Positions 1 to 64,000 of a stretch of 64,000 nucleotides of DNA are shown one piece after another. Position numbers and translations under genes: made by a program. The stretch is taken from NCBI GenBank assembly GCA_023014365.1, contig JAEBUN010000042.1:1-64000 (forward strand). The letters run 5' to 3'. Below the pieces are notes generated by a model that saw only the letters and a program-made list of their open reading frames with translations, did not search any database and was not told the DNA's origin. The first letter of the stretch is position 1. Each line of letters begins with the position of its first letter. Origin of the DNA: Lepiota brunneoincarnata (taxonomy: Eukaryota > Basidiomycota > Agaricomycetes > Agaricales > Agaricaceae).

Positions 1-2
1 AA

Positions 3-1595
3 CTAGCAGAACGACAAAGAATACAACACGAAAGAGAATTAAAAGAACACTACAAAGAAGAAGAAAGAAGACGCAAACAAGCCAAAGAATACTGTGCCAA
101 AGTAGATCCGTTAAACGACTACAAACTCCAAAGACTTAAAAACGCCCTCAAGCAACCAAGAGGACTTTCCACATCAGAAGAAAACTTACTCACACGCCAC
201 AAGTACGCAGTAAATCAAGGAAGAACTCCCCCACCAGATAACGACTCTGACGTCTATATAACAGACGACAACCAATCAGACCCTGATCCACAACCACCCG
301 CACTACCCACGCCAACTGTACCCTTAGCCCTACTGGCTCCACCTCTGTGACCAACACAACCACCATCACCACCACCGCCACCGCCACCCAGACAATTGCA
401 AATAATGGCTGCCGCACCTACCCCAAAGGAGCTAGGACTCCTCAAACCCACCACCTTCGATGGAACTAGAAGACTGTTCGAAGATTGGATCTTCCAATGC
501 AAAGTTTACATACTTGCCAATGCAACAACGTACAACACCGATCTCGCTAGGATTCTATTTGTCCTTTTGACAATGCAATCAGGAGATGCCCGAGCCTGGG
601 CTAGACAATACCTCCACAAGAGAAATGCCCAAACTCAACAAGGACAACCCATAGCCATGGAATCATGGGACAACTTCACTGCTCGGCTTAGAGCCGACTT
701 CACCCCAGCAGACAAACATGCGTACGTGCATACCAGACTTCAAACCCTGCACCAAGCAGGCAAACCAATGACTGAATTCAACGCTCAGTTCAAAGAGCTT
801 GTCCGTCAATCTGGACTAAACGAAGATCACACCTTGATTGATCTATACCGCAAGGCAATTGACCGCCGCATTGCCATGAAAATCGACAAATCGGAAAACC
901 CTCCAACAACTATCACCGCTTGGTACACCCGAGCCAATAAACTCAACGACAATTTCTGCCAAATCAATGCCCTCTATGGCACCCCCAGAAACACATTCCC
1001 CCAAAGAAATCAATACCAACTCAACTGTGGACCAAGCCGCCCAAACAACAATGTACCCTATGCACAGTTCTACCAAAGGAGCAATGCTCCACGTTTCACC
1101 CCATGAGACCCACACACCATGGAAATAGACCATGCCACAATGGAAGAAGGATTCGAAGATCCTTATCCTGAAATTCCACAACTGGAATATACCAAAGAAA
1201 ACTCCGCACAAGAACCATTGGAGTTAGATGCTGTTGTCACCGGACAACAAATGAAATCATACCAAAACCAGGAATGCTTCCAATGTGGAGCCAAAGATCA
1301 TTGGGTCAGCAAATGCCCTCAACCACCGCCAGCTAGACGCTTCCCAGGAATGCACACCAATCCTCCTTGCCCTGCAAGAAACCCCAACCATCCATTCCTT
1401 GGACAACAAAACACTCGCTCCGGATTTCCAAACCAGAATACCCAACAATCACCGCAACCCAAGTATTCTCTTGCTGTTGCAGAAGTCGCATCCCAGATGT
1501 GCCAAATGGTCGATGATCTTGATCCTGAACTCCAACAAGAACTCCACTCCGCGCTAGCCGAGGATCCGGAGATGCGTCCATTCCAGGATTTTTAA
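3..1595 (+). pseudogene. gag: Element A gag (two in-frame TGA stops)
   Basis: Capsid/nucleocapsid polyprotein of element A. Frame 3 is open from the window edge, so the N-terminus is missing. A charged, E/K/R-rich, probably coiled-coil stretch is followed by a proline-rich linker (about 350-395), the retrotransposon Gag core (about 420-960), and a CCHC zinc knuckle CFQCGAKDHWVSKC at 1275-1316. In-frame TGA codons at 348-350 and 1104-1106 both interrupt otherwise continuous protein and are explained by CGA arginine codons mutated C-to-T. The final stop is TAA at 1593-1595. The ATG at 396 could start a shorter Gag, but the open frame upstream argues against it. Confidence 0.85.
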
Positions 1596-1651
1596 AAAGG
1601 AATGCTGTCGACCGATGTGCCCCTGCACGTTCCAGAACTCAGAAGGACATT

Positions 1652-3853
1652 TTGTACTATCACTCCCAGAAGGACACTTTCTCGATAAACTCTGTACAAT
1701 TACGACTATCCCCAAATAAACGATCCCTTTTCTTACCCATTGAGATTTGGAGTGAACAGACATCAAAACCCGTGGCCATCACCGCCCTGATAGACTCAGG
1801 AGCCCAAGGAAATTTCATCTCCCACAAAGTCGTTGAACGACATGGTTATCAAACCAAATGGCTGGACCAGCCAATTCCACTCAGTAACATTGACAGAACT
1901 GATAATCAACATGGCAAGATCCATGAATACATCAAAGTCAAAACCATCATCGATGGAAGAGATTGCACACTAGAAGCGTATGTCACAAACACTGGTGAGA
2001 AAGACCTCATCATCGGATTTCCCTGGTTGGAACAATACAATCCCAACATCAACTGGAAGACCAAGACATTTTCTTGGAAACCACAAATTGATCATCAGGA
2101 CTTTTCCAAACCCCTCAGAACCCTATGACGACCTGTCGAACTCAACTCCATCGCCATGGACATACATAATGGCTGGAAAGACCTCCCAACCCAAGGAAAA
2201 CCCCGAAGAATATGTCAACCTATCAAACGTTGACCTTGACACCTTCTCTTTAGAAAGAGAAATGAATCCGATGCTTCTAACCCCATTAGAAGTAAATGCC
2301 AAAGCGACACATGCCACAACACTCCACAATGAGCAACACAACCCAACAAAATCAGCAAACCAAAAAGGAAAACAACCGGAATCAAACAAGGAACCACCCG
2401 AGATCCCTTGGAGATTTGCCCGATGGGCCAGAATATTCAACAAAAAAGCATCCGAATGATTCCCACCATCAAGAACATTTGATCACAAAATCGAACTAAA
2501 ACCAACATTCGAAGCAAAATCGATGAAACCTTATCAAGTGGCACCTGCCGAAGAAAAAGTGCTGAAGGAATTCATAGACGAAAACCTCCGAAAAGGCTAC
2601 ATTCACCCCTCAAAATCCCCTATGGCATCATTCTTCTTTTTTGTTGCCAAGAAAGGAGGAGACCTCTGACCCTGCCAAGACTATCGTTATCTAAACAATC
2701 ACACTGTCAAAAACGCTTACCCAATCCCCATGATTTCCTCTATCATGGACAAACTCAAAGGAGCTAAGTACTTCACTAAGCTCGACGTCCGCTTAGGATA
2801 CAATAATGTCAGAATCAAAGATGGCGATCAATGGAAAGCAGCGTTCAAGACTCCCATGGGTCTTTTCAAACCAACTGTTATGTTTTTCGGACTTTGCAAC
2901 AGTCCTGCGACGTTCCAACATATGATGGACACGTTATTCTCCGAAATAATGGAGAAAGGAGGAATCATCATCTACATGGATGATATCCTAATCTATGGCA
3001 AAACCCAGGAAGAAACCAACCGACTCACGGAAAAAGTACTGCAAATCCTGCAGGAAAACGACCTTTACCTCAAAACGGAGAAATGCAAGTTCAACAAACA
3101 ACGACTCAAATATCTAGGCATGATCATCACGCCAGACAAGATCAAAATGGATCCCGGAAAACTCAAGGGAATAGAAGACTGGCCAATGCCAAAAACAGTC
3201 CAACACGTTTGGAAATTCATCCACAGCTACTCCCACCACACCAAACCCCTGAACCAACTCCTTTCCAAATCAAACAAATTTGAATGGAAAGAAGAACAAC
3301 AGAAAGCATTTGAAATGCTCAAAAACGAATTCCTAAAGGAACCGGTGCTCCTCATGCCCGACTCCACGAAACCCTTCAAAATAGAAGCCGATGCTTCCAA
3401 ATTCGCATCAGGAGCTGTCCTGTATCAACACGACATCAACGGAATACAGAAACCCGTATCATTCTATTCAAAGACGTTCGGACCAGCGGAACGCAACTAC
3501 AATATCTACAACAGGGAACTTCTCGCAATTATCCAAGCCCTCAAAGAATGGCGCCATTACCTCCTCGGCAGTCCCCATACCGTCCGTATCAGAACAGATC
3601 ACCAAAACCTAACATATTGGCACAAACCCCAGAAAATCAACTGCAGACAAGCATGATGGGTCCAGACCCTCGCTGACTACAACTTCAAATTAGAACACGT
3701 CCCAGGATCAAAGATCCCTGCACCAGACGCCCTATCAAGACGTCCAGACCACATCCCTGATAAGGATAATGATAACGAAGACGTCACCATACTTCCAAAC
3801 AACCTCTTTGTTGCCACCGCTGACATAGAAGATCAAAACCTGATCACAGTACT
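1652..3853 (+). pseudogene. pol: Element A protease-RT-RNase H portion of pol
   Basis: Aspartic protease, reverse transcriptase and RNase H of a Ty3/Gypsy element. The protease (1652-2128) has the catalytic ALIDSGAQGNFIS motif. The RT has [13 protein letters not shown] and the active site [10 protein letters not shown] at about 2973-3002. RNase H has [14 protein letters not shown] near 3385. Protease lies in frame 2 and RT in frame 3. TGA stops at 2126, 2457, 2667 and 3654 break the frame; those at 2667 (L-stop-PCQDY) and 3654 (RQA-stop-W) fall on conserved arginines. The reading stops at 3853 where element B inserted; integrase resumes at 11740. Confidence 0.9.
3849..3853 (+). repeat. Left target-site duplication of element B (GTACT)
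   Basis: GTACT immediately precedes the LTR start TGTCATATCC and recurs at 11735-11739 right after the 3' LTR end GCTCTAACA. The uninterrupted sister copy A' has a single copy of this sequence near 17310. Five bp is usual for Ty3/Gypsy integrases. Confidence 0.95.
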
Positions 3854-4516
3854 TGTCATATCCACACCAAACCTAGAGCTTAACCATTAGGCTTCGGCTT
3901 CTCGACTCCACGTGTGCTCCACACGACAACCCTATGCCCTCCGACTCGGCCCCGACTGGCTCCGACCGCAACCCTTCGCCCCGATCACGCGACCTATCTC
4001 TACACGTGCCACGACCACCTGACCCTCGGTGCTCCCATTGTCCAGTTCTCCATTCTCCGTCCGTAATCAGAATACGTTACCAGTCTCCATACCCGTACCG
4101 GTCTCCATTCCACTCGAAATTATTCGTAATCCGCTTGTAACCATATGGGTCTCCGCTTCGCTCCGCACGTAGTCAGTACGAGTCATCATTCGTCGAGCTA
4201 GTAGTATATATACCGTAGGCACTTGGCTTGTACTCCTCAGTCTGATAATCGAATCGAGCAGCGGACCAGCTCCCTGTTCCATATCCTCTCCTCTCTTCTG
4301 CCTCGCTCCGCTTCGGCTCCGACTTCCTGAAATACGGACTAGGACAGTAGGAGGGCACAGCACATAAGCTGAGGCCGCAAGTCCAACCCCCCGCCCGACG
4401 TACTCCGCCTCGGTCCCGAAGTCTACGTACTGACTTCGCCCTGTCCCCCGGTTACCTTATACCAAGGATACCACCCCGACCCTCCGCTTCGGTCCCGACC
4501 CGCACCGGCTCTAACA
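3854..4516 (+). repeat. Element B 5' LTR
   Basis: 663 bp starting TGTCATATCC and ending GGCTCTAACA. A TATATATA promoter-like run lies near 4205-4212. Four CGG-N2-CCG sites are at 3947, 4314, 4411 and 4490. The sequence directly downstream (GTATTATCAGACTC) has no obvious TGG-starting primer-binding site, so the priming tRNA is unclear. Confidence 0.95.
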
Positions 4517-4569
4517 GTATTATCAGACTCAAACTCCTCCTGTCCACCACACTCTGAATTTTTCTAACC

Positions 4570-5976
4570 ATGGTCTCTCGAACAGTTACCCGTACTCGCA
4601 CTCTGGTAACTCCAGCCGCTCGCCGTAGCAAACGCATCACTCGACAACCTCCTTCCGAGGAACTGCAACCCGACTCCCCGAGGGCTTCTCGCTCTCACCA
4701 ACAATCGATCGCACCCTCGACCCCAGACCGTTTCTCTGAAGATATACAACCTTCAGTATTCCGGACTCCCGACGGCCCCGACGACGGCCCCGACCCCAAT
4801 CCTGATCCCAGCGACCCTGGTGATCCCAACGACTACCCTGACAATGGGGACAGGCCCCCGGGCGACGACGAACCATCAGACAACGGCGACAACAACAACA
4901 ACATCCCACCTGGCAACACCCGAGACGACCATGATAGACTCATACTCCGAGTTTTCCAACGCATAGCCGACCAAATGGACGGCCGTGGGAACTCTCAAGC
5001 CCCACAGCCTCCTCGATCTCCCCGTACCAAAGCTCGCGAACCTGACATCTTTACAGGTTCTGACCCCGCCAAACTCAAACCCTTCCTCTTCCAATGTCGG
5101 CTCTATTTCCGTACTAACCCGGCCCAGTTCGCTATCCCCGCCACCAAGGTCAACTTCGCGTTGACATACCTCACAGGCGTGGCACAGCAACACTTCGAAA
5201 TCGGCCTCGACGAGGCCGACAACCACGGAATAATACACGACTGGATCGAGGACTGGGACCAGTTCACCCTGGAACTGCAGACCAATTTCGGTCCCGCGGA
5301 TCCGACCGGAGAAGCTGCTGAGCAGCTCGACTCCCTCCGAATGCGCTACGACGAGAAGATCGCCATCTACAACGTCGATTTCCTCCGTCTAGCTGGCCAA
5401 CTCCGCTGGGGTGACGAAGTATTCTGTCACCGCTACTACAAAGGCCTCCCCGACCGCATCCAGGACATTCTGTCCAATCGGCCCGACGGCAAGCCCGACA
5501 CCTTCATCGAAATGCGAGCAGCAGCGATGAAGATCGATGCTCGCTACTGGGAACGCCAACGCGAGAAGGCCCGCGCCAAAGCCGCTTCGGACCCGACCGC
5601 CTCTAGGAAACCTGGAGGCAACCCATCCCCTTCCACCGCGACAAACCATCAACCTGCCGCCAAGCCTGCCAACAGTAACAACAAAGGCAGCACCCCCAGT
5701 AATAACATCTTCAAGGGCAATCCGCCCAACCCGTCCGCCGGTCAGAAATCGGCCCCGCCAAAGTCCGACCTTACTAGTAAACTTGGTAAGGACGGTAAAT
5801 TAACCCCCGAGGAACGTCAACGACGTTTCGACAATAACCTCTGCCTTGTCTGCGCAGATCCCAATCACAGGGCTGCCAACTGCGACAAGAAGAAATTCCC
5901 TGACGCCAAGGCTAAAGGCCGACAGGCTCAGATTCCCGAGACAGACGCGCCGGCTCTTCCGAGCTTGGAAAAATAG
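4570..5976 (+). CDS. gag: Element B Gag
   Basis: 468-residue Gag that forms the virus-like particle and packages element RNA. It starts at the ATG 53 bp downstream of the LTR, the first ATG in the leader. Residues 1-130 are disordered and rich in P, D, S and N. The capsid-like Retrotrans_gag core spans about 150-320 (WIEDWDQFTLELQTNFGP lies here). A basic, low-complexity stretch follows, then one CCHC knuckle CLVCADPNHRAANC at about 425-438. It ends in TAG at 5974-5976. The pol frame is already open before this stop, pointing to -1 frameshift expression. No internal damage was seen. Confidence 0.93.
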   Translation: MVSRTVTRTRTLVTPAARRSKRITRQPPSEELQPDSPRASRSHQQSIAPSTPDRFSEDIQPSVFRTPDGPDDGPDPNPDPSDPGDPNDYPDNGDRPPGDDEPSDNGDNNNNIPPGNTRDDHDRLILRVFQRIADQMDGRGNSQAPQPPRSPRTKAREPDIFTGSDPAKLKPFLFQCRLYFRTNPAQFAIPATKVNFALTYLTGVAQQHFEIGLDEADNHGIIHDWIEDWDQFTLELQTNFGPADPTGEAAEQLDSLRMRYDEKIAIYNVDFLRLAGQLRWGDEVFCHRYYKGLPDRIQDILSNRPDGKPDTFIEMRAAAMKIDARYWERQREKARAKAASDPTASRKPGGNPSPSTATNHQPAAKPANSNNKGSTPSNNIFKGNPPNPSAGQKSAPPKSDLTSKLGKDGKLTPEERQRRFDNNLCLVCADPNHRAANCDKKKFPDAKAKGRQAQIPETDAPALPSLEK

Positions 5977-5979
5977 TTG
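5964..5979 (+). promoter_or_regulatory. Candidate -1 frameshift site at gag/pol of B
   Basis: Gag is read as TTG-GAA-AAA-TAG. The -1 frame (GGA-AAA-ATA) is open here and runs without a stop into pol. The A-site codon AAA re-pairs perfectly after a -1 slip; the P-site GAA to GGA does not, so this is not a perfect X-XXY-YYZ heptamer. The stop directly after the A-run fits a stop-adjacent slippery site. Confidence 0.5.
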
Positions 5980-8900
5980 GCGGTCCTCAGGCCTCTGCAC
6001 AGACTGAGGATCGCATTGAACTCTGCTGTGCTCCAGAGAGTTTCCGTCTCAATGCGTCCGCTCTTTCCGATCCAAACTCTCTTCATATTACATTAACTTC
6101 TCCTTTAGTTACTTTGTTACCCTCTGTTTCCGCTCCTGTACTCTCCGCTTCGGACCCGCTTTCTACAACGGACAATGTAGTTAGTTCTGACTTTTCTTCT
6201 TCTTTTTCTCCTTTCAAAGCTCTTGTTGATAGTGGTTCTACTCACTGTTTTGTGGACTCTTCTTTCGTTTGTTCTCATAGTATTCCAACCTCGTCCATCC
6301 CGGCTATTGAACTTCGGTTATTTGATGGGACCACAAACGCCTACATTACGGAACTTGCGCAACTGCCTGTATCCTTCCCCTCCGGTGAATCTATCATTTT
6401 GGACACTTATGTCACCCAGCTCGACTCTTCCTGTTCTGTGGTCTTAGGACACAACTGGCTCACCCGCTACAATCCGTTGATTGACTGGGCTTTGGGCAGT
6501 ATTACTTTCCGGCCATCCCTACTCGAGAATCCTGCTTCCGTCTCTACCTGCGTCGCACCCGCATCGGCTCCGCCTATGGCCGCCCCTGACTCTCCTGACC
6601 TAGGTTCACCACCCCTGTCCGGGACCTCGTCCCAATCTGTCCCCCTTGCGAAACCGCACATCTCCTTGATAAACGCTCCTGCCTTTATCCGCGCTGCCAA
6701 GCTCCCTGGCTCCCAACAATTCCGAATCAATCTTTCCGCCGCCTCCGCATCGGCCGCGTCCTCTTCTGTCTCCGAGGAACCGCCTGACCTCTCGTCCATC
6801 CCCGAGGAATACCACGAGTTCGCTGACGTTTTCAGTAAATCGCATGCTGACACACTTGCTCCACACCGCCCTTACGACCTCCAGATTAACCTAGAGGATG
6901 GCGGTCAGCCTCCGGTCGGTACCATTTACTCCCTTTCACAATCGGAGCTTGGAGCTCTATGTGATTTTATTGACGAACATTTATCTATTGGTTTCATCCG
7001 CCCCTCCACTTCCCCTCATGGAGCCCCGGTCCTCTTTGTCAAGAAAAAGGACGGCTCCCTCCGCTTATGCGTTGATTTTAGAGGTCTCAACCGTATTACC
7101 AAGAAGGACCGCTATCCCCTCCCGCTCATCTCCGACCTCTTAGACTCCCCTCGCAAAGCTCGCGTATATACCAAGATCGACCTCCGCCACGCCTACCATC
7201 TTGTCCGCGTTGCTGACGGCGACGAATGGAAGACCGCCTTTCGGACCCGCTACGGCTCCTTCGAATGGATGGTTATGCCTTTCGGCCTCACCAATGCCCC
7301 CGCCACCTTCCAGCGGTTCATGAACAATATATTCAAGGACATGCTCGACGTCTGCGTTACTATCTACCTTGACGACATTCTGATATACTCCGACAACCAT
7401 AGTATCCATCGTGACCAAGTCAAGGAGGTCCTCAAGCGGCTCCGCCAACACGGTCTATATGCCCGCCCTGACAAATGCCAGTTCCACTCTGACACAGTGG
7501 AATATCTCGGCTACATTCTCTCCCCCGACGGCCTCCGAATGGACCAATCTAAAGTCAAGACCATCCAGGAGTGGCCTGAGCCTAAGAAAGTCAAGGACAT
7601 CCAGTCCTTCTTAGGCTTCGCCAATTTCTACCGTCGCTTCATTCACGGATACTCCGACATCGTCGTTCCGCTCACTCGCCTCACCCGCAAAGACGTGAAG
7701 TGGAATTTTACTGATGATTGTCGCGAGGCCTTTAACTCCCTGAAGGAAGCATTTATCTCCGCCCCCGTCCTCACTCCTTGGGTCCCCGACGCTCAGATCA
7801 TTGTCGAGACCGACGCCTCCGACTACGCCCTTGCGGCAATCCTCTCTATCGTCACCGACGATGGGGAGGTCCATCCCGTTGCATTCCATTCCCGCACCTT
7901 TAACACGGCCGAACTCAACTATGACACTCACGACAAGGAACTCCTGGCGATATTCGAAGCCTTTCGCATCTGGCGGCACTATCTCGAAGGTGCCCCCCTT
8001 GCTATTGATGTGGTCACTGACCACAAGAACCTCGAATACTTCTGCACCACCAAGATCCTGACTCGCCGCCAAGCTCGTTGGTCCGAGTTCCTATCCCAAT
8101 TCCACCTCGTCATCCGTTTCCGGCCCGGCCGCCTCGGCACCAAGCCTGACGCCCTAACTAGACGATGGGACGTCTACCCTAAAGGGGGGAATAGCGACTA
8201 TGCATCAGTCAACCCGCACAACTTCCGGCCTGTGTTCACTCACGAACAGCTCGCGGCCTCCGTCCGTGCCACCACTCTTTACGCCCCTTCCCTTCGCGCA
8301 GCTGTAGTCATGGACCTCGATCAGCTACACCGCGATATTCTCGCCGCCCTACCAGCGGATCCGACCGCTTCCGCCCATCTTGCCAGCCCAGAAGGCCGTT
8401 GGTCAGTTAATGATAAAGGTTTCCTCCTCTTAGACGACAGAATCTACGTCCCTGACACCGACAATCTCCGACTTCGGGTCCTCCAGTACAAGCATGATCA
8501 CGTCCTAGCCGGCCACTTCGGTCAGAATAAAACGCTGGAACTCATCCGGCGCGAATACACCTGGCCTAGCGTCCGCACCTTCGTCAAGGATTTCTGTAAG
8601 TCTTGCGTCACCTGTATGAGGTCTAAACCCCAACGCCATCGCCCCTACGGTCTCCTTAAGCAACTCCCCATCCCCGAACGCCCTTGGAATTCAATCTCCA
8701 TGGACTTCATCGAAAAACTTCCCGCCTCCTCCGGCTATGACGCCATCCTGGTAATCGTTGACAGACTCACCAAGCAATCCCTCTTCATCCCGACTTATGA
8801 TACCGTCACCTCCTCCGACCTCGCCCGCCTATTCGTCCTCCACGTCTTCTCCAAGCACGGCGTACCCGAACATGTTACCTCCGACCGCGGCTCCGAATTC

Positions 8901-9779
8901 GTCTCCCACTTCTTCCGCTCATTGGGACAAGCCCTTGACATGAAGCTACATTTCACCTCGGGCTACCATCCAGAAGGCGACGGACAAACGGAACGCACCA
9001 ACCAGACCCTCGAACAATACCTTCGGGTCTATTGTAACTACCAACAGGACAATTGGTCCGAATTACTACCCCTAGCTGAGTTTGCTTACAACAACGCTCC
9101 TAGTGCCACCACCGGTATCTCCCCATTCTTCGCTAATAAAGGATACCATCCGAACATCACAGTTCATCCTGAACGCGATCTTGCCTCCGCCCGGGCCCGC
9201 CATTTTGCTGTTGATCTCGACGACCTACATACCAACCTGAAGTCCGAAATAGCGCTAGCCCAGCAACGTTATCAGACCTCCGCCGACGCCCGCCGACTCC
9301 CCGCCCCGGACTTCAAGGTTGGACAAAAGGTATTCGTGAAAGCCCAATTCTTCCGCACCACCCGTCCCTCCAAAAAACTCTCCAAAAAGTACCTTGGGCC
9401 TTATGAGATCATTGCACAAGCAGGTACTCACTCCCTTACACTCCGACTTCCCGACTCCATGCGTGGAGTACACCCAGTCTTCCATGTTTCCATGCTCGAA
9501 CCAGCCACACCTAACACCATACCCGCCCGATCGGATCCGCCGCCCGCGCCGGTTTCCATTGACGGTGAACCAGAATACGAGATTGCCCGCATCGTCGACT
9601 CTAAGATCGATCGGCGCCGCGCGTGCAAGCTCCTCTATAAAGTCATCTGGTTAGGTTACGAAGACACTGAAGAAGAGTCCTCGTGGTTGCCAGCCACCGA
9701 GCTTGAACATGCTATAGATCTCGTAGAGGCTTTTCATTCCTCTTACCCTGCAAAGCCTGGTCCTCTTCACTCACTTTGA
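5970..9779 (+). CDS. pol: Element B Pol (protease, RT, RNase H, integrase, chromodomain)
   Basis: Full Ty3/Gypsy polyprotein that copies element RNA to DNA and integrates it. Numbering from the TTG at 6114: protease ALVDSGSTHCFVDSS near residue 36; RT with YLDDILIYS near 418; RNase H VETDASDYALAAIL near 562; integrase HHCC zinc finger (HVLAGHFGQ ... CKSCVTC) about 795-845; catalytic D at SMDFIEKL (about 863), D at TSDRGSEF (about 923) and E at GQTERTNQ (about 960). A C-terminal chromodomain (about 1154-1210, YKVIWLGYED...ESSWLPA) may steer insertion to modified chromatin. The frame is open back to about 5960 and there is no pol ATG before 6114, so Gag-Pol fusion by -1 shift is likely. No stop or missing catalytic residue was seen. 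Confidence 0.95.
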   Translation, partial: KIVGGPQASAQTEDRIELCCAPESFRLNASALSDPNSLHITLTSPLVTLLPSVSAPVLSASDPLSTTDNVVSSDFSSSFSPFKALVDSGSTHCFVDSSFVCSHSIPTSSIPAIELRLFDGTTNAYITELAQLPVSFPSGESIILDTYVTQLDSSCSVVLGHNWLTRYNPLIDWALGSITFRPSLLENPASVSTCVAPASAPPMAAPDSPDLGSPPLSGTSSQSVPLAKPHISLINAPAFIRAAKLPGSQQFRINLSAASASAASSSVSEEPPDLSSIPEEYHEFADVFSKSHADTLAPHRPYDLQINLEDGGQPPVGTIYSLSQSELGALCDFIDEHLSIGFIRPSTSPHGAPVLFVKKKDGSLRLCVDFRGLNRITKKDRYPLPLISDLLDSPRKARVYTKIDLRHAYHLVRVADGDEWKTAFRTRYGSFEWMVMPFGLTNAPATFQRFMNNIFKDMLDVCVTIYLDDILIYSDNHSIHRDQVKEVLKRLRQHGLYARPDKCQFHSDTVEYLGYILSPDGLRMDQSKVKTIQEWPEPKKVKDIQSFLGFANFYRRFIHGYSDIVVPLTRLTRKDVKWNFTDDCREAFNSLKEAFISAPVLTPWVPDAQIIVETDASDYALAAILSIVTDDGEVHPVAFHSRTFNTAELNYDTHDKELLAIFEAFRIWRHYLEGAPLAIDVVTDHKNLEYFCTTKILTRRQARWSEFLSQFHLVIRFRPGRLGTKPDALTRRWDVYPKGGNSDYASVNPHNFRPVFTHEQLAASVRATTLYAPSLRAAVVMDLDQLHRDILAALPADPTASAHLASPEGRWSVNDKGFLLLDDRIYVPDTDNLRLRVLQYKHDHVLAGHFGQNKTLELIRREYTWPSVRTFVKDFCKSCVTCMRSKPQRHRPYGLLKQLPIPERPWNSISMDFIEKLPASSGYDAILVIVDRLTKQSLFIPTYDTVTSSDLARLFVLHVFSKHGVPEHVTSDRGSEFVSHFFRSLGQALDMKLHFTSGYHPEGDGQTERTNQTLEQYLRVYCNYQQDNWSELLPLAEFAYNNAPSATTGISPFFANKGYHPNITVHPERDLASARARHFAVDLDDLHTNLKSEIALAQQRYQTSADARRLPAPDFKVGQKVFVKAQFFRTTRPSKKLSKKYLGPYEIIAQAGTHSLTLRLPDSMRGVHPVFHVSMLEPATPNTIPARSDPPPAPVSIDGEPEYEIARIVDSKIDRRRACKLLYKVIWLGYEDTEEESSWLPATELEHAIDLVEAFHSSYPAKPGPLHSL

Positions 9780-9852
9780 GTTACTGACCACACATCGCAC
9801 CAAGAAACAACCATGTATTAAACAAACCAAAAAAAAAAACAACCCCATACAA

Positions 9853-10938
9853 CTACCTATCGGTGTCGTCTCCAGAGAGCCCGGGCGACCCATTCACTTC
9901 TTCCATCAAATCCTGCACCTCCTCCTCCGAAGCGGGCCCGACACTCCCCTCCGAACCCTCCGTCTCCGAAAAATTTCCACTCGACCAATTTCCGTCCACC
10001 TGAGCCTCCCAACGCCGTAGTTGCTCGTAGCGGCCAGCAAGCGACCCCATCTTGTCGACCTTTTCCCCCAACCGAGCGATGGACCGCTCAATTCGCACCT
10101 CCAGGATGTAGATTTTCTTGACGGTCTCCTGGTGCCTTTCTTCGATGAGCCGTTTCAACTCTACAAGGTCCATCAATTGGCATCCATCATAATACAGGAT
10201 TCCTTACTCACCTTCGAATTGCTGGCCCGACAAACCACTGGCCCCGCTCGGCTCCGTCTCCTCTTGACCCCCGCACCGTTTTTTCATTTTGCTGCACCGA
10301 CGGCAACTCCTGGTGTTACTAGGAAACTATCAGTATGTAGTCCGGAAATCCTCCAAAATGACTTACCCGCCGGCCACCTCACATGGGGCCCTGTCTCGCT
10401 GGCACCTCCAGCAGGGATTCTCGCCCCCGAATACGTGCGCATGGCCCCGTCGCGGGGCCGCCCTCACCTTTGCCTTCCCCTTACCCTTACCCCCTGAATC
10501 CCCGGAGTCCTCCTCCCCCTCTTCCTCCTCGTCCCTCGCCTCATCCCTATCCGTATATTCGGAATCCGACTCCTCCGTATCTACTTGCATCGGGTCTTCC
10601 GACAGACGGCTCGACGAGGCCCCTGTGGTCGTCGCAACGAGTCGGGCCCGAATCGCCCGACGCTCTGCCTCGGCGGTCTCCTCTTGCTGCCTCCTGATCT
10701 CCTCCGCATATCGCTCCTTCGCGCGCTCTTCCGCTTGTCGCTGGCGCAGCTCTATGAGCCGCCGTCGCTCCTCCTCTTGGCGCTCTATTGCCAGCCGCCG
10801 CTCCTCCTCCTCTCGCCGTTCCTCTTCTTCTAGCCTCTCGATCTCGAGCCGCTCTCGTTCCTCTCGCTCCGCCTTCTCTCTCAGTAATCGCGCCTTGCGC
10901 TCCGTAGCGGTCGGTTGACGGGATGGTTGTCTGCTCAT
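9853..10938 (-). CDS. Antisense spliced zinc-cluster (Zn2Cys6-like) protein of element B
   Basis: A gene on the strand opposite gag-pol, between pol and the 3' LTR. My model is exon 1 10938-10367, intron 10366-10319 (GTAAGT..TAG), exon 2 10318-10212, intron 10211-10161 (GTGAGT..TAG), exon 3 10160-9853. That is 987 nt, exactly 329 codons including the stop, with no internal stop. The N-terminal third is a charged E/R coiled coil, followed by an acidic patch and a basic GKGKGKAKVR stretch. The zinc cluster is CWRCQRDRAPC, nine residues, then CRRCSKMKKRC, assembled only by splicing. It matches CX2CX6C-X9-CX2CX6C. Exon 3 is a second coiled coil (RLIEERHQETVKK...) and an acidic tail. Likely a nuclear DNA-binding protein (inference). 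The ATG follows a TATA box by 52 bp. This is not an Env: no signal or membrane segments. Confidence 0.85.
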
Positions 10939-10989
10939 GGGGGTAGGAGGTTAAGTTGTGTCCTCTCAAATTCGAATCAGTTCACCTTT

Positions 10990-10997
10990 TTTTTATA
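10990..10997 (-). promoter_or_regulatory. TATA box for the antisense zinc-cluster gene of B
   Basis: TATAAAAA on the minus strand, about 52 bp upstream of the ATG at 10938 and inside the element just before the polypurine tract. Its presence suggests the antisense gene has its own promoter and does not depend on LTR transcription. Confidence 0.55.
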
Positions 10998-11058
10998 CCC
11001 TCGTGGAATTTTCCGGTGGGCCCCGGTCTAGACCGCCTTGGGCCTCGAGGCTCGGCCT

Positions 11059-11068
11059 AAAGGGGGGG
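11059..11068 (+). other. Polypurine tract of element B
   Basis: AAAGGGGGGG three bases before the 3' LTR. This is the expected plus-strand primer site for reverse transcription. Confidence 0.85.
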
Positions 11069-11071
11069 CAC

Positions 11072-11734
11072 TGTCATATCCACACCAAACCTAGAGCTTA
11101 ACCATTAGGCTTCGGCTTCTCGACTCCACGTGTGCTCCACACGACAACCCTATGCCCTCCGACTCGGCCCCGACTGGCTCCGACCGCAACCCTTCGCCCC
11201 GATCACGCGACCTACCTCTACACGTGCCACGACCACCTGACCCTCGGTGCTCCCATTGTCCAGTTCTCCATTCTCCGTCCGTAATCAGAATACGTTACCA
11301 GTCTCCATACCCGTACCGGTCTCCATTCCACTCGAAATTATTCGTAATCCGCTTGTAACCATATGGGTCTCCGCTTCGCTCCGCACGTAGTCAGTACGAG
11401 TCATCATTCGTCGAGCTAGTAGTATATATACCGTAGGCACTTGGCTTGTACTCCTCAGTCTGATAATCGAATCGAGCAGCGGACCAGCTCCCTGTTCCAT
11501 ATCCTCTCCTCTCTTCTGCCTCGCTCCGCTTCGGCTCCGACTTCCTGAAATACGGACTAGGACAGTAGGAGGGCACAGCACATAAGCTGAGGCCGCAAGT
11601 CCAACCCCCCGCCCGACGTACTCCGCCTCGGTCCCGAAGTCTACGTACTGACTTCGCCCTGTCCCCCGGTTACCTTATACCAAGGATACCACCCCGACCC
11701 TCCGCTTCGGTCCCGACCCGCACCGGCTCTAACA
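11072..11734 (+). repeat. Element B 3' LTR
   Basis: 663 bp, same termini as 3854-4516 and one difference noticed by eye (C at about 11216 instead of T). It is followed by GTACT (11735-11739). It carries the same four CGG-N2-CCG sites, at 11165, 11532, 11629 and 11708. Confidence 0.95.
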
Positions 11735-11739
11735 GTACT

Positions 11740-13291
11740 CCCAGAACACCTCTTTATCGCCACCGTCAATATGGAACTCCAAGAAAGAATCACGGAATCA
11801 CCCAAATACGACACTAGAACCACCAAAGCATTCAAACTCCTAAAAGAAACCCACCCTAATGCCGCCGATAAAGACTTCGGAACAGTTCCAACCTCAAATG
11901 GTCCACTCCTCACGTTCCAAGAACGTGTCATTATTCCAGAAGACCTCCAACTCAGATGCGATGTCATCGCAAGATACCACGACCACCCCACATGTGGCCA
12001 CCCTGGAGAACAGGAAACGTACTGCCTTGCCAAGAAAGAAATATATTGGCCAGGAATGTCAACATTCATAAAAAACTATGTCAAAGGCGGTCCAGAATGT
12101 CAGCAGCACAAAATTATACGCAGACCGGATTGTGCACCAATTCAACCGATCCCACCATCATCTTCCAAACGCCCATTTGCACAGATCTCATGGGATCTTA
12201 TCACCAGTCTATCACCTAGTGCCGGCCACAATGCGATATTATCCGTGGTGGACCACGGCCTTACGAAGGGGGTAATTTTCATCCCAACCTCAGATCAATC
12301 AAACGCCAACGACATCGGATGACTATTAATAGAAAAGGTCTTCACCAGATTCGGACTACCCGACAAAATCATATCAGATTGAGACCCCAGATTCACAGCC
12401 AACTCCCTCCGACAACTAGCCAAACAACTAAACATCCAACAGGCATTCTCAACTGCATACCATCCCCAGACAGATGGTTCTACCGAACGATACAATCAGG
12501 AAATCGAAACCTATCTTGCCATATACTGCACCAGAAACCCTCTTGACTGGTCAGAAACCCTTCCTATTGCCGAGTTCGCACACAACTCCAAGATACATGC
12601 CTCAAGGCAGAAATCTCCATTTGAACCAATCATGGGATACAACCCTCTGCCAATACCCATGGTAATGGAAACATTGAACTTTCCATCAGTAGATAAACGC
12701 ATCAGACTCCTTGATGATGCCAGAAAAGAAGCACATGCAGCACATCAACTCTCCGCTGATATTATGAAACAAAGAACCAGAAGAACTGTCAAACCCCTTG
12801 AAACACGTCAAAAAGTATGGCTAGAAGCCAAGAACCTCAAACTCCCCTTCATTTCCAACAAAATATCCCCAAAACGACTAGGACCTTTCCTTATCTCAGA
12901 AGTCTTATCACCACTCACCTACAAGCTAAAACTTCCGATCAAATGGAAAATACACCCGATATTCCACAGAAACCTTCTAACCCCATATACCAAAACAGAA
13001 GCATACGGATCTCATCTGACTCCACCACCACCAGACATCATCAACAAAGAAGAAGAATACGAAATAGAAGCCATTCTAAATCACTGCCAACACCACGGAA
13101 AACTCCAATATTACGTCAAATGGAAAGGATACTCCCACACGGAGAACGAATGGATCACCGATGAAACACTTCATGCAAATGCCGAAGAATACTTGACCAA
13201 GTATAAAGAAGCTCATGGAATTCTCCAGAAAGAACAGGAACCCACCAGAACCAACCAAAGACAACTTCGCTCCCACACCAAACATACTTAA
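11740..13291 (+). pseudogene. pol: Element A integrase and chromodomain
   Basis: Continuation of element A pol after B. The HHCC finger (HPTCGHPGEQ ... GGPECQQHK) has lost its first cysteine (Gly where CPEC is expected). Catalytic residues are visible: WDLITS (about 12190), ISD (about 12375) and GSTERYNQE (about 12485). A GPF/F-like module (RLGPFLISEVL) follows. The chromodomain at about 13050-13200 reads YEIEAILNH...YYVKWKGYSHTENEWI. In-frame TGA codons at 12320 and 12380 sit where arginine is expected (SD-R-DPRF). The frame is otherwise conserved from 11771 to 13291. Confidence 0.9.
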
Positions 13292-13293
13292 AG

Positions 13294-14662
13294 ATGCCCA
13301 TGAACCTCGACCTCACTCGCCCCCAAACTACTCCCCCTTTTTCAACAACACCTTCACCAACCTCCTCATCATCCTCCGTCGTCATCATAAACGATGCAAG
13401 CGTCAAACATACTACACTTCAGACAACTCCCGTTCCGGCCCCGTCTCCCTACACCCCCTCTCACACCTTCGCCGCAACATACGCCTCCCTCAGGGACGAG
13501 ACCCCTGACCCCAACAACACCCCAGAACCAACAGCTGCCCCAGCCGCCTCCCTTAGATACCATACAGTTGGAGTACAATCATATGGACCAGATCACCCTT
13601 CTGACAGAGATCTGCACGAGGCTGCCACCGATGGAGCCTTTACGACTAAATTGGAACACACTTCAATTTCAGAATATGACCGACAACTCTGGTATGACTA
13701 TACCCACCACGTATGACAGACTAAGGCTCTCACTACTGCATACAATACGCAACGCACCTGGGCAGAATCACTCGAGCGACTTCTCCGCTCAAGATCAGAC
13801 CTCATGTCCAAGGTGTCGAAGAACCTACCCAAACGAAATGAGGTACATACCTCGCAGCCCCCCACCACAACCATCCCCACCACTACCATGACGACCACTG
13901 CCGCTATCATCACCACCATCCCCAACAAGGGAAGAAAGCCCACCAGTATCAGAAATCCCTTCAGACTTCTCACCCCCACCAAGGACACCACCCACACCGT
14001 CGCCAATAACAATGTCCCAATTCGGAACTCCCCCAACCCCATTCACTCACGAACCAACCCCCAAACCACCGACAGATCAGTCTGCATCCAATGCAGACAC
14101 ACAGGACACTGGGCCATGGATTGCCCCCAATTTGCCTGCCTCAGATGCAAGCAATATGCCCCAGGGCACTACTCATACGACTGCATCAAATACAGATGCC
14201 CCCACTGCACTGTCTTCCAACCACGCCATAAATGGACCGAATGCCCAAGTTGAAAGACTCGACACGCCCCCTACTCCAGAAATCCTACAACCCGTCCCTC
14301 GACCACTCCCACAACTCACCATCGATACATTGACCTCACCCACAATGATTACTACGAGGAATGCTATGATGATGTGGCCGAATCAAACATTACAGGAGAA
14401 CCATGCAGTTCCTTCTGAAGTAAACCCAATCACCCCACCAGAAGAAAGGATTGAAAGTCCCCATTTCAGATGCCTTCTATACGACATCTTTTACCCAGGA
14501 CAACCCCCATCCCCAGAAACCACCACCATACTCGATCTTCACAGAACTCCCACTCCCACCTTCTCCCCCATCATTCCCCCCAGACCAGACTCCACCGACC
14601 AACCACAGATCGATTACTATGAACCAAATTACCTAGCCAAGTACCCGGAAGAAGGAAACTAA
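13294..14662 (+). pseudogene. Element A post-integrase ORF with three zinc knuckles
   Basis: An extra sense-strand ORF begins 3 bp after the pol stop. Frame 1 runs 13294-14253 with a single TGA (13714-13716, again fitting CGA). It encodes a long S/T/P-rich disordered region, a short helical stretch, a basic segment, then three zinc knuckles in a row: CIQCRHTGHWAMDC, CLRCKQYAPGHYSYDC and CPHCTVFQPRHKWTEC (CX2CX4HX4C, then two CX2CX6HX4C). A second open stretch in frame 2 reaches 14662 (ending NYLAKYPEEGN) and may be its frameshifted C-terminus. The same ORF is kept, decayed, in A' (17618-18984). Function unknown; a second nucleocapsid-like RNA-binding protein is the simplest reading. Confidence 0.7.
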
Positions 14663-14667
14663 TGAGT

Positions 14668-15086
14668 TGTATGGAAAACAACTCTAGAAACGGACCTAAT
14701 GTTATCAGAAGCCATATCAGAAGGACGGTTACTTTTAGTTCACATTCCCATGTCACTATGAAACCATCAGTAGTGTACATCAGAAGGACTATTCTTAGTA
14801 TACGCCTCATGTTTTCTTATCTCTGACTCATAGTTACCCCGGTCTGGACTATTATAGTAGGAGTACAGCCACACTTAGAAGTATATAAGGATACAGTACA
14901 ATACCTTGTATCCTTATCTTAGTGTTATACAGTTCTTGCCTCCTATATCTCTTTGCCCTTAAAACCGGCTGGATTATAGTGCTCCGTCATCTCCAAGTCA
15001 CGCCTAGTAGGACAGGACCAAGTCTGTATAGACATCCCGTCACAAATGCCGTGCTACTCAAGAGCAAACCCCTAACCCAGGTAACA
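14668..15086 (+). repeat. LTR shared by A and A'
   Basis: About 419 bp from TGTATGGAAAAC to CCCAGGTAACA, aligning along its length with 18991-19415 (TGTTATGGAAAAC...AGGTAACA) and, inverted, with 24296-24712. TATATAAGG at 14883 is the probable TATA box. A's internal sequence ends at its left and A' starts immediately at its right, so one LTR serves both units. Confidence 0.85.
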
Positions 15087-15179
15087 CATTTCTTACTCTC
15101 ACTCCCAGAAGGACATTTTCTTGATAAACTCTGTACAATTACGACTTTCCCCAAATAAATGATCCCTTTTCCTACCCAG

Positions 15180-17586
15180 TAAGATTTGGAGTGAATGGAC
15201 ATCAAAACCCATGGCCATCACCACCCTGATAGACTCAGGAGCTCAAGGGAACTTCATCTCCCACAAAGTCATTGAACGACATGGTTATCAAACCAAACAG
15301 CTGGACCAACCAATCCCTCTTAGCAACATTAATGGAACTGACAATCAACATGGCAAGATCCATGAATACATCAAAATCAGTACCATCATTGATGGAAGAG
15401 ATTGCATGCTAGAAGCATATGTCACAAACACTAGTGAGAAAGATCTCATCATCAGATTTCCCTGGTTGGAGCAATACAACCCCGACATCAACTGGAAGAC
15501 CAAGATATTCTCTTGGAAACCCCAAATCAATCATCAAGACTTCTCCAAACTCCTCAGAACTCTATGACAACCTGTTGAACTCAACTCCATTGCCATGGAC
15601 ATAATGGCTGGAAAAACCTCCCAACCCAAGGACAACCCAGAAGAATATGTCAACCTGTCAAATGTTGACCTTGACACCTTCTCTTTAGAAAGAGAAATGA
15701 ACCTGATGCTTCTAACCCCATTAGAAGTAAACACCAAAGCTACACATGCCACAATGCTCCACAATGAGCAACACAACCCAACAAAATCAGCAAATCAAAA
15801 AGGAAAACAACCAGAATCAAACAAGGAACCACCCAAGATTCCTTGGAGATTCACCCAATGGGCTAAAATATTCAACAAGAAAGCCTCCAAATGATTCCCA
15901 CCATCAAGAATGTTTGATCATGAAATCGAACTAAAACTGATATTTGAAGCAAAGTCAATGAAACCTTATCAAGTGGCACCTACCAAAGAAAAAGTGCTGA
16001 AAGCATTTATAGATGAAAACCTCCGAAAAGGGTACATCTGCCCCTCAAAATCCCCTATGGCATTGCCTTTCTTCTTTGTTGCCAAGAAAGGAGGAGACCT
16101 CCAACCCTGCCAAGACTATTGTTATCTAAACAATCACACCATCAAAAATGCCTACCCAATCCCCATGATTTCCTCTATCATGGATAAACTCAAAGAAGCT
16201 AAGTACTTCACTAAGCTTGACATCCGCCTAGGATACAATAACATCAAAATCAAAGATGGCAACCAATGGAAAGCAGCATTCAAGACTCCTATGGGTCTTT
16301 CAAACCAACTGTAATGTTTTTCAGACTTTGCAACAGTCCTGCAACATTCCAACACATGATGGACACATTATTCTCTGAGATAATGGAGAAAGGAGGAATC
16401 ATCATCTATATGGATGATATCCTAATCTATGGCAAAACCCAGGAAGAAACCAACTGACTTACAGAAAAAGTACTGCAAATCCTGCAGGAAAACGACCTAT
16501 ACCTCAAAACAGAGAAATGCAAGTTCAACAAACAATGACTTGAATACCTCAGCATGATCATCATGCCAGATGAAATTAAAATGGACCCTGGAAAACTCAA
16601 GGGAATAGAAGACTGGCCAGAGCCAAAAACAGTCCGACACATTTGGAAATTCATCAGATTTTGTAACTTCTACTGGAAGTTCATCTGCAGCTACTTCCAC
16701 CACACCAACCCCTTAATCAACTCCTATCCAAATCAAACAAATTTGAATGGAAAGAAGAACAACAAAAAGCATTCAAAACACTCAAGAATGAATTCTTAAA
16801 GGAACTGGTACTACTCATGCCTGACTCCACAAAACCCTTTGAAATAGAAGCTGATGCTTCCAAATTCGCATCAGGAGCTGTCCTGTACCAACACAACATT
16901 AACAGAATATGGAAACCCATATTGTTCTATTCAAAGATGTTCAGACCAGCAGAACACAATTATGACATCTATGACAGGGAACTCCTCACTATTATCCAAG
17001 CCCTCAAAGAATGGCACCACTACCTCCTTGGCAGCCCCCATACTGTCTGTCTCAGAATGGACCACCAAAACCTCACATATTGGTGTAAACCCCAGAAAAT
17101 CAACTGCTGACAAGCACGATGGGTCCAGACCCTTGCCAACTACAACTTCAAATTAGAACACATCCCAGGATCAAAGATTCCTGCACCAGGTGCTCTATCA
17201 AGACATCCAGACCACATCCCTGATGAGGATAATGATAATGAAGATGTTACCATGCTTCCAAACAACCTCTTTGTCACTACAGCTGACATAGAAGATCAAA
17301 ACCTGATCACAGTACTCCCAGATCACCTCTTTATTGCCACCATCAATATGGAACTCCAAGAAAGAATCACAGAATCACCCAAGTATGATGCAAGAACCAC
17401 CGAAGCATTCAAACTTCTAAAGGAATCCCACTCTAATGCCACCAATAAAGACTTTGGAACAGTCCCAACCTCAAATGGTCCACTCCCCACATTCCAAGAA
17501 TGTGTCATCATTCCAGAAGACCTCCATAAAGAAGCCTGTGGAATTTCCCAGAAAGATCAGGAACCCACCAGAACCTACCAGAAATG
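15180..17586 (+). pseudogene. pol: A' protease-RT-RNase H remnant
   Basis: Protease TLIDSGAQGNFIS (15220-15260), RT with [10 protein letters not shown] (about 16408) and RNase [15 protein letters not shown] (about 16845). Damage: TGA at 15565 and 15892, a one-base loss near 16297 (GGGTCTTTCAAACC against GGGTCTTTTCAAACC in A), TGA at 16455, further stops around 16537 and 17107, then the integrase deletion at 17527. No function expected. Confidence 0.88.
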
Positions 17587-17617
17587 ACTTCGCTCCTACA
17601 ACAAAACAACTTAAAAG

Positions 17618-18984
17618 ATGCCCATCAACCTCAATCTCACTCATCCCCAAACCACTCCCCCTTTCTCCACAACACCTTCCCCCACTTCTTCATCCTCCTT
17701 GATCATCATCATCAATGACCAGAAGGTCAAACATACTACACTTCAAACAACTCCCATTCCAGCCCTGTCTCCCCACACCCCCTCTCACACCTTCGCCACT
17801 GCTTACACCTCTGATAGGGACAAGACCCCTGACCCCAATGCCACCCCAGAACCTACAGTCACCCCAGCCACCTCCCTTAGATTCCACTCAGCTGGAGTAT
17901 GACCACTGAGACCAGATCACCCTTCTAATGGAGATCTGTGTGAGGCTGCCACCAGCTGAACCTTTACTCATAGATTGGAACAATCTCCAATTTCAGAATA
18001 TGACAGACAACTCTGGGCTGACTATGCCCACTATGTACAACAGACTAAGGCTCTTGCTGCTGCGTACAATACACAATGAGCCTGGGCAGAATCACTTGAG
18101 GAACTTCTCCAAACATGATCAGGCCTCATGTCCGAGGTGTCAAAGAATATACCCAAGTGAGATGAGATTCATCCCTTGAAGCCCCCCACCTCAACCATCT
18201 CCCCCATTACCTTGACTGCCCCTACCCCTATCACCACCACCACTCCCAGTAAGGGAAAGAAACCCACAAACCCCAGAAACCCATTCAGACATCTCACCCC
18301 CACCAGAAACACCTCCCACACCATCACCAATAACAACATCCTGGTTTGGGACTCCCCCAATCCCATTCACCCACAAACCAACCCCTGAACCACCAACAGA
18401 CCTGTCTGCATTCAATGTAGACACACTGGACATTGGGCTATGGACTGCCCACAATTCGCCTGTCTTAAATGCAAGCAATATGCTCCAGGACACTACTCAT
18501 ATGACTGCATCAAATACAGATGCCCCCACTGTGCCATTTTCCAACCATGTTATAAATGGACCAAATGTCTAGTTTGAAAGACCCAACACACCCCTACTCC
18601 AGAAATACAGCAGCCTGACCTTCAATGACCCCCACCACTCACAATCAATACATTGACCTCACCAATGATGACTACTATGAGGAATGTTATGATGAGGTCA
18701 CCAAATCCAATATTACAGGAGAACCATGCGGAAATTTCTGAAGAAAATCACACCACTCCTATAGAAGAAAGAATCAAAAGCCCACACTTCAGGAGACTCC
18801 TATGCGACATCTTCTATCCAGGATAACCCCCGTCCCCAAATACAGCCATTGTGCTTGACATTCACAGAACCCCTACTCCAACCTTCTCCCCAGTTATCCC
18901 TCCTTGTCCAGATTCCACCAAAAATCCCCAAATTGAATATTACAAACCATACTACTTATCGGAATACCCCAAAGAAGGAAACTA
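17618..18984 (+). pseudogene. A' copy of the triple zinc-knuckle ORF
   Basis: Decayed counterpart of 13294-14662. The S/T/P-rich start is recognisable (17618-17902), and the knuckles can be followed in frame at about 18409-18570 with cysteine and histidine spacing largely preserved. In the third knuckle arginine CGC has become TGT (FQPCYKWTKC). Numerous TGA stops interrupt it. Confidence 0.65.
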
Positions 18985-18990
18985 ACAAGT

Positions 18991-19415
18991 TGTTATGGAA
19001 AACAACTCTAAAAGATGGACCTAATGTTATCAGAAGTCTTATCAGAAGGACGGTTATATTTAGTTCAACTAACTCATATCATATGTCACTCTGAAACCAT
19101 CAGAAGTATACATCAGAAGGACTATAATTAGCTTATGACTCACTCTCTTATCTCTGACTCATAATTACTCTGGTCCAGATCTTCATATAGTAGGAGCATA
19201 GCCACACTCAGTAGTATATAAGGATACAGTACATTACCATGTATCCTTATCTTAGTGTTATACAGTTCTTGCCTCCTATACCTCTTTGCCCTTAAACCAG
19301 CTGGACTATAGTGCTCCATCTCTAAGTCATGCCTAGTAGGACAAGACCAAGTCTGTATAGACATCTTGCCTCGAACACTGTGCTACTCAAGAGTGAACCC
19401 CTAACCCAGGTAACA
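18991..19415 (+). repeat. A' 3' LTR
   Basis: 425 bp from TGTTATGG to GGTAACA, with TATATAAGG near 19215. It abuts sequence of element D on the opposite strand at 19416, so D was the target of the A-type insertion. The other flank is outside the window, and no duplication can be checked. Confidence 0.88.
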
Positions 19416-20073
19416 GGAGGGGTCCTACAAAGTCCATGCTGATGCTCTCCCAGGGATAGTGGGGAACTTCAAGGGGATTTAGCAATCTGAATGGTTTGTG
19501 ATTGGGGGGTTTTCCTCTCTTACAAGTGGGACATAATTCACAGAAGGCCTGGACATCCTTCACCAAGTCTTTTCACCAAATTTGATCTCTTAGGTACATT
19601 GTAGTCTTTTGAGCACCTAAATGAGCTAACATTGAGTGAGCCTCTGAGATGATAAGTTCTCTAACATTCTGCCCATTTACTAGTACATGCAGTATGCATA
19701 GTATTTCAGCTTGATTTTCCATTAGGTACACAAGGCTGTCCCTTACAATGAAGTTCTTGTGTTCTTTGGGCTTTCTTATAATTTCCCTGAAGAATGAGTC
19801 CTCAGTGTACTTGTTACATATCTCCTTAATGATATTTATACCTGCTTGATCATTATCTAGGGTCTCAATGATCAATACCAGTGTTTTGGGCAATTGCTTA
19901 TCAATGCTGTCAGTGCTTTGACCCTTATGGGGATCCATGCATGTTCCAGGCTTGTCCTCTTCATATTGGTTACTCCCACTTCTCCCCTTCCTTGTGGGGA
20001 TCTGTCTGGTAAGTTGTCTGCTTTCCCCATTGTCTTTGTGGCTTTCAGCTATTCCCTTGGCTGAGTCCCCCAC
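19416..20073 (-). pseudogene. pol: Element D integrase N-terminus
   Basis: Minus-strand protein with the integrase zinc finger: SEAHSMLAHLGAQKTTMYL ... CELCPTCKRGKPPNHK, followed by a degenerate linker and SMDF. The catalytic core beyond the first aspartate is missing because A' is inserted there. One TAG interrupts after RDQIW. Confidence 0.8.
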
Positions 20074-20539
20074 CTTTGGGTAATCTTTCCCCAGGTGCTT
20101 CTAGAGCATCTCTGTGCTTGTGGACTTTTTTGCTTTGGTGCATTTGCATTCTACTTTTGGCCTTGCTCTGGTCTCTGACTCATTCACCAGAATGGGTGGA
20201 GGAGGACTCCCACCCTCCTTTTGGCCCCTAGGCCCCCAAGGGGCAAAATGAGACACCCCTCAGACCCAACCTGAGCCCTAGCCCTGACCATGCACAGAGC
20301 CAGCATGCCTAGAGCCCATACTGGGAGCAATCTCTTGGAAACTGAACCCCTGGCCACACTCAAGCATGGGCCCCTTGTCCTACTCCTGGTCATTGCTAGT
20401 AACTTGGCCTTGCCCTCCAGGTCTACCAGGAGAGGCATTGTGACAAGCTTGTATGGCATCCTGTCCATGTCCACAACATTGTGGTACATATACTTGCCAG
20501 GAGCTCACACAGTCCCTGGCTTTTCATTGGAGTAGAGCT

Positions 20540-21810
20540 GTGACAGGGCATCTGAGAGGACATTCTCCATCTCTGGTACATAGACAACCTCAAAGTTGAA
20601 TTTGGTGAGCTGTTCCATCCAATGCACTTGACAACTGGATAGATTCAATTGCCTCAGTAAGTGCACTAGCCCTCAGTGATCTGTAAACCATCTAAACCAC
20701 ACTCCATACAGGATGTCCCTATGGTGGAGCATTGTCTCCATGCTAGCCAGCAGCTTGATCTTATGAACAGAATAGTTTTGCTGTGCCAGTTTCAACTTTG
20801 TGGAGAAAAAGATGGCAACCCTTGCTGTCTTCCAATCATCCCTCTGACTGACCACACCTGCCACCCTGGTTAAGCACCCATCTGTAACCATGTTTACTGG
20901 TGGTGTGGATGTACCATAGTCCAGTGGTCTATGATGGTGACCCTTGCAGGCAATGGCTAGGTCCTTTATAGCCTGGAAAGCCCTTTGGTGAGTATATTCC
21001 CATCTAAAAGGAACCATATCCCCTGTCAACTCATGTAGAATGCCTATATGTAGGTATCTGAATGTGATTGATATCATCAGCCAGGTAGCTGGCCAAACCT
21101 AGGAAGCCTTGCAGTAAGTCTCAGTTTGTCAGGGTTTTCCACTTTAACAGGGCATAAACTTTGTCAGGGTCCATACATATGTATACAATCATCAGTCACC
21201 ATGTGCCCCAGACTTTGATCTCCTTCTGCAGAAACTTCATCTTCCCTTTACTAATATAAAACTTCTCTCACTCCAGAGTATCTATGACAATAGTGGCATA
21301 TTCTATGTGCTCTTCTAGTTTGCCCAAGGTTATAAACAAATCATTGAGGAAGTTTCTGAGAAACCATCCAAGATATGGCTTGAATATTCATGTAATGATC
21401 ATCTGGAACATTGCAGAAGCATTACAGTTGTCCTGCTGCATCACATGGCTTACCATGGTACCACTTGGGGTGACCATAGTGGTATATTCAATATGCTCAG
21501 GCTTAACCCTTATTTGCTCATAAGCAGCTGTCAGATTGATCACTGACTGATACTTTGCATGTACAACCTGCCACAAAATATCCTCAATATCCAGCAGGGG
21601 TGAAGACAGCTTCTGGGTATTTAAGTTTCTCTCTCACAGGTCCACAACCATCTGGAGTTTTAGGGGCTCACCCAGCTTTCCAACCTTGGGAATCAGCAAC
21701 ATAGGGACTGTATTTTTTACTGGTCATAGTTCCCAGTGCCCAGATTTGATGTAAGCCTCTCATTTCACATCCCAAAGCTGTCTCATCTTATCAGGACAGT
21801 GAGACAGCTG
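20540..21810 (-). pseudogene. pol: Element D reverse transcriptase-RNase H remnant
   Basis: Minus-strand fragments align in order to RT (VVDL ... NLTAAYEQIRVKPEHIEYTT ... GTMVSHVMQQDNCNASAMFQ; the YXDD block is lost) and RNase H (TKLKLAQQNYSVHKIKLLA, then WFTDH and LSDALSQLYS). Several stops and frameshifts; no complete catalytic set is visible. Confidence 0.75.
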
Positions 21811-22365
21811 CTATGAGTAGACCTTGTGAGGGTCAATTAACAGTACCTCATGGTTGATCTCCCATAGTGGGGGTAAAGGTGTGTCCATTGTGGTCTTGCA
21901 TATTCTCTGTGCATATTCCTGTAGTGACTGACAGATTTCCTCTAGCTTGTCCTCAAGAACAGTCATTGGTCTGGAAGACAGACTAGTTACCCTGTTGCCT
22001 TTCATAGGCTGCACTTCTCTTGACCCAACAACAACTGTAGGGGGCTCAAGCAACATACTGACTCTGTGCTGGAACATGAACAGAGTCCCCAGGATCAAAT
22101 AGTAGCTAGATAGGTTGATGATATCAAAGTAACACTCTTCATTTATGTCCTGATATTGCAAGTTGACCCTTGTTCCATAATTCACCTTAGTGCAAGAGCC
22201 TTGCACTGCCATTTGTACATTAACAGGAGATGAGAGCTCTACCTGTTTGACCCCTAGCTGCTGTGCTAGGTTGCTGGAAATAAAGTCCCCCAATGACCCA
22301 GAGTCCAATAATGCCCAAGCTGGGTGGCTGTTTATGTTCACTATGATTACCAGAGGTCTAAGCAC
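21811..22365 (-). pseudogene. pol: Element D protease region
   Basis: An open stretch of about 184 codons containing WALLDSGSLGDFISSNLAQQLGV, a retroviral-type aspartic protease active site, followed by a linker leading to RT (PLPPLWEINHEVLLIDPHKVYS). It is the best-preserved part of D. Confidence 0.82.
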
Positions 22366-23524
22366 AGAACATATGGCATCCTTTCATGCTACTGCATCCC
22401 CCTCAATCAATGAGTAAGTTCCCACTTGTACCTGTTAAGCATTGAGCTCAATTACTAGAAGGTTCTCTTCACTCCCAGTTGTAAACATTTGGTCAAAGTG
22501 AGTAAAGGTCTCCTCAGATTTCCAGTCACATTTATGAGGTTTGCTTCCTAGGTACTTGCAAGCCCATCCAATGGGATCAAAGTCTGGGTTGCTCAAGAGT
22601 TGCTTTGATATCCCCTTTTCCATGATTGTCACCTTGTCTTGTATAATATATTCAGAGGCTGAGACACTTTTGGTCTCAAACCATGGGTGATTCACATAAA
22701 TGAGAGGTTTAATGTTTCACATTAATTCATAGCATGAGTTAAGCACCCAGGTAGTGTGATCAAGATAGGCATCTCCCCATTCAACCTGGAAGTGTTTGAA
22801 CAGCATAGTATCCATTATCCAAGGGTCTATCCAAGCTCCTTTGCTCTGCAAGAGCTTCTGACAGTAATACCTGGCAATACTCAGGGGGAACCAATTTTGT
22901 GCATGCCCCTTTCTAATCTTGAGCTGGAATTGATGATGCCTGTCCCTTATCAAATAGAAATAGTTGTCTAGGTTAACTACCTCAAACCAAGGTCTATTTT
23001 CAATTCTCCATGTCTTCTTGCACTCCTTATTTATATAGGGAGCATAATAATTCAAGATCACAAGGATCCTCAGACAGAGAACATCCACAACTTGAGCTTT
23101 GTACCTTCCAAAAAACTAGTGAGAGAACTTTGTTATCTTCCTCACCTGATCTCTCATTATTGATGAGGCTATGCTGTAATAACTGGAAAGGGGAGTAATC
23201 TGTTCACTCAAGTTCATGGTAGTTATATTTTCTGCAGCTTTACATTGAGTTCTCCATAAATCTAATTTCCCTATCATCTTGTTTGATTCTAGGATATGAA
23301 AGTTTTTGAGACTGCTGGATGTAAAGTCTCTTACAATTTCGGGAAGAAGTTTGGAGTCACTTGAGAAGCTTAAGCTCCTGATATTTAATGTTTCCAAGTT
23401 TTCAGTTGTCTCTGCTAATTCCTGCAGGTTTTCAGCTTCCTGGATGGTGGATAGTTTAATGTTATGGCTACATATGTAAGCCAGGGTTTTTTTTGCTGGA
23501 TGATGAAGCTTGGGTGCATCATGG

Positions 23525-23566
23525 GCAATGTTGTGCTTGATGTCCAGCTTCACCACAACTAAAACA
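23525..23566 (-). pseudogene. gag: Element D nucleocapsid zinc knuckle
   Basis: CFSCGEAGHQAQHC on the minus strand matches CX2CX4HX4C exactly. It lies between gag core (ending about 23858) and protease, as expected, with stops on both sides. Confidence 0.75.
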
Positions 23567-23857
23567 ATGACCTTCAGCATGTAGCTTGTCCATTTCCTCT
23601 GGATTCCATTCATGTTGAGGTCTATCCCCCATTGTTCTGCCTTTCTGGGGCCTCTTTCTGAAGCTTCACTTTTCCTGAGATATACCTTGTTGGTTGTAAT
23701 TGAAGCCAGGTGTAGTGTTTGTTCTTTGCCCATATGAACTTTGTGAGGTGTTTTGTTCTTTACAACTCCTCTGTCCCCCCTTTTGCTCATTGTTTTCTTC
23801 AAGACCAGACCTAGGTTCCCTAGATTCACAAGAGCCCCTTTTTCCCCTTTCACATCC

Positions 23858-24223
23858 TCAATTGCCCTTGGAGTGGTTTTCCCAATGAGCATTGTTTACC
23901 ACTGCTTCTGCTATCTTCTCCAATTTGGCACCTTGAAGGATGGATTTGTATGATGATGTCTCAGGATTTAATTTTTCCTTCCAGAGGGCTCTCTGGATCT
24001 CCAGTTGGAGGCCATTCCACAATTTGTGGACATGAGACCATTTGTCATCATAACCTATTGTAATGAACAGCTCATTCAGAAATGAAGCATATTCTTTTAC
24101 AGGTTGGTTTCCTTGGATGCATTTCTGTAATTTTTGCCTTTGTTGAGCCTTGAAGTTGGTAGGGAAGCAGTAATTGAACAATTCCTCAAAGAATTTGGCT
24201 AACTTCCATCTTTTAGTTTTCAT
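23858..24223 (-). pseudogene. gag: Element D Gag core
   Basis: Starting from the ATG at 24223 (MKTKRWKLAKFFEELFNYCF...). An open region of about 120 codons resembles a Retrotrans_gag capsid core: FEELFNYCFP, VKEYASFLNELF and KLWNGLQLEIQRALW are in the usual order. It begins about 75 bp inside the LTR boundary at 24296. Confidence 0.75.
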
Positions 24224-24295
24224 AGATGCTTTGCAAGTGGAAAGGGTATACACTCTCCTGGTGAGAAAATTGGAGACAATAGATACATGCCAATC

Positions 24296-24712
24296 TGTTA
24301 CCCAGGTTAGGAGTTCACTCTTGAGTAGCACAGCATTTGAGGCAAGATGTCTATACAGACTTGGTCTTGTCCTACTAGGCATGACTTGGATATGATGGAG
24401 CACTATAAGTCCAGCCAGTTATGGCAAAGAGGTATAGGAGACAAGAACTTTATAACACTAAGATAAGGATACATAGTAATGTACTGTATCCTCATATACT
24501 AATGAGTGTGGCTATGCTCCTACTATAAGAATCCAGGCCAGAGTAACTATGAGTCAGAGATAAGAGGGTGAGTCATAAGCTAAATATAGTCCTTCTGATG
24601 TACACTACTGATTGTTTCAAAGTGACATATGACATGGGAAACTAGACTAAACATAACCATCCTTCTGATATGGAATTCTGATAACATTAGGTCCATTCTT
24701 AGAGTTGTTGTA
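24296..24712 (-). repeat. Element D 5' LTR
   Basis: Inverted relative of 18991-19415: plus strand TGTTACCCAGG... is the complement of ...AACCCAGGTAACA. The outer end near 24712 (TTGTTGTAA) is eroded and lacks a clean TG start, so the boundary is approximate. Confidence 0.78.
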
Positions 24713-26364
24713 AGGGGACTGGCATCGTGCGCCTTGCGTTGCGCTCCCCCTTACACAAGGTACTTCTAGGGACCTGTGGTTGGATGTCTGGGCTTGGCCT
24801 TCTTAGCCAATGCCCAATGCCCAAGCCCGGTCTTGGCCTTCTTAGCCAATGCCCGATGCCCAAGCCCGGTCTCGGCCTTTGGCCACCCCCATCCCTGAGC
24901 CCGATCCGCAGGCAACTTCTTATTATCAGTTGCTTGTCTATTGTTTGCATACATTGTTGTGCTGCAAAATCATTTCATTTGTGAAATCACTAGCTAATAA
25001 AGTAACTAACTCTCCGTTACTGAATAATATCAGTATATGGCCATGGTCAGACACTGGGTGCGAGAGATTTAGAATACTATCTAAAATATGTGAAGGTGGA
25101 CATCTCAGAAACAGAACCAGAATACCCAGACAAGTAAAAGTGATGTTGACTAACTTATGGGTGACAAGGCTATGGAAGAATGACTCTGGTATGAATGTAC
25201 CCGAGCATTGTATCCGATACCATGTTAACTAAGATATTAGTTAAGATACTCATGACTGCACAAAAAGACCCATTTCTTTGCCTCTGCCCTAGAAAGTGGA
25301 TGAGTCACAACACCTATGTCATCCGGATGGTACCTAGTCATAATAACAGGTCTGGGAGTGAATCTTGACAAAAGAATGTAGGGATTAGCTGAATGCCCTG
25401 ACAAGAATGTCCCCTTGAAACGGTTCTGATGATATTGAAACCTAAGGGATCGAATGGGGGTATCCCAGAGGGTACTCAGGGAAGGATGCCCCCTCATAGA
25501 AACAAAAAGAGATCAGAAATGATGAACTAGAAAATGAAGATTGATAAGAATAGAATAAGCTAATTAATTCTAGTGTTAGTCTACTACCTGAAGACTATGG
25601 AAGTGGACTTTAGAACATTAGGGTTGAAAAGCTCAGGTGTGGAGAGTCCGAGAATAAAATAAAAACCAATAGATAAATGTTAGCAAGGAAACTTGCTAAC
25701 CCGGCTGGCTGTGATATAAATAGCCAGGCACCTAGGGAGCAAGTCCCTGAGAGCAAATTGATGTCGCTGATATCGGAACTCCTAGAATGATGCTCCTAAA
25801 TGATGAGGAGACAATAAAATGATGAAGCTGAAGGCTTGTTTCAGGTATACCCATAAGTTAATTGTATATTGTTATAAAAACTCGTCTGTAAATTACATGG
25901 GAGACAAGAAACTGCTTGCCTATTTCCCCCCCTGATTGTATGGTCGATTAGGATAGGAATATAAAGCAATTTTACGCGATTTTCTTCAGTCATAAGACCA
26001 CCAGAGACTTAAAGAGTTATACTCTTTAAAACCAGACCCTTTGAAACAATTGAGATATTGACAGACCCTTCTGCTTGACTCAAGAACTGAATACAAGTTG
26101 CTACACCTCTTCTGTTCTTAAGTAGAAAGTTCACTAACTTCTGTTTCTTTGGGTTCCTCTTAGAGGCCTTGCCTCAGAAGTATACCATTGAATTGTAGAG
26201 CTGTTTAATTGAGAAGTGAACATAGTACGCTAGGGCCCATTGAAAACGCTGTCCACTAGGTCTATCTAGTTTAAAGATACTCACTGCAGGAGCTCGCTAG
26301 AAGCCTGTCTCGCTGAGTAGTATAAAAGTTTTATTGCCTTGTTCAGAAGCTGTAGTGTGCTAGG
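24713..26364. other. Unassigned repeat remnant with no credible gene
   Basis: No ORF with recognisable protein content. It contains a 39-bp tandem duplication (24793-24870) and TATA-like runs TATAAATAG (about 25713) and TATAAAAG (about 26322). At 25208-25230 TGTTAAC on the plus strand faces GGTATCGGATAC on the minus strand, which looks like an LTR end next to a primer-binding site, perhaps of a minus-strand Copia-type element. I could not find the second LTR or TSD. Confidence 0.3.
24793..24870 (+). repeat. 39-bp direct tandem duplication
   Basis: Two copies (24793-24831 and 24832-24870), each starting CTTGGCCTTCTTAGCCAATG and ending CAAGCCCGGT, with a single A/G difference. Each unit contains TTGGC/GCCAA and could fold. 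Confidence 0.9.
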
Positions 26365-27006
26365 TGTCATATCCATGCCAACTCAGAGTCTAATCACTTA
26401 AACTTCGGCTTCTCAATTCCATGTGTGCTCCACACAACAACCCTCTGCCCTCCGACTCGGCCCCAACTTGCTCCGACTGCAACCCACTGCCCTGATCACG
26501 CGACCACCTCCACATGTGCCGTGGTCACCTGACCCTCGGTGTCTCTAGTTCCAGTCTCCATTTCCCGTCCATAGTCAAGATACGTTATTGGTCTCCATAC
26601 CTGTACCGGTTTCCATTCCATTTGTAATCTGTTCATAATCCGTTTGTAACTATATCGGCCTCCGCTTCGCTCCACACGTAATCAGTACAAGTCATAGTTC
26701 GTAAGGCCAGTAGTATATATACTGTAGGTACTTGGCTTGTACTCCTCAGTCTGATAATTGAATCGAGCAGTGGACCAGCTCCCTGTTCTCTATCCTCTCC
26801 TCTCTTCTGCCTTGCTCTGCTTCGGCCCCGACTTCCTGAAATACGGACTAGGACAGTAGGAGGGCACAGCACATACGCTGAGGCCGCAAGTCCAACCCCC
26901 TGCCCAACATACTCCACCTCGGTCCTGAAGTCTATGTACTGACTTTGCCCTGTCCCCTGGTTACCTTATATCAAGGTTACCACCCCGACCTGCACCGGCT
27001 CTAACA
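26365..27006 (+). repeat. Solo LTR of family B (older)
   Basis: About 642 bp with B termini (TGTCATATCC ... GGCTCTAACA) and overall order, but with many CpG-to-TpG/CpA changes and a short loss before the 3' end. Of the four B palindromes, one is intact (CGGCCCCG at 26823-26830) and two can be seen decayed (CGGCCCCA, CGGTCCTG). Flanks CTAGG and CAAAC do not match, so the original duplication is lost. Confidence 0.88.
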
Positions 27007-27008
27007 CA

Positions 27009-29364
27009 AACCTAAAACAAGGACTCCCAATGATAGGGAACAGAATATGGAGAATGAGCCTAAACACCATAGAACACATGAACTTTCAAAAAAGAATAAG
27101 AAAGGTACTAGTCATATGTGAAGACAGAATGATAGAAGCAAACACAGAAAATGGCGAAATCCAAAGAATATGGACAGAGACAAAGAAGACCATAAAACAA
27201 ATAGCGAAAGAAGAAACCAAAATAAGAAAAAACCAAATGATGGAAAAAGAAAGAGACATGGAAGGAGAAGTAGAAAGACTACTAAGAAGACCGCAAAACA
27301 AAGACATAGACAGCAACACAAGAAGGAAAGTAAGAGAAATGGAAAGAAAAATAGACAACGTTAACAAAAAAAGAATCAGAGAAGCACAAATAACAGCAAA
27401 GGCAAACTTCAAATCGCAAGCAGAAAAGAACACAAAATACTTCTACAGACTAGCGAAAAAAAAAGATAACACTGAACACAATCTTAGCGTTGAAAGACAA
27501 AGAAGAAAAAATCACAACAAACACGAAACAAATGACAAAGATAGCCTCAGAATACCATGAGAACCTACAAAAGAAGCCTGTCAGAAATGATGAAGAAAGA
27601 AGAGCTATAGAAAGAATCTTAGAAGAAGTAAAAGAGAAACTAGGAACAATAGAAAAAGAAACCCTAGAAAAAGAGTTTGATGAAGAAGATATAATTGCAA
27701 CTATAAAAGACACAGACAATGGTGTAGCACCGGGAATAGACAGAATCCCATTTGAATTCTACAAAATGTGGATCAATGAAGAAAATAAAAAGAGAAAGAA
27801 CAAAAAAAGAACTCCAAAAATAGGGGAAACACTAGAAAGAGTATTCAAAGACATACAGAGAAATGGTCTCAAAGGAAAAAATTTCAACCCAGGAACAATG
27901 ACACTCTTACCAAAAAAGGGAGACATGACCAAAATAGAAAACTACAGACCGGTGACAATGACTAACACAGACTACAAAATCCTGACAAAAATAATTGCAA
28001 TGAGATTAGGAAACACAGTAGGGAACATAATCCATAAAGACCAAGCAGGCTTTATCCCAGGCAGAAGCCTATACAACAACATAAGACTAACAAACACAAT
28101 GATAGACTACAGCGAGCAATACAAGATCAACGGCTGTATAATAGCACTAGATCAAGAAAAAGCATATGACAAAATAGCCCACAATTGGCTGTGGAAAGTA
28201 CTAGAAAAATTTGAATTCCCAGAAAAATTCATAGACTTAATACAGAAACTATACAAGAACACGAGAATGATAATAATGGTAAATGGAACACTACCAGAAG
28301 GCATACCCATAGAAAGAGGAGTAAGACAAGGTGACCCAATGTCATGTCTACTATACAACCTGGCAATAGAACCACTAGCATGCGCAATCAGAAACTCCGG
28401 CATCAAAGAATTCAAAATCCCAGGAGTCATAGATAAAATCATAACATCACTATTTGCAGACAACACACTAGTATACACAAAAGAAACAGATGAAATAGGA
28501 AAACTAAATAACAAAATAGAACTATTCTGCAAAGCCAGTACGGCAAAATTCAACAAGAATAAAACAGAATACCTACCAATAGGCACAAAAGAATACAGAG
28601 AAAAAGTAATAAGAACAAGAAACATAAACAACCAGAGAGGAGGAAAAATACCACAAAACATAAGAATAATAAAAGACAAAGAGAGTATGAGAACACTAGG
28701 ATCATGGGTAGGAAACGGGATGAACCAAAACCCACAATGGAATAAAATACTAGAAAAACAAAAAGAGGTACTACAACCATGGATGAAAATGAGATTATCA
28801 TATAGAGGAAAAGAACTAATACTAAAAGCCCACATACAATCAAGAGCAATATTCCTAGCAATGGTAAATGGAATGCCGAAAGACACACAAGAAAAAATGA
28901 CAAAAATAATGAAAGACTTCCTATGGGGAGAAAACAAACTGCTAATGAAGTGGTCAGACATAATAAAACCAAGAGAAATAGGAGGATTAGGAATCCCAGA
29001 CATCAAAGCCAGAAATGAAGTGATCCAAATAACATTGTTAAAAAAGTTCATGGCACCAAAAGAAACAAGACCTAGATGGGCCTACATAACAGACCAAATA
29101 CTAAAGAAAAACCTAACCAAGAACCCCAAAACCGAAACAAAGAACACAATAAATTGGGGACTACAAACATGGCACAAATCAGTGGCAGGATGGAGTAAAA
29201 TCCCAAAGTACATAAAAGACATGCTAAAAACAGCAAGAAAATACAATATAGGAGTGGACACACCAGCGATAAGCATAGAAACAAAGAGAAACCTACCAGT
29301 ATGGCACCACATCGCAATAACAGATAACTATACATGGAACAAAAAAGCAGCAAAAGAACTATGA
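27009..29364 (+). pseudogene. LINE E reverse transcriptase
   Basis: RT of a Tad1/LINE type. A basic N-terminal linker (EKNTKYFYRLAKKKDN) shifts frame at about 27470 (one-base indel) into the RT, which reads GVAPGIDRIPFEFYK, LPKKGD...ENYRPV, QAGFIPGRSLYNNI, IALDQEKAYDKI, RGVRQGDP. The active site reads LFADNTLVY: the second catalytic aspartate of FADD is asparagine (GAC to AAC). The frame ends in TGA at 29362-29364, continuing in frame afterward, consistent with CGA to TGA. Confidence 0.9.
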
Positions 29365-29379
29365 GATAAAAAGAAAATA

Positions 29380-30140
29380 ATGACAGTAGGCAACCTAGAA
29401 GACTACATAACAACCAACAAAACCAGACAAACAAAGGAAAGCCTCAAAAACATGGCAAACAAGATAATGGAAAAAATCCCAGAAAAAATGAACCCATCAA
29501 GACACGAAGAAAACAAAGACAACCTAGATCATACACCAAACAGAATAAGAAGATACGCAATGACAGACTTCAGAGAAGACCTGGTCCTCTTCAACCCAGA
29601 AATAAAAGAAAACAGACCAATAGAAGACATGATGAGAATCTTCAGCAACAAACAAAGATACAAGACAAGAGGAATCAAAGACACAACACTACACCTAAAA
29701 CCAGCAAAAAGAACACCCTTAAGAAATGACAGAAGCACAGAAAAAACGATATACACAGATGGATCATGCACCAAAAACAGAGATGAGAGAGCCACCGCAG
29801 GATGTGGAATATGGATAGACAAAGAAAGCAAATGAAATAGAAGCATAAGACTAACAGAAGGAGAAATGACAAGCCAAAGAGCAGAAATAATTGCAATCTC
29901 AGAAGCCCTCCTAACACCAGGAAAAATCACAATAAAATCCAACTCAGAATCCACAATAGACAGAATACTAAACAGAGCAAAGAAATGGGAAGATATAAAC
30001 TATCTTGAAACCCAATACAAAAATGACTGGAGACTACTAATGAACAGACTAAGAAAAAGACAATGGTAAAAGGACACAGTGGAATAGAAGGAAACAAGAA
30101 AGCAGATGAACTAGCAGACAAAGCAACAAAAAACTAAATA
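29380..30140 (+). pseudogene. LINE E RNase H domain
   Basis: Same frame as the RT. Motifs: IYTDGSC (first Asp), SQRAEIIAISEAL (Glu), then IKSNSESTI, where the third catalytic position is Asn instead of Asp, and VKGHSGIEGNKKADELADKA (His and final Asp). Stops at 29833 (fits TGG or CGA) and a one-base shift at about 30065 break it. Confidence 0.85.
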
Positions 30141-30908
30141 GGAGAGAATGGAGTAACAGGAGAAAGTGAAAAAAGACTTGATGAAACCTTCGAATGGCAA
30201 GGAGCAAGACTCCAAGCACTAGAACAAGACACAGCATATAAACTAATAATAAAGGAAAAAAAAGGCAACCCAGGAACAAGAACAACGAGAAACAATATAG
30301 AAAAAGCAAAAGCACACATAGAAGAAGCCCTCAACATCAGACCAACAGAAAAAAAGATATGGAAAGGTTTAAACAAAGGAATAATACCATATAAGATCGC
30401 AGACTTCATATGGAAGATAATACACAACAGAATAAAATGTGGACAGTACTTTATGAGAATCCCAGGACTAGAAGAAAGGGCAACATGCATTTGCAGCCCA
30501 ATAGAATCAATAGAACACATACTCTTCAAATGCAAAAAAGGAACAACAAAAATATGGAAACATGTAGAAGAGACATGGACAAAGTCAACAGATGACATAC
30601 CCTGGGTTAAACCAGACATAGGTATCCTAATGGGAATAGGAGCCGTCATAATAGGCCAGAAAAACAAAAATGATACAACCACAAGGAACATAACAGAAAA
30701 GTATAAAGAAATGATAACAGAAACAATATGGCTAATATGGAAAAAAAGAAACGAAAGGGTAATAAATGAAACTGAACATACAGACAAAACATTAACAGAT
30801 GCATGGAACACAATGATGAAAGAGAAACTAGACATAGATTGGAAAATAACAGAAAGAGTACCGTACAAAAAAAGGAAACAAGCAATAAGAAACTACAAAG
30901 CAAAATGA
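30141..30908 (+). pseudogene. LINE E C-terminal zinc-binding region
   Basis: About 250 codons in one frame from 30141 to the TGA at 30908. The core CICSPIESIEHILFKC matches the zinc-binding motif found at the C-terminus of RNase H-bearing LINEs, followed by the usual W-rich helical tail (ITETIWLIWKKRNERV). Confidence 0.75.
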
Positions 30909-31085
30909 GGACAAAAGAACTACCTAACAACAGTCAACAAAAAAGAAAAAGAAGTAACCATCAACATATAATAGTGGACATAAAAAATCACGCACAAAGA
31001 ACGAATAGAGATAAACAGACCAAAAGAGAAAAAGAACCAACCTTAAGGGGGGGAACAAACAAGCGAACCAAAAACGAATGAACAA

Positions 31086-31560
31086 TAACTGTTCAATCAC
31101 AATTTTGGGCCTGCCCTGAGTGAAAGGGATCATAAAGACACAAGTCAACATGATTGACTAGCACTAGGCTTAAAGCCAGTGTGAAATCACAGGAGGGTGT
31201 AATGGGAAACCATGTAACACTAAGGGTTTTTAGTGAGTATGCCTGATAGGGAGAACCTCACACTCTTGGGACCTAGTCTTAGAGGTTAGCTGGTAATCAG
31301 TTTTTGCCCTGACCAAAAGAAAAAAAAAAAATGATCAGTTACCATTGTTGTCTTAACAGTAAACTATGTTGACTAGGAATTGGGCAACCTCAAATTTGAT
31401 GTGTTACTTGGCACTTTACCAGAAATCAAAGTCTTTTAGGGCAGGCCCTGGCCAGCTTGGGCCCAGGCTCAATTTTTGCCACATTACTGCACATTACCAC
31501 ACATTACTGCCACTTTACTGTGATACTACTGTGACACTAGTGTGGTAAGGTGCAGTAGTG
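31086..31560. other. Spacer with a MITE-like inverted repeat
   Basis: No gene. GGGCCTGCCCT at 31107-31117 is perfectly inverted by AGGGCAGGCCC at 31438-31448, enclosing about 340 bp. Flanking duplications are not evident. A simple stretch of ACATTACTGCC-like units lies at 31470-31525. Confidence 0.3.
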
Positions 31561-32265
31561 GTGGTGGTAAATTCACTATGCCCCATAAAGAAGTGCGCAT
31601 GGGTGAAGAGCCTGCTACCCTGATGGAAACCAGCCAACAGGGGGAGGAAATTCCTACCCCAATACAAGGGTGAGTGAAACATGTTCACCCACTTGTCAAT
31701 ACACCCCCTCATGACCTCAGCCCAGAGGGAGTCAATGGTGGTTGCCAGGTGTATGCCCAGCAAGACATGGAGCTCCTTTGCCATCACAATAGCATCAGAG
31801 TGAAGCTCTGCAACAGAGCCCGAAGGCACCTGCCAGAAGGTGATGGTTCACTGGGCCTTGGCAGACAACCAGTGATCCAGAGACCAACACACCTCCAGGG
31901 AATGAGCCTGGCAGTGTGAACAGAGGGATCAACAGCTCTGTGGGCAGAGCCCATGGAGCTGGTGTATATGAAGATGTGATCAGTTTTGGCACAGTCTAGG
32001 ACCATGCCTACTCCCAGCCGAATGGAGTGGAGCTCTGCATCAGCAAGCAGAACCCTCCCCACAGCCTGCCTGACCAAGCACCTGCCTGCAAACATGCAAG
32101 CCACCAAGATGGCCTGCAGCCTCCTGCACAGCAGCCAGTGGGTACCAGCCACTATGCAAGCAGATGATTGGTTGGCCTATACCCTTGTGATAGAGGAGTG
32201 CAGCCTGTCGAGATGCTGTTGCTTCAAATCCCCCTCTGGATCAATGGTGTAAACAAGGGATGGCA
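31561..32265 (-). pseudogene. LINE fragment M1 (RNase H part)
   Basis: Minus-strand match to the LINE M family (best copy 62633-64000): TDHIFIYTSSMGSAHRAVD and the upstream HWLLCRRLQAILVACMFAG. Between about 31620 and 31635 it skips roughly 600 bp present in M5, including the zinc-finger region. It has no A-tail. Confidence 0.7.
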
Positions 32266-32276
32266 ATACCAAGGTT

Positions 32277-32597
32277 GTGGAAGCCATTGCTGCTATGGTG
32301 AGGGCTTTCCCACACCTCTCTCCCATGGACATCCTCCACACTGTTGGTAGGGGGTCCCCCACTCCATCATCTGAGAAGCCTTGCAATACTACCTCTGGCC
32401 CCACAAGGTACCAGGTCATCATCCTTTTTAAGGGCCTTCATCTCCCAGTCAAGAATTTATCCCAGGTTGTTGTGGGAGCCAATCAGGCCCTCCTCAATGT
32501 GAAGTTCCCCCTTAATGTCATGTCCACCTCACCGGCATATGATGGCTTGTCCTTTGCAACTGACCTGGTCATGTCTGTTATAGATCTTAATGTAATC
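32277..32597 (+). pseudogene. LINE F ORF1 N-terminal part
   Basis: Open plus-strand reading (RYQVIILFKGLHLPVKNLSQ, then PAYDGLSFATD) typical of the RNA-binding ORF1 of fungal LINEs. It is cut by the poly-T of minus-strand LINE M2. Confidence 0.55.
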
Positions 32598-33170
32598 TTT
32601 TTTTTTTTTTTTTTTTTCTGAAATCAACAATTTATAATGCAGTGCCTGAACACAGTCCGTATGCACTAGCTATGTACAAGGCAACTAATACAGGGTACAA
32701 CTACCACTAAAGGTAAGGAAGAGAGTCCCACTGACTTGAAAGGCTACACTCCATAAAGAAGTGCATGTGGGTGAAGAGTTTACTGCCCCAATGAAAACTG
32801 GGGCACAATAGACAAGGGGTGGATGGGGACAACAGGTCCCCCCCCTGAAGGGGGTTAGGAGTCAATTCTCTGTAAATCCCTACACCCTGCAGGCTAAGTC
32901 TCTCTAAGAGCCTCAGGTCCCCCTCTTTACAAGGTTAGATGTCAATTTGCCGCAAATTGCTACACCCCACCCAAAAGTGGAGGGCAAATAACTGTCAACT
33001 CTTTGAGGACAAAGTCCATGAGGGGGGAATAACCCAAAGGCCCTCCCCAGTTATCCCACTCCCTCAGGGGGGTGGGATTGAAACAAAAATGCAGAAGGAT
33101 TATGTTCCAGAAAGCCCAAGAGGGCATTGAGGTTGCAGGGTAAGCTGCCATGCTGCATGTACTTCAGACA
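32598..33170 (-). mobile_element. LINE M2 (5'-truncated, minus strand)
   Basis: Poly-T at 32598-32619 on the plus strand is its 3' A-tail, preceded (minus strand) by the family end TTATAAATTGTTGATTTC. It contains only 3' UTR and part of the zinc-finger region. Confidence 0.75.
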
Positions 33171-33840
33171 CCATGACTGTCTGGTTCAAAATCTGGGACT
33201 TGCAGACCAGGTTCTCTTCCAAGTTGATGATTAGAAGGTCATTGGCCATTGGGCCCCATGCTTGCCCTATAAGTGTGGCTTTCCAGCAAGTGGGGACATC
33301 CCTCTGCCATCATTGCTGGCAGTGGGGGCACCCAACTAATGTCTGCAAGGCACAATTCCTGACCTGCCCTGTTTACTCTGAGCCACACAGCAAGGAGAAC
33401 CACAGGTTGATGGTGGGGTGCTGCAAGGCCCACCCCAATGTAAACCCACCAGTCACTGGTACAGCTAAGGGCACTCCGTGCCCTCCCCAGTCCCCATGCC
33501 GCCCACAACAAGAAATGCCCTTTCTGGCACAAGCATTTTGAGAACAGTTGGGTCAAGAAGAGATATCAGGAGGTATGTGGTTCATCTACCACCCCCAAGG
33601 TCTTGCTAACTTAGTCTAGGAGTAATGCCTAGGTTCCTTAACAAGTTACATATATGCTCTCAAAATGTAAATTGTAATTATATTTTGCTGGACTCTTATC
33701 TTGAGTTGTATAAAAATGACTTTGATGTCTTGTTCATGCAAGAGCCCCCTTGGCAAAATCTTCATAAAGCCCCTTCCACTGTCTCTTGGGATGGTGAAGG
33801 TGTTGTAGGTGCTCCACTCCATCCAGAGTGGACATGTATC
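33171..33840 (+). pseudogene. LINE F ORF1 zinc knuckles and endonuclease start
   Basis: VWFKIWDLQTRFSSK, then a CCHC knuckle CHHCWQWGHPTNVC and a second cysteine-rich unit form the ORF1 C-terminus (stop at 33541). From 33649 a new frame reads ICSQNVNCNYILLDSYLELY...FDVLFMQEPPW, the start of the apurinic-type endonuclease (N and E active-site blocks). It is interrupted at 33840 by LINE M3. Confidence 0.78.
33826..33840 (+). repeat. Left target duplication of LINE M3
   Basis: GAGTGGACATGTATC here and GAGTGGACGTATATC at 39583-39597 (13 of 15 identical) bracket M3 and its nested insertions. The endonuclease frame of LINE F resumes after the right copy. Confidence 0.75.
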
Positions 33841-34828
33841 TTTTTTTCTTTTTTTTTTTTGAGATCAACAATTTATAATGCAGTGCTCAAACACAGTCTG
33901 CGTGCACTAGCTATGTACAAGGCAACTAATACAGGGTATAACTACCACTAAAGGTAGGGAAGAGAGTCCTACTAACTCAAAAGGCTACACTCCATAAAGA
34001 AGTGCGCATAGGTGAAGAGCTTGCTACCCTGATGAAAACCAGGGTACAACGGATGAGGGGTGGATAGGACCCAGGGGTCCTCCCCCCAAAGGGGGTTAGG
34101 GGTCAATTCCCTGTAAATCCCTATACCTTGCAGGCAACAGCTTTAAGAGCTTCAGGTCCCCCCCTCATCAGAGTAATGCATCAATTTGCAGTAAATCACT
34201 TCAAGCCACCTGAGGGCAGCTGGTGAATAACCATGGACTCTTTGAGACCAAAGCCCACAAGGGGGGAATAACCCGAAGGCCCTCCCCAGTTATCCCACTC
34301 CCTCAGGAGGGCAGGATTGGAATGAAAATGCAGAGGGATTCCGTTCCAGAAAGCTCAGAAGGGCATCGAGGTTGCGGGGTAAGCCACCACGTCGTGTATA
34401 CTTTGGACAGGAAGTGAGAATGTGAGTGCAGGTTTCAATCCACAACCCACAAGGACAGGAGTGATCCTCCTGGGGATGGAATCTAGCATGGTACTCCCTG
34501 ATAGGGGCGTGACTGAGTATAGTGCAAACTGCCCATACCATGCCAGTGACAGACATCCAAGGGCTGATTTCCTAGAGCCAGATACCTCCAGAGAGGTGCC
34601 ACATACAGCTTTCGTCTGTGGTATTACTGGGGTGCTAGGTGTAAGGGTGCTCTGGACCACCTCCGCTGGATGTAGCACTGGGCTGCACTCTGGATTACTG
34701 GCACCTTTAGGACATCTCCTGATGGGGGGTTGGGGCCATTGTGGGCCTGATCCCTATCCATCTTCATCTCCAGAAGCTTTGTGACCACGCTGAGTTGCAG
34801 TATGCCATGCTTGCTCTGGGTCATCCTG

Positions 34829-37049
34829 TTTTTTTTTTTTTTTTTTTTAAAAAAAATCTACAATTTATAATGTAGGCCATGATGGGAGGCCACATGCAAC
34901 TACCTACTACAGGGGGCAAGTAGCTACAAAGTCCGCCCTACATACTGGCATGCCTGCCAATGTGAGCTTGCATTACCCCAAGCTCAGGAGAGGACTGCCC
35001 AAAAGAAGCAGAGAAACAAGTGGGAATCTACCCAGTGGTTAGTACATGCCTGCACCTGAAGGGCACCAGACACATGGGGTCCCACCAAGTAGCCCACTCT
35101 GCTACCACACCTTCCCAGAGGACAGTGGCTGGAGGAGGGAGCATGTAGTACATACTCCCCTCTGGACAAATACTAGTATCTGGACTTTTTTTTTTTTTTT
35201 TTGAAATCAACAATTTATGAGGTATAGGGCCCTCCTGTGAGGGAGGACCCTATTGCTATGCGCTCTTGCAGGGCAAGCACCAGATGCACTGAACCCCAGA
35301 ATCAACTTAGACTCTAACCTGGCTTAGTTAGTCAGGAGAACTGACAGAGGATTTAGTGCACTTGAGCCAGGTCACAGGAGACTGTCCTGGCCTGCTACAG
35401 CTCACGCTTTGCCAGGGAGTTAGTATAGAGCCCTGGTTACTAGGCTTCCCATTCCTGTGCAGGTGGTTCACTAATGCCAACCGGTGTGGATCCCCACCTG
35501 TCCCAGGTCTCTGCCTTGCCCACAGCCAACCATGTTGCACTCCCAGAGGTCCATGGACTAGTGGCATGGAGTTGTTTCAGCACCCTAAGCCTGCGCTGCC
35601 CACTTTGGATGGAACACCCATGGGGGATCTAACCCCAGGGCATACCCAGATGTGGACTCACCCAGAGCTCCAAGGTCTAGGTGGTGGACCTCCCCAATCA
35701 GCAATCCCTATGGGAGAAGCTGTGGATAACCCCAAAGCCCCAGTGCCCCACCCTTCACCACCTAACCAGATACCTACTACCATGGACTAATGACTGGTAC
35801 TTACATACTTGGCTTAAGCTGGCGGCACCCAGACCAAGCATTCCCATGTGGGGGGTTACCTGGCCCCTTATCAGGATGTTTGATTTGTTTTTGTTAGAAT
35901 TCCCCTGCTTACCATACTCTGTGCTTTTGCTCCCTTATCAGGCACAGCTGATCTGGTCTGATCAAGATCAATCCAGATCTGCCACTTTGGGCTCCAACAA
36001 TCTCTCCCCCAGATTTACCCCAGATTGGCAATTACCAGTTGCCAAATTGAGAACTAAGATCAAGGAGACCACCAAATTTTCTTGGAGATAGTTTACCCAC
36101 CCAAAGAACCAAGCACATGGTAGTATCTGATGACAATCACATGACCTTTCCCCACTTCACAGATATGAGCTTACGCTTGTGTACCTTTGGCACACCCAGT
36201 TTGTGCGACTTTGGCATTGTCTGACAAAGCGTGCTAGACCTTCGGCCTGCACATCAGAATGAAGGGAACAACTGCTGACATAATTACAAAAGCTGACCAA
36301 TTCTGACTAAACTGACTAATTCAGGGTCTACATCCTATTCTTTATACATAGATGGAGGATGAGAGGGAATCAAACCCCCAACCTTTCCAGCAGCCATGCA
36401 CAGCCACCTCTCCCCATCTTTAGTGATTGAAACCACTGGGCTAGGGGGGCCCCAAACTAGTACCTGGACAAGGCACTAGCACACACCACAGGGAGTTCCT
36501 GTGGGAATAAAATCTGCAGGCCCTGGGAGTCAATGCAGGTGGGCAGGTTGGAAAACCTGCCAGATAGCCAAGGGTCCCCAGTCCCCATGTGTAAAGTATG
36601 TTGGTGTTAATTCACCGTAAATGCCCAGGTAGTTGGACAAAAACCAAGGAAGCAAGGTAAACTTCCCAAAAGGAAGGGAAAGGTCAACTGCAATGTCAGT
36701 GATGAGGGGCAACCTGGGCATCAAAGGAGCTTTGGCTACTGTAATAGTAGTCCATACAGAATCAAGAAGGTTAGGTGCCAAGCACCCAAGCAAAATGTGT
36801 CACACAGTCTAATTACTTTAGAGAGCATTTGGAGCCATATCTGAAAAAGTGGCATTGTGGCTGAATGAGTGAGTGCAGCCACATGCAATTAAGGGGACAG
36901 GAGGGGTACTAGGACTGCTACCATCCTGTAAAATATGGGGCGAAGTGCCTGCAGAATGAGTTCTAAACAAGCCCTGCAATCTGGAGAAGCAGGGCTGTCA
37001 GAGAAGAAACACCCCACAAAAGGTGTGATAGATCAACAAGATCAGCCCA
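34829..37049 (-). mobile_element. LINE N (minus strand), host of SINE1
   Basis: Poly-T at 34829-34850, then the complement of a TTATAAATTGTAGATTT 3' end. Duplications CTGGGTCATCCTG (34816-34828) and CTGGGTTATCCTG (37050-37062) differ by one base. The minus-strand protein (36793 downward, ending IYGELTPTYF) resembles the C-terminal tail of LINE M, so N is a related subfamily. SINE1 sits at 35186-36455. Confidence 0.75.
35186..36455 (-). mobile_element. SINE1: tRNA-headed SINE-like element
   Basis: Minus-strand copy of about 1.27 kb with an A-tail (poly-T at 35186). Its head carries box A TAGCCCAGTGG (complement near 36433) and box B GGTTTGATTCC (complement near 36370). Duplications ACTAGTATCTGGAC (35172-35185) and ACTAGTACCTGGAC (36456-36469) flank it. 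It holds about 190 bp (36170-36357) not seen in SINE2 or SINE3. Confidence 0.78.
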
Positions 37050-37620
37050 CTGGGTTATCCTGTTTGTGCCCTCCTTGGTTGGGGCTACAGCAGTGATCTC
37101 CAGTCTTACATCCGGTCTATAGCACAGCTTCCCCACTGAGAGTTGATCAAGGTGAAGAGGCTCATTGTCAATGCCAACCAGCATCTTGCTGTCCTAGCTG
37201 GGTCCTTCAATGCTATCATGCTAGAGGCCTGGCCAGGGTGTTGTCTCTTGGATACGTACCCAGATAGGGTCCACTTCCACTCTTACAACCAGGGGGCTAT
37301 CAGAGGCATTTCTTCCCACAGGAAGACTATTCCTGCCACTGCAGGTTTCGGAAGGAGACCTGTGAGCATGTGTTCAGGAGCTGCCCCAGGTACTCCATGG
37401 TGGGGGTCCTGGCTATGGTTGAGGCCCTCATTGCTTTCCTCAAGGTGTCACTAACTGCATAAAAAAAAAAGAAAAAAGTACCTCCAGAGAGGTATGAGGG
37501 TTGGAGAGGCTTCCCAAGGGAGTCCAACAGGGAGAGTAAATTCCTGCCCTGATACAAGGATGAGCAAAACATATTCACCCACTTGTCAATGCATCCTCTT
37601 GTGACCTCAGCCCAGAAGGG

Positions 37621-38712
37621 CCCCTCTAGCCCAGTGGTTTCAATCACTAAAGATGGGGAGAGGTGGCTGTGCATGGCTGCCAGAAAGGTTGGGGGTTTGA
37701 TTTGCTCTTATTCTCCATACCTGTGAAGTGGGGAAAGTTCATGTGGTTGTCATCGGATACTACCATGTGCTTGGTTCTTTGGGTGAGTAAGCTATCTCTG
37801 AGGAAATTCAATGGTTTCCTTAATCTCAGTTCTCGATTTGGCAACTGGCAATTGCTGATCTGGGGTAAATCTGGGGGAGAGATCATTGGAGCCCAAAGTG
37901 GTGGATCTGGATTGATCTTGATCAGACCAGATCAGCTGTGCCTGATAAGGGAGCAAAAGCACAGAGTATGGTAAGCAGGGGAATTCTAACAAAAACAGAT
38001 CAAACATCCCAATAAGGGCCAGGTAACCCCCCACATGGGAATGCTTGGTCTGGGTGCCACTAGCTTAAGCCAAGTATGTAAGTACTGGTCGTTAGTCTAT
38101 GGTAGTAGGTATCTGGTTGGGTGTAAGGGTGGGGCTTTGGGGCTTTGGGGTTACCCACAGCTTCTTCCATAGGGGTTGCTGATTGGGGAGGTCCACCACC
38201 TGGACCTTGGAGCTCTGGGTGAGTCCACATCTGGGTATACCCTGGGGTTAGATCCCCCATGGGTGTTCCATCCAAAGTGGGCAGCGCAGGCTTAGGGTGC
38301 TGAAACAACTCCATGCCACTAGTCCATGGACCTCTGGGAGTGCAACGTGGTTGGCTGTGGGTAAGGCAGAGACCTGGGACAGGTGGGAATCCATGCTGGT
38401 TAGCATCAGCAAACCACCTGCCTGGGAATGGGAAGCCTAGTAACTGGGAAGCCCAGTAACCAGGGCTCTATACTAACTCCCTGGTGAAGTGTGAGCCGTA
38501 ATAGGCTGGGACAGTCTTCCACAACCCAGCTTGAGTGCACTAAATCCTCTGTCAGTTCTCCTGACTAACTAAGCCAGGTTAGAGTCTAAGTTGATTCTGG
38601 GGTCCAGTGCATCCAGTGCTTGCCTCACAAGAGCACATAGCAATAGGGTCCTCCCTCACAGGAGGGCCCTATACCTTGTAAATTGTTAATTAAAAAAAAA
38701 AAAAAAAAAGAA
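37621..38712 (+). mobile_element. SINE2: tRNA-headed SINE-like element
   Basis: Box A TAGCCCAGTGG at 37627-37637, degenerate box B GGTTTGATTTG about 60 bp later, body collinear with SINE3, 3' end CCTTGTAAATTGTTAATT plus an A-run (38692-38709). No matching flank duplication, because the DNA at its right is a different part of LINE M3. Confidence 0.78.
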
Positions 38713-39582
38713 TCAGGGGCTGTATCCATGGGGGCCAGCACTATGGCTAGCCTGGAGGGTGGGACAGCTGCAGTAGGTTTGACCCTACTAGGACCTCCAG
38801 TGCCCTCTGGAACATTGGTAATGTTCCTCCCAAAAGGATGCATCCCATTGATAATAGACTGATGGAGGGTCACCTCATCATTGCCCTCACACTTCAGCCC
38901 AAAATCCAAGAACCTACAGTGCCCAGTGCGCTGCAGGAGGCCATTGAAGGTGAGCCAGGTCCTCTCCCAAGAGTCTCTGGTCATCAGCACCTTGGAATGC
39001 TTCAACAGATAGTCCACTGCAAGCTCAAATGACTCTCCTATAGCCTGCAGGTGATCAGCCTGACTGTCACCACTCAGGGTGGCATCCAAGTCAACCCACA
39101 GGGGGGAAATTGATGGGGGGACAAAGAGAGGTCTCCCTCTCTTGTCCAATGGACAGCACGGTTGTTTGGAGGATGACCAGGACTCGTTAGAAAAGATTGA
39201 GAGGCAGGAGACAGGACAAGCCTGCCTCAGTATCTCTACCAGGTTGACAACCATCCTGCATGGTGGGGATGTCACTGCATGCATGCTGGCCATGGTACCA
39301 AAGTGTTCAGCAAGCGAAAGCTGGGGACTCCTAGGGAAGCCAGGGGACAGAATGTCCAATGGGTCAGTGGAGGGGGTAGGGGGGGGAACACAACCTTGGT
39401 TGTGAGATCTGCCACAATCTGCTCCTCCTTACACTGCCTGTTGAGAGGCCAAGGAAGACATGTAGGGTTGAAAGTGCTAATGGTCAAATCCAACAGTGGG
39501 TGGGCATAGTATGAGACGATGAGCGAGGAAATGGGTTGTGGCTGTACCAGTACTGGTGGTGGTACTGAATTAAGAAGCAATT
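38713..39582 (-). pseudogene. LINE M3 ORF1-like remnant
   Basis: Minus-strand reading from an ATG near 39297 through FVPPSISPLWVDLDATLSGD and EGTGGPSRVKPTAAV. It is about 200 codons with a long open frame and a probable 5' UTR to 39582. I place it as the 5' end of LINE M3 from its position inside the M3 target duplication; I do not recognise a defined domain. Confidence 0.45.
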
Positions 39583-40157
39583 GAGTGGACGTATATCTGG
39601 AATCCTTAGCTGGGCAACTTGTCCCTGCAAGTATTGGCTTATGTCCACTTGAGGCTGAAGTTACTGCAGCCATCCCTGTGTAGGGATTTGGTTAACCATT
39701 GTAATATTATGATTGTGTCCATGTGGCAGGGGGAATACACCTATAACCTCATGAATGCCTATTCAGACAACCATCACACTGCCATCCTGGCCCTTAGGGG
39801 GCTAGTGGATACCCTGCCCACCATGACCTACATAGTAGGCGACTTCAATTGCCACTTGGAGCAGTGGGATCCTAATTGGGTCTTGCATCCAGGGATCTCT
39901 GGTTCTGCTGGTCACTTGTTTTATGACCAGGGTGATCTGTCAAGTTCTGAAGCCTGATAGCGATGAGGAGTCAAAGTTCGTGGCCCAGATATATGAGGGG
40001 CTGGCCACACTGTGGCTGCCCTTGGATACCCCTGCAGAGATAGAGGCTGTGGCTTTGGCTGTGGCTCACATCATCTCCCAGGCATGGGATGCCTTCTCTG
40101 AAGAGGTATTCATTGTTGGATGGTCCAATCCCTGGTGGAATGACAACTGTACTGCAG
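39583..40157 (+). pseudogene. LINE F endonuclease, second part
   Basis: Continues the endonuclease cut at 33840. YNLMNAYSDNHHTAILALRG and YIVGDFNCHLEQWDP contain the conserved GDFN catalytic block. After a frame change near 39950 a linker reads FVAQIYEGLATLWLPLD...NPWWNDNC, the usual WW-NDEC-type sequence after the endonuclease. Interrupted by SINE3 after 40157. Confidence 0.75.
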
Positions 40158-41231
40158 GGGCCCCCCTAGCCCAGTGGTTTTAATCACTAAAGATGGGGAG
40201 AGGTGGCTGTGCATGGCTGCCAGAAGGGTTGGAGGTTTGATTCCTTCTCGCCCTCCATACCTGTGAAGTGGGGAGGGGTTACATGGTTGTTATCAGATAC
40301 TACTATGTGCTTGGTTCTTTGGGTAGGTAAACTATCTCCAAGGAAATTCAATAGTTTCCTTGATCTCAGTTCTTGATTTGGCAACTGGCAATCACTGATC
40401 TGGGGTAAATCTGGGGGAGAGATCATTGGAGCCCAAAGTAGTGGATCTGGATTGATCTTGATTGGACCAGATTGGCTGTGCCCAATAAGGGAGTGAAAGC
40501 ACAGGGCACAGTAAGCAGGGAAAGATTACAAAAACAGGTTGAACATCCCGATTGGGGCTAGGCAACCTCCCACATTGGGAAAGCCTAGTCCAGCATGCTG
40601 CTAGCTTACCCTGGGTGAGTACCAGTTGTTAGTCTATGGTAGTAGGTTCCTGGGTCCATGGCAAAGGGTGGGGCGCTGGGTGTTTTGTAGTGACCCATGG
40701 CTTCCCTTAGGAGTTGCTGATTGGGGAGGTCCACCATCCACATTGCAGACTCCTGGGTGGGACCGCATCTGGGTATGCTCTGGGTTTAATCCCCAAATGG
40801 GTGTTCCTAATGAGGGTGTGTGGCATGGGCTTGGGGCTGAAACAACTCCATGCTAGGGGCCTATGGACCCCTAGAAATGCAACATGGTTGGTTGTGGGCA
40901 AGGCAGAGACCTGGGACAAGTGGGGATCCGTACCAGTTGGCACCAGCAAACTACCTGCCTGGGAACAGGAACCCCAGTAGCTGGGGCTTTATATGAACTC
41001 CCTGGTGAAGCACAGGCCATAGCAGGCCAGGATAGTCTCCTGTGATCTGGCTAGAGGGCACTAAATCCTCTGTCAGTTCTCCTGGCTGACTAAGTCAGGT
41101 TAGAGTCTAAGTTGATTCTGGGGTCCAGTGCATCCGGTGCTTGCCTTGCAAGAGTGCAAGGCAATAGGGCCCTCCCTCATGGGAGGGCCCTATACCTTGT
41201 AAATTGGAGATTTAAAAAAATAAAATAAAAA
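40158..41231 (+). mobile_element. SINE3: tRNA-headed SINE-like element with perfect target duplication
   Basis: 1,074 bp. Box A TAGCCCAGTGG at 40167-40177, box B GGTTTGATTCC at 40234-40244, 3' end CCTTGTAAATTGGAGATTT with an A-rich tail. Flanked by perfect 15-bp duplications ACAACTGTACTGCAG (40143-40157 and 41232-41246). Pol III-type promoter and LINE-like 3' end point to LINE-driven mobility. Unusually long for a SINE; the body has no coding signal I trust. Confidence 0.85.
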
Positions 41232-41290
41232 ACAACTGTACTGCAGCCATTCAGGCATACCAGGTGTCCCTGTCACATAGTCAACCTACA

Positions 41291-41440
41291 TTGTATCGAG
41301 CGAGTGGGACCAGTGAATGCATACACTGTATCGAGTGAATGGGAGCCAGTAGGCCTGCTGGCTCTGCTACCTCACCATAAATCTTCATGCCTGGATCTTA
41401 TCCCATGGTCAAAGAGGTTCTAAGAGGTCAGGATCACGGG
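41291..41440. other. Short unassigned spacer
   Basis: Two imperfect copies of GTATCGAG(C/T)GA(G/A)TGGGA are at 41294 and 41328. Nothing else recognised. Confidence 0.3.
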
Positions 41441-41988
41441 TGTTATGAACAGTCTGGACCGAGAGGAACAGGAGCAATTATTTGACTTTACAAGATGGGT
41501 ACAGGAAACCACAGACCAGTTGCGAGCAAAGGAATATGAAGATGAAGAAGAGGAATATTACAATGCCATGCAGGACTTGGCAAGAGAAGCAGGAATGGAG
41601 ATAACTCTGGAGGATATTCTGGAATACCCCAAGGATGAAGAAGATAGCCATGGATCAACTGATCCAACCTCCAATACAGATGGAAGCACCAAGAGAATGG
41701 AGAGCAAGAATGGAAGAGAATCCATGGAGATAGAATCAGGAGAAGGGAATTATAAGTCAGAGGAAAGCAATGGAATATTGCATAGCAGTAGAATGGAGAA
41801 TGAGGACACTGACTCATTGTAATATATAAATAACAGTAGGATGCCATCAGCTAGGATGCGCATCATGGTCAAGACTGTACAGGACAAGTAGAACAGCCCA
41901 ATAACCTATAACAAGTATATAGCATCTCATAGATATATAAGGCCTGTACAAGTAGAGATTAAAGCCTCAAGCTTCAATCTTGTTAACA
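41441..41988 (+). repeat. Candidate solo or terminal LTR
   Basis: 548 bp from TGTTATGAAC to CTTGTTAACA, with TATATAAGG near 41935 in the position expected of an LTR promoter. No flank duplication was found, and I could not find a second copy in the window, so this may also be one LTR of the older unit H to its right. Confidence 0.45.
41445..41822 (+). CDS. Acidic 125-residue ORF inside the candidate LTR
   Basis: ATG four bases after the TG terminus, stop TAA at 41820. The protein is strongly acidic and helical at first (LFDFTRWVQETTDQLRAKEY, EEEEEYY), then S/N/E-rich and disordered. No damage despite its position in old sequence. I do not recognise a family. It may be an element ORF extending across an LTR boundary or a chance ORF in an A/G-rich stretch. 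Confidence 0.4.
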   Translation: MNSLDREEQEQLFDFTRWVQETTDQLRAKEYEDEEEEYYNAMQDLAREAGMEITLEDILEYPKDEEDSHGSTDPTSNTDGSTKRMESKNGRESMEIESGEGNYKSEESNGILHSSRMENEDTDSL

Positions 41989-44019
41989 GTGGTTGTTAAC
42001 CCTCTCTGCCTTAACTTGGCGTGTTCCCTCAAGAATACCAGACCAAGGTCCATGGGGTCAAGGTGAAAAACATACATTATGAGGAATGTCGGCTGTGGTA
42101 CACCAGTATTGAGTGAGGTTGTAGTGCTAGAATAGTGTAATGGGTACCTAGCAATCAACTGATATGGATAGTGAACATGTTTGGAATGTAAAGTTGATGA
42201 AGCCAAAATGAGCAGCACACATATTGCCAGTGTACCAGTCGTATAATTAATACATGGGCCAAATGCAGGGCCAACACTAAAACTGCCATAAAATGTGCTG
42301 AATGTATATGACACAGGATTCAATGAGCAGCAGGAAGGCTACATGATAGCAAATAATCTGGAGTGGGAAAGAACAATATTACAATTTTAATATTTAACAT
42401 AAGTAATTATGTTACTAGAGCTCAACATCAGGAGTAGGGAAGACTGCATGATGGAATTATTGCCCATTGTCAATATTTGAGATTTTCTGGGCAATATCTT
42501 CTTCAATGAGTTCATCAGCATGCTGGCGTAAGCTTAACAATCTTTTGTAGGCTTGGTCCTGGACAGTGAGCTGTTGCAGCTCTGAATGGTACAGCCTGTG
42601 TGCCACATCCTTGTAACTCAGGCTGAGATAGTGTTGGAGGGCTTTGACTTTGGCATGCCCAGCAAAGAGCTCACGCTCCAAGAGGCTCTGGTGACACAGA
42701 CATCAGGCAGGTAAGGGTCCTGAAGAAGTTTGGTAGGGGCTAGCGGCTTACCGGCACTGCCAGAGCCATTATGTTGCTGCAGCCTATTAGTCTATATGGT
42801 AGATCCTCTTTTGAAACCGGCTAACATAAAAACATTTAGCAGGACAAAAGCCAGATTGCTGGCAAGGGAAATGTTGCTATTGGGAAGGTGTTGGTGGGGT
42901 AGCATTCAGCAATTCAGTCAGGGCTGGCAATATTGGGCCCCTTTGTGGCAACACATGGCCAGCAGCCATACAGGCATTTTTGGCAAGAGCACATGCATTG
43001 CCACCTAATTGGTACAATGAAGGTGCAGTGACAGATGTGCAATACAATGTATGTAGCAGGTCTTAATGGAACAATAACATACTGTTGGTTTAATGTCCCA
43101 AAGGCCAAATAGTTCTTGCATCTTGACATTTTTGTGAGCAAGCTCAGCAGCATTAGTCATATAGCTGGGAACAAGAAGATCTTGCATATTATTGTTTGCT
43201 GGATGTTTGGATGGTGATAGAGTGTCAAGTTGTTTGATATTGACAGGTGGGAAAGGATTCATGAGAGATGGCCCAGTGGAATGCCTCAGACAGAACAAGA
43301 GATATTGTTGTAGTGATAGGAATTGTGGCTATATCTGTATAAAATAAGGCAATTTTATGGAAGTTGGTGATTAGTAAGTGTTGCATTTTGGACTGATCAC
43401 ATGTCCAGGGTTGGAAATTTTTTCAGGTGCATCCAAACAATGCGTTGTTTCCCTTGCATATTCCTCAGCCTATCAAAACATTCATGTTGTGTGATCAAAC
43501 CTTTGTCATCAAAGCCATTTTTAACATGACTACACCCACCACAAAGGAGATCACATTGGCCTTGGAAAAGTATGAGAGCAATGTCCAGCAGGTGCTGCAT
43601 AATGGCCAGGTCACAGAAATGATGGAGACATACCTGGAAGAGATGGTATGTAGTTTGTGCTAGAATTATGATATTGTATCAATTGGCAAGCCACATACAG
43701 CAGAAGACATTTGCGCATACAAAAAGTAACAAGCCAGCAATTCATGCCACTTTCAAAAAACATTGATTCCTCCTCAAATTCATTGTTGCCTGGCATGGCC
43801 AAGGCAGCAATCCAACATTTAATATGGATCAGCTAAATGCACTTGAAAATATGACAAGAAGGTCACAAAGAAGAGTGCCAATAAAATGGTGCATGCTGAT
43901 GAATTGTTTCTTGGCTGCACAGGATTTACTTAGCCACACTTGGAAAAAAGCAGACGGGACAAGTCAGTGGACATTTGCAGGGACAAGGGGCTACGACCAC
44001 CTCCAGCTGAGGTGATACC
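41989..44019. other. Left part of older unit H, unassigned
   Basis: CpG-poor, TGCCA/TGGCA-rich sequence with short broken reading frames on both strands. Examples are minus 42457-42681 (helical, DELIEEDIAQKISN) and plus 43427-43663 (EITLALEKYESNVQQVL). I recognise no protein family. It is continuous in composition with 58239-61607, on the other side of element C. Confidence 0.35.
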
Positions 44020-44323
44020 ATGAAGGCAAACTCTGACCAAGCAACATTTCCAGGACCGATTGAGCTGGCACCAGGAACAAGTACACAACCAGGCACCAAC
44101 TTTGCCAGCCTGCACAGTGAAGAGCAGGCAATGCAACATGCTTTGCTGCTAGTCAGCGCACCTGCCGACAACATTCCGGAAACTTTGGCAGCTGAATGAG
44201 TCCAGCATGTCAGAGCACCAAGATTGGAAATGCCTGAAACATTGGCAGCGGGGCGAGCACATCGGGCTGCAGCATCAAGACCTCCAATTGCTGTATTGTT
44301 GGCTGACACACTGAGCTCAACAT

Positions 44324-44327
44324 CCGA
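44324..44327 (+). repeat. Left target duplication of element C (CCGA)
   Basis: CCGA here and at 58239-58242 directly outside the TGATACAC...CCTTTTCA LTR termini. The H reading frame is continuous when only one copy is kept. Confidence 0.85.
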
Positions 44328-45621
44328 TGATACACCGATTTCACGCCTATACATGAATTCCGTACTCCAGAACAATTCTCTACATAGAATCATTGGCTAT
44401 ATCATTAAAGAACTCTATAGAGGATTGGTACTATATCCCGTAGTAGCCAGTTCGACTGAACTGAGGATATTCGAGCCTCAGAAGTGTTCAAACCAGCTCA
44501 TTATCACTAAGCTTAGTGAACCAAGCTATCAGAATGCTCTCCGGAGGGATTCAGGACTCTACATAGCCTATCGAGTATACCCCGGTCGCATCAAGGGACC
44601 TTATGAGCAGTTTTCTGATGAACCCAAATGCGTTTGAACATAAAAGAATGTACCTAGCGGCTGTTGCAGGTGTATTATGTCTATAGCGAGTTCAATAATG
44701 ATGACCGGACCACAGAACAGAACGTCCAACGTTCGGGAGGCAATACCCAATGCCCAAAACCCTAGAAATATCAAAGACTCCTAATTAACAAGTGCTTTGT
44801 GGGTCCCGGCACTTCGGCATACTGCTTAACTGAGATTAATTACAACAGATCAAGGGATTGTCCATCCACTATACATTCCGATCATAATTGATCCGGAAAC
44901 TTAACGCGCTCACGTGGACGCAGAATAATGCAGACGAGCACAGAACACGTCTGGCTGGATTGCCATTCGTTAATCAGAGAAAAACCCATAACCCAGGGTG
45001 AGGTAGAAATGCTGCTGAACCTTCCAAAATGTTCTACAGTGCCTGTAACAATTAAGCTTATTGTTTTCTATTTCATATTTACTATCTCTCGTATGTATCT
45101 AAACAATATAAATATGGTCGCACTTGTTTGTGGAGAAGCAAGAGGTCTCACCCCTGCTTCCACATGCAAGTCTGCAAGCCGTGATCAAGAACGGTTTCAG
45201 AGGGCTATTTAGTGTGCATTGTTAAGTGTGATTTCTTCGGTCATCGACCAACCCAGAGACAGAGACAGAGACCAGAGTTCAGAGTTTAGAGTTCCAGAGT
45301 GCTAGAGACAGAGACAGAGACAGAGACCAGAGTTCAGAGACTAGAGACCAGAGACCCAGCACTTTGAATTGACAGGGATTGTCCTTTCATTGTTGCACCG
45401 TACGGCTAAGATAACTTCAACGGCTGTCCATTAACCTCTAAAAACACTACTCTCTTGAATTTTGCTGTCAGAACGCACCCCCAGAACACCCTAAAAGACA
45501 AAACTGTTCTTTATCTATCTCATTCCACTTGTATTAGCTTAAGCTTATCGAATTGTGGCTAAGCTTAGTGAAAACAAGCCCACTATCTATATTAAAACCT
45601 ATGAAAGTTTCTACCTTTTCA
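44328..45621 (+). repeat. Element C 5' LTR
   Basis: TGATACACCG ... CTACCTTTTCA. TATAAATA at 45107-45114. A GAGACA/GAGACC-type simple repeat at about 45257-45360 is 48 bp longer than in the 3' LTR. Contains TAAGCTTA at 44508, 45053, 45540 and 45560. Confidence 0.93.
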
Positions 45622-45623
45622 TC

Positions 45624-45640
45624 TGGAGCCCACCGCGAGG
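45624..45640 (+). other. Candidate primer-binding site of element C
   Basis: TGGAGCCCACCGCGAGG starts two bases after the LTR. TGG is the complement of a tRNA CCA end, and the rest would pair with a tRNA acceptor/T-arm. I did not assign the tRNA. Confidence 0.6.
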
Positions 45641-45751
45641 GGGGTTTTCAGTTGAATTTCACGAGACAAACACCAAAAGACTTGGACACTGGCCCGCCTT
45701 TCACCTGCGAAGCAGAAAAAGGTTCAAGCAAAGACTGTAAAGTCACCCAAA

Positions 45752-47668
45752 ATGTCCTTCGAGAACAGTCTCAGGAAGGTCGACCCCCCAAAACAGAGAA
45801 CTACTTGGAATTCCAATCGTCCAGAAGGTTCTGAAGGCCTCATCGCCGCTAGTACCTCTCGAAAGCAAAAAGATCCTGTTAACTCTTTAGCTGCGAACAC
45901 AGTGAGTGGTTCAGCAGTTGCAGTATCGAGAGAAGTCGCACCGCCGACCTCTACTGCTCCCAGAATTACTATAAGGCTTCCAGCCTCAGCTCACAACATA
46001 GCACATATTCTGCACACCAAAAGCCAGGACGGTCAGACTGTTCCTACGCTAAGCTTAGCATTTACAAACCAAAACTTGTTTCATACAAACCCTCCTGGTG
46101 CCTCTACGGTACCACAGATATCACAGTCAACTCCGACTGTACAGACAAACCAAACTATGCCATCTACAACGACTACAGCTAGTAAAATGGGACACGAGCA
46201 TATGCCAATTCCCTTTAGCAATAATGCTCCCAGATGGGATGCATCAAAACCACAGACATTGAGAAATTATCTCTGGACACTTGAACGGCTCTTCACAATA
46301 ACAAAGACGACGGACAATGCAGAAAGGATAAATTGGGCAGTGTCATATGTGGACCAGGATATCCGTGAAGAGTGGATGAGTTTTGCGGAGTTCCCAGCAG
46401 GAAGCTGGACAGGCTTCATAGAGAGATTGAAGAAAGAGTATCCCAAGACTGTGGCAGCCGAGCAGGGCTCAGTGTGACAATTGAGGGAACTCTGCGCATA
46501 GAGTAGAGGCATTGCAATGAATGAGGAGCATAAAGTCTTGGACTTTAAAAGGTGATTCATTCTCGAAGCAGAGAAGTGTCCGAAGTCGCCGGCGGTAGTC
46601 TTGAACCGAGAACTAGTCAAGTTATTTATGAGCGCACTGGACTCGGTGTTCCAGGATGTACTCAATGTGAGATTAGTGATCACTGGGGCGCGTAGAACCG
46701 CAAGCGATGGATTGGCACTGACTGCGAAGGATTTACGCGAAGAGGACCCCTATGATTGGAGGATTGTTGTGGATAAAGCCATTGAAATTTCGATTGGCAA
46801 AACACTTATGCGATCCCTTCATCAGGATTTGAGGCCGGTAAACTCGGCATCGATGAGCCATCCATCCGCAACGTCCAGAACAGGGACTTATGACCCGGTA
46901 GTAAAGTGAGAGCTGCAAAGCTTAAAGCAGAAATTTCAGGATGAAGTCTCACAGATGGCAGGTGGCCTCGCTGAGCTTAAGGACCTCATGAATATCCAGG
47001 GGCATACCCTAAAATCATACTTAGAGAGCTTGGCGAAAGACAGACATAATCATGCTGGTTATAATCACGCTCAGAGGAATACCGGAAGTGGGTCGGCAGG
47101 GTCGCTTTCCGACCACAAGTGTTTCTACTGCTGGTTATTAGGGCATAGTTGGTTATTCTGCCTGGACATGGAGGCGGATAAACAAGCTGGCCGGATTAGA
47201 GTTGAAGGGAACAAAATATATATGGGAGATGGCTCAAGTATCCCTCAAGGAGAAGGGCCTATTAAAGAGAAAGTGGCAAAGTACTATGCAACAAAGGGAC
47301 AACTCTTCGTTCAGATACCAGAACTGCTGGAGGTTGAGCCTGAGTTACCGCAAGTGCCAACGTCAGCAGTGTTTGCACAGAGAGCGTTCCTGAGGTCAGA
47401 AAACCAAAGGTCACCAGTGGAAGAAGAAGTCCGCCGTCTGAAGCAGCGCATGGAAATGTTGGAGACAGCTGCCATCCATGCCAGGAGTGCCCCAAAGGTT
47501 AAGCTTATGACCAGGAAGGAGGATAACGTCGAAATACAGTCTTTGGCCGAGCAATTGGCCCAGATACAGGCTAAGCTTAGCAGTTTGATGGATGGTACAC
47601 CCTCGGCAAGCCAGTATTTGGACACCAGAAGTGGCACAAAGACTAGGAACTTGGAGTCGGGTTTCTAA
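45752..47668 (+). pseudogene. gag: Element C gag
   Basis: Begins at ATG 45752. S/T/P-rich start, capsid-like core (WDASKPQTLRNYLWTLERLF, REEWMSFAEFPAGSW), basic/coiled part, and a CCHC knuckle CFYCWLLGHSWLFC at 47120-47161. A heptad-like region (RRLKQRMEMLETAAI) and IQAKLSSLM follow. In-frame stops at 46475 (TGA), 46499 (TAG), 46553 (TGA) and 46907 (TGA) interrupt one continuous frame, each explained by C-to-T. It ends in TAA at 47666, directly after a slippery heptamer. Confidence 0.85.
47659..47668 (+). promoter_or_regulatory. -1 frameshift heptamer G-GGT-TTC at gag/pol of C
   Basis: In the gag frame the codons are GGT-TTC-TAA preceded by G. G-GGT-TTC fits X-XXY-YYZ exactly, and the -1 frame (after the slip) is the one that encodes protease and is open across this point. 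The gag stop follows at once. A downstream stem was not modelled. TAA could alternatively be a decayed CAA, in which case the shift site is still in place. Confidence 0.6.
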
Positions 47669-50600
47669 AGGGTTCGAGGAAGGAGCTGGCTCTGAAGAAG
47701 AAGGTCGCCTTCGCCAGAGGACAGACTCCTGAGGACGCGTCGGATTCTGAGCGATCAGAAGAATCAGAAAATGAGGAAATAGGGCAGACAACGGAGAAAC
47801 CAATGCATGCCACAGCAGGAGAATTACCATATAAGAATGTGAAACCACTGTGCCCGGTCGTTGAGGTACCACCGCTGCCTGTCAGAAGGATGGAATCATC
47901 CAAGAAGGAGCCTGTGTATAAGCACCAGGCCCCTATAGAGAGGAATGTCGATGTTGAGGAAGTACTCAGCAGGGTATTGAAGTGAGAAGCCTCAGTATTG
48001 CATGGAGAACTCTTGGCATTGTCACCTTTATACAGGAACGCTTATAGAGAGCAAATTATGAGAAAATGGGTACCCATGAGTCAAAGCTTAATAGCAGGAG
48101 TAGGGCCTGGGGACGATGATACAGAAGATATAGAGATTAATAGTGGGCCAGTACAAGTCATGATAACAGAGCTAGCAGACGGTCCTCGGAAGTATGATAC
48201 GGTGCTCCGGGAAGGCTTGGCAACCCAAGCCTGGGTAGCTCAGGATCCAATCATGCAGTACTTGGAGTCACTGCCCCGAAGAGACAGGGGACGGCAAGTG
48301 TTTATTGCGAAAGAATGCGAGCCGTTGAGAGTAGTGCCAACTCTGATAAATGGGATTTGGCAGGAAGAGGCCTTGCTAGATAGCGGGTCACAGATCATCT
48401 CCATGAGTCAGGAAGCGGCGATTGCATGTCAAGTTTCTTGGGACCCAGATACTATGATAAATTTGCAGAGTGCAAATGGGCAGGTTGAAAAGACTTGTGG
48501 ATTGGCAAAGAATGTAGGCTTTACCTGCGGGGGAGTCACAATCTATTTGCAAGTTCACATCGTTTGCAGCCCCGTGTATCGAGTACTCCTGGGATGACCC
48601 TTTGATGTAATGACGGCTAGCGAAGTCAGGAATAGCGCCAGTGGCGAGCAAACCTTGGTTATTATGGACCCAAATACCAGAGAAAGGGCTGTGTTACCAA
48701 CTTATGCTTGAGGAGAGTGTAATCCTCCTAAGCTTAGGGAAAACAGTCAAAATTTTCAAGAAACCTCAATGAGTTGACTGAGGAACAAGGAGAGGTGGCT
48801 TGTATAATAGACTATGATGATGAGAAGGGCCCTGTCGTCGCACAAACACTAAGCTTAGTGAAAGGAAGCTTCTCAGAGGCTGAGCTACAGCTAATGTTCA
48901 TTGACCAAGTCATACGCGATGAGGACTGTCCACAAGAAGATAAAGCGACGGCGTTATTGTGCCTAGGATGCATAGCCAACACACAGGGCACAGAGGACCA
49001 GGGAATAACTGTCTTCGAAACAGAAGAAGATGACGAAGATACGGTACAATGCCTGGCTGGGAAGAAATATAAACCAGTAGTCTTAAAAGTGAGGCCAGTG
49101 TTGGGTGATCTACCGGAGAGATTCAGGATAAAACGAGAAATAAAAGGGGACCCACTGGCAGAAATGCCTGAGCTTAGTGTGCATCCTCCAGAGTTTGTCC
49201 CGACAGGCAGATATACGGAGGAGCGTAAGCTTAAGCTGGACGAAGCCCATGCAGGGGATTTCTTGTGGCCAGAGGAAAGAAAGCTGATGCACCACATCAT
49301 GATGCTTCAAGAAAAGGCATTCGCCTGGACAGATGAGGAAAAGGGATGTTTTAGGGAAGATTTCTTCCCACTGATCGAGATACCAACAGTAGAACATACT
49401 CCGTGGGTTGAGAAGCCCATTCCAATTCCACCAGCAATCTATGATGAAGTTTGTGCCATTATAAAGAGAAAGATTAGTGCTGGTGTATACGAGCCGTCGA
49501 ACTCATCCTATAGATCCAGATGGTTCTGTGTGGTGAAGAAAGATGGGAAAAGTTTGAGACTGGTACACAGCTTGGAACCGCTGAACAAAGTGACGATAGT
49601 GCATTCAGGACTGCCGCCAGCAATGGAAGATTTGGCAATGCACTTCGCAGGCAGAGCTTGCGGAGGCATTCTGGATCTATATGTTGGCTATGATGAACGA
49701 CTGTTAGCTGAGTCATCTCGGGACTTAACAATGTTCCAGACGCCTTTTGGAGTGCTACGCTTAGTGACGTTACCCATGGGATGGACCAATTCAGTGCCTA
49801 TATTTCATGAGGATGTAACAGCAATCCTAACCAGTGAGATACCAGAATACACGATGCCGTACATAGATGATGTACCTATCAGAGGACCCAAAACTAGATA
49901 TGAGTTGTCAGATGGCACAGAAGAGACGCTGAAAGAAAACCCAGGGATCCGACAATTTGTATGGGAACACATGCAGATGGTCAATAGGATTCTACAGAGG
50001 ATGAAATATGTAGGAGGAACCTTCTCTGGGCCCAAGATGACTATCTGCGCTGATGAAATCACCATAGTGGGTTTTGAATGCTCTTATAAAGGATGGTTGC
50101 CTGCCACAGACACCATTGGGAAGATATTAAGATGGGGGGATTGCGAGAATGTCTCCGAGCTAAGAGGTTTTCTAGGAACAGCTATGCGCTGCAGGAATCA
50201 TATCCCGAAGTTCATAGCCATTGCTGCACCTCTATACAAAAAGCTTAAGAAAGGGCAAGAGTTTGAATGGGGAGAAAATGAACGGAAAGCGCAGCAGGAG
50301 CTGAAAGATGCAATTCAACGCTGTTTCCCGACCAGGAACCCTGAATTCCCAAGTAAACAACCCATAGTAGTAGCCGTGGATACCTCATGGAGGGCGGTGG
50401 GATACTACATATATCAGCGAGATGGAGAAGATGCTAAGCTTATACATTATGCGAAGTTTGGGTCAATATTATTGGATGAGAGACAGCAGAGGTATTCTCA
50501 GCCCAAGCAAGAGCTATGCAGCTTAAGAATGGTGCTGGAACAGGAGAAATATTTATTGTGGGGATCGAGAAATCTAGTAGTGGAAACAGACGTGAAGTTT

Positions 50601-52523
50601 CTCTTTGGGATGTTAAACAACCCAGGAAAACTCCCAAACACTACTGTAAACCGTTGGGTGGACTTCATTAGATCGTTCCACTTCACACTAGTACACAAAG
50701 AAGGAAAGACATTTGGGCCGGATGGACTGTCCAGATGACATTACTATCCCGGTGATGAGACAGCCCGTCGTTTCGACGACGGATCTGAGGACGAGGGAGA
50801 GGAGTTCGAGTTGATCAAAGAAGATCCGGGGGCTGCAGATCCGTTACCCTTGGAAGCCTTCTGTGATGAGATTGACAGTTGCTCTGGCTTCTACCAGGGT
50901 CTGGCGCATGATGTGTATGATTTTGAGTATGAGCTGGATCAAGCTCGGGAAGAGTACTTGGATGAACAACAGGCTAAGCTTAGGGTTATAGAAGACCCAG
51001 CCTGTCCAGAAAACCATTGACAAGTACTAAGCTTAATGACAGATGTCAGGCTAGTGCCAGATTTCGAAGAGGAAAAGTTGACCAAGATAGAGGAAGCATA
51101 TGATGAGTCATGCAGGACAGATACAGCGCGAATACAGGACAAAAGAATACCCAAAGTCAGGGAATACCTGAAAACAGGAGGCAGTAGCGCAGCTGAAGGC
51201 TTGGATGAGCTGGATCTGCATAAGCTTAAGCATATGGTGGAGCATTTCTTCTTGGACAAAGAGGGGAGACTGTATAGGATGAGCCCTAGTGGTCAGCATC
51301 AGCTAGTAGTGGATAAGGAGCAATGTATGTATATGTTGCGAGCCAGCCACGACTTCCTAGGACACAGGGGAATATACGCAACCACTAAGCTTATAACGCA
51401 GAGGTTCTGGTGGCTGGAAGTTGAAGGAGACGTAGCTTGGTATGTGCAATCATGCCATCTATGCCAGCAATGGCAAAAGGCAATCATCGAGACGCCGCCA
51501 ATAGTAACGCCCACGCCGTCAATATTCCAAGTGCTACATGTGGACACACTATATATGACGCCAAGTTCTAATGGGTGTAGTTATATTGTGCATGGAAGGT
51601 GTGGACTGTCATCCTGGATGGAGGCAAAAGCGTTGAGAAAAGAGAACGCCAGTTCGATCACGCAGTGGTTATTTGAAGATATCATTTGCCGATGGGGCTG
51701 TATAGTGAAGATTGTCACGGACAACGGTTCTCCATTTAAGAAAGCTGTTCAATGGCTGGAAGAAAAATATGGGATAAAAGGAGTAACAATATCTCCTTAC
51801 AATTCCAAAGCAAATGGGATTATTGAAAGAGCCCACTGGGATGTGCGGCAAATGTTGTACAAAGCTACAGATGGAGATGTCAAAAAGTGGTATTGGCACC
51901 TACCACACGTTATGTGGGCAGATCAGATAACCATTAGAAAAGGAATGGGGTGTTCCCCGTACTTTCTGGTAACTGGAGCACACCCAACGCTACCTCTGGA
52001 TGTCAAAGAGGCCACTTGGCTAGTGCAACTACCAAATAAGTACTTAACCACGGCCAAGTTGATAGGATACCAAGCTCAGGCTTTGGCAAAACATGTTCGG
52101 CATGTTGAGGAGGTGCGTCAGTGTGTTTCAGACACTAAGCTTAGCAAGGCTTGGGAGATGGAACAACAAGCAGTGCATAAGATAAAAGATTATCGCTTCG
52201 GCCCGGGAGATTTAGTATTAGTGAGAAACACAGCTATAGAGAGCTTAGCAGACAGGAAGATGAAACCCAGGTATCTAGGACCCATGGTGGTCATATCTAG
52301 ATCAAAGGGAGGATCATATATCCTGGCAGAGTTAGATGGCTCTGTATGGCAGAATAAAGTGGCGGCATTCAGAGTAATTCCCTACTTAGCCAGAAAACAT
52401 ATGCCATTGCCGCTGGAGTTACAAGAGTTGTTAGATCTGTTGCCAGAGGGACTGAAGAACCTGGAGGAGACTACTGAGGATGAGCCTAGTGACAGATGGG
52501 AGCCAGAAGAGTTGGAGGGATAG
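47669..52523 (+). pseudogene. pol: Element C pol (protease, RT, RNase H, integrase)
   Basis: Protease EEALLDSGSQIISMS near 48370. RT with LDLYVGYDERLLAESSRD, FQTPFGVLRLVTLPMGWTNS and active site YIDDVPIRG (about 49859). RNase H VAVDTSWRAVGYYIY (50372), PKQELCSLRM and VVETDVKFLF. Integrase HHCC (HDFLGHRG ... CHLCQQW, 51344-51465), then D (LHVDTLYM), D (IVTDNGSPF, about 51712) and E ([11 protein letters not shown]). No chromodomain; the C-terminus is acidic. TGA at 47983, 48595, about 48709, 50736 and 51018 each replace a likely CGA. A one-base frame change near 48760 separates protease and RT. Several TAAGCTTA motifs lie inside conserved coding sequence and are read as K-L or L-S. Confidence 0.88.
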
Positions 52524-52603
52524 GAAAAACCTGATATTGTGGACAGAACTATCTACTTATCGAAGGAAAACTATCCTGGGGACTGTAAAAGCATTAAGCT
52601 TAA

Positions 52604-53962
52604 GCAGGGGAGGACTTGTCCAAGTCAGAAAGGTTGCGCAAAAGGCTTTTGAGATGGATGCGCTCTTGAATGAGGAATTGGAACCTCTTTAAGTTGGCTT
52701 CGAGCGAGGGAATAGCATCGATGAAGTCCCGGCTGAGCGAATTGAGGTCACATTTGACTGACCGAGCGTCATCACCACAAGATTCGGATTTGTACTCATC
52801 ACAAGAGTGAGACAGGAGGTTTTGGAGTTCCTGGAGCAAACGAGCTGCCTGGGAGAAGTGTCAGGACCATTAAGCTTAGTGAAGAGAAGTGAGAAATTGC
52901 CCACCAGATAAGCCCGCAAAGGTGCACTCATCGGAAGTAAACTCGGTACGGGCACGCTTGGCAGTATTGGCGTTGGCTTTGGCTAGAACCTGTTCAGCCC
53001 AGGCATAACAGCAGTGTTTAGTGTTCATATTGGGAACTCGACAATAAGGAAGAAGACAGACGGTGCCTTTAGACAAGGAGGACTTTTTGACGGCCTCCTA
53101 GCAAAGGATGAAGTCAGAATCAGTGGTTAGGGGGAGTAGAGCTGGTGCACCACGTCGGAGGTAGACAAACGACGCTTGTGATAAGGCGAGACTACACGAA
53201 CCTCTGACTACACGAACCTCTTCGACGATAGCTTGAGAGACCTCCTCATCGACCATCATGTCCTGGAGGCAAGCGATTATCTCAGCCAATGTAATAGGTT
53301 GAGAAGCAGCTATATTACTGTGTCAGCACCAGTTGCTCGGGAGTTGGAAGCACTGGTCATACTCTCAGCAAGCTCGGTATCGGTGTCTACCACAACAGCA
53401 GCAGAGACAGGGGCCTTGCGACCTTTGCAAGGCTAAGCTTATACATGAGGAGACGATTGGAGCCAAAAGAACGCTAAGCTTATGCGTTTGGGGACAGCAG
53501 AGCCTTCGGCAATGTTGGAGGAAGTAGAGCCAGTCGTGGACGATGGGTTCTGAGCCTCTTCAGTCCTGGATTTGTGAGATTCTTCAGAATGAACACAATT
53601 AATGTGGCTACAGCATTCAGAGAGCGCCTTATAGATTGCGGGCATCTCATAAGACAAATGGTAGTTGTTTTGGTAAATTTCGTAGAGCATGCGGATACGG
53701 AAGACATAGTCCTGGTTGACATGAAGCTTGATAGCCTCATTATCCTCCAATAATGCTTCAATATAAGCAGACTAGAAATGATTTAGAAACGGTGAGAGAA
53801 GCATGGAAAGAGTAGACATACCCCAGGGGCGTCGAACGCAAGGAGAGCCTTCTCGATGAGGGGACGAGTGACTTGGCGGTTTTGCAGGTGCTGAAGATGA
53901 CCTTTGGCGTTGCTGATGAGATCGTCGAGCTTGACCTGGAGATGGGGGATAGAAGAAGCCAT
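52604..53962 (-). pseudogene. Antisense gene 1 of element C (spliced, function unknown)
   Basis: Starts at ATG 53962, 45 bp after a minus-strand TATAAAAG. Exon 1 53962-53822 (47 codons), intron 53821-53772 (GTATGT..TAG, 50 bp), exon 2 from 53771 (SAYIEALLEDNEAIKLHVNQ). Helical sequence, a Cys/His cluster (CCSHINC), S/T-rich part, further open pieces (ITLAEIIACLQDMMVDEEVS; KGTVCLLPYCRVPNMNTKHCC) and a helical end (LKRFQFLIQERIHLKSLL) stopping near 52604. A 16-bp tandem duplication near 53190-53222 and TAG/TAA codons suggest damage, or further introns that I could not resolve. Two TAAGCTTA motifs lie in it at 53434 and 53475. No known domain recognised. Confidence 0.55.
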
Positions 53963-54006
53963 TTTCTTGCAAAGGGTGTCTGCTAGAATGAGATGTCACT
54001 CCCTTG

Positions 54007-54014
54007 CTTTTATA
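54007..54014 (-). promoter_or_regulatory. TATA box for antisense gene 1 of C
   Basis: TATAAAAG on the minus strand, about 45 bp upstream of the ATG at 53962. Confidence 0.5.
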
Positions 54015-54236
54015 AGAAAAGGCCGTAGGCAGTGATGACGAATCATAACGAGTGGATGAAGAGCACCCTCCACCCTAAGCTTATGACCTGAGGGGCCTAG
54101 GAAACCTGTAATCTTGAGTAGCCAGCCTTTGACAGACTTGCTGAACCACAGTTGCCTTATTAGGTAACATATTGCCAGGGTCTCGCGGTTATCAGTGTGC
54201 ACAGGGATTCTGATGGAATGGTGAGGGCACTGATTT

Positions 54237-54257
54237 CAATTTGGCTAGGGGGAGATG
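54237..54257 (+). repeat. Internal copy of the element C polypurine region
   Basis: CAATTTGGCTAGGGGGAGA followed by TG, matching 56974-56994 (just before the 3' LTR) at 20 of 21 positions. The two copies bracket antisense gene 2 exactly. Confidence 0.8.
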
Positions 54258-54647
54258 GGTCCCAAGGGGCACTTCAGTTTGACAGTTTGATGCGAGCTTT
54301 TTCATGAAGAGCTTTTTCGAACATCGTGGACAGGCTGGTTCGGGCTTGTAAGTAAACCAGAGTGGATGAGCCGGGTCACTATGCGTTGCGGGTCACGGCG
54401 CACTGAGATGTCAATAAACATCACTGATAGATCAGAGAGGCATATAATGAGTATATAAGTGACTGGCAACCTAAACTAGCTTAGGAGTCTCCCAGGAGGT
54501 CTTTAGCTTAGCTTTAGGAGATGACAAGAAAGTCAGAAACGGTTTAGCTTAACTCAGTAGGAGACAAGGAACAACAAGATGACTATTGGGATGTATATAC
54601 ATGACAAGATTATATACTACATCCAAGAAGTAAACTAGGCGCAGAGA

Positions 54648-56665
54648 TCACTCAAGGTCTTCTAGAACAGACTCCGGATCCTGAGTCATCAGGAAAGCGA
54701 GGAAGAGAAGCGATTTGAGCTCCTCAAATTCCTCATATGTTGGGACCCCCAGAAAGTTGTTGGCAAACTCAAAGAATGCCCGGACGTCTTCAAGGGAGTC
54801 GGCCATACCCATCTCTACAAAAGCCACGTCATTACCATCCAAGGCAGTCCTGGTAGCTTGCATCTCCTGGACGAATTGGTAAACTACACAGCGGTGGTGA
54901 AACGCCGAAGCCTCATAAGCGACGTGGTTCACCTCCAGGCTGACCAAGCTAGAGGACACAACACGTGCAAATGCGGCCAGATCTAGAAAAATAAAGAGAA
55001 TAAGAAAAGGGAAAAATAGTGAACAGAGAAACTTACGGTATTCACTGGTCAGTGAGGATGTGACCAGGGCGTTTGCAACGCCGGCCGAAACCTGGGGATG
55101 GTCCACGAAGGTACAAGGGTAGTTGTACAAGTCGCAGCTGCAACACTTCTTACCCTTGCCCAGAGGCTTGCACTCCAACTTACGAGCAGCGCAAGAAGGA
55201 CACCGAGACCGAGGTGGCACGTACTGGAGCAGATGTCAAAGCCATCAGTAAGGAACCACGAGAAAACTTGGAGAACGTACCGAAAGCTGGCTAACTGCCA
55301 GCAGCCTAGGAAAGTCCTCACAAAAGAGTGGGACTGGATGCCGGTATCCATGGTCCTGGATAATTTTGGCCTCAGAGTGCCGAACGCAAGCTCAGGGAAC
55401 GTATTTCTTTGTCCACGTGTTGGAACTCTTCTTGGACAAAAGGACGCGTTGTTGACGCGACGGGCCAGCATGAGGGGACTCTTGAGGGATCTCCGGAACC
55501 ACCAGGCTAGGCAAACAAGAAAGGATGGGGGTCGGAGAAGCTAAGAACGCGTCTTGAAAAACAAAAGTCGGTTCTTGAGGGGCAGGCAAAGGCTCCAGAA
55601 GGAGCTCCAAATCTGGAGAAGGAGAAATCTCCATGGTGCTTGCGGGAAACTCAACTGGAGCGCCAGCTAAGTGAGGTGGTGATGGTGTTGGGCACCTAGG
55701 CGAAGCCAGCACATGTTGCCCATCCAGAGACGAGGACCAGCTAAAGATTTTAAAGAGGTCAGCTTGAGAGACCTCAGGGACTGAAGAACGCAATGGCAAG
55801 TTTGAATTTGCCAAGAATAGAGGCGTCGATGGTTTTGCCTTCTGTTTGCCTTTAAGGGCAGCTGGGATATGCGCTAAAGCGGAAGTTAGCAGAAAGGACA
55901 AATATACCTTGTAAAAGACTAAGCTTACGTGTTGAAACAGTCGAAGAGGCTACGGGAGAGGAGGGGCGGTTTGTTGAAGGGCCCAGCACCTCTGAACCTG
56001 ATGCAATACCCAGGGGAGGGAGCACCAGCGAGCCTTCACCGTCAAGGGAGCGCAGAGAGACGGCAAGAGGGGGCAGCGACATTAAACTTGACGAGGCCTC
56101 TGTGGACAATCCACCAGAGGGCCCGCCAATGGGGATACCTGACGAGGGTTCTGCGGAAAATCCGGCAGAGCGCTTGTCAGTTGGATTGCACAACGACGCG
56201 ATGGAAATCACGCGTCTTGGCACTGGAGCGGACAAGGGAGAGGCCAGCAGAGGAGTTGGTGCATGAGGCAGAGAGTACGGTGGAGGAGGGGTCCTTGCTA
56301 CACCCACCTGACGATTTCTGCGAGCTCCTCGAGCTCCTTGCCCTCCTCTAGCTCTCCTAGTACACGGTGCTGGTGGTTCCCATTGAGGTAGGAGGTTGCG
56401 ACACGCCGGAAGGTGAATAGTGAGACCTAAAAGTAGAGAAAACATAAGTAAAGACAACGAGAACAGGGGAAAACGCGACTTACATTGCGTGATCGATGAT
56501 GAAGGCGCGCCTTGGGAAGCCGTTGAGGCATTGCTCGGCCCAGGGTAGCCTGAAAACAGTGTTAAGAAAACAGAGAAAACTGTAACTCGAACTCTACTTA
56601 CTGGAAGAAGAGTCCAAGTCCTCCTCGTAGCGAGCATGTTTGCTGCTGCACGTGTTTCTGTCCAT
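54648..56665 (-). CDS. Antisense gene 2 of element C: spliced zinc-cluster (Zn2Cys6-like) protein
   Basis: Exons I can support: 56665-56602, 56549-56486, 56426-55929, 55873 to about 55400, 55223-55037 and 54982-54648, with GT-AG introns in phase (donors GTAAGT or GTAAGC; acceptors CAG/TAG). The segment 55400-55270 is not resolved: either another exon or damage. The long N-terminal half is S/P/R-rich and disordered. The zinc cluster is CPSCAARKLEC, eight residues, CCSCDLYNYPC (CX2CX6C-X8-CX2CX6C). The C-terminus is helical (YEEFEELKSLLFLAFLM) with an acidic end. Likely nuclear DNA-binding (inference). The intron 3 donor itself overlaps a GTAAGCTTAG motif, and no TAAGCTTA lies between 54083 and 55919, where the zinc-cluster exons are. 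Confidence 0.72.
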
Positions 56666-56982
56666 TGTTGATAGAAGTGGGTGTTGAAAAGTGAATATGT
56701 GAGCAGGATAGACAAGTAAGAAGTGAGAGGGAGAATGAAGGAGATGAAACGAGACCTTGGGACATTTAAAAGACCCAATAACAAGATAAAAATTTAAGCT
56801 ATAGCAACAAGAAGTTGATCTATACATTTAAACTTGGTGACATGACATCATTCTGAAATAAGCTTAGCAAAAGTGCGCTACCCTCAAAGCTGGTGAACAT
56901 TCTAGACCATAGAGTGTGTCAGAGAGACTCAGATACTGTGAATTTAAAGGAGATAATGACTGAGGACAGTCAGCAATTTGGT

Positions 56983-56992
56983 TAGGGGGAGA
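56983..56992 (+). other. Polypurine tract of element C
   Basis: TAGGGGGAGA immediately before the 3' LTR start TGATACAC. Confidence 0.75.
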
Positions 56993-58238
56993 TGATACAC
57001 TGATTTCACGCCTATACATGAATTCCGTACTCCAGAACAATTCTCTACATAGAATCATTGGCTATATCATTAAAGAACTCTATAGAGGATTGGTACTATA
57101 TCCCGTAGTAGCCAGTTCGACTGAACTGAGGATATTCAAGCCTCGGAAGTGTTCAAACCAGCTCATTATCACTAAGCTTAGTGAACCAAGCTATCAGAAT
57201 GCTCTCCGGAGGGATTCAGGACTCTACATAGCCTATCGAGTATACCCCAGTCGCATCAAGGGACCTTACGAGCAGTTTTCTGATGAACCCGAATGTGTTT
57301 GAACATAAAAGAATGTACCTAGCGGCTGTCGCAGGCGTATTACATCTATAGCGAGTTCAATAATGATGACCGGACCACGGAACGGAACGTCCAATGTTCG
57401 GGAGGCAATACCCGATGCCCAAAACCCTAGAAATATCAAAGACTCCTAATTAACGAGTGCTTTGTGGGTTCCAGCACTTTGGCATACTGCTTAACTGAGA
57501 TTAATTACAACAGATCAAGGGATTGTCCATCCGCTATACATTCCGATCATAATTGATCTGGAAACTTAACGCGCTCGCGTGGATGCAGAATAATGCAGAC
57601 GAGCACAGAACACGTCTGGCTGGATTGCCATTCGTTAATCAGAGAAAAACCCATAACCCAGGGTGAGGTAGAAATGCTGCCGAACCTTCCAAAATGTTCT
57701 ACAGTGCTTGTAACAATTAAGCTTATTGTTTTCTATTTCATATTTACTATCTCTCGTATGTATCTAAACAATATAAATACGGTCGCACTTGTTTGTGGAG
57801 AAGCAAGAGGTCTCACCCCTGCTTCCACATGCAAGTCTGCAAGCTGTGATCAAGAACGGTTTCAGAGGGCTATTTAGTGTGCGTCGTTAAGTGTGATTTC
57901 TTCGGTCATCGACCAACCCAGAGACAGAGACAGAGACCAGAGTTCAGAGACCAGAGACCAGAGACCAGAGACCCAGCGCTTTGAATTGACAGGGATTGTC
58001 CTTTCATTGTTGCACCGTACAGCTAAGATAACTTCAACGGCTGTCCGTTAACCTCTAAAAACACTACTCTCTTGAATTTTGCTGTCAGAACGCACCCCCA
58101 GAATACCCTAAAAGACGAAACTGTTCTTTATCTATCTCATTCCACTTGTATTAGCTTAAGCTTATCGAATTGCGGCTAAGCTTAGTGAAAACAAGCCCAC
58201 TATCTATATTAAAACTTACGAAAGTTTCTACCTTTTCA
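56993..58238 (+). repeat. Element C 3' LTR
   Basis: 1,246 bp, same termini and order as 44328-45621, with a shorter GAGACA/GAGACC repeat near 57918-57973 and scattered transitions. Contains TAAGCTTA at 57173, 57718, 58157 and 58177. Followed by CCGA (58239-58242). Confidence 0.93.
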
Positions 58239-60005
58239 CCGACTCCCACAAGCCATCAGAATCACCACCACCCCTTCCGTCAAATGACAAAGGCAAATGC
58301 AGAGCTGTGCTGCACCACTGGGCCATTACAGACATGGAAATGGATGGACCACAACAATCTAATAGGCTGCCACAGGCCCAACGTGGGCCAGCAGTGCCAC
58401 AAGGTAGCTGGCCCTATCACATTCCACAGCCAACTGGCCAGCTATTTGACACAGCATGCTGGCAATGTGTCCAAAGCAAGGTTCTATGTCAGATTGATGC
58501 CAGCGGAGGTGCCTGTTGCCACTACAGGGTCAAAAAGGTCCAATGCACAAATTATGCAGGTATTAGGCAGGGGGTTAATTGCATACAAGTACCAACACCT
58601 GTGCCACAGCACCCTCTGAAATGGCAAAGGGGAATCAAAGAAGAAGAGGTCATGAAATGGGTCAATATCGATACCGATGATGACAACCAATTGAATTGGA
58701 CAAATTCAGAGGATGAGACAAAGGCCATGGCATGTCGGCAGGCTGCCAAGGTCGTGTTGTCAAAGGCTGCAGCACAGGCATCAAGGGCCAATGCAAAGGG
58801 GAAGGCTAGGGCCATGGAGAAGGTAAGTACCTCGGCACTGGCCAAAACCATGGCATCCCATGGCAATGGTGCTGACCACCTGGCAACTAGCCACCCCATG
58901 CCAAATTTTCAGTAGGGGCCGGATGATAATGAGGGATATGAAGAGGGTAAGCTATTACTAATCTCATGCAGGAATTTATGTTCACTCACTCACAATGTCT
59001 ATTCAAGCCATGGGTTTGGTCCAAGAACACTTGGATTATTTTGACCAGTGGCTGATCAAACATTTTAGCCATACTGAGGGTAAAGCACTCTTCCAGGCTG
59101 CACGGATTTTCAAGATGGAGGAAAGTATGAAGGGCTTTTACACTTGGCTGGATGAAATCCAAAGCCAGATTGTTGCCAGAATGCCAGCACTCTTGCTGGA
59201 CTTAGAAAATCAGGTTGGGAACTTGGAGAAATTGGTTGAGAGCCTGTCCCAGCAGGTTGGAACATTAGTCACAGGTGTCATGGGTGGCACTGGTATTACT
59301 GATGCTAGATACACTAGGGAAACAGGTGGAAACACAGCCATAGCGATGGATATTGATGCCGGCCCATCAGGTGTAATACCAGTTGAGCACCCTCTGGCTA
59401 TTAATCCCCCAGCTACCGCACCACACTCACTCTCCCCAATCAATCTCACCACCGACCATGCAACAACTTTGCCAGCACACCAATGCTCCTCACCCCTGGC
59501 CTTGCTGCAGCCATAATCCCAATCACCACCTGCATTGGCCATACTGCCACTGGCAGTACCTCAAGTCGAATTCTATGACCCGACCCAGTCCAATAGGCTG
59601 GGTGATCACACAATATTCTTGACATTGCCATCTGACATACCATGTACCAATGAGAAGCCAGCAATGAATGATGTCTTACCACCATTAAGGCCAGCCTTGC
59701 CAGTGTCTGCCTCAGTAGCATCCCCCATTGCCACTACAGATGACAATATGCCAGCAAATTTTGTTGGGAGTTTGCCGAGATCATCCTCAATGCCAGCAAC
59801 CACCTTTCAACCAGCAAGTCCTTCATCCCCAGTACCAGTGGCAACTTTGGCTGTTCCACCCACCATGTCTCTACCACCACTCCCCTCCTCCCAGCAAACA
59901 TTACTGCACCATCATCACCCAATGCCACCACATCGCATTTCCTGCTTACTGGCCACCCATCCAGTGCCAATGTCTCTCTTCCCTCTCCTGTTCCCAGTGC
60001 CATAA

Positions 60006-60996
60006 CCTCAGGGGTATGATTAATTGCCCCTACTCCGGCACATTCCCAAGAGGATGTTATCATCCATCAAGCCACATTGTTGGAGCCGCATACTGGCATT
60101 CTCTCATGTCCTTGGACTTGCTCACAGTTGCAAGCTGACCGTGATCATGGAAATATCAATTCGGCCAATTTCCCAGCATCCCTCTAATCCCCAAGATGCA
60201 GTCCATGCTTAAGTAGCTTACTGGTGCCATCATTGGACACAAGTGTAGATACCCCACATCTCAAAAATGCAAGGCATCAGGCAGCAATGACAACTAGGTG
60301 CAACAAAAAGCTAGATCTTGAGATCTAGCTATCACATTGTATTTATCAGCTATTATTGTGTATCTTTCTTGAGATTTTTGTTTTTTTGGACTTAATTTTC
60401 CAAATATACTGCTTTGCCTTCCCTCAATTGCCAGCTAGCCAGGTTACTTTACAACTGATATACCCTCTCCATTACATCACTTATTGTGTTGTTGCTCCTG
60501 GGAGTGCTGCTGTTGCATTGAGGCTATAGATATGGTATATTGTTAGTAGGTATTCTGGGTATGCAGTGGTGAACATACCTGGATTGATTTCAACAGGCAG
60601 CATCAAAGTGGGGTCAATGGCCAGTAATGGCCAGTACCTTGGACTTGCTGGGACTCTTGCTGGGTGACTTTGAGCAAGCCCAAGCAGGGTACACTGTGAC
60701 TACAAATGCGGCACATGCTGAAGTATTGACAATACTAGCATAGCATATGTTGGTTCACCATTACTGGGACTGTTTGAGGGAATGATTGGTGGGAAGCTAT
60801 TTGTGATCAATGTATTCATTGAAGGCTGATTGACGATGACCATGCCAGAATCTATATTGTCTGCTGATTGATGCCAGCCTGATGTAAGGCTGCAATTTCC
60901 ATCTGGATTTGTAAGCTGGTGTCTGTCTGCCAAAAGCTCCTGTATAGGCCGATCGCCAGTTACTGGGTCAGTGGACTCAGTCTTTGCTGCATTTTG
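60006..60996. other. Right part of unit H, mostly noncoding, with a palindrome
   Basis: Follows the H zinc-cluster gene. It holds the palindrome at 60309-60330 and a T-rich stretch at 60360-60400. A short minus-strand open piece (60700-60933) may be the C-terminus of the ORF at 60997-61540. Otherwise nothing recognised. Confidence 0.35.
60309..60330. repeat. Perfect inverted repeat, 10-bp arms
   Basis: AGCTAGATCT, two bases TG, then AGATCTAGCT. It lies about 300 bp after the H gene stop. Could be an RNA hairpin in the 3' UTR or a protein site. Confidence 0.9.
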
Positions 60997-61540
60997 TCAT
61001 CTGTATTGCCTTGACTCAACATTCCTCATAATGGTTGGTAATGAGCTCATAGTTCCTGGATAATTTGTGGTATGAAATTCTCCATTTTGGTAATAGGCCT
61101 GGAACAGGAATGCAGCTTCGGCACCATACATCGTTTGCTGTTCAATAATATGTTCAAAAAACTGCTGAATTTGAAGCTTTGGCACATTCCATGGGTCACA
61201 TATTTTGAAGTTCTGAGGGATAAATTTATGTTGTACCAACTTTGGCCAATATTTTTCCAGCGTTTTGAATGGCACATGCCTTGCCCTCTGTGCCGAGGCC
61301 AATTCTACAAGTCTCCATAAGTTTTCTGGCATTTGAGCAAGGAATGAAAAGCATACTGTAGTGGGTTGTGAGATAAGTCCACATCATCTCCTTAAGCACA
61401 TACTTCTTCAATTCATTGATTGTGATAGTTGTTAATGGTATGATTGGAAATCCCCTCCCAGTCAGTTTGAATGATGGGATTGCTGTGCTTGCTGCAGTTC
61501 CTGGCAACTGTGGCAATTGGTCCTTTTGCCAATGCAGCAC
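60700..61540 (-). pseudogene. Unrecognised minus-strand ORF of unit H
   Basis: Two overlapping frames read downward from 61540: LKLTGRGFPI-like start, TITINELKKYVLKEMMWTYL, then (shifted near 61310) MPENLWRLVELASAQRARHV, FKTLEKYWPKLVQHKF and IQQFFEHIIEQQ, ending TAG/TGA near 60997. An open tail runs on to 60700. The sequence looks like real protein but I do not recognise the family. It is opposite in strand to the H zinc-cluster gene, the same relation as pol to the zinc-cluster gene in B and C. Confidence 0.45.
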
Positions 61541-61607
61541 CCCAACATATGAGGCAAACTCATTTTACATCTTTTCCACAGGGCCCTTGTACGCTTTCAC
61601 AAATGTC

Positions 61608-62632
61608 TTTTTTTTTTTTTTTTGAAATCAACAATTTATAATGCAGTGCTCGAATGCAGTTCACATGCACTAGCTACGTACAAGGCAACTAATACATGGT
61701 ATAACTACCAGTGAAGGTAGGGAAGAGAGTCCCACTGACTCGAAAGGCTACACTCTGTAAAGAAGTGCGTGTGGGTAAAGAGCTCGCTACCTCGATGAAA
61801 ACCGGGGTGCAACAGACGAGGGGTAGATAGGGCCAACAGGTCCCCCTCCCTAAGGGGGTTAGGAGTCAATTCTCTGTAAATCCTTACACCCCACAGGCTA
61901 AGGCTCTAAGAGCTTTGGATCTCTGCCCTTATCGGGCGTTAGGAGTCAATTCTCCATAAATTGCTATGCCCTGCCTTCTGGGCAGGGGGCAAATAACTGT
62001 TGGCTTCTCAAGGCCGAAACCCATGAGGGGGGGATAACCTGAAGGCCCTCCCCAGTTATCCCACCCCTTGAGGTCAGGATAGGAATGCAAACACAGTAGG
62101 GTTACATTCCGGAAAGCCCAGAAGGGCGTCAAGGTCGTGGGTAAGCTGCCACATTGCATATACTCTGGACAGGAGGTGAGAATGTGAGTGCAGGTTTCAA
62201 GCCGCAACCCACAAGGACAGGAGTGATCCTCCTGGGGGTGGAACCTAGCGTGGTACTCTCCTATAGGGGCGTGACTGAGTATAGTGCAGACTGTCCGTGC
62301 TGTGCCAGCGACAAACATCCGAGGGCTGATTTCTCAGAGCCAAGTATCTCCGGAGAGGTACAAGGGTTGGAGAGGCTTCCCGAGGGAGTCCAATAGGGGG
62401 AGGAAATTCCTACCCTGATACAAGGGCAAGCGAAACATATTCACCCACTTGTCAATGCACCCCCTCATGACCTCGGCACAGAGGGAGTTGATAGTGGTTG
62501 TTGGGCGAACGCCCACCAAAACGCAAAGTTCCTTTGCCATCACGACAGCATCAGAGTGAAGTTTTGCAACAGAGCCCGCAGGCACCTGCCAGAAAGTGAT
62601 GGTTTGCTGGGCCTTGGCAGACAACCAGCGAT
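61608..62632 (-). mobile_element. LINE M4 (minus strand)
   Basis: Poly-T at 61608-61623 is its A-tail, preceded on the minus strand by TTATAAATTGTTGATTTC. It encodes the C-terminal zinc finger CPCGLRLETCTHILTSC and part of the RNase H/connection (VGVRPTTTINSL...KWVNMFRLPLYQGRNF). It stops at 62632, where M5's tail begins. Confidence 0.8.
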
Positions 62633-64000
62633 CTTTTTTTTTTTTTTTGAAATCAACAATTTATAACACGGTGCTCGAACACAGTCTGCGTGCACTAGTT
62701 ACGTACAAGGCAACTAATACATGGTATAACTACCAATGAAGGTAGGGAAGAGAGTCCCGCTGACTCAAAAGGCTACACTCTGTAAAGAAGTGCACGTGGG
62801 TGAAGAGCTCACTACCCTGATGAAAATCGGGGCGTGACAGATGAGGGGTAGATAGGGCCAGCAGGTCCCTGCCCCTAAGGGCGTTAGGAGTCAGTTCTCC
62901 GTAAATCCCTACACCTCGCAGACGAAGGCTCTAAGAGCTTCAGGTCTCCACCCCTAGGGGTATTAGGAGTCAATTCTCCATAAATCGCTACACCCCGCCC
63001 AGAAGGTGGGGGGCGAATAACTGTTGGCTCCTCGAGGCTGAAGCCTATGAGGGGGGAATAACCCAAAGGCCCTCCCCAGTTATCCCACCCCTTGGGGCCA
63101 GGATAGGAACGCAAACGTGGAAGGGTTGCATTCCAGAAAGCCCAGAAGGGTATCAAGGTCGTGGGTAAGCTGCCACATTGCATATACTCTGGACAGGAGG
63201 TGAGAATGTGAGTGCGGGTTTCAAGCCACAACCCACAAGGACAGGAGTGATCCTCCTGGGGGTGGAATCTAGTGTGGTACTCCCCTATCGGGGCGTGACC
63301 GAGTATAGTGCAGACTGCCCGCACTGTACCAGCAACAGACATCTGAGGGCCGATTTCCCAGAGCCAAGTACTACCAGAGAGGTACGAGGGTTGGAGAGGT
63401 TTCCTGAAGGAGTCCAAGAGAGGGAGGAAATTCCTACCTTGATACAAGGGCAAGCGAAACATATTCACCCACTTGTCAATGCATTCCCTTGTGACCTCGG
63501 CATGAAGGGAATCGATGGTGGTTGCTGGGCAGATACCCAGTGAGATGCAGAGCTCCTTCACCATCGCAACAGTGTTGGAGTGAAGCTCTGCAACAGAGCC
63601 CAAGGGCACCTGCCAGAAGGTGACGGTCCACTGGGCCTTGGCGGACAACCAGCAATCCAGAGACCAGCACACCTCCAGGGAATGGGCCTGGCCAGCATGC
63701 ACAGAAGGATCAACAGCTCTGCGGGCAGAGCCCGTGGAGCTGGTGTATATAAAGATGTGATTAGTTTTGGCACAATTGAAGACCATGCCTACTCCCAATT
63801 GAATGGAGTGGAGCTCCGCATCAGTGAGCAGAACCCTCCCCGTGGCCTGCCTGGCCTGCCTAACCAAGCGCCCACCTGCAAACATGCAAGCTGCTGAAAT
63901 GGCCTGCAGTCTCCCACATGGTAGCCAGTGGGCACCAGCTGCTATGCAAGCAGACAATGGGTCGGCCTGTGCCCTCCAAATAGAGGTGTGCAGTCCGTCG
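62633..64000 (-). mobile_element. LINE M5 (minus strand), runs off the window
   Basis: A-tail at 62634-62649 (as poly-T). The longest intact reading of the family: an open frame of 357 codons at 62884-63957. Confidence 0.85.
62884..63957 (-). pseudogene. LINE M5 RNase H and C-terminal zinc finger (partial)
   Basis: 357 open codons, continuing upstream beyond the window (DGLHTSIWRAQADPLS precedes it). HIFIYTSSTGSARRAVDPSVHAGQ resembles the third-aspartate region of RNase H, with Ser replacing the usual Asp (YTSS for YTDS). The C-terminal zinc motif is CPCGLWLETRTHILTSC. The same pair is repeated in M1, M3 and M4, which are more decayed. Only the C-terminus of the LINE pol is in the window. 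Confidence 0.75.

Follow-up and report, generated by a model that had tools for sequence, protein, structure and literature searches.

Why should a single retrotransposon carry the same eight-letter palindrome dozens of times, in coding and non-coding DNA alike? The question is raised by element C, a 13.9-kb Gypsy-type retrotransposon at positions 44328-58238 of the window, that is, of the whole 64,000-nucleotide stretch of Lepiota brunneoincarnata DNA that was analysed. The element has the Ty3/Gypsy organization, with LTRs around gag-pol and the order protease, reverse transcriptase (RT), RNase H and integrase (Table 1). This order is given by Pfam for protease, RNase H and integrase, while the RT part of the frame at 48738-50738 is assigned by its position and by a YIDD run seen by eye, as the RT domain has no Pfam match at E 0.1. 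The gag region has no gag Pfam match either. Relatives of element C were not found in IMG/VR, where records close to the genome of the window are possibly absent.

The palindrome, TAAGCTTA, occurs 27 times in element C and once in the other 50,089 bases of the window; for AAGCTT the numbers are 32 and 9. The recount agrees with the figures obtained by eye in the earlier note (32, 27 and about nine), and all 24 positions cited there begin exactly with TAAGCTTA. When one LTR only is counted, the resulting 12,665-bp part holds 23 copies. In 200 shuffles that preserve dinucleotides the word averages 0.16 copies and never exceeds 2, and no 8-mer whatever rises above 8 copies in any of them. This roughly 140-fold enrichment makes TAAGCTTA by far the top palindrome of the element (0.22 expected under a second-order Markov model). 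Genome-wide, it is found 5370 times versus 419-842 times for five palindromes of the same composition, and RCTAAGCTTAGY 1715 times versus 5 for the reversed pattern, so that chance and composition are ruled out as the source of its abundance. By eye, most of the first 100 listed genome places are C-type arrays, and sites are carried by every C copy examined beyond a fragment. The word is thus neither equally common elsewhere in the genome nor absent from other copies of the family. Its description as dispersed and family-specific also holds against the sister family D of the same host genome, whose pol is 65% identical to that of C: a single TAAGCTTA was seen over 16.3 kb of D sequence. Within element C the density is about two sites per kb over the LTRs, gag-pol and the antisense region, and 11 of the 23 sites of the unique part lie in gag-pol frames. 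Regular spacing is not observed, the spacing overall being random-like. The longest gap (54084-55919), which the earlier note had described as covering the zinc-cluster exons of an antisense gene, is in keeping with chance: in half of 5000 random placements the largest gap is just as short or shorter.

Table 1. Features of element C, with coordinates in the window
Feature	Position	Strand	Remarks
5′ LTR (TG...CA)	44328-45621	+	1294 bp; 4 motif sites
4-bp repeat CCGA			flanking repeat (5′ LTR)
gag-region open frames	45656-47668	+	several frames in this copy; gag named by position only
Aspartic protease frame	47986-48597	+	gag-asp_proteas PF13975, E 1.4e-6
RT / RNase H frame	48738-50738	+	RT_RNaseH PF17917, E 5e-11
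Integrase frame	51021-52523	+	Integrase_H2C2 PF17921, E 7e-14
Antisense gene 1, first two exons (MASSIPHLQ... / SAYIEALLED...)	53481-53962	-	intron 53821-53772; model by eye
Antisense gene 2, several exons	54651-56665	-	gene model by eye
Gene 2 zinc-cluster exon	about 55235-55037	-	next exon about 54982-54651
Six-cysteine cluster CX2CX6C-X8-CX2CX6C	55113-55202	-	in gene 2
Purine tract GGGGGAGA			ahead of 3′ LTR
3′ LTR	56993-58238	+	1246 bp; 4 motif sites
TAAGCTTA site	44508-44515	.	5′ LTR
TAAGCTTA site	45053-45060	.	5′ LTR
TAAGCTTA site	45540-45547	.	5′ LTR
TAAGCTTA site	45560-45567	.	5′ LTR
TAAGCTTA site	46050-46057	.	gag region, codes LSL
TAAGCTTA site	47500-47507	.	gag region, codes KL
TAAGCTTA site	47572-47579	.	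gag region, codes KL
TAAGCTTA site	48729-48736	.	between protease and RT frames
TAAGCTTA site	48850-48857	.	RT frame, codes LSL
TAAGCTTA site	49226-49233	.	RT frame, codes KL
TAAGCTTA site	50435-50442	.	RNase H, codes KL
TAAGCTTA site	50975-50982	.	RNase H-integrase linker, codes KL
TAAGCTTA site	51028-51035	.	integrase frame, codes LSL
TAAGCTTA site	51221-51228	.	integrase, codes KL
TAAGCTTA site	51386-51393	.	integrase, codes KL
TAAGCTTA site	52136-52143	.	integrase, codes KL
TAAGCTTA site	52595-52602	.	pol-3′ LTR region
TAAGCTTA site	52871-52878	.	pol-3′ LTR region
TAAGCTTA site	53434-53441	.	gene 1 region
TAAGCTTA site	53475-53482	.	gene 1 region
TAAGCTTA site	54076-54083	.	upstream of gene 1
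TAAGCTTA site	55920-55927	.	gene 2 region
TAAGCTTA site	56859-56866	.	upstream of gene 2
TAAGCTTA site	57173-57180	.	3′ LTR
TAAGCTTA site	57718-57725	.	3′ LTR
TAAGCTTA site	58157-58164	.	3′ LTR
TAAGCTTA site	58177-58184	.	3′ LTR

Comparison with ten other copies, some of them less than full-length, reveals that this eight-base DNA word is under strong purifying selection and that coding is not the explanation. In 227 of 232 aligned instances the sites of element C remain unchanged, compared with 62% for all octamers, and motif positions are conserved between diverged copies. After correction for trinucleotide context, 5 changes are seen versus 84.7 expected, with a deficit in the LTRs (0 versus 20.9), in gag-pol (5 versus 44.4) and in the antisense region between pol and the 3′ LTR (0 versus 19.5). 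LTR pairs differ by 0.2-3.2% in six of the eight copies with comparable LTRs, and copies differ from each other by about 7%; most of the divergence therefore dates from the source lineages, in which it is open to selection. A neutrality test on changes between LTRs after insertion (0 versus 1.1 expected) has no power. The view that coding constraint does not account for the word is further supported by integrase, where homologs share the residue of C in 34% of cases within the motifs and in 55% overall. Protein constraint on KL or LSL is rejected for this protein, since its sites sit where related proteins vary; the RT part of the comparison comprises one site and about 25 homologs.

The strictly kept unit consists of the central 8 bases only, and not of the longer perfect palindromes (ACTAAGCTTAGT) that had also been pointed out. 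The base just before the site changes at a rate of 0.094 and the base just after at 0.039, followed by 0.181 and 0.198 at the next two bases (mean 0.070); with both sides pooled, the second and third bases out from the site show rates of 0.146 and 0.133. The first outward base is G in 25 of 46 half-sites and C in 2, a preference that is alike on both sides.

Family D appears to have a palindrome of its own. WGTTAACWA, with 9 sites and 11 matches where about 0.6 would be expected from the genome rate, is a moderately supported candidate that was picked after looking at the data. GTTAAC is intact in 30 of 32 instances among D copies; by composition alone it is weak (p 0.0012, the best of 64 hexamers), and some other AT-rich D hexamers are equally conserved (ATATAT with 0 changes versus 5.5 expected, TAATTA with 1 versus 4.6).

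An antisense gene that encodes six clustered cysteines is present in both families; in element C it is gene 2. The six cysteines are invariant in ten C copies with spacing 2-6-8-2-6, in an alignment that excludes copies with a broken gene 2 (L029-L031), and they are common to one D copy with spacing 2-7-8-2-7; among six D stretches that span the cluster, just three have all six. Within C the gene is under constraint (pN/pS 0.31 and 0.16, the latter for exon 4), and between C and D its identity is 25-32%, versus 65% in pol. Fungal Zn2Cys6 binuclear-cluster factors (PF00172) follow the pattern CX2CX6CX5-12CX2CX6-8C and often bind dyads as dimers. The spacing of the C cluster fits this pattern, and the first cysteine loop of the D copy is one residue longer. 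Unlike members of that family, neither cluster matches Zn_clus at E 10. Among PDB chains with a zinc cluster, AlcR comes closest, with an E value of 3, and the AlphaFold model of the zinc exon (pLDDT 50) is unusable, for which reasons gene 2 is not filed as a Zn2Cys6 member. No protein homolog of gene 2 was found at E 1e-3, and the model of the following exon, a long low-confidence helix (pLDDT 62), is too weak for use. CGG triplets are the usual targets of classical Zn2Cys6 proteins; TAAGCTTA contains none, an observation that speaks against the gene 2 product as its reader.

The explanation put forward here, to which we give an even chance, is that a sequence-specific protein binds at TAAGCTTA and the word serves element-wide self-recognition, the binder most likely being encoded by antisense gene 2 of the element itself, the gene with the six-cysteine cluster. 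This is suggested by the enrichment, by the family specificity within one genome and by purifying selection on eight bases, and also by family D, which lacks the word, has another candidate and shares a strongly diverged zinc-cluster gene with C. As the site is a perfect dyad, the binder would most likely be dimeric. Through about two sites per kb the factor would coat the whole element, LTRs, gag-pol and antisense region included, and the coating would set it apart from host DNA and from sister families. The most likely benefit would lie at the chromatin level, in keeping the element open or re-opening it against silencing, as VANC proteins do for VANDAL transposons, or in activating its sense and antisense transcription. 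Transitions at CpG are not rarer near sites (0.595 within 20 bp versus 0.537 beyond 250 bp), so that this proxy of CpG decay gives no footprint of local hypomethylation, which speaks against methylation loss at target regions.

Other readers of the word can be considered. The protein bound at TAAGCTTA might be one of the host, a transcription factor or a component of chromatin, the element having evolved many sites to exploit it for transcription, insulation or nuclear positioning, while the antisense genes do something else. Selection on the word as DNA would suit such a factor, and binding by an antisense protein is something we infer. However, D does not use the word in the same host despite its similar pol, the first 100 genome places are mostly C-type arrays, and the sites extend across coding sequence and are not gathered at promoters, which makes a host binder unlikely. 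That the product of antisense gene 1 is the binder instead of that of gene 2 is more doubtful still: its exon 2 is constrained (pN/pS 0.29) and a frame that looks similar by eye occupies the same place in D, but Pfam reveals no DNA-binding signature (only LPP20, at E 0.04), and tblastn of exon 2 against D gives nothing significant (best E 4.1), which leaves its presence in D unproven.

Explanations that dispense with a DNA-binding regulator fare worse. Self-complementary UAAGCUUA sites, which presumably lie within the genomic RNA, could drive dimerization, packaging or condensation of retrotransposon RNA, yet there are 27 of them, strictly identical over 8 bases, and their flanks change freely, so that no stem is conserved. 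Known RNA dimerization signals do not look like this, and a role at the RNA level is quite improbable. Even less credit is due to the sites as integration addresses, at which a factor would tether integrase to existing copies. Their occurrence in all C copies examined beyond fragments would agree with such addresses. Among 100 listed LTR ends, from a total of 226 in the genome, those of listed C bodies account for 25. Five ends lie inside such a body, but three of them look like shifted LTRs of that same element; the resulting count of about two nested ends, versus 1.9 expected among the other 75, disfavours self-targeted integration. Finally, an octamer without CpG could mutate slowly, or be homogenized by gene conversion, and divergence among C copies does consist mostly of transitions in CpG, TpG and CpA contexts. 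The context-corrected deficit nevertheless refutes mutational coldness as a full explanation: octamers of the same composition are intact in 1128 of 1664 instances and other palindromic octamers in 308 of 424, conversion of longer tracts is no explanation because the second and third bases out from the site do change, and the enrichment would be left unexplained. Such an artefact is scarcely credible.

The reading in which a protein of the element recognizes its own word can be set against known systems. VANDAL elements are plant DNA transposons, and to our knowledge transposon proteins that use a short, scattered word to recognize members of their family are known from one group of this kind. 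In Arabidopsis, the VANC anti-silencing proteins of VANDAL transposons are described as recognizing a short word repeated in their own family, YAGTATTAY for VANC21 and AGTTGTCC/AGTTGTAC for VANC6, with different words and diverged proteins in related families (PMC5735166; PMC10398659); these words are reported to occur in non-coding regions and to accumulate as tandem repeats (PMC5735166). Element C likewise has a short family-specific repeated word but, unlike VANDAL, is an LTR retrotransposon in a fungus, and its word is an 8-bp palindrome dispersed over coding as well as non-coding DNA. By analogy its system would be VANC-like, with presumed binding and anti-silencing; since its words are neither tandem nor confined to non-coding DNA, it is said to work like a VANC system and is not filed as one.

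Plant LTR elements, as far as their available descriptions go, similarly have a long region between pol and the 3′ LTR with antisense genes, whose products are suggested to be nuclear or predicted to bind DNA; they differ from C by other protein domains, and tandem repeats are mentioned there rather than a dispersed word. The function of such antisense genes in plants is called unknown (PMC7264820). Boty-type elements of Botrytis are, like C, fungal elements with an antisense extra gene, brtn (PMC7264820, PMC8365987); the likeness is one of description, and the available passages mention no repeated word (PMC8365987). A search of the open-access literature found TAAGCTTA as a whole word in no paper and, in titles and the starts of abstracts, no fungal retrotransposon with a dispersed conserved word.

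More tentatively, and with less confidence than for the binding site itself, C and D may represent a clade of fungal LTR retrotransposons in which an antisense zinc-cluster protein and a palindromic word, written dozens of times along the element and even into gag-pol codons, co-evolve and each family recognizes its own copies alone; the system would then be convergent with VANC, but in a different kingdom and a different class of transposon. If this is true, self-recognition by a dispersed word has arisen independently in a fungal retrotransposon, a recognition word can be written into coding sequence, and the antisense genes of LTR retrotransposons gain a function. The candidate word-protein pairs of C and D (TAAGCTTA for the former, WGTTAACWA for the latter) make the idea directly testable in vitro.

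The palindromic word TAAGCTTA, eight bases around an AAGCTT core, is a confirmed feature of element C, a Gypsy-type LTR retrotransposon. The 13,911 bp of the element contain 32 AAGCTT, 27 of them as TAAGCTTA, and the remaining 50,089 bases of the window contain nine and one, respectively (the latter at 42529-42536). These numbers bear out the counts of the earlier note, whose 24 site positions are all exact. The excess over chance that it had put forward also withstands shuffling, with 23 TAAGCTTA in the part of C counted once versus 0.16 in shuffled sequence (maximum 2 in 200 shuffles). None of eight further palindromes with its composition occurs in the element. Across the genome (55.6 Mb in 95 contigs), TAAGCTTA occurs 5370 times, and five palindromes of equal composition occur 419, 518, 586, 675 and 842 times, three of them containing CpG (the two without are those at 419 and 586).

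Element C is bordered on both sides by the 4-bp direct repeat CCGA. Between its LTRs the + strand carries gag-region frames, named gag by position, and then protease, RNase H and integrase, these three as Pfam matches. Two spliced-looking antisense genes on the - strand, gene 1 and gene 2 (models drawn by eye), follow integrase. Among the candidates scored, 868 are homologs of the C integrase, and the best 120 listed include the named organisms Cyclocybe (59%), Armillaria (56%), Candolleomyces, Moniliophthora and Mycena. All of these are Agaricales, which points to an agaric as the host. The genome holds at least 67 C-type RT copies and at least 101 integrase rows outside D, a sister family. 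Short tandem runs of CAGAGA/CCAGAGAC occur in both LTRs (45254-45360 and 57919-57975), with unequal length. The flanks (43926-44327 and 58239-58915) seem to belong to another open frame, interrupted by the insertion of C. Near 58450 this frame has a zinc-cluster-like cysteine run, CWQCVQSKVLC...CCHYRVKKVQC; the sole Pfam model listed for the piece, Zn_clus, is not significant (E 3.2).

Terminal repeats of element C (window positions)
Feature	Position	Terminus
5' LTR	44328-45621	starts TG
3' LTR	56993-58238	ends CA

Conservation of the word was followed in both halves of ten other C copies, hand-picked from the 67 listed and aligned to C; several are partial (the second half of L026 is without C sequence, that of L022 has 1.1 kb of it) and the first half of L025 is rearranged. 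Of the 232 aligned instances of the C sites, 227 keep TAAGCTTA intact, against 74,543 of 121,092 (61.6%) for all octamers, so that motif positions are indeed kept between copies. Same-composition octamers elsewhere are intact in 1128/1664 instances and other palindromic octamers in 308/424. Motif columns show 5 changes in 1861 cells versus 84.7 expected from a trinucleotide-context model of the rest of the element: 0 versus 20.9 in the LTR, 5 versus 44.4 in gag-pol and 0 versus 19.5 between pol and the 3' LTR. The cells are not independent because C copies share ancestry, and we judge that no plausible correction for this removes a 17-fold deficit found in every region. Conservation ends sharply at the eight bases: divergence is 0.094 at the base before the site, then 0.013, 0.004, 0, 0.004, 0, 0, 0 and 0, and 0.039, 0.181 and 0.198 at the three bases after it. 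A retrotransposon here shows, very clearly, a dispersed word held by purifying selection, which goes beyond what the earlier note could show.

The aligned parts show a single gained site, which arose from TGAGCTTA at 49169 and is shared by two copies. Three additional copies in which gene 2 is diverged or broken (L029, L030, L031; 9.6 kb each) have 19, 16 and 10 TAAGCTTA. Five AAGCTT sites without the full pair of outer bases (three AAAGCTTA, one GAAGCTTC and one GAAGCTTG) are unchanged in 10, 10, 10, 10 and 8 aligned instances, and partial sites may therefore count. AAAGCTTA, at 46917, 48083 and 50240 and unchanged in 10/10 instances at each, possibly represents weaker sites.

Protein constraint was rejected as the cause of the word at the integrase sites, in agreement with the earlier claim that coding constraint does not explain it. 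Eleven of the 23 sites of the unique part lie in gag-pol frames, read as AAG CTT (KL) in eight cases and TA AGC TTA (LSL) in three, never in the stop frame. At the four integrase sites, residues match C in 34% versus 55% over the whole integrase (BLASTP, the 120 homologs listed); for RT the values are 29% and 50%, based on one site and ~25 homologs. AAGCTT encodes 9 of the 15 KL codon pairs in gag-pol. Since these motif residues occupy protein-variable positions, the word seems to have arisen where the protein tolerates it and to have been frozen afterwards.

The two LTRs of C itself and of seven other copies, some partial, differ by 3.2, 1.2, 0.6, 1.6, 0.2, 1.9, 5.2 and 8.6%. In six of the eight this is well under the ~7% that separates copies from one another, which places most of the divergence before insertion, in active source lineages. 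Changes after insertion, 0 versus 1.1 expected between LTRs, are too few for power. The C copies (L009-L028 versus window 44326-56990) differ mostly by transitions in CpG, TpG and CpA contexts, with up to 28% change in one trinucleotide context. This heavy CpG transition load suggests cytosine methylation of the C lineage.

Selection for TAAGCTTA sites could be exerted by a dimeric DNA-binding protein encoded by the family, a proposal made from sequence, as is any benefit. Such a protein would select for all of the features seen: the dyad word, the similar flank preference on both sides, the strict eight-base identity, the indifference of the word to coding and its specificity to one family. 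The main rival is a host protein binding TAAGCTTA. Integration tethering via the sites is disfavoured, in a test based on 100 of 226 LTR ends. The family-encoded factor would act on chromatin along the element rather than at a promoter, because sites are dense through the body, beyond the LTR. The nearest precedent in the part of the literature consulted is VANC, the anti-silencing proteins of plant VANDAL transposons that read family-specific short words (PMC5735166). Unlike the VANC targets described there, C sites are neither tandem nor confined to non-coding DNA. The fit is also poor in that CpG transitions are no rarer near sites (182/306 within 20 bp versus 1304/2427 beyond 250 bp). A 2026 meeting report mentions unpublished work on VANC structure co-evolving with its target (PMC12859917).

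Within C, pN/pS is 0.31 and 0.16 for the two gene 2 exons and 0.29 for exon 2 of gene 1 (eight copies), indicating constraint on all three. Gene 2 has a relative at the same place in D (32% over 102 aligned positions, E 3.6e-4). Ten C copies and a D copy all share the six cysteines of its cluster without exception, and the loops between them, which would be the DNA contacts, differ between C and D. Among six D stretches over the cluster, three (on contigs C74, C9 and C26) have all six cysteines; in another the first is replaced by Tyr, and the remaining two yielded no matching frame. At 55140-55142 (-), gene 2 of C reads CCSC versus CRSC or CHSC in the other nine aligned copies, a private change within the cluster. 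The putative Zn2Cys6 label follows cysteine spacing: the cluster falls short of the Pfam Zn_clus threshold, a PDB search returned AlcR only (E 3) and the predicted structure was unusable. By eye, one frame in D looks like gene 1; tblastn against D did not find gene 1 (best E 4.1).

The sister family D of the same genome, represented by 10 rows whose integrase identity is 94-100% and with a pol 65% identical to that of C, has one TAAGCTTA in a 16.3-kb stretch on contig C17, and the word is kept at none of the five C sites in parts alignable to D. A candidate word of its own, picked after looking, is moderately supported: GTTAAC, mostly as WGTTAACWA, with 9 sites and 11 matches in a 14.5-kb element versus ~0.6 expected at the genome rate (2291 matches, both strands). 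GTTAAC is intact in 30/32 aligned instances (2 changes versus 9.8 expected). Among eleven other palindromic hexamers in D, however, some AT-rich ones are kept equally well, such as ATATAT (0 versus 5.5), TAATTA (1 versus 4.6) and AATATT (1 versus 5.5), and the excess of GTTAAC by composition is weak (10 versus 3.0; p 0.0012 as the best of 64 hexamers). At G000 C1:683509-684567, beside L032, four TAAGCTTA spaced as in a C LTR adjoin a D element and probably lie within it.
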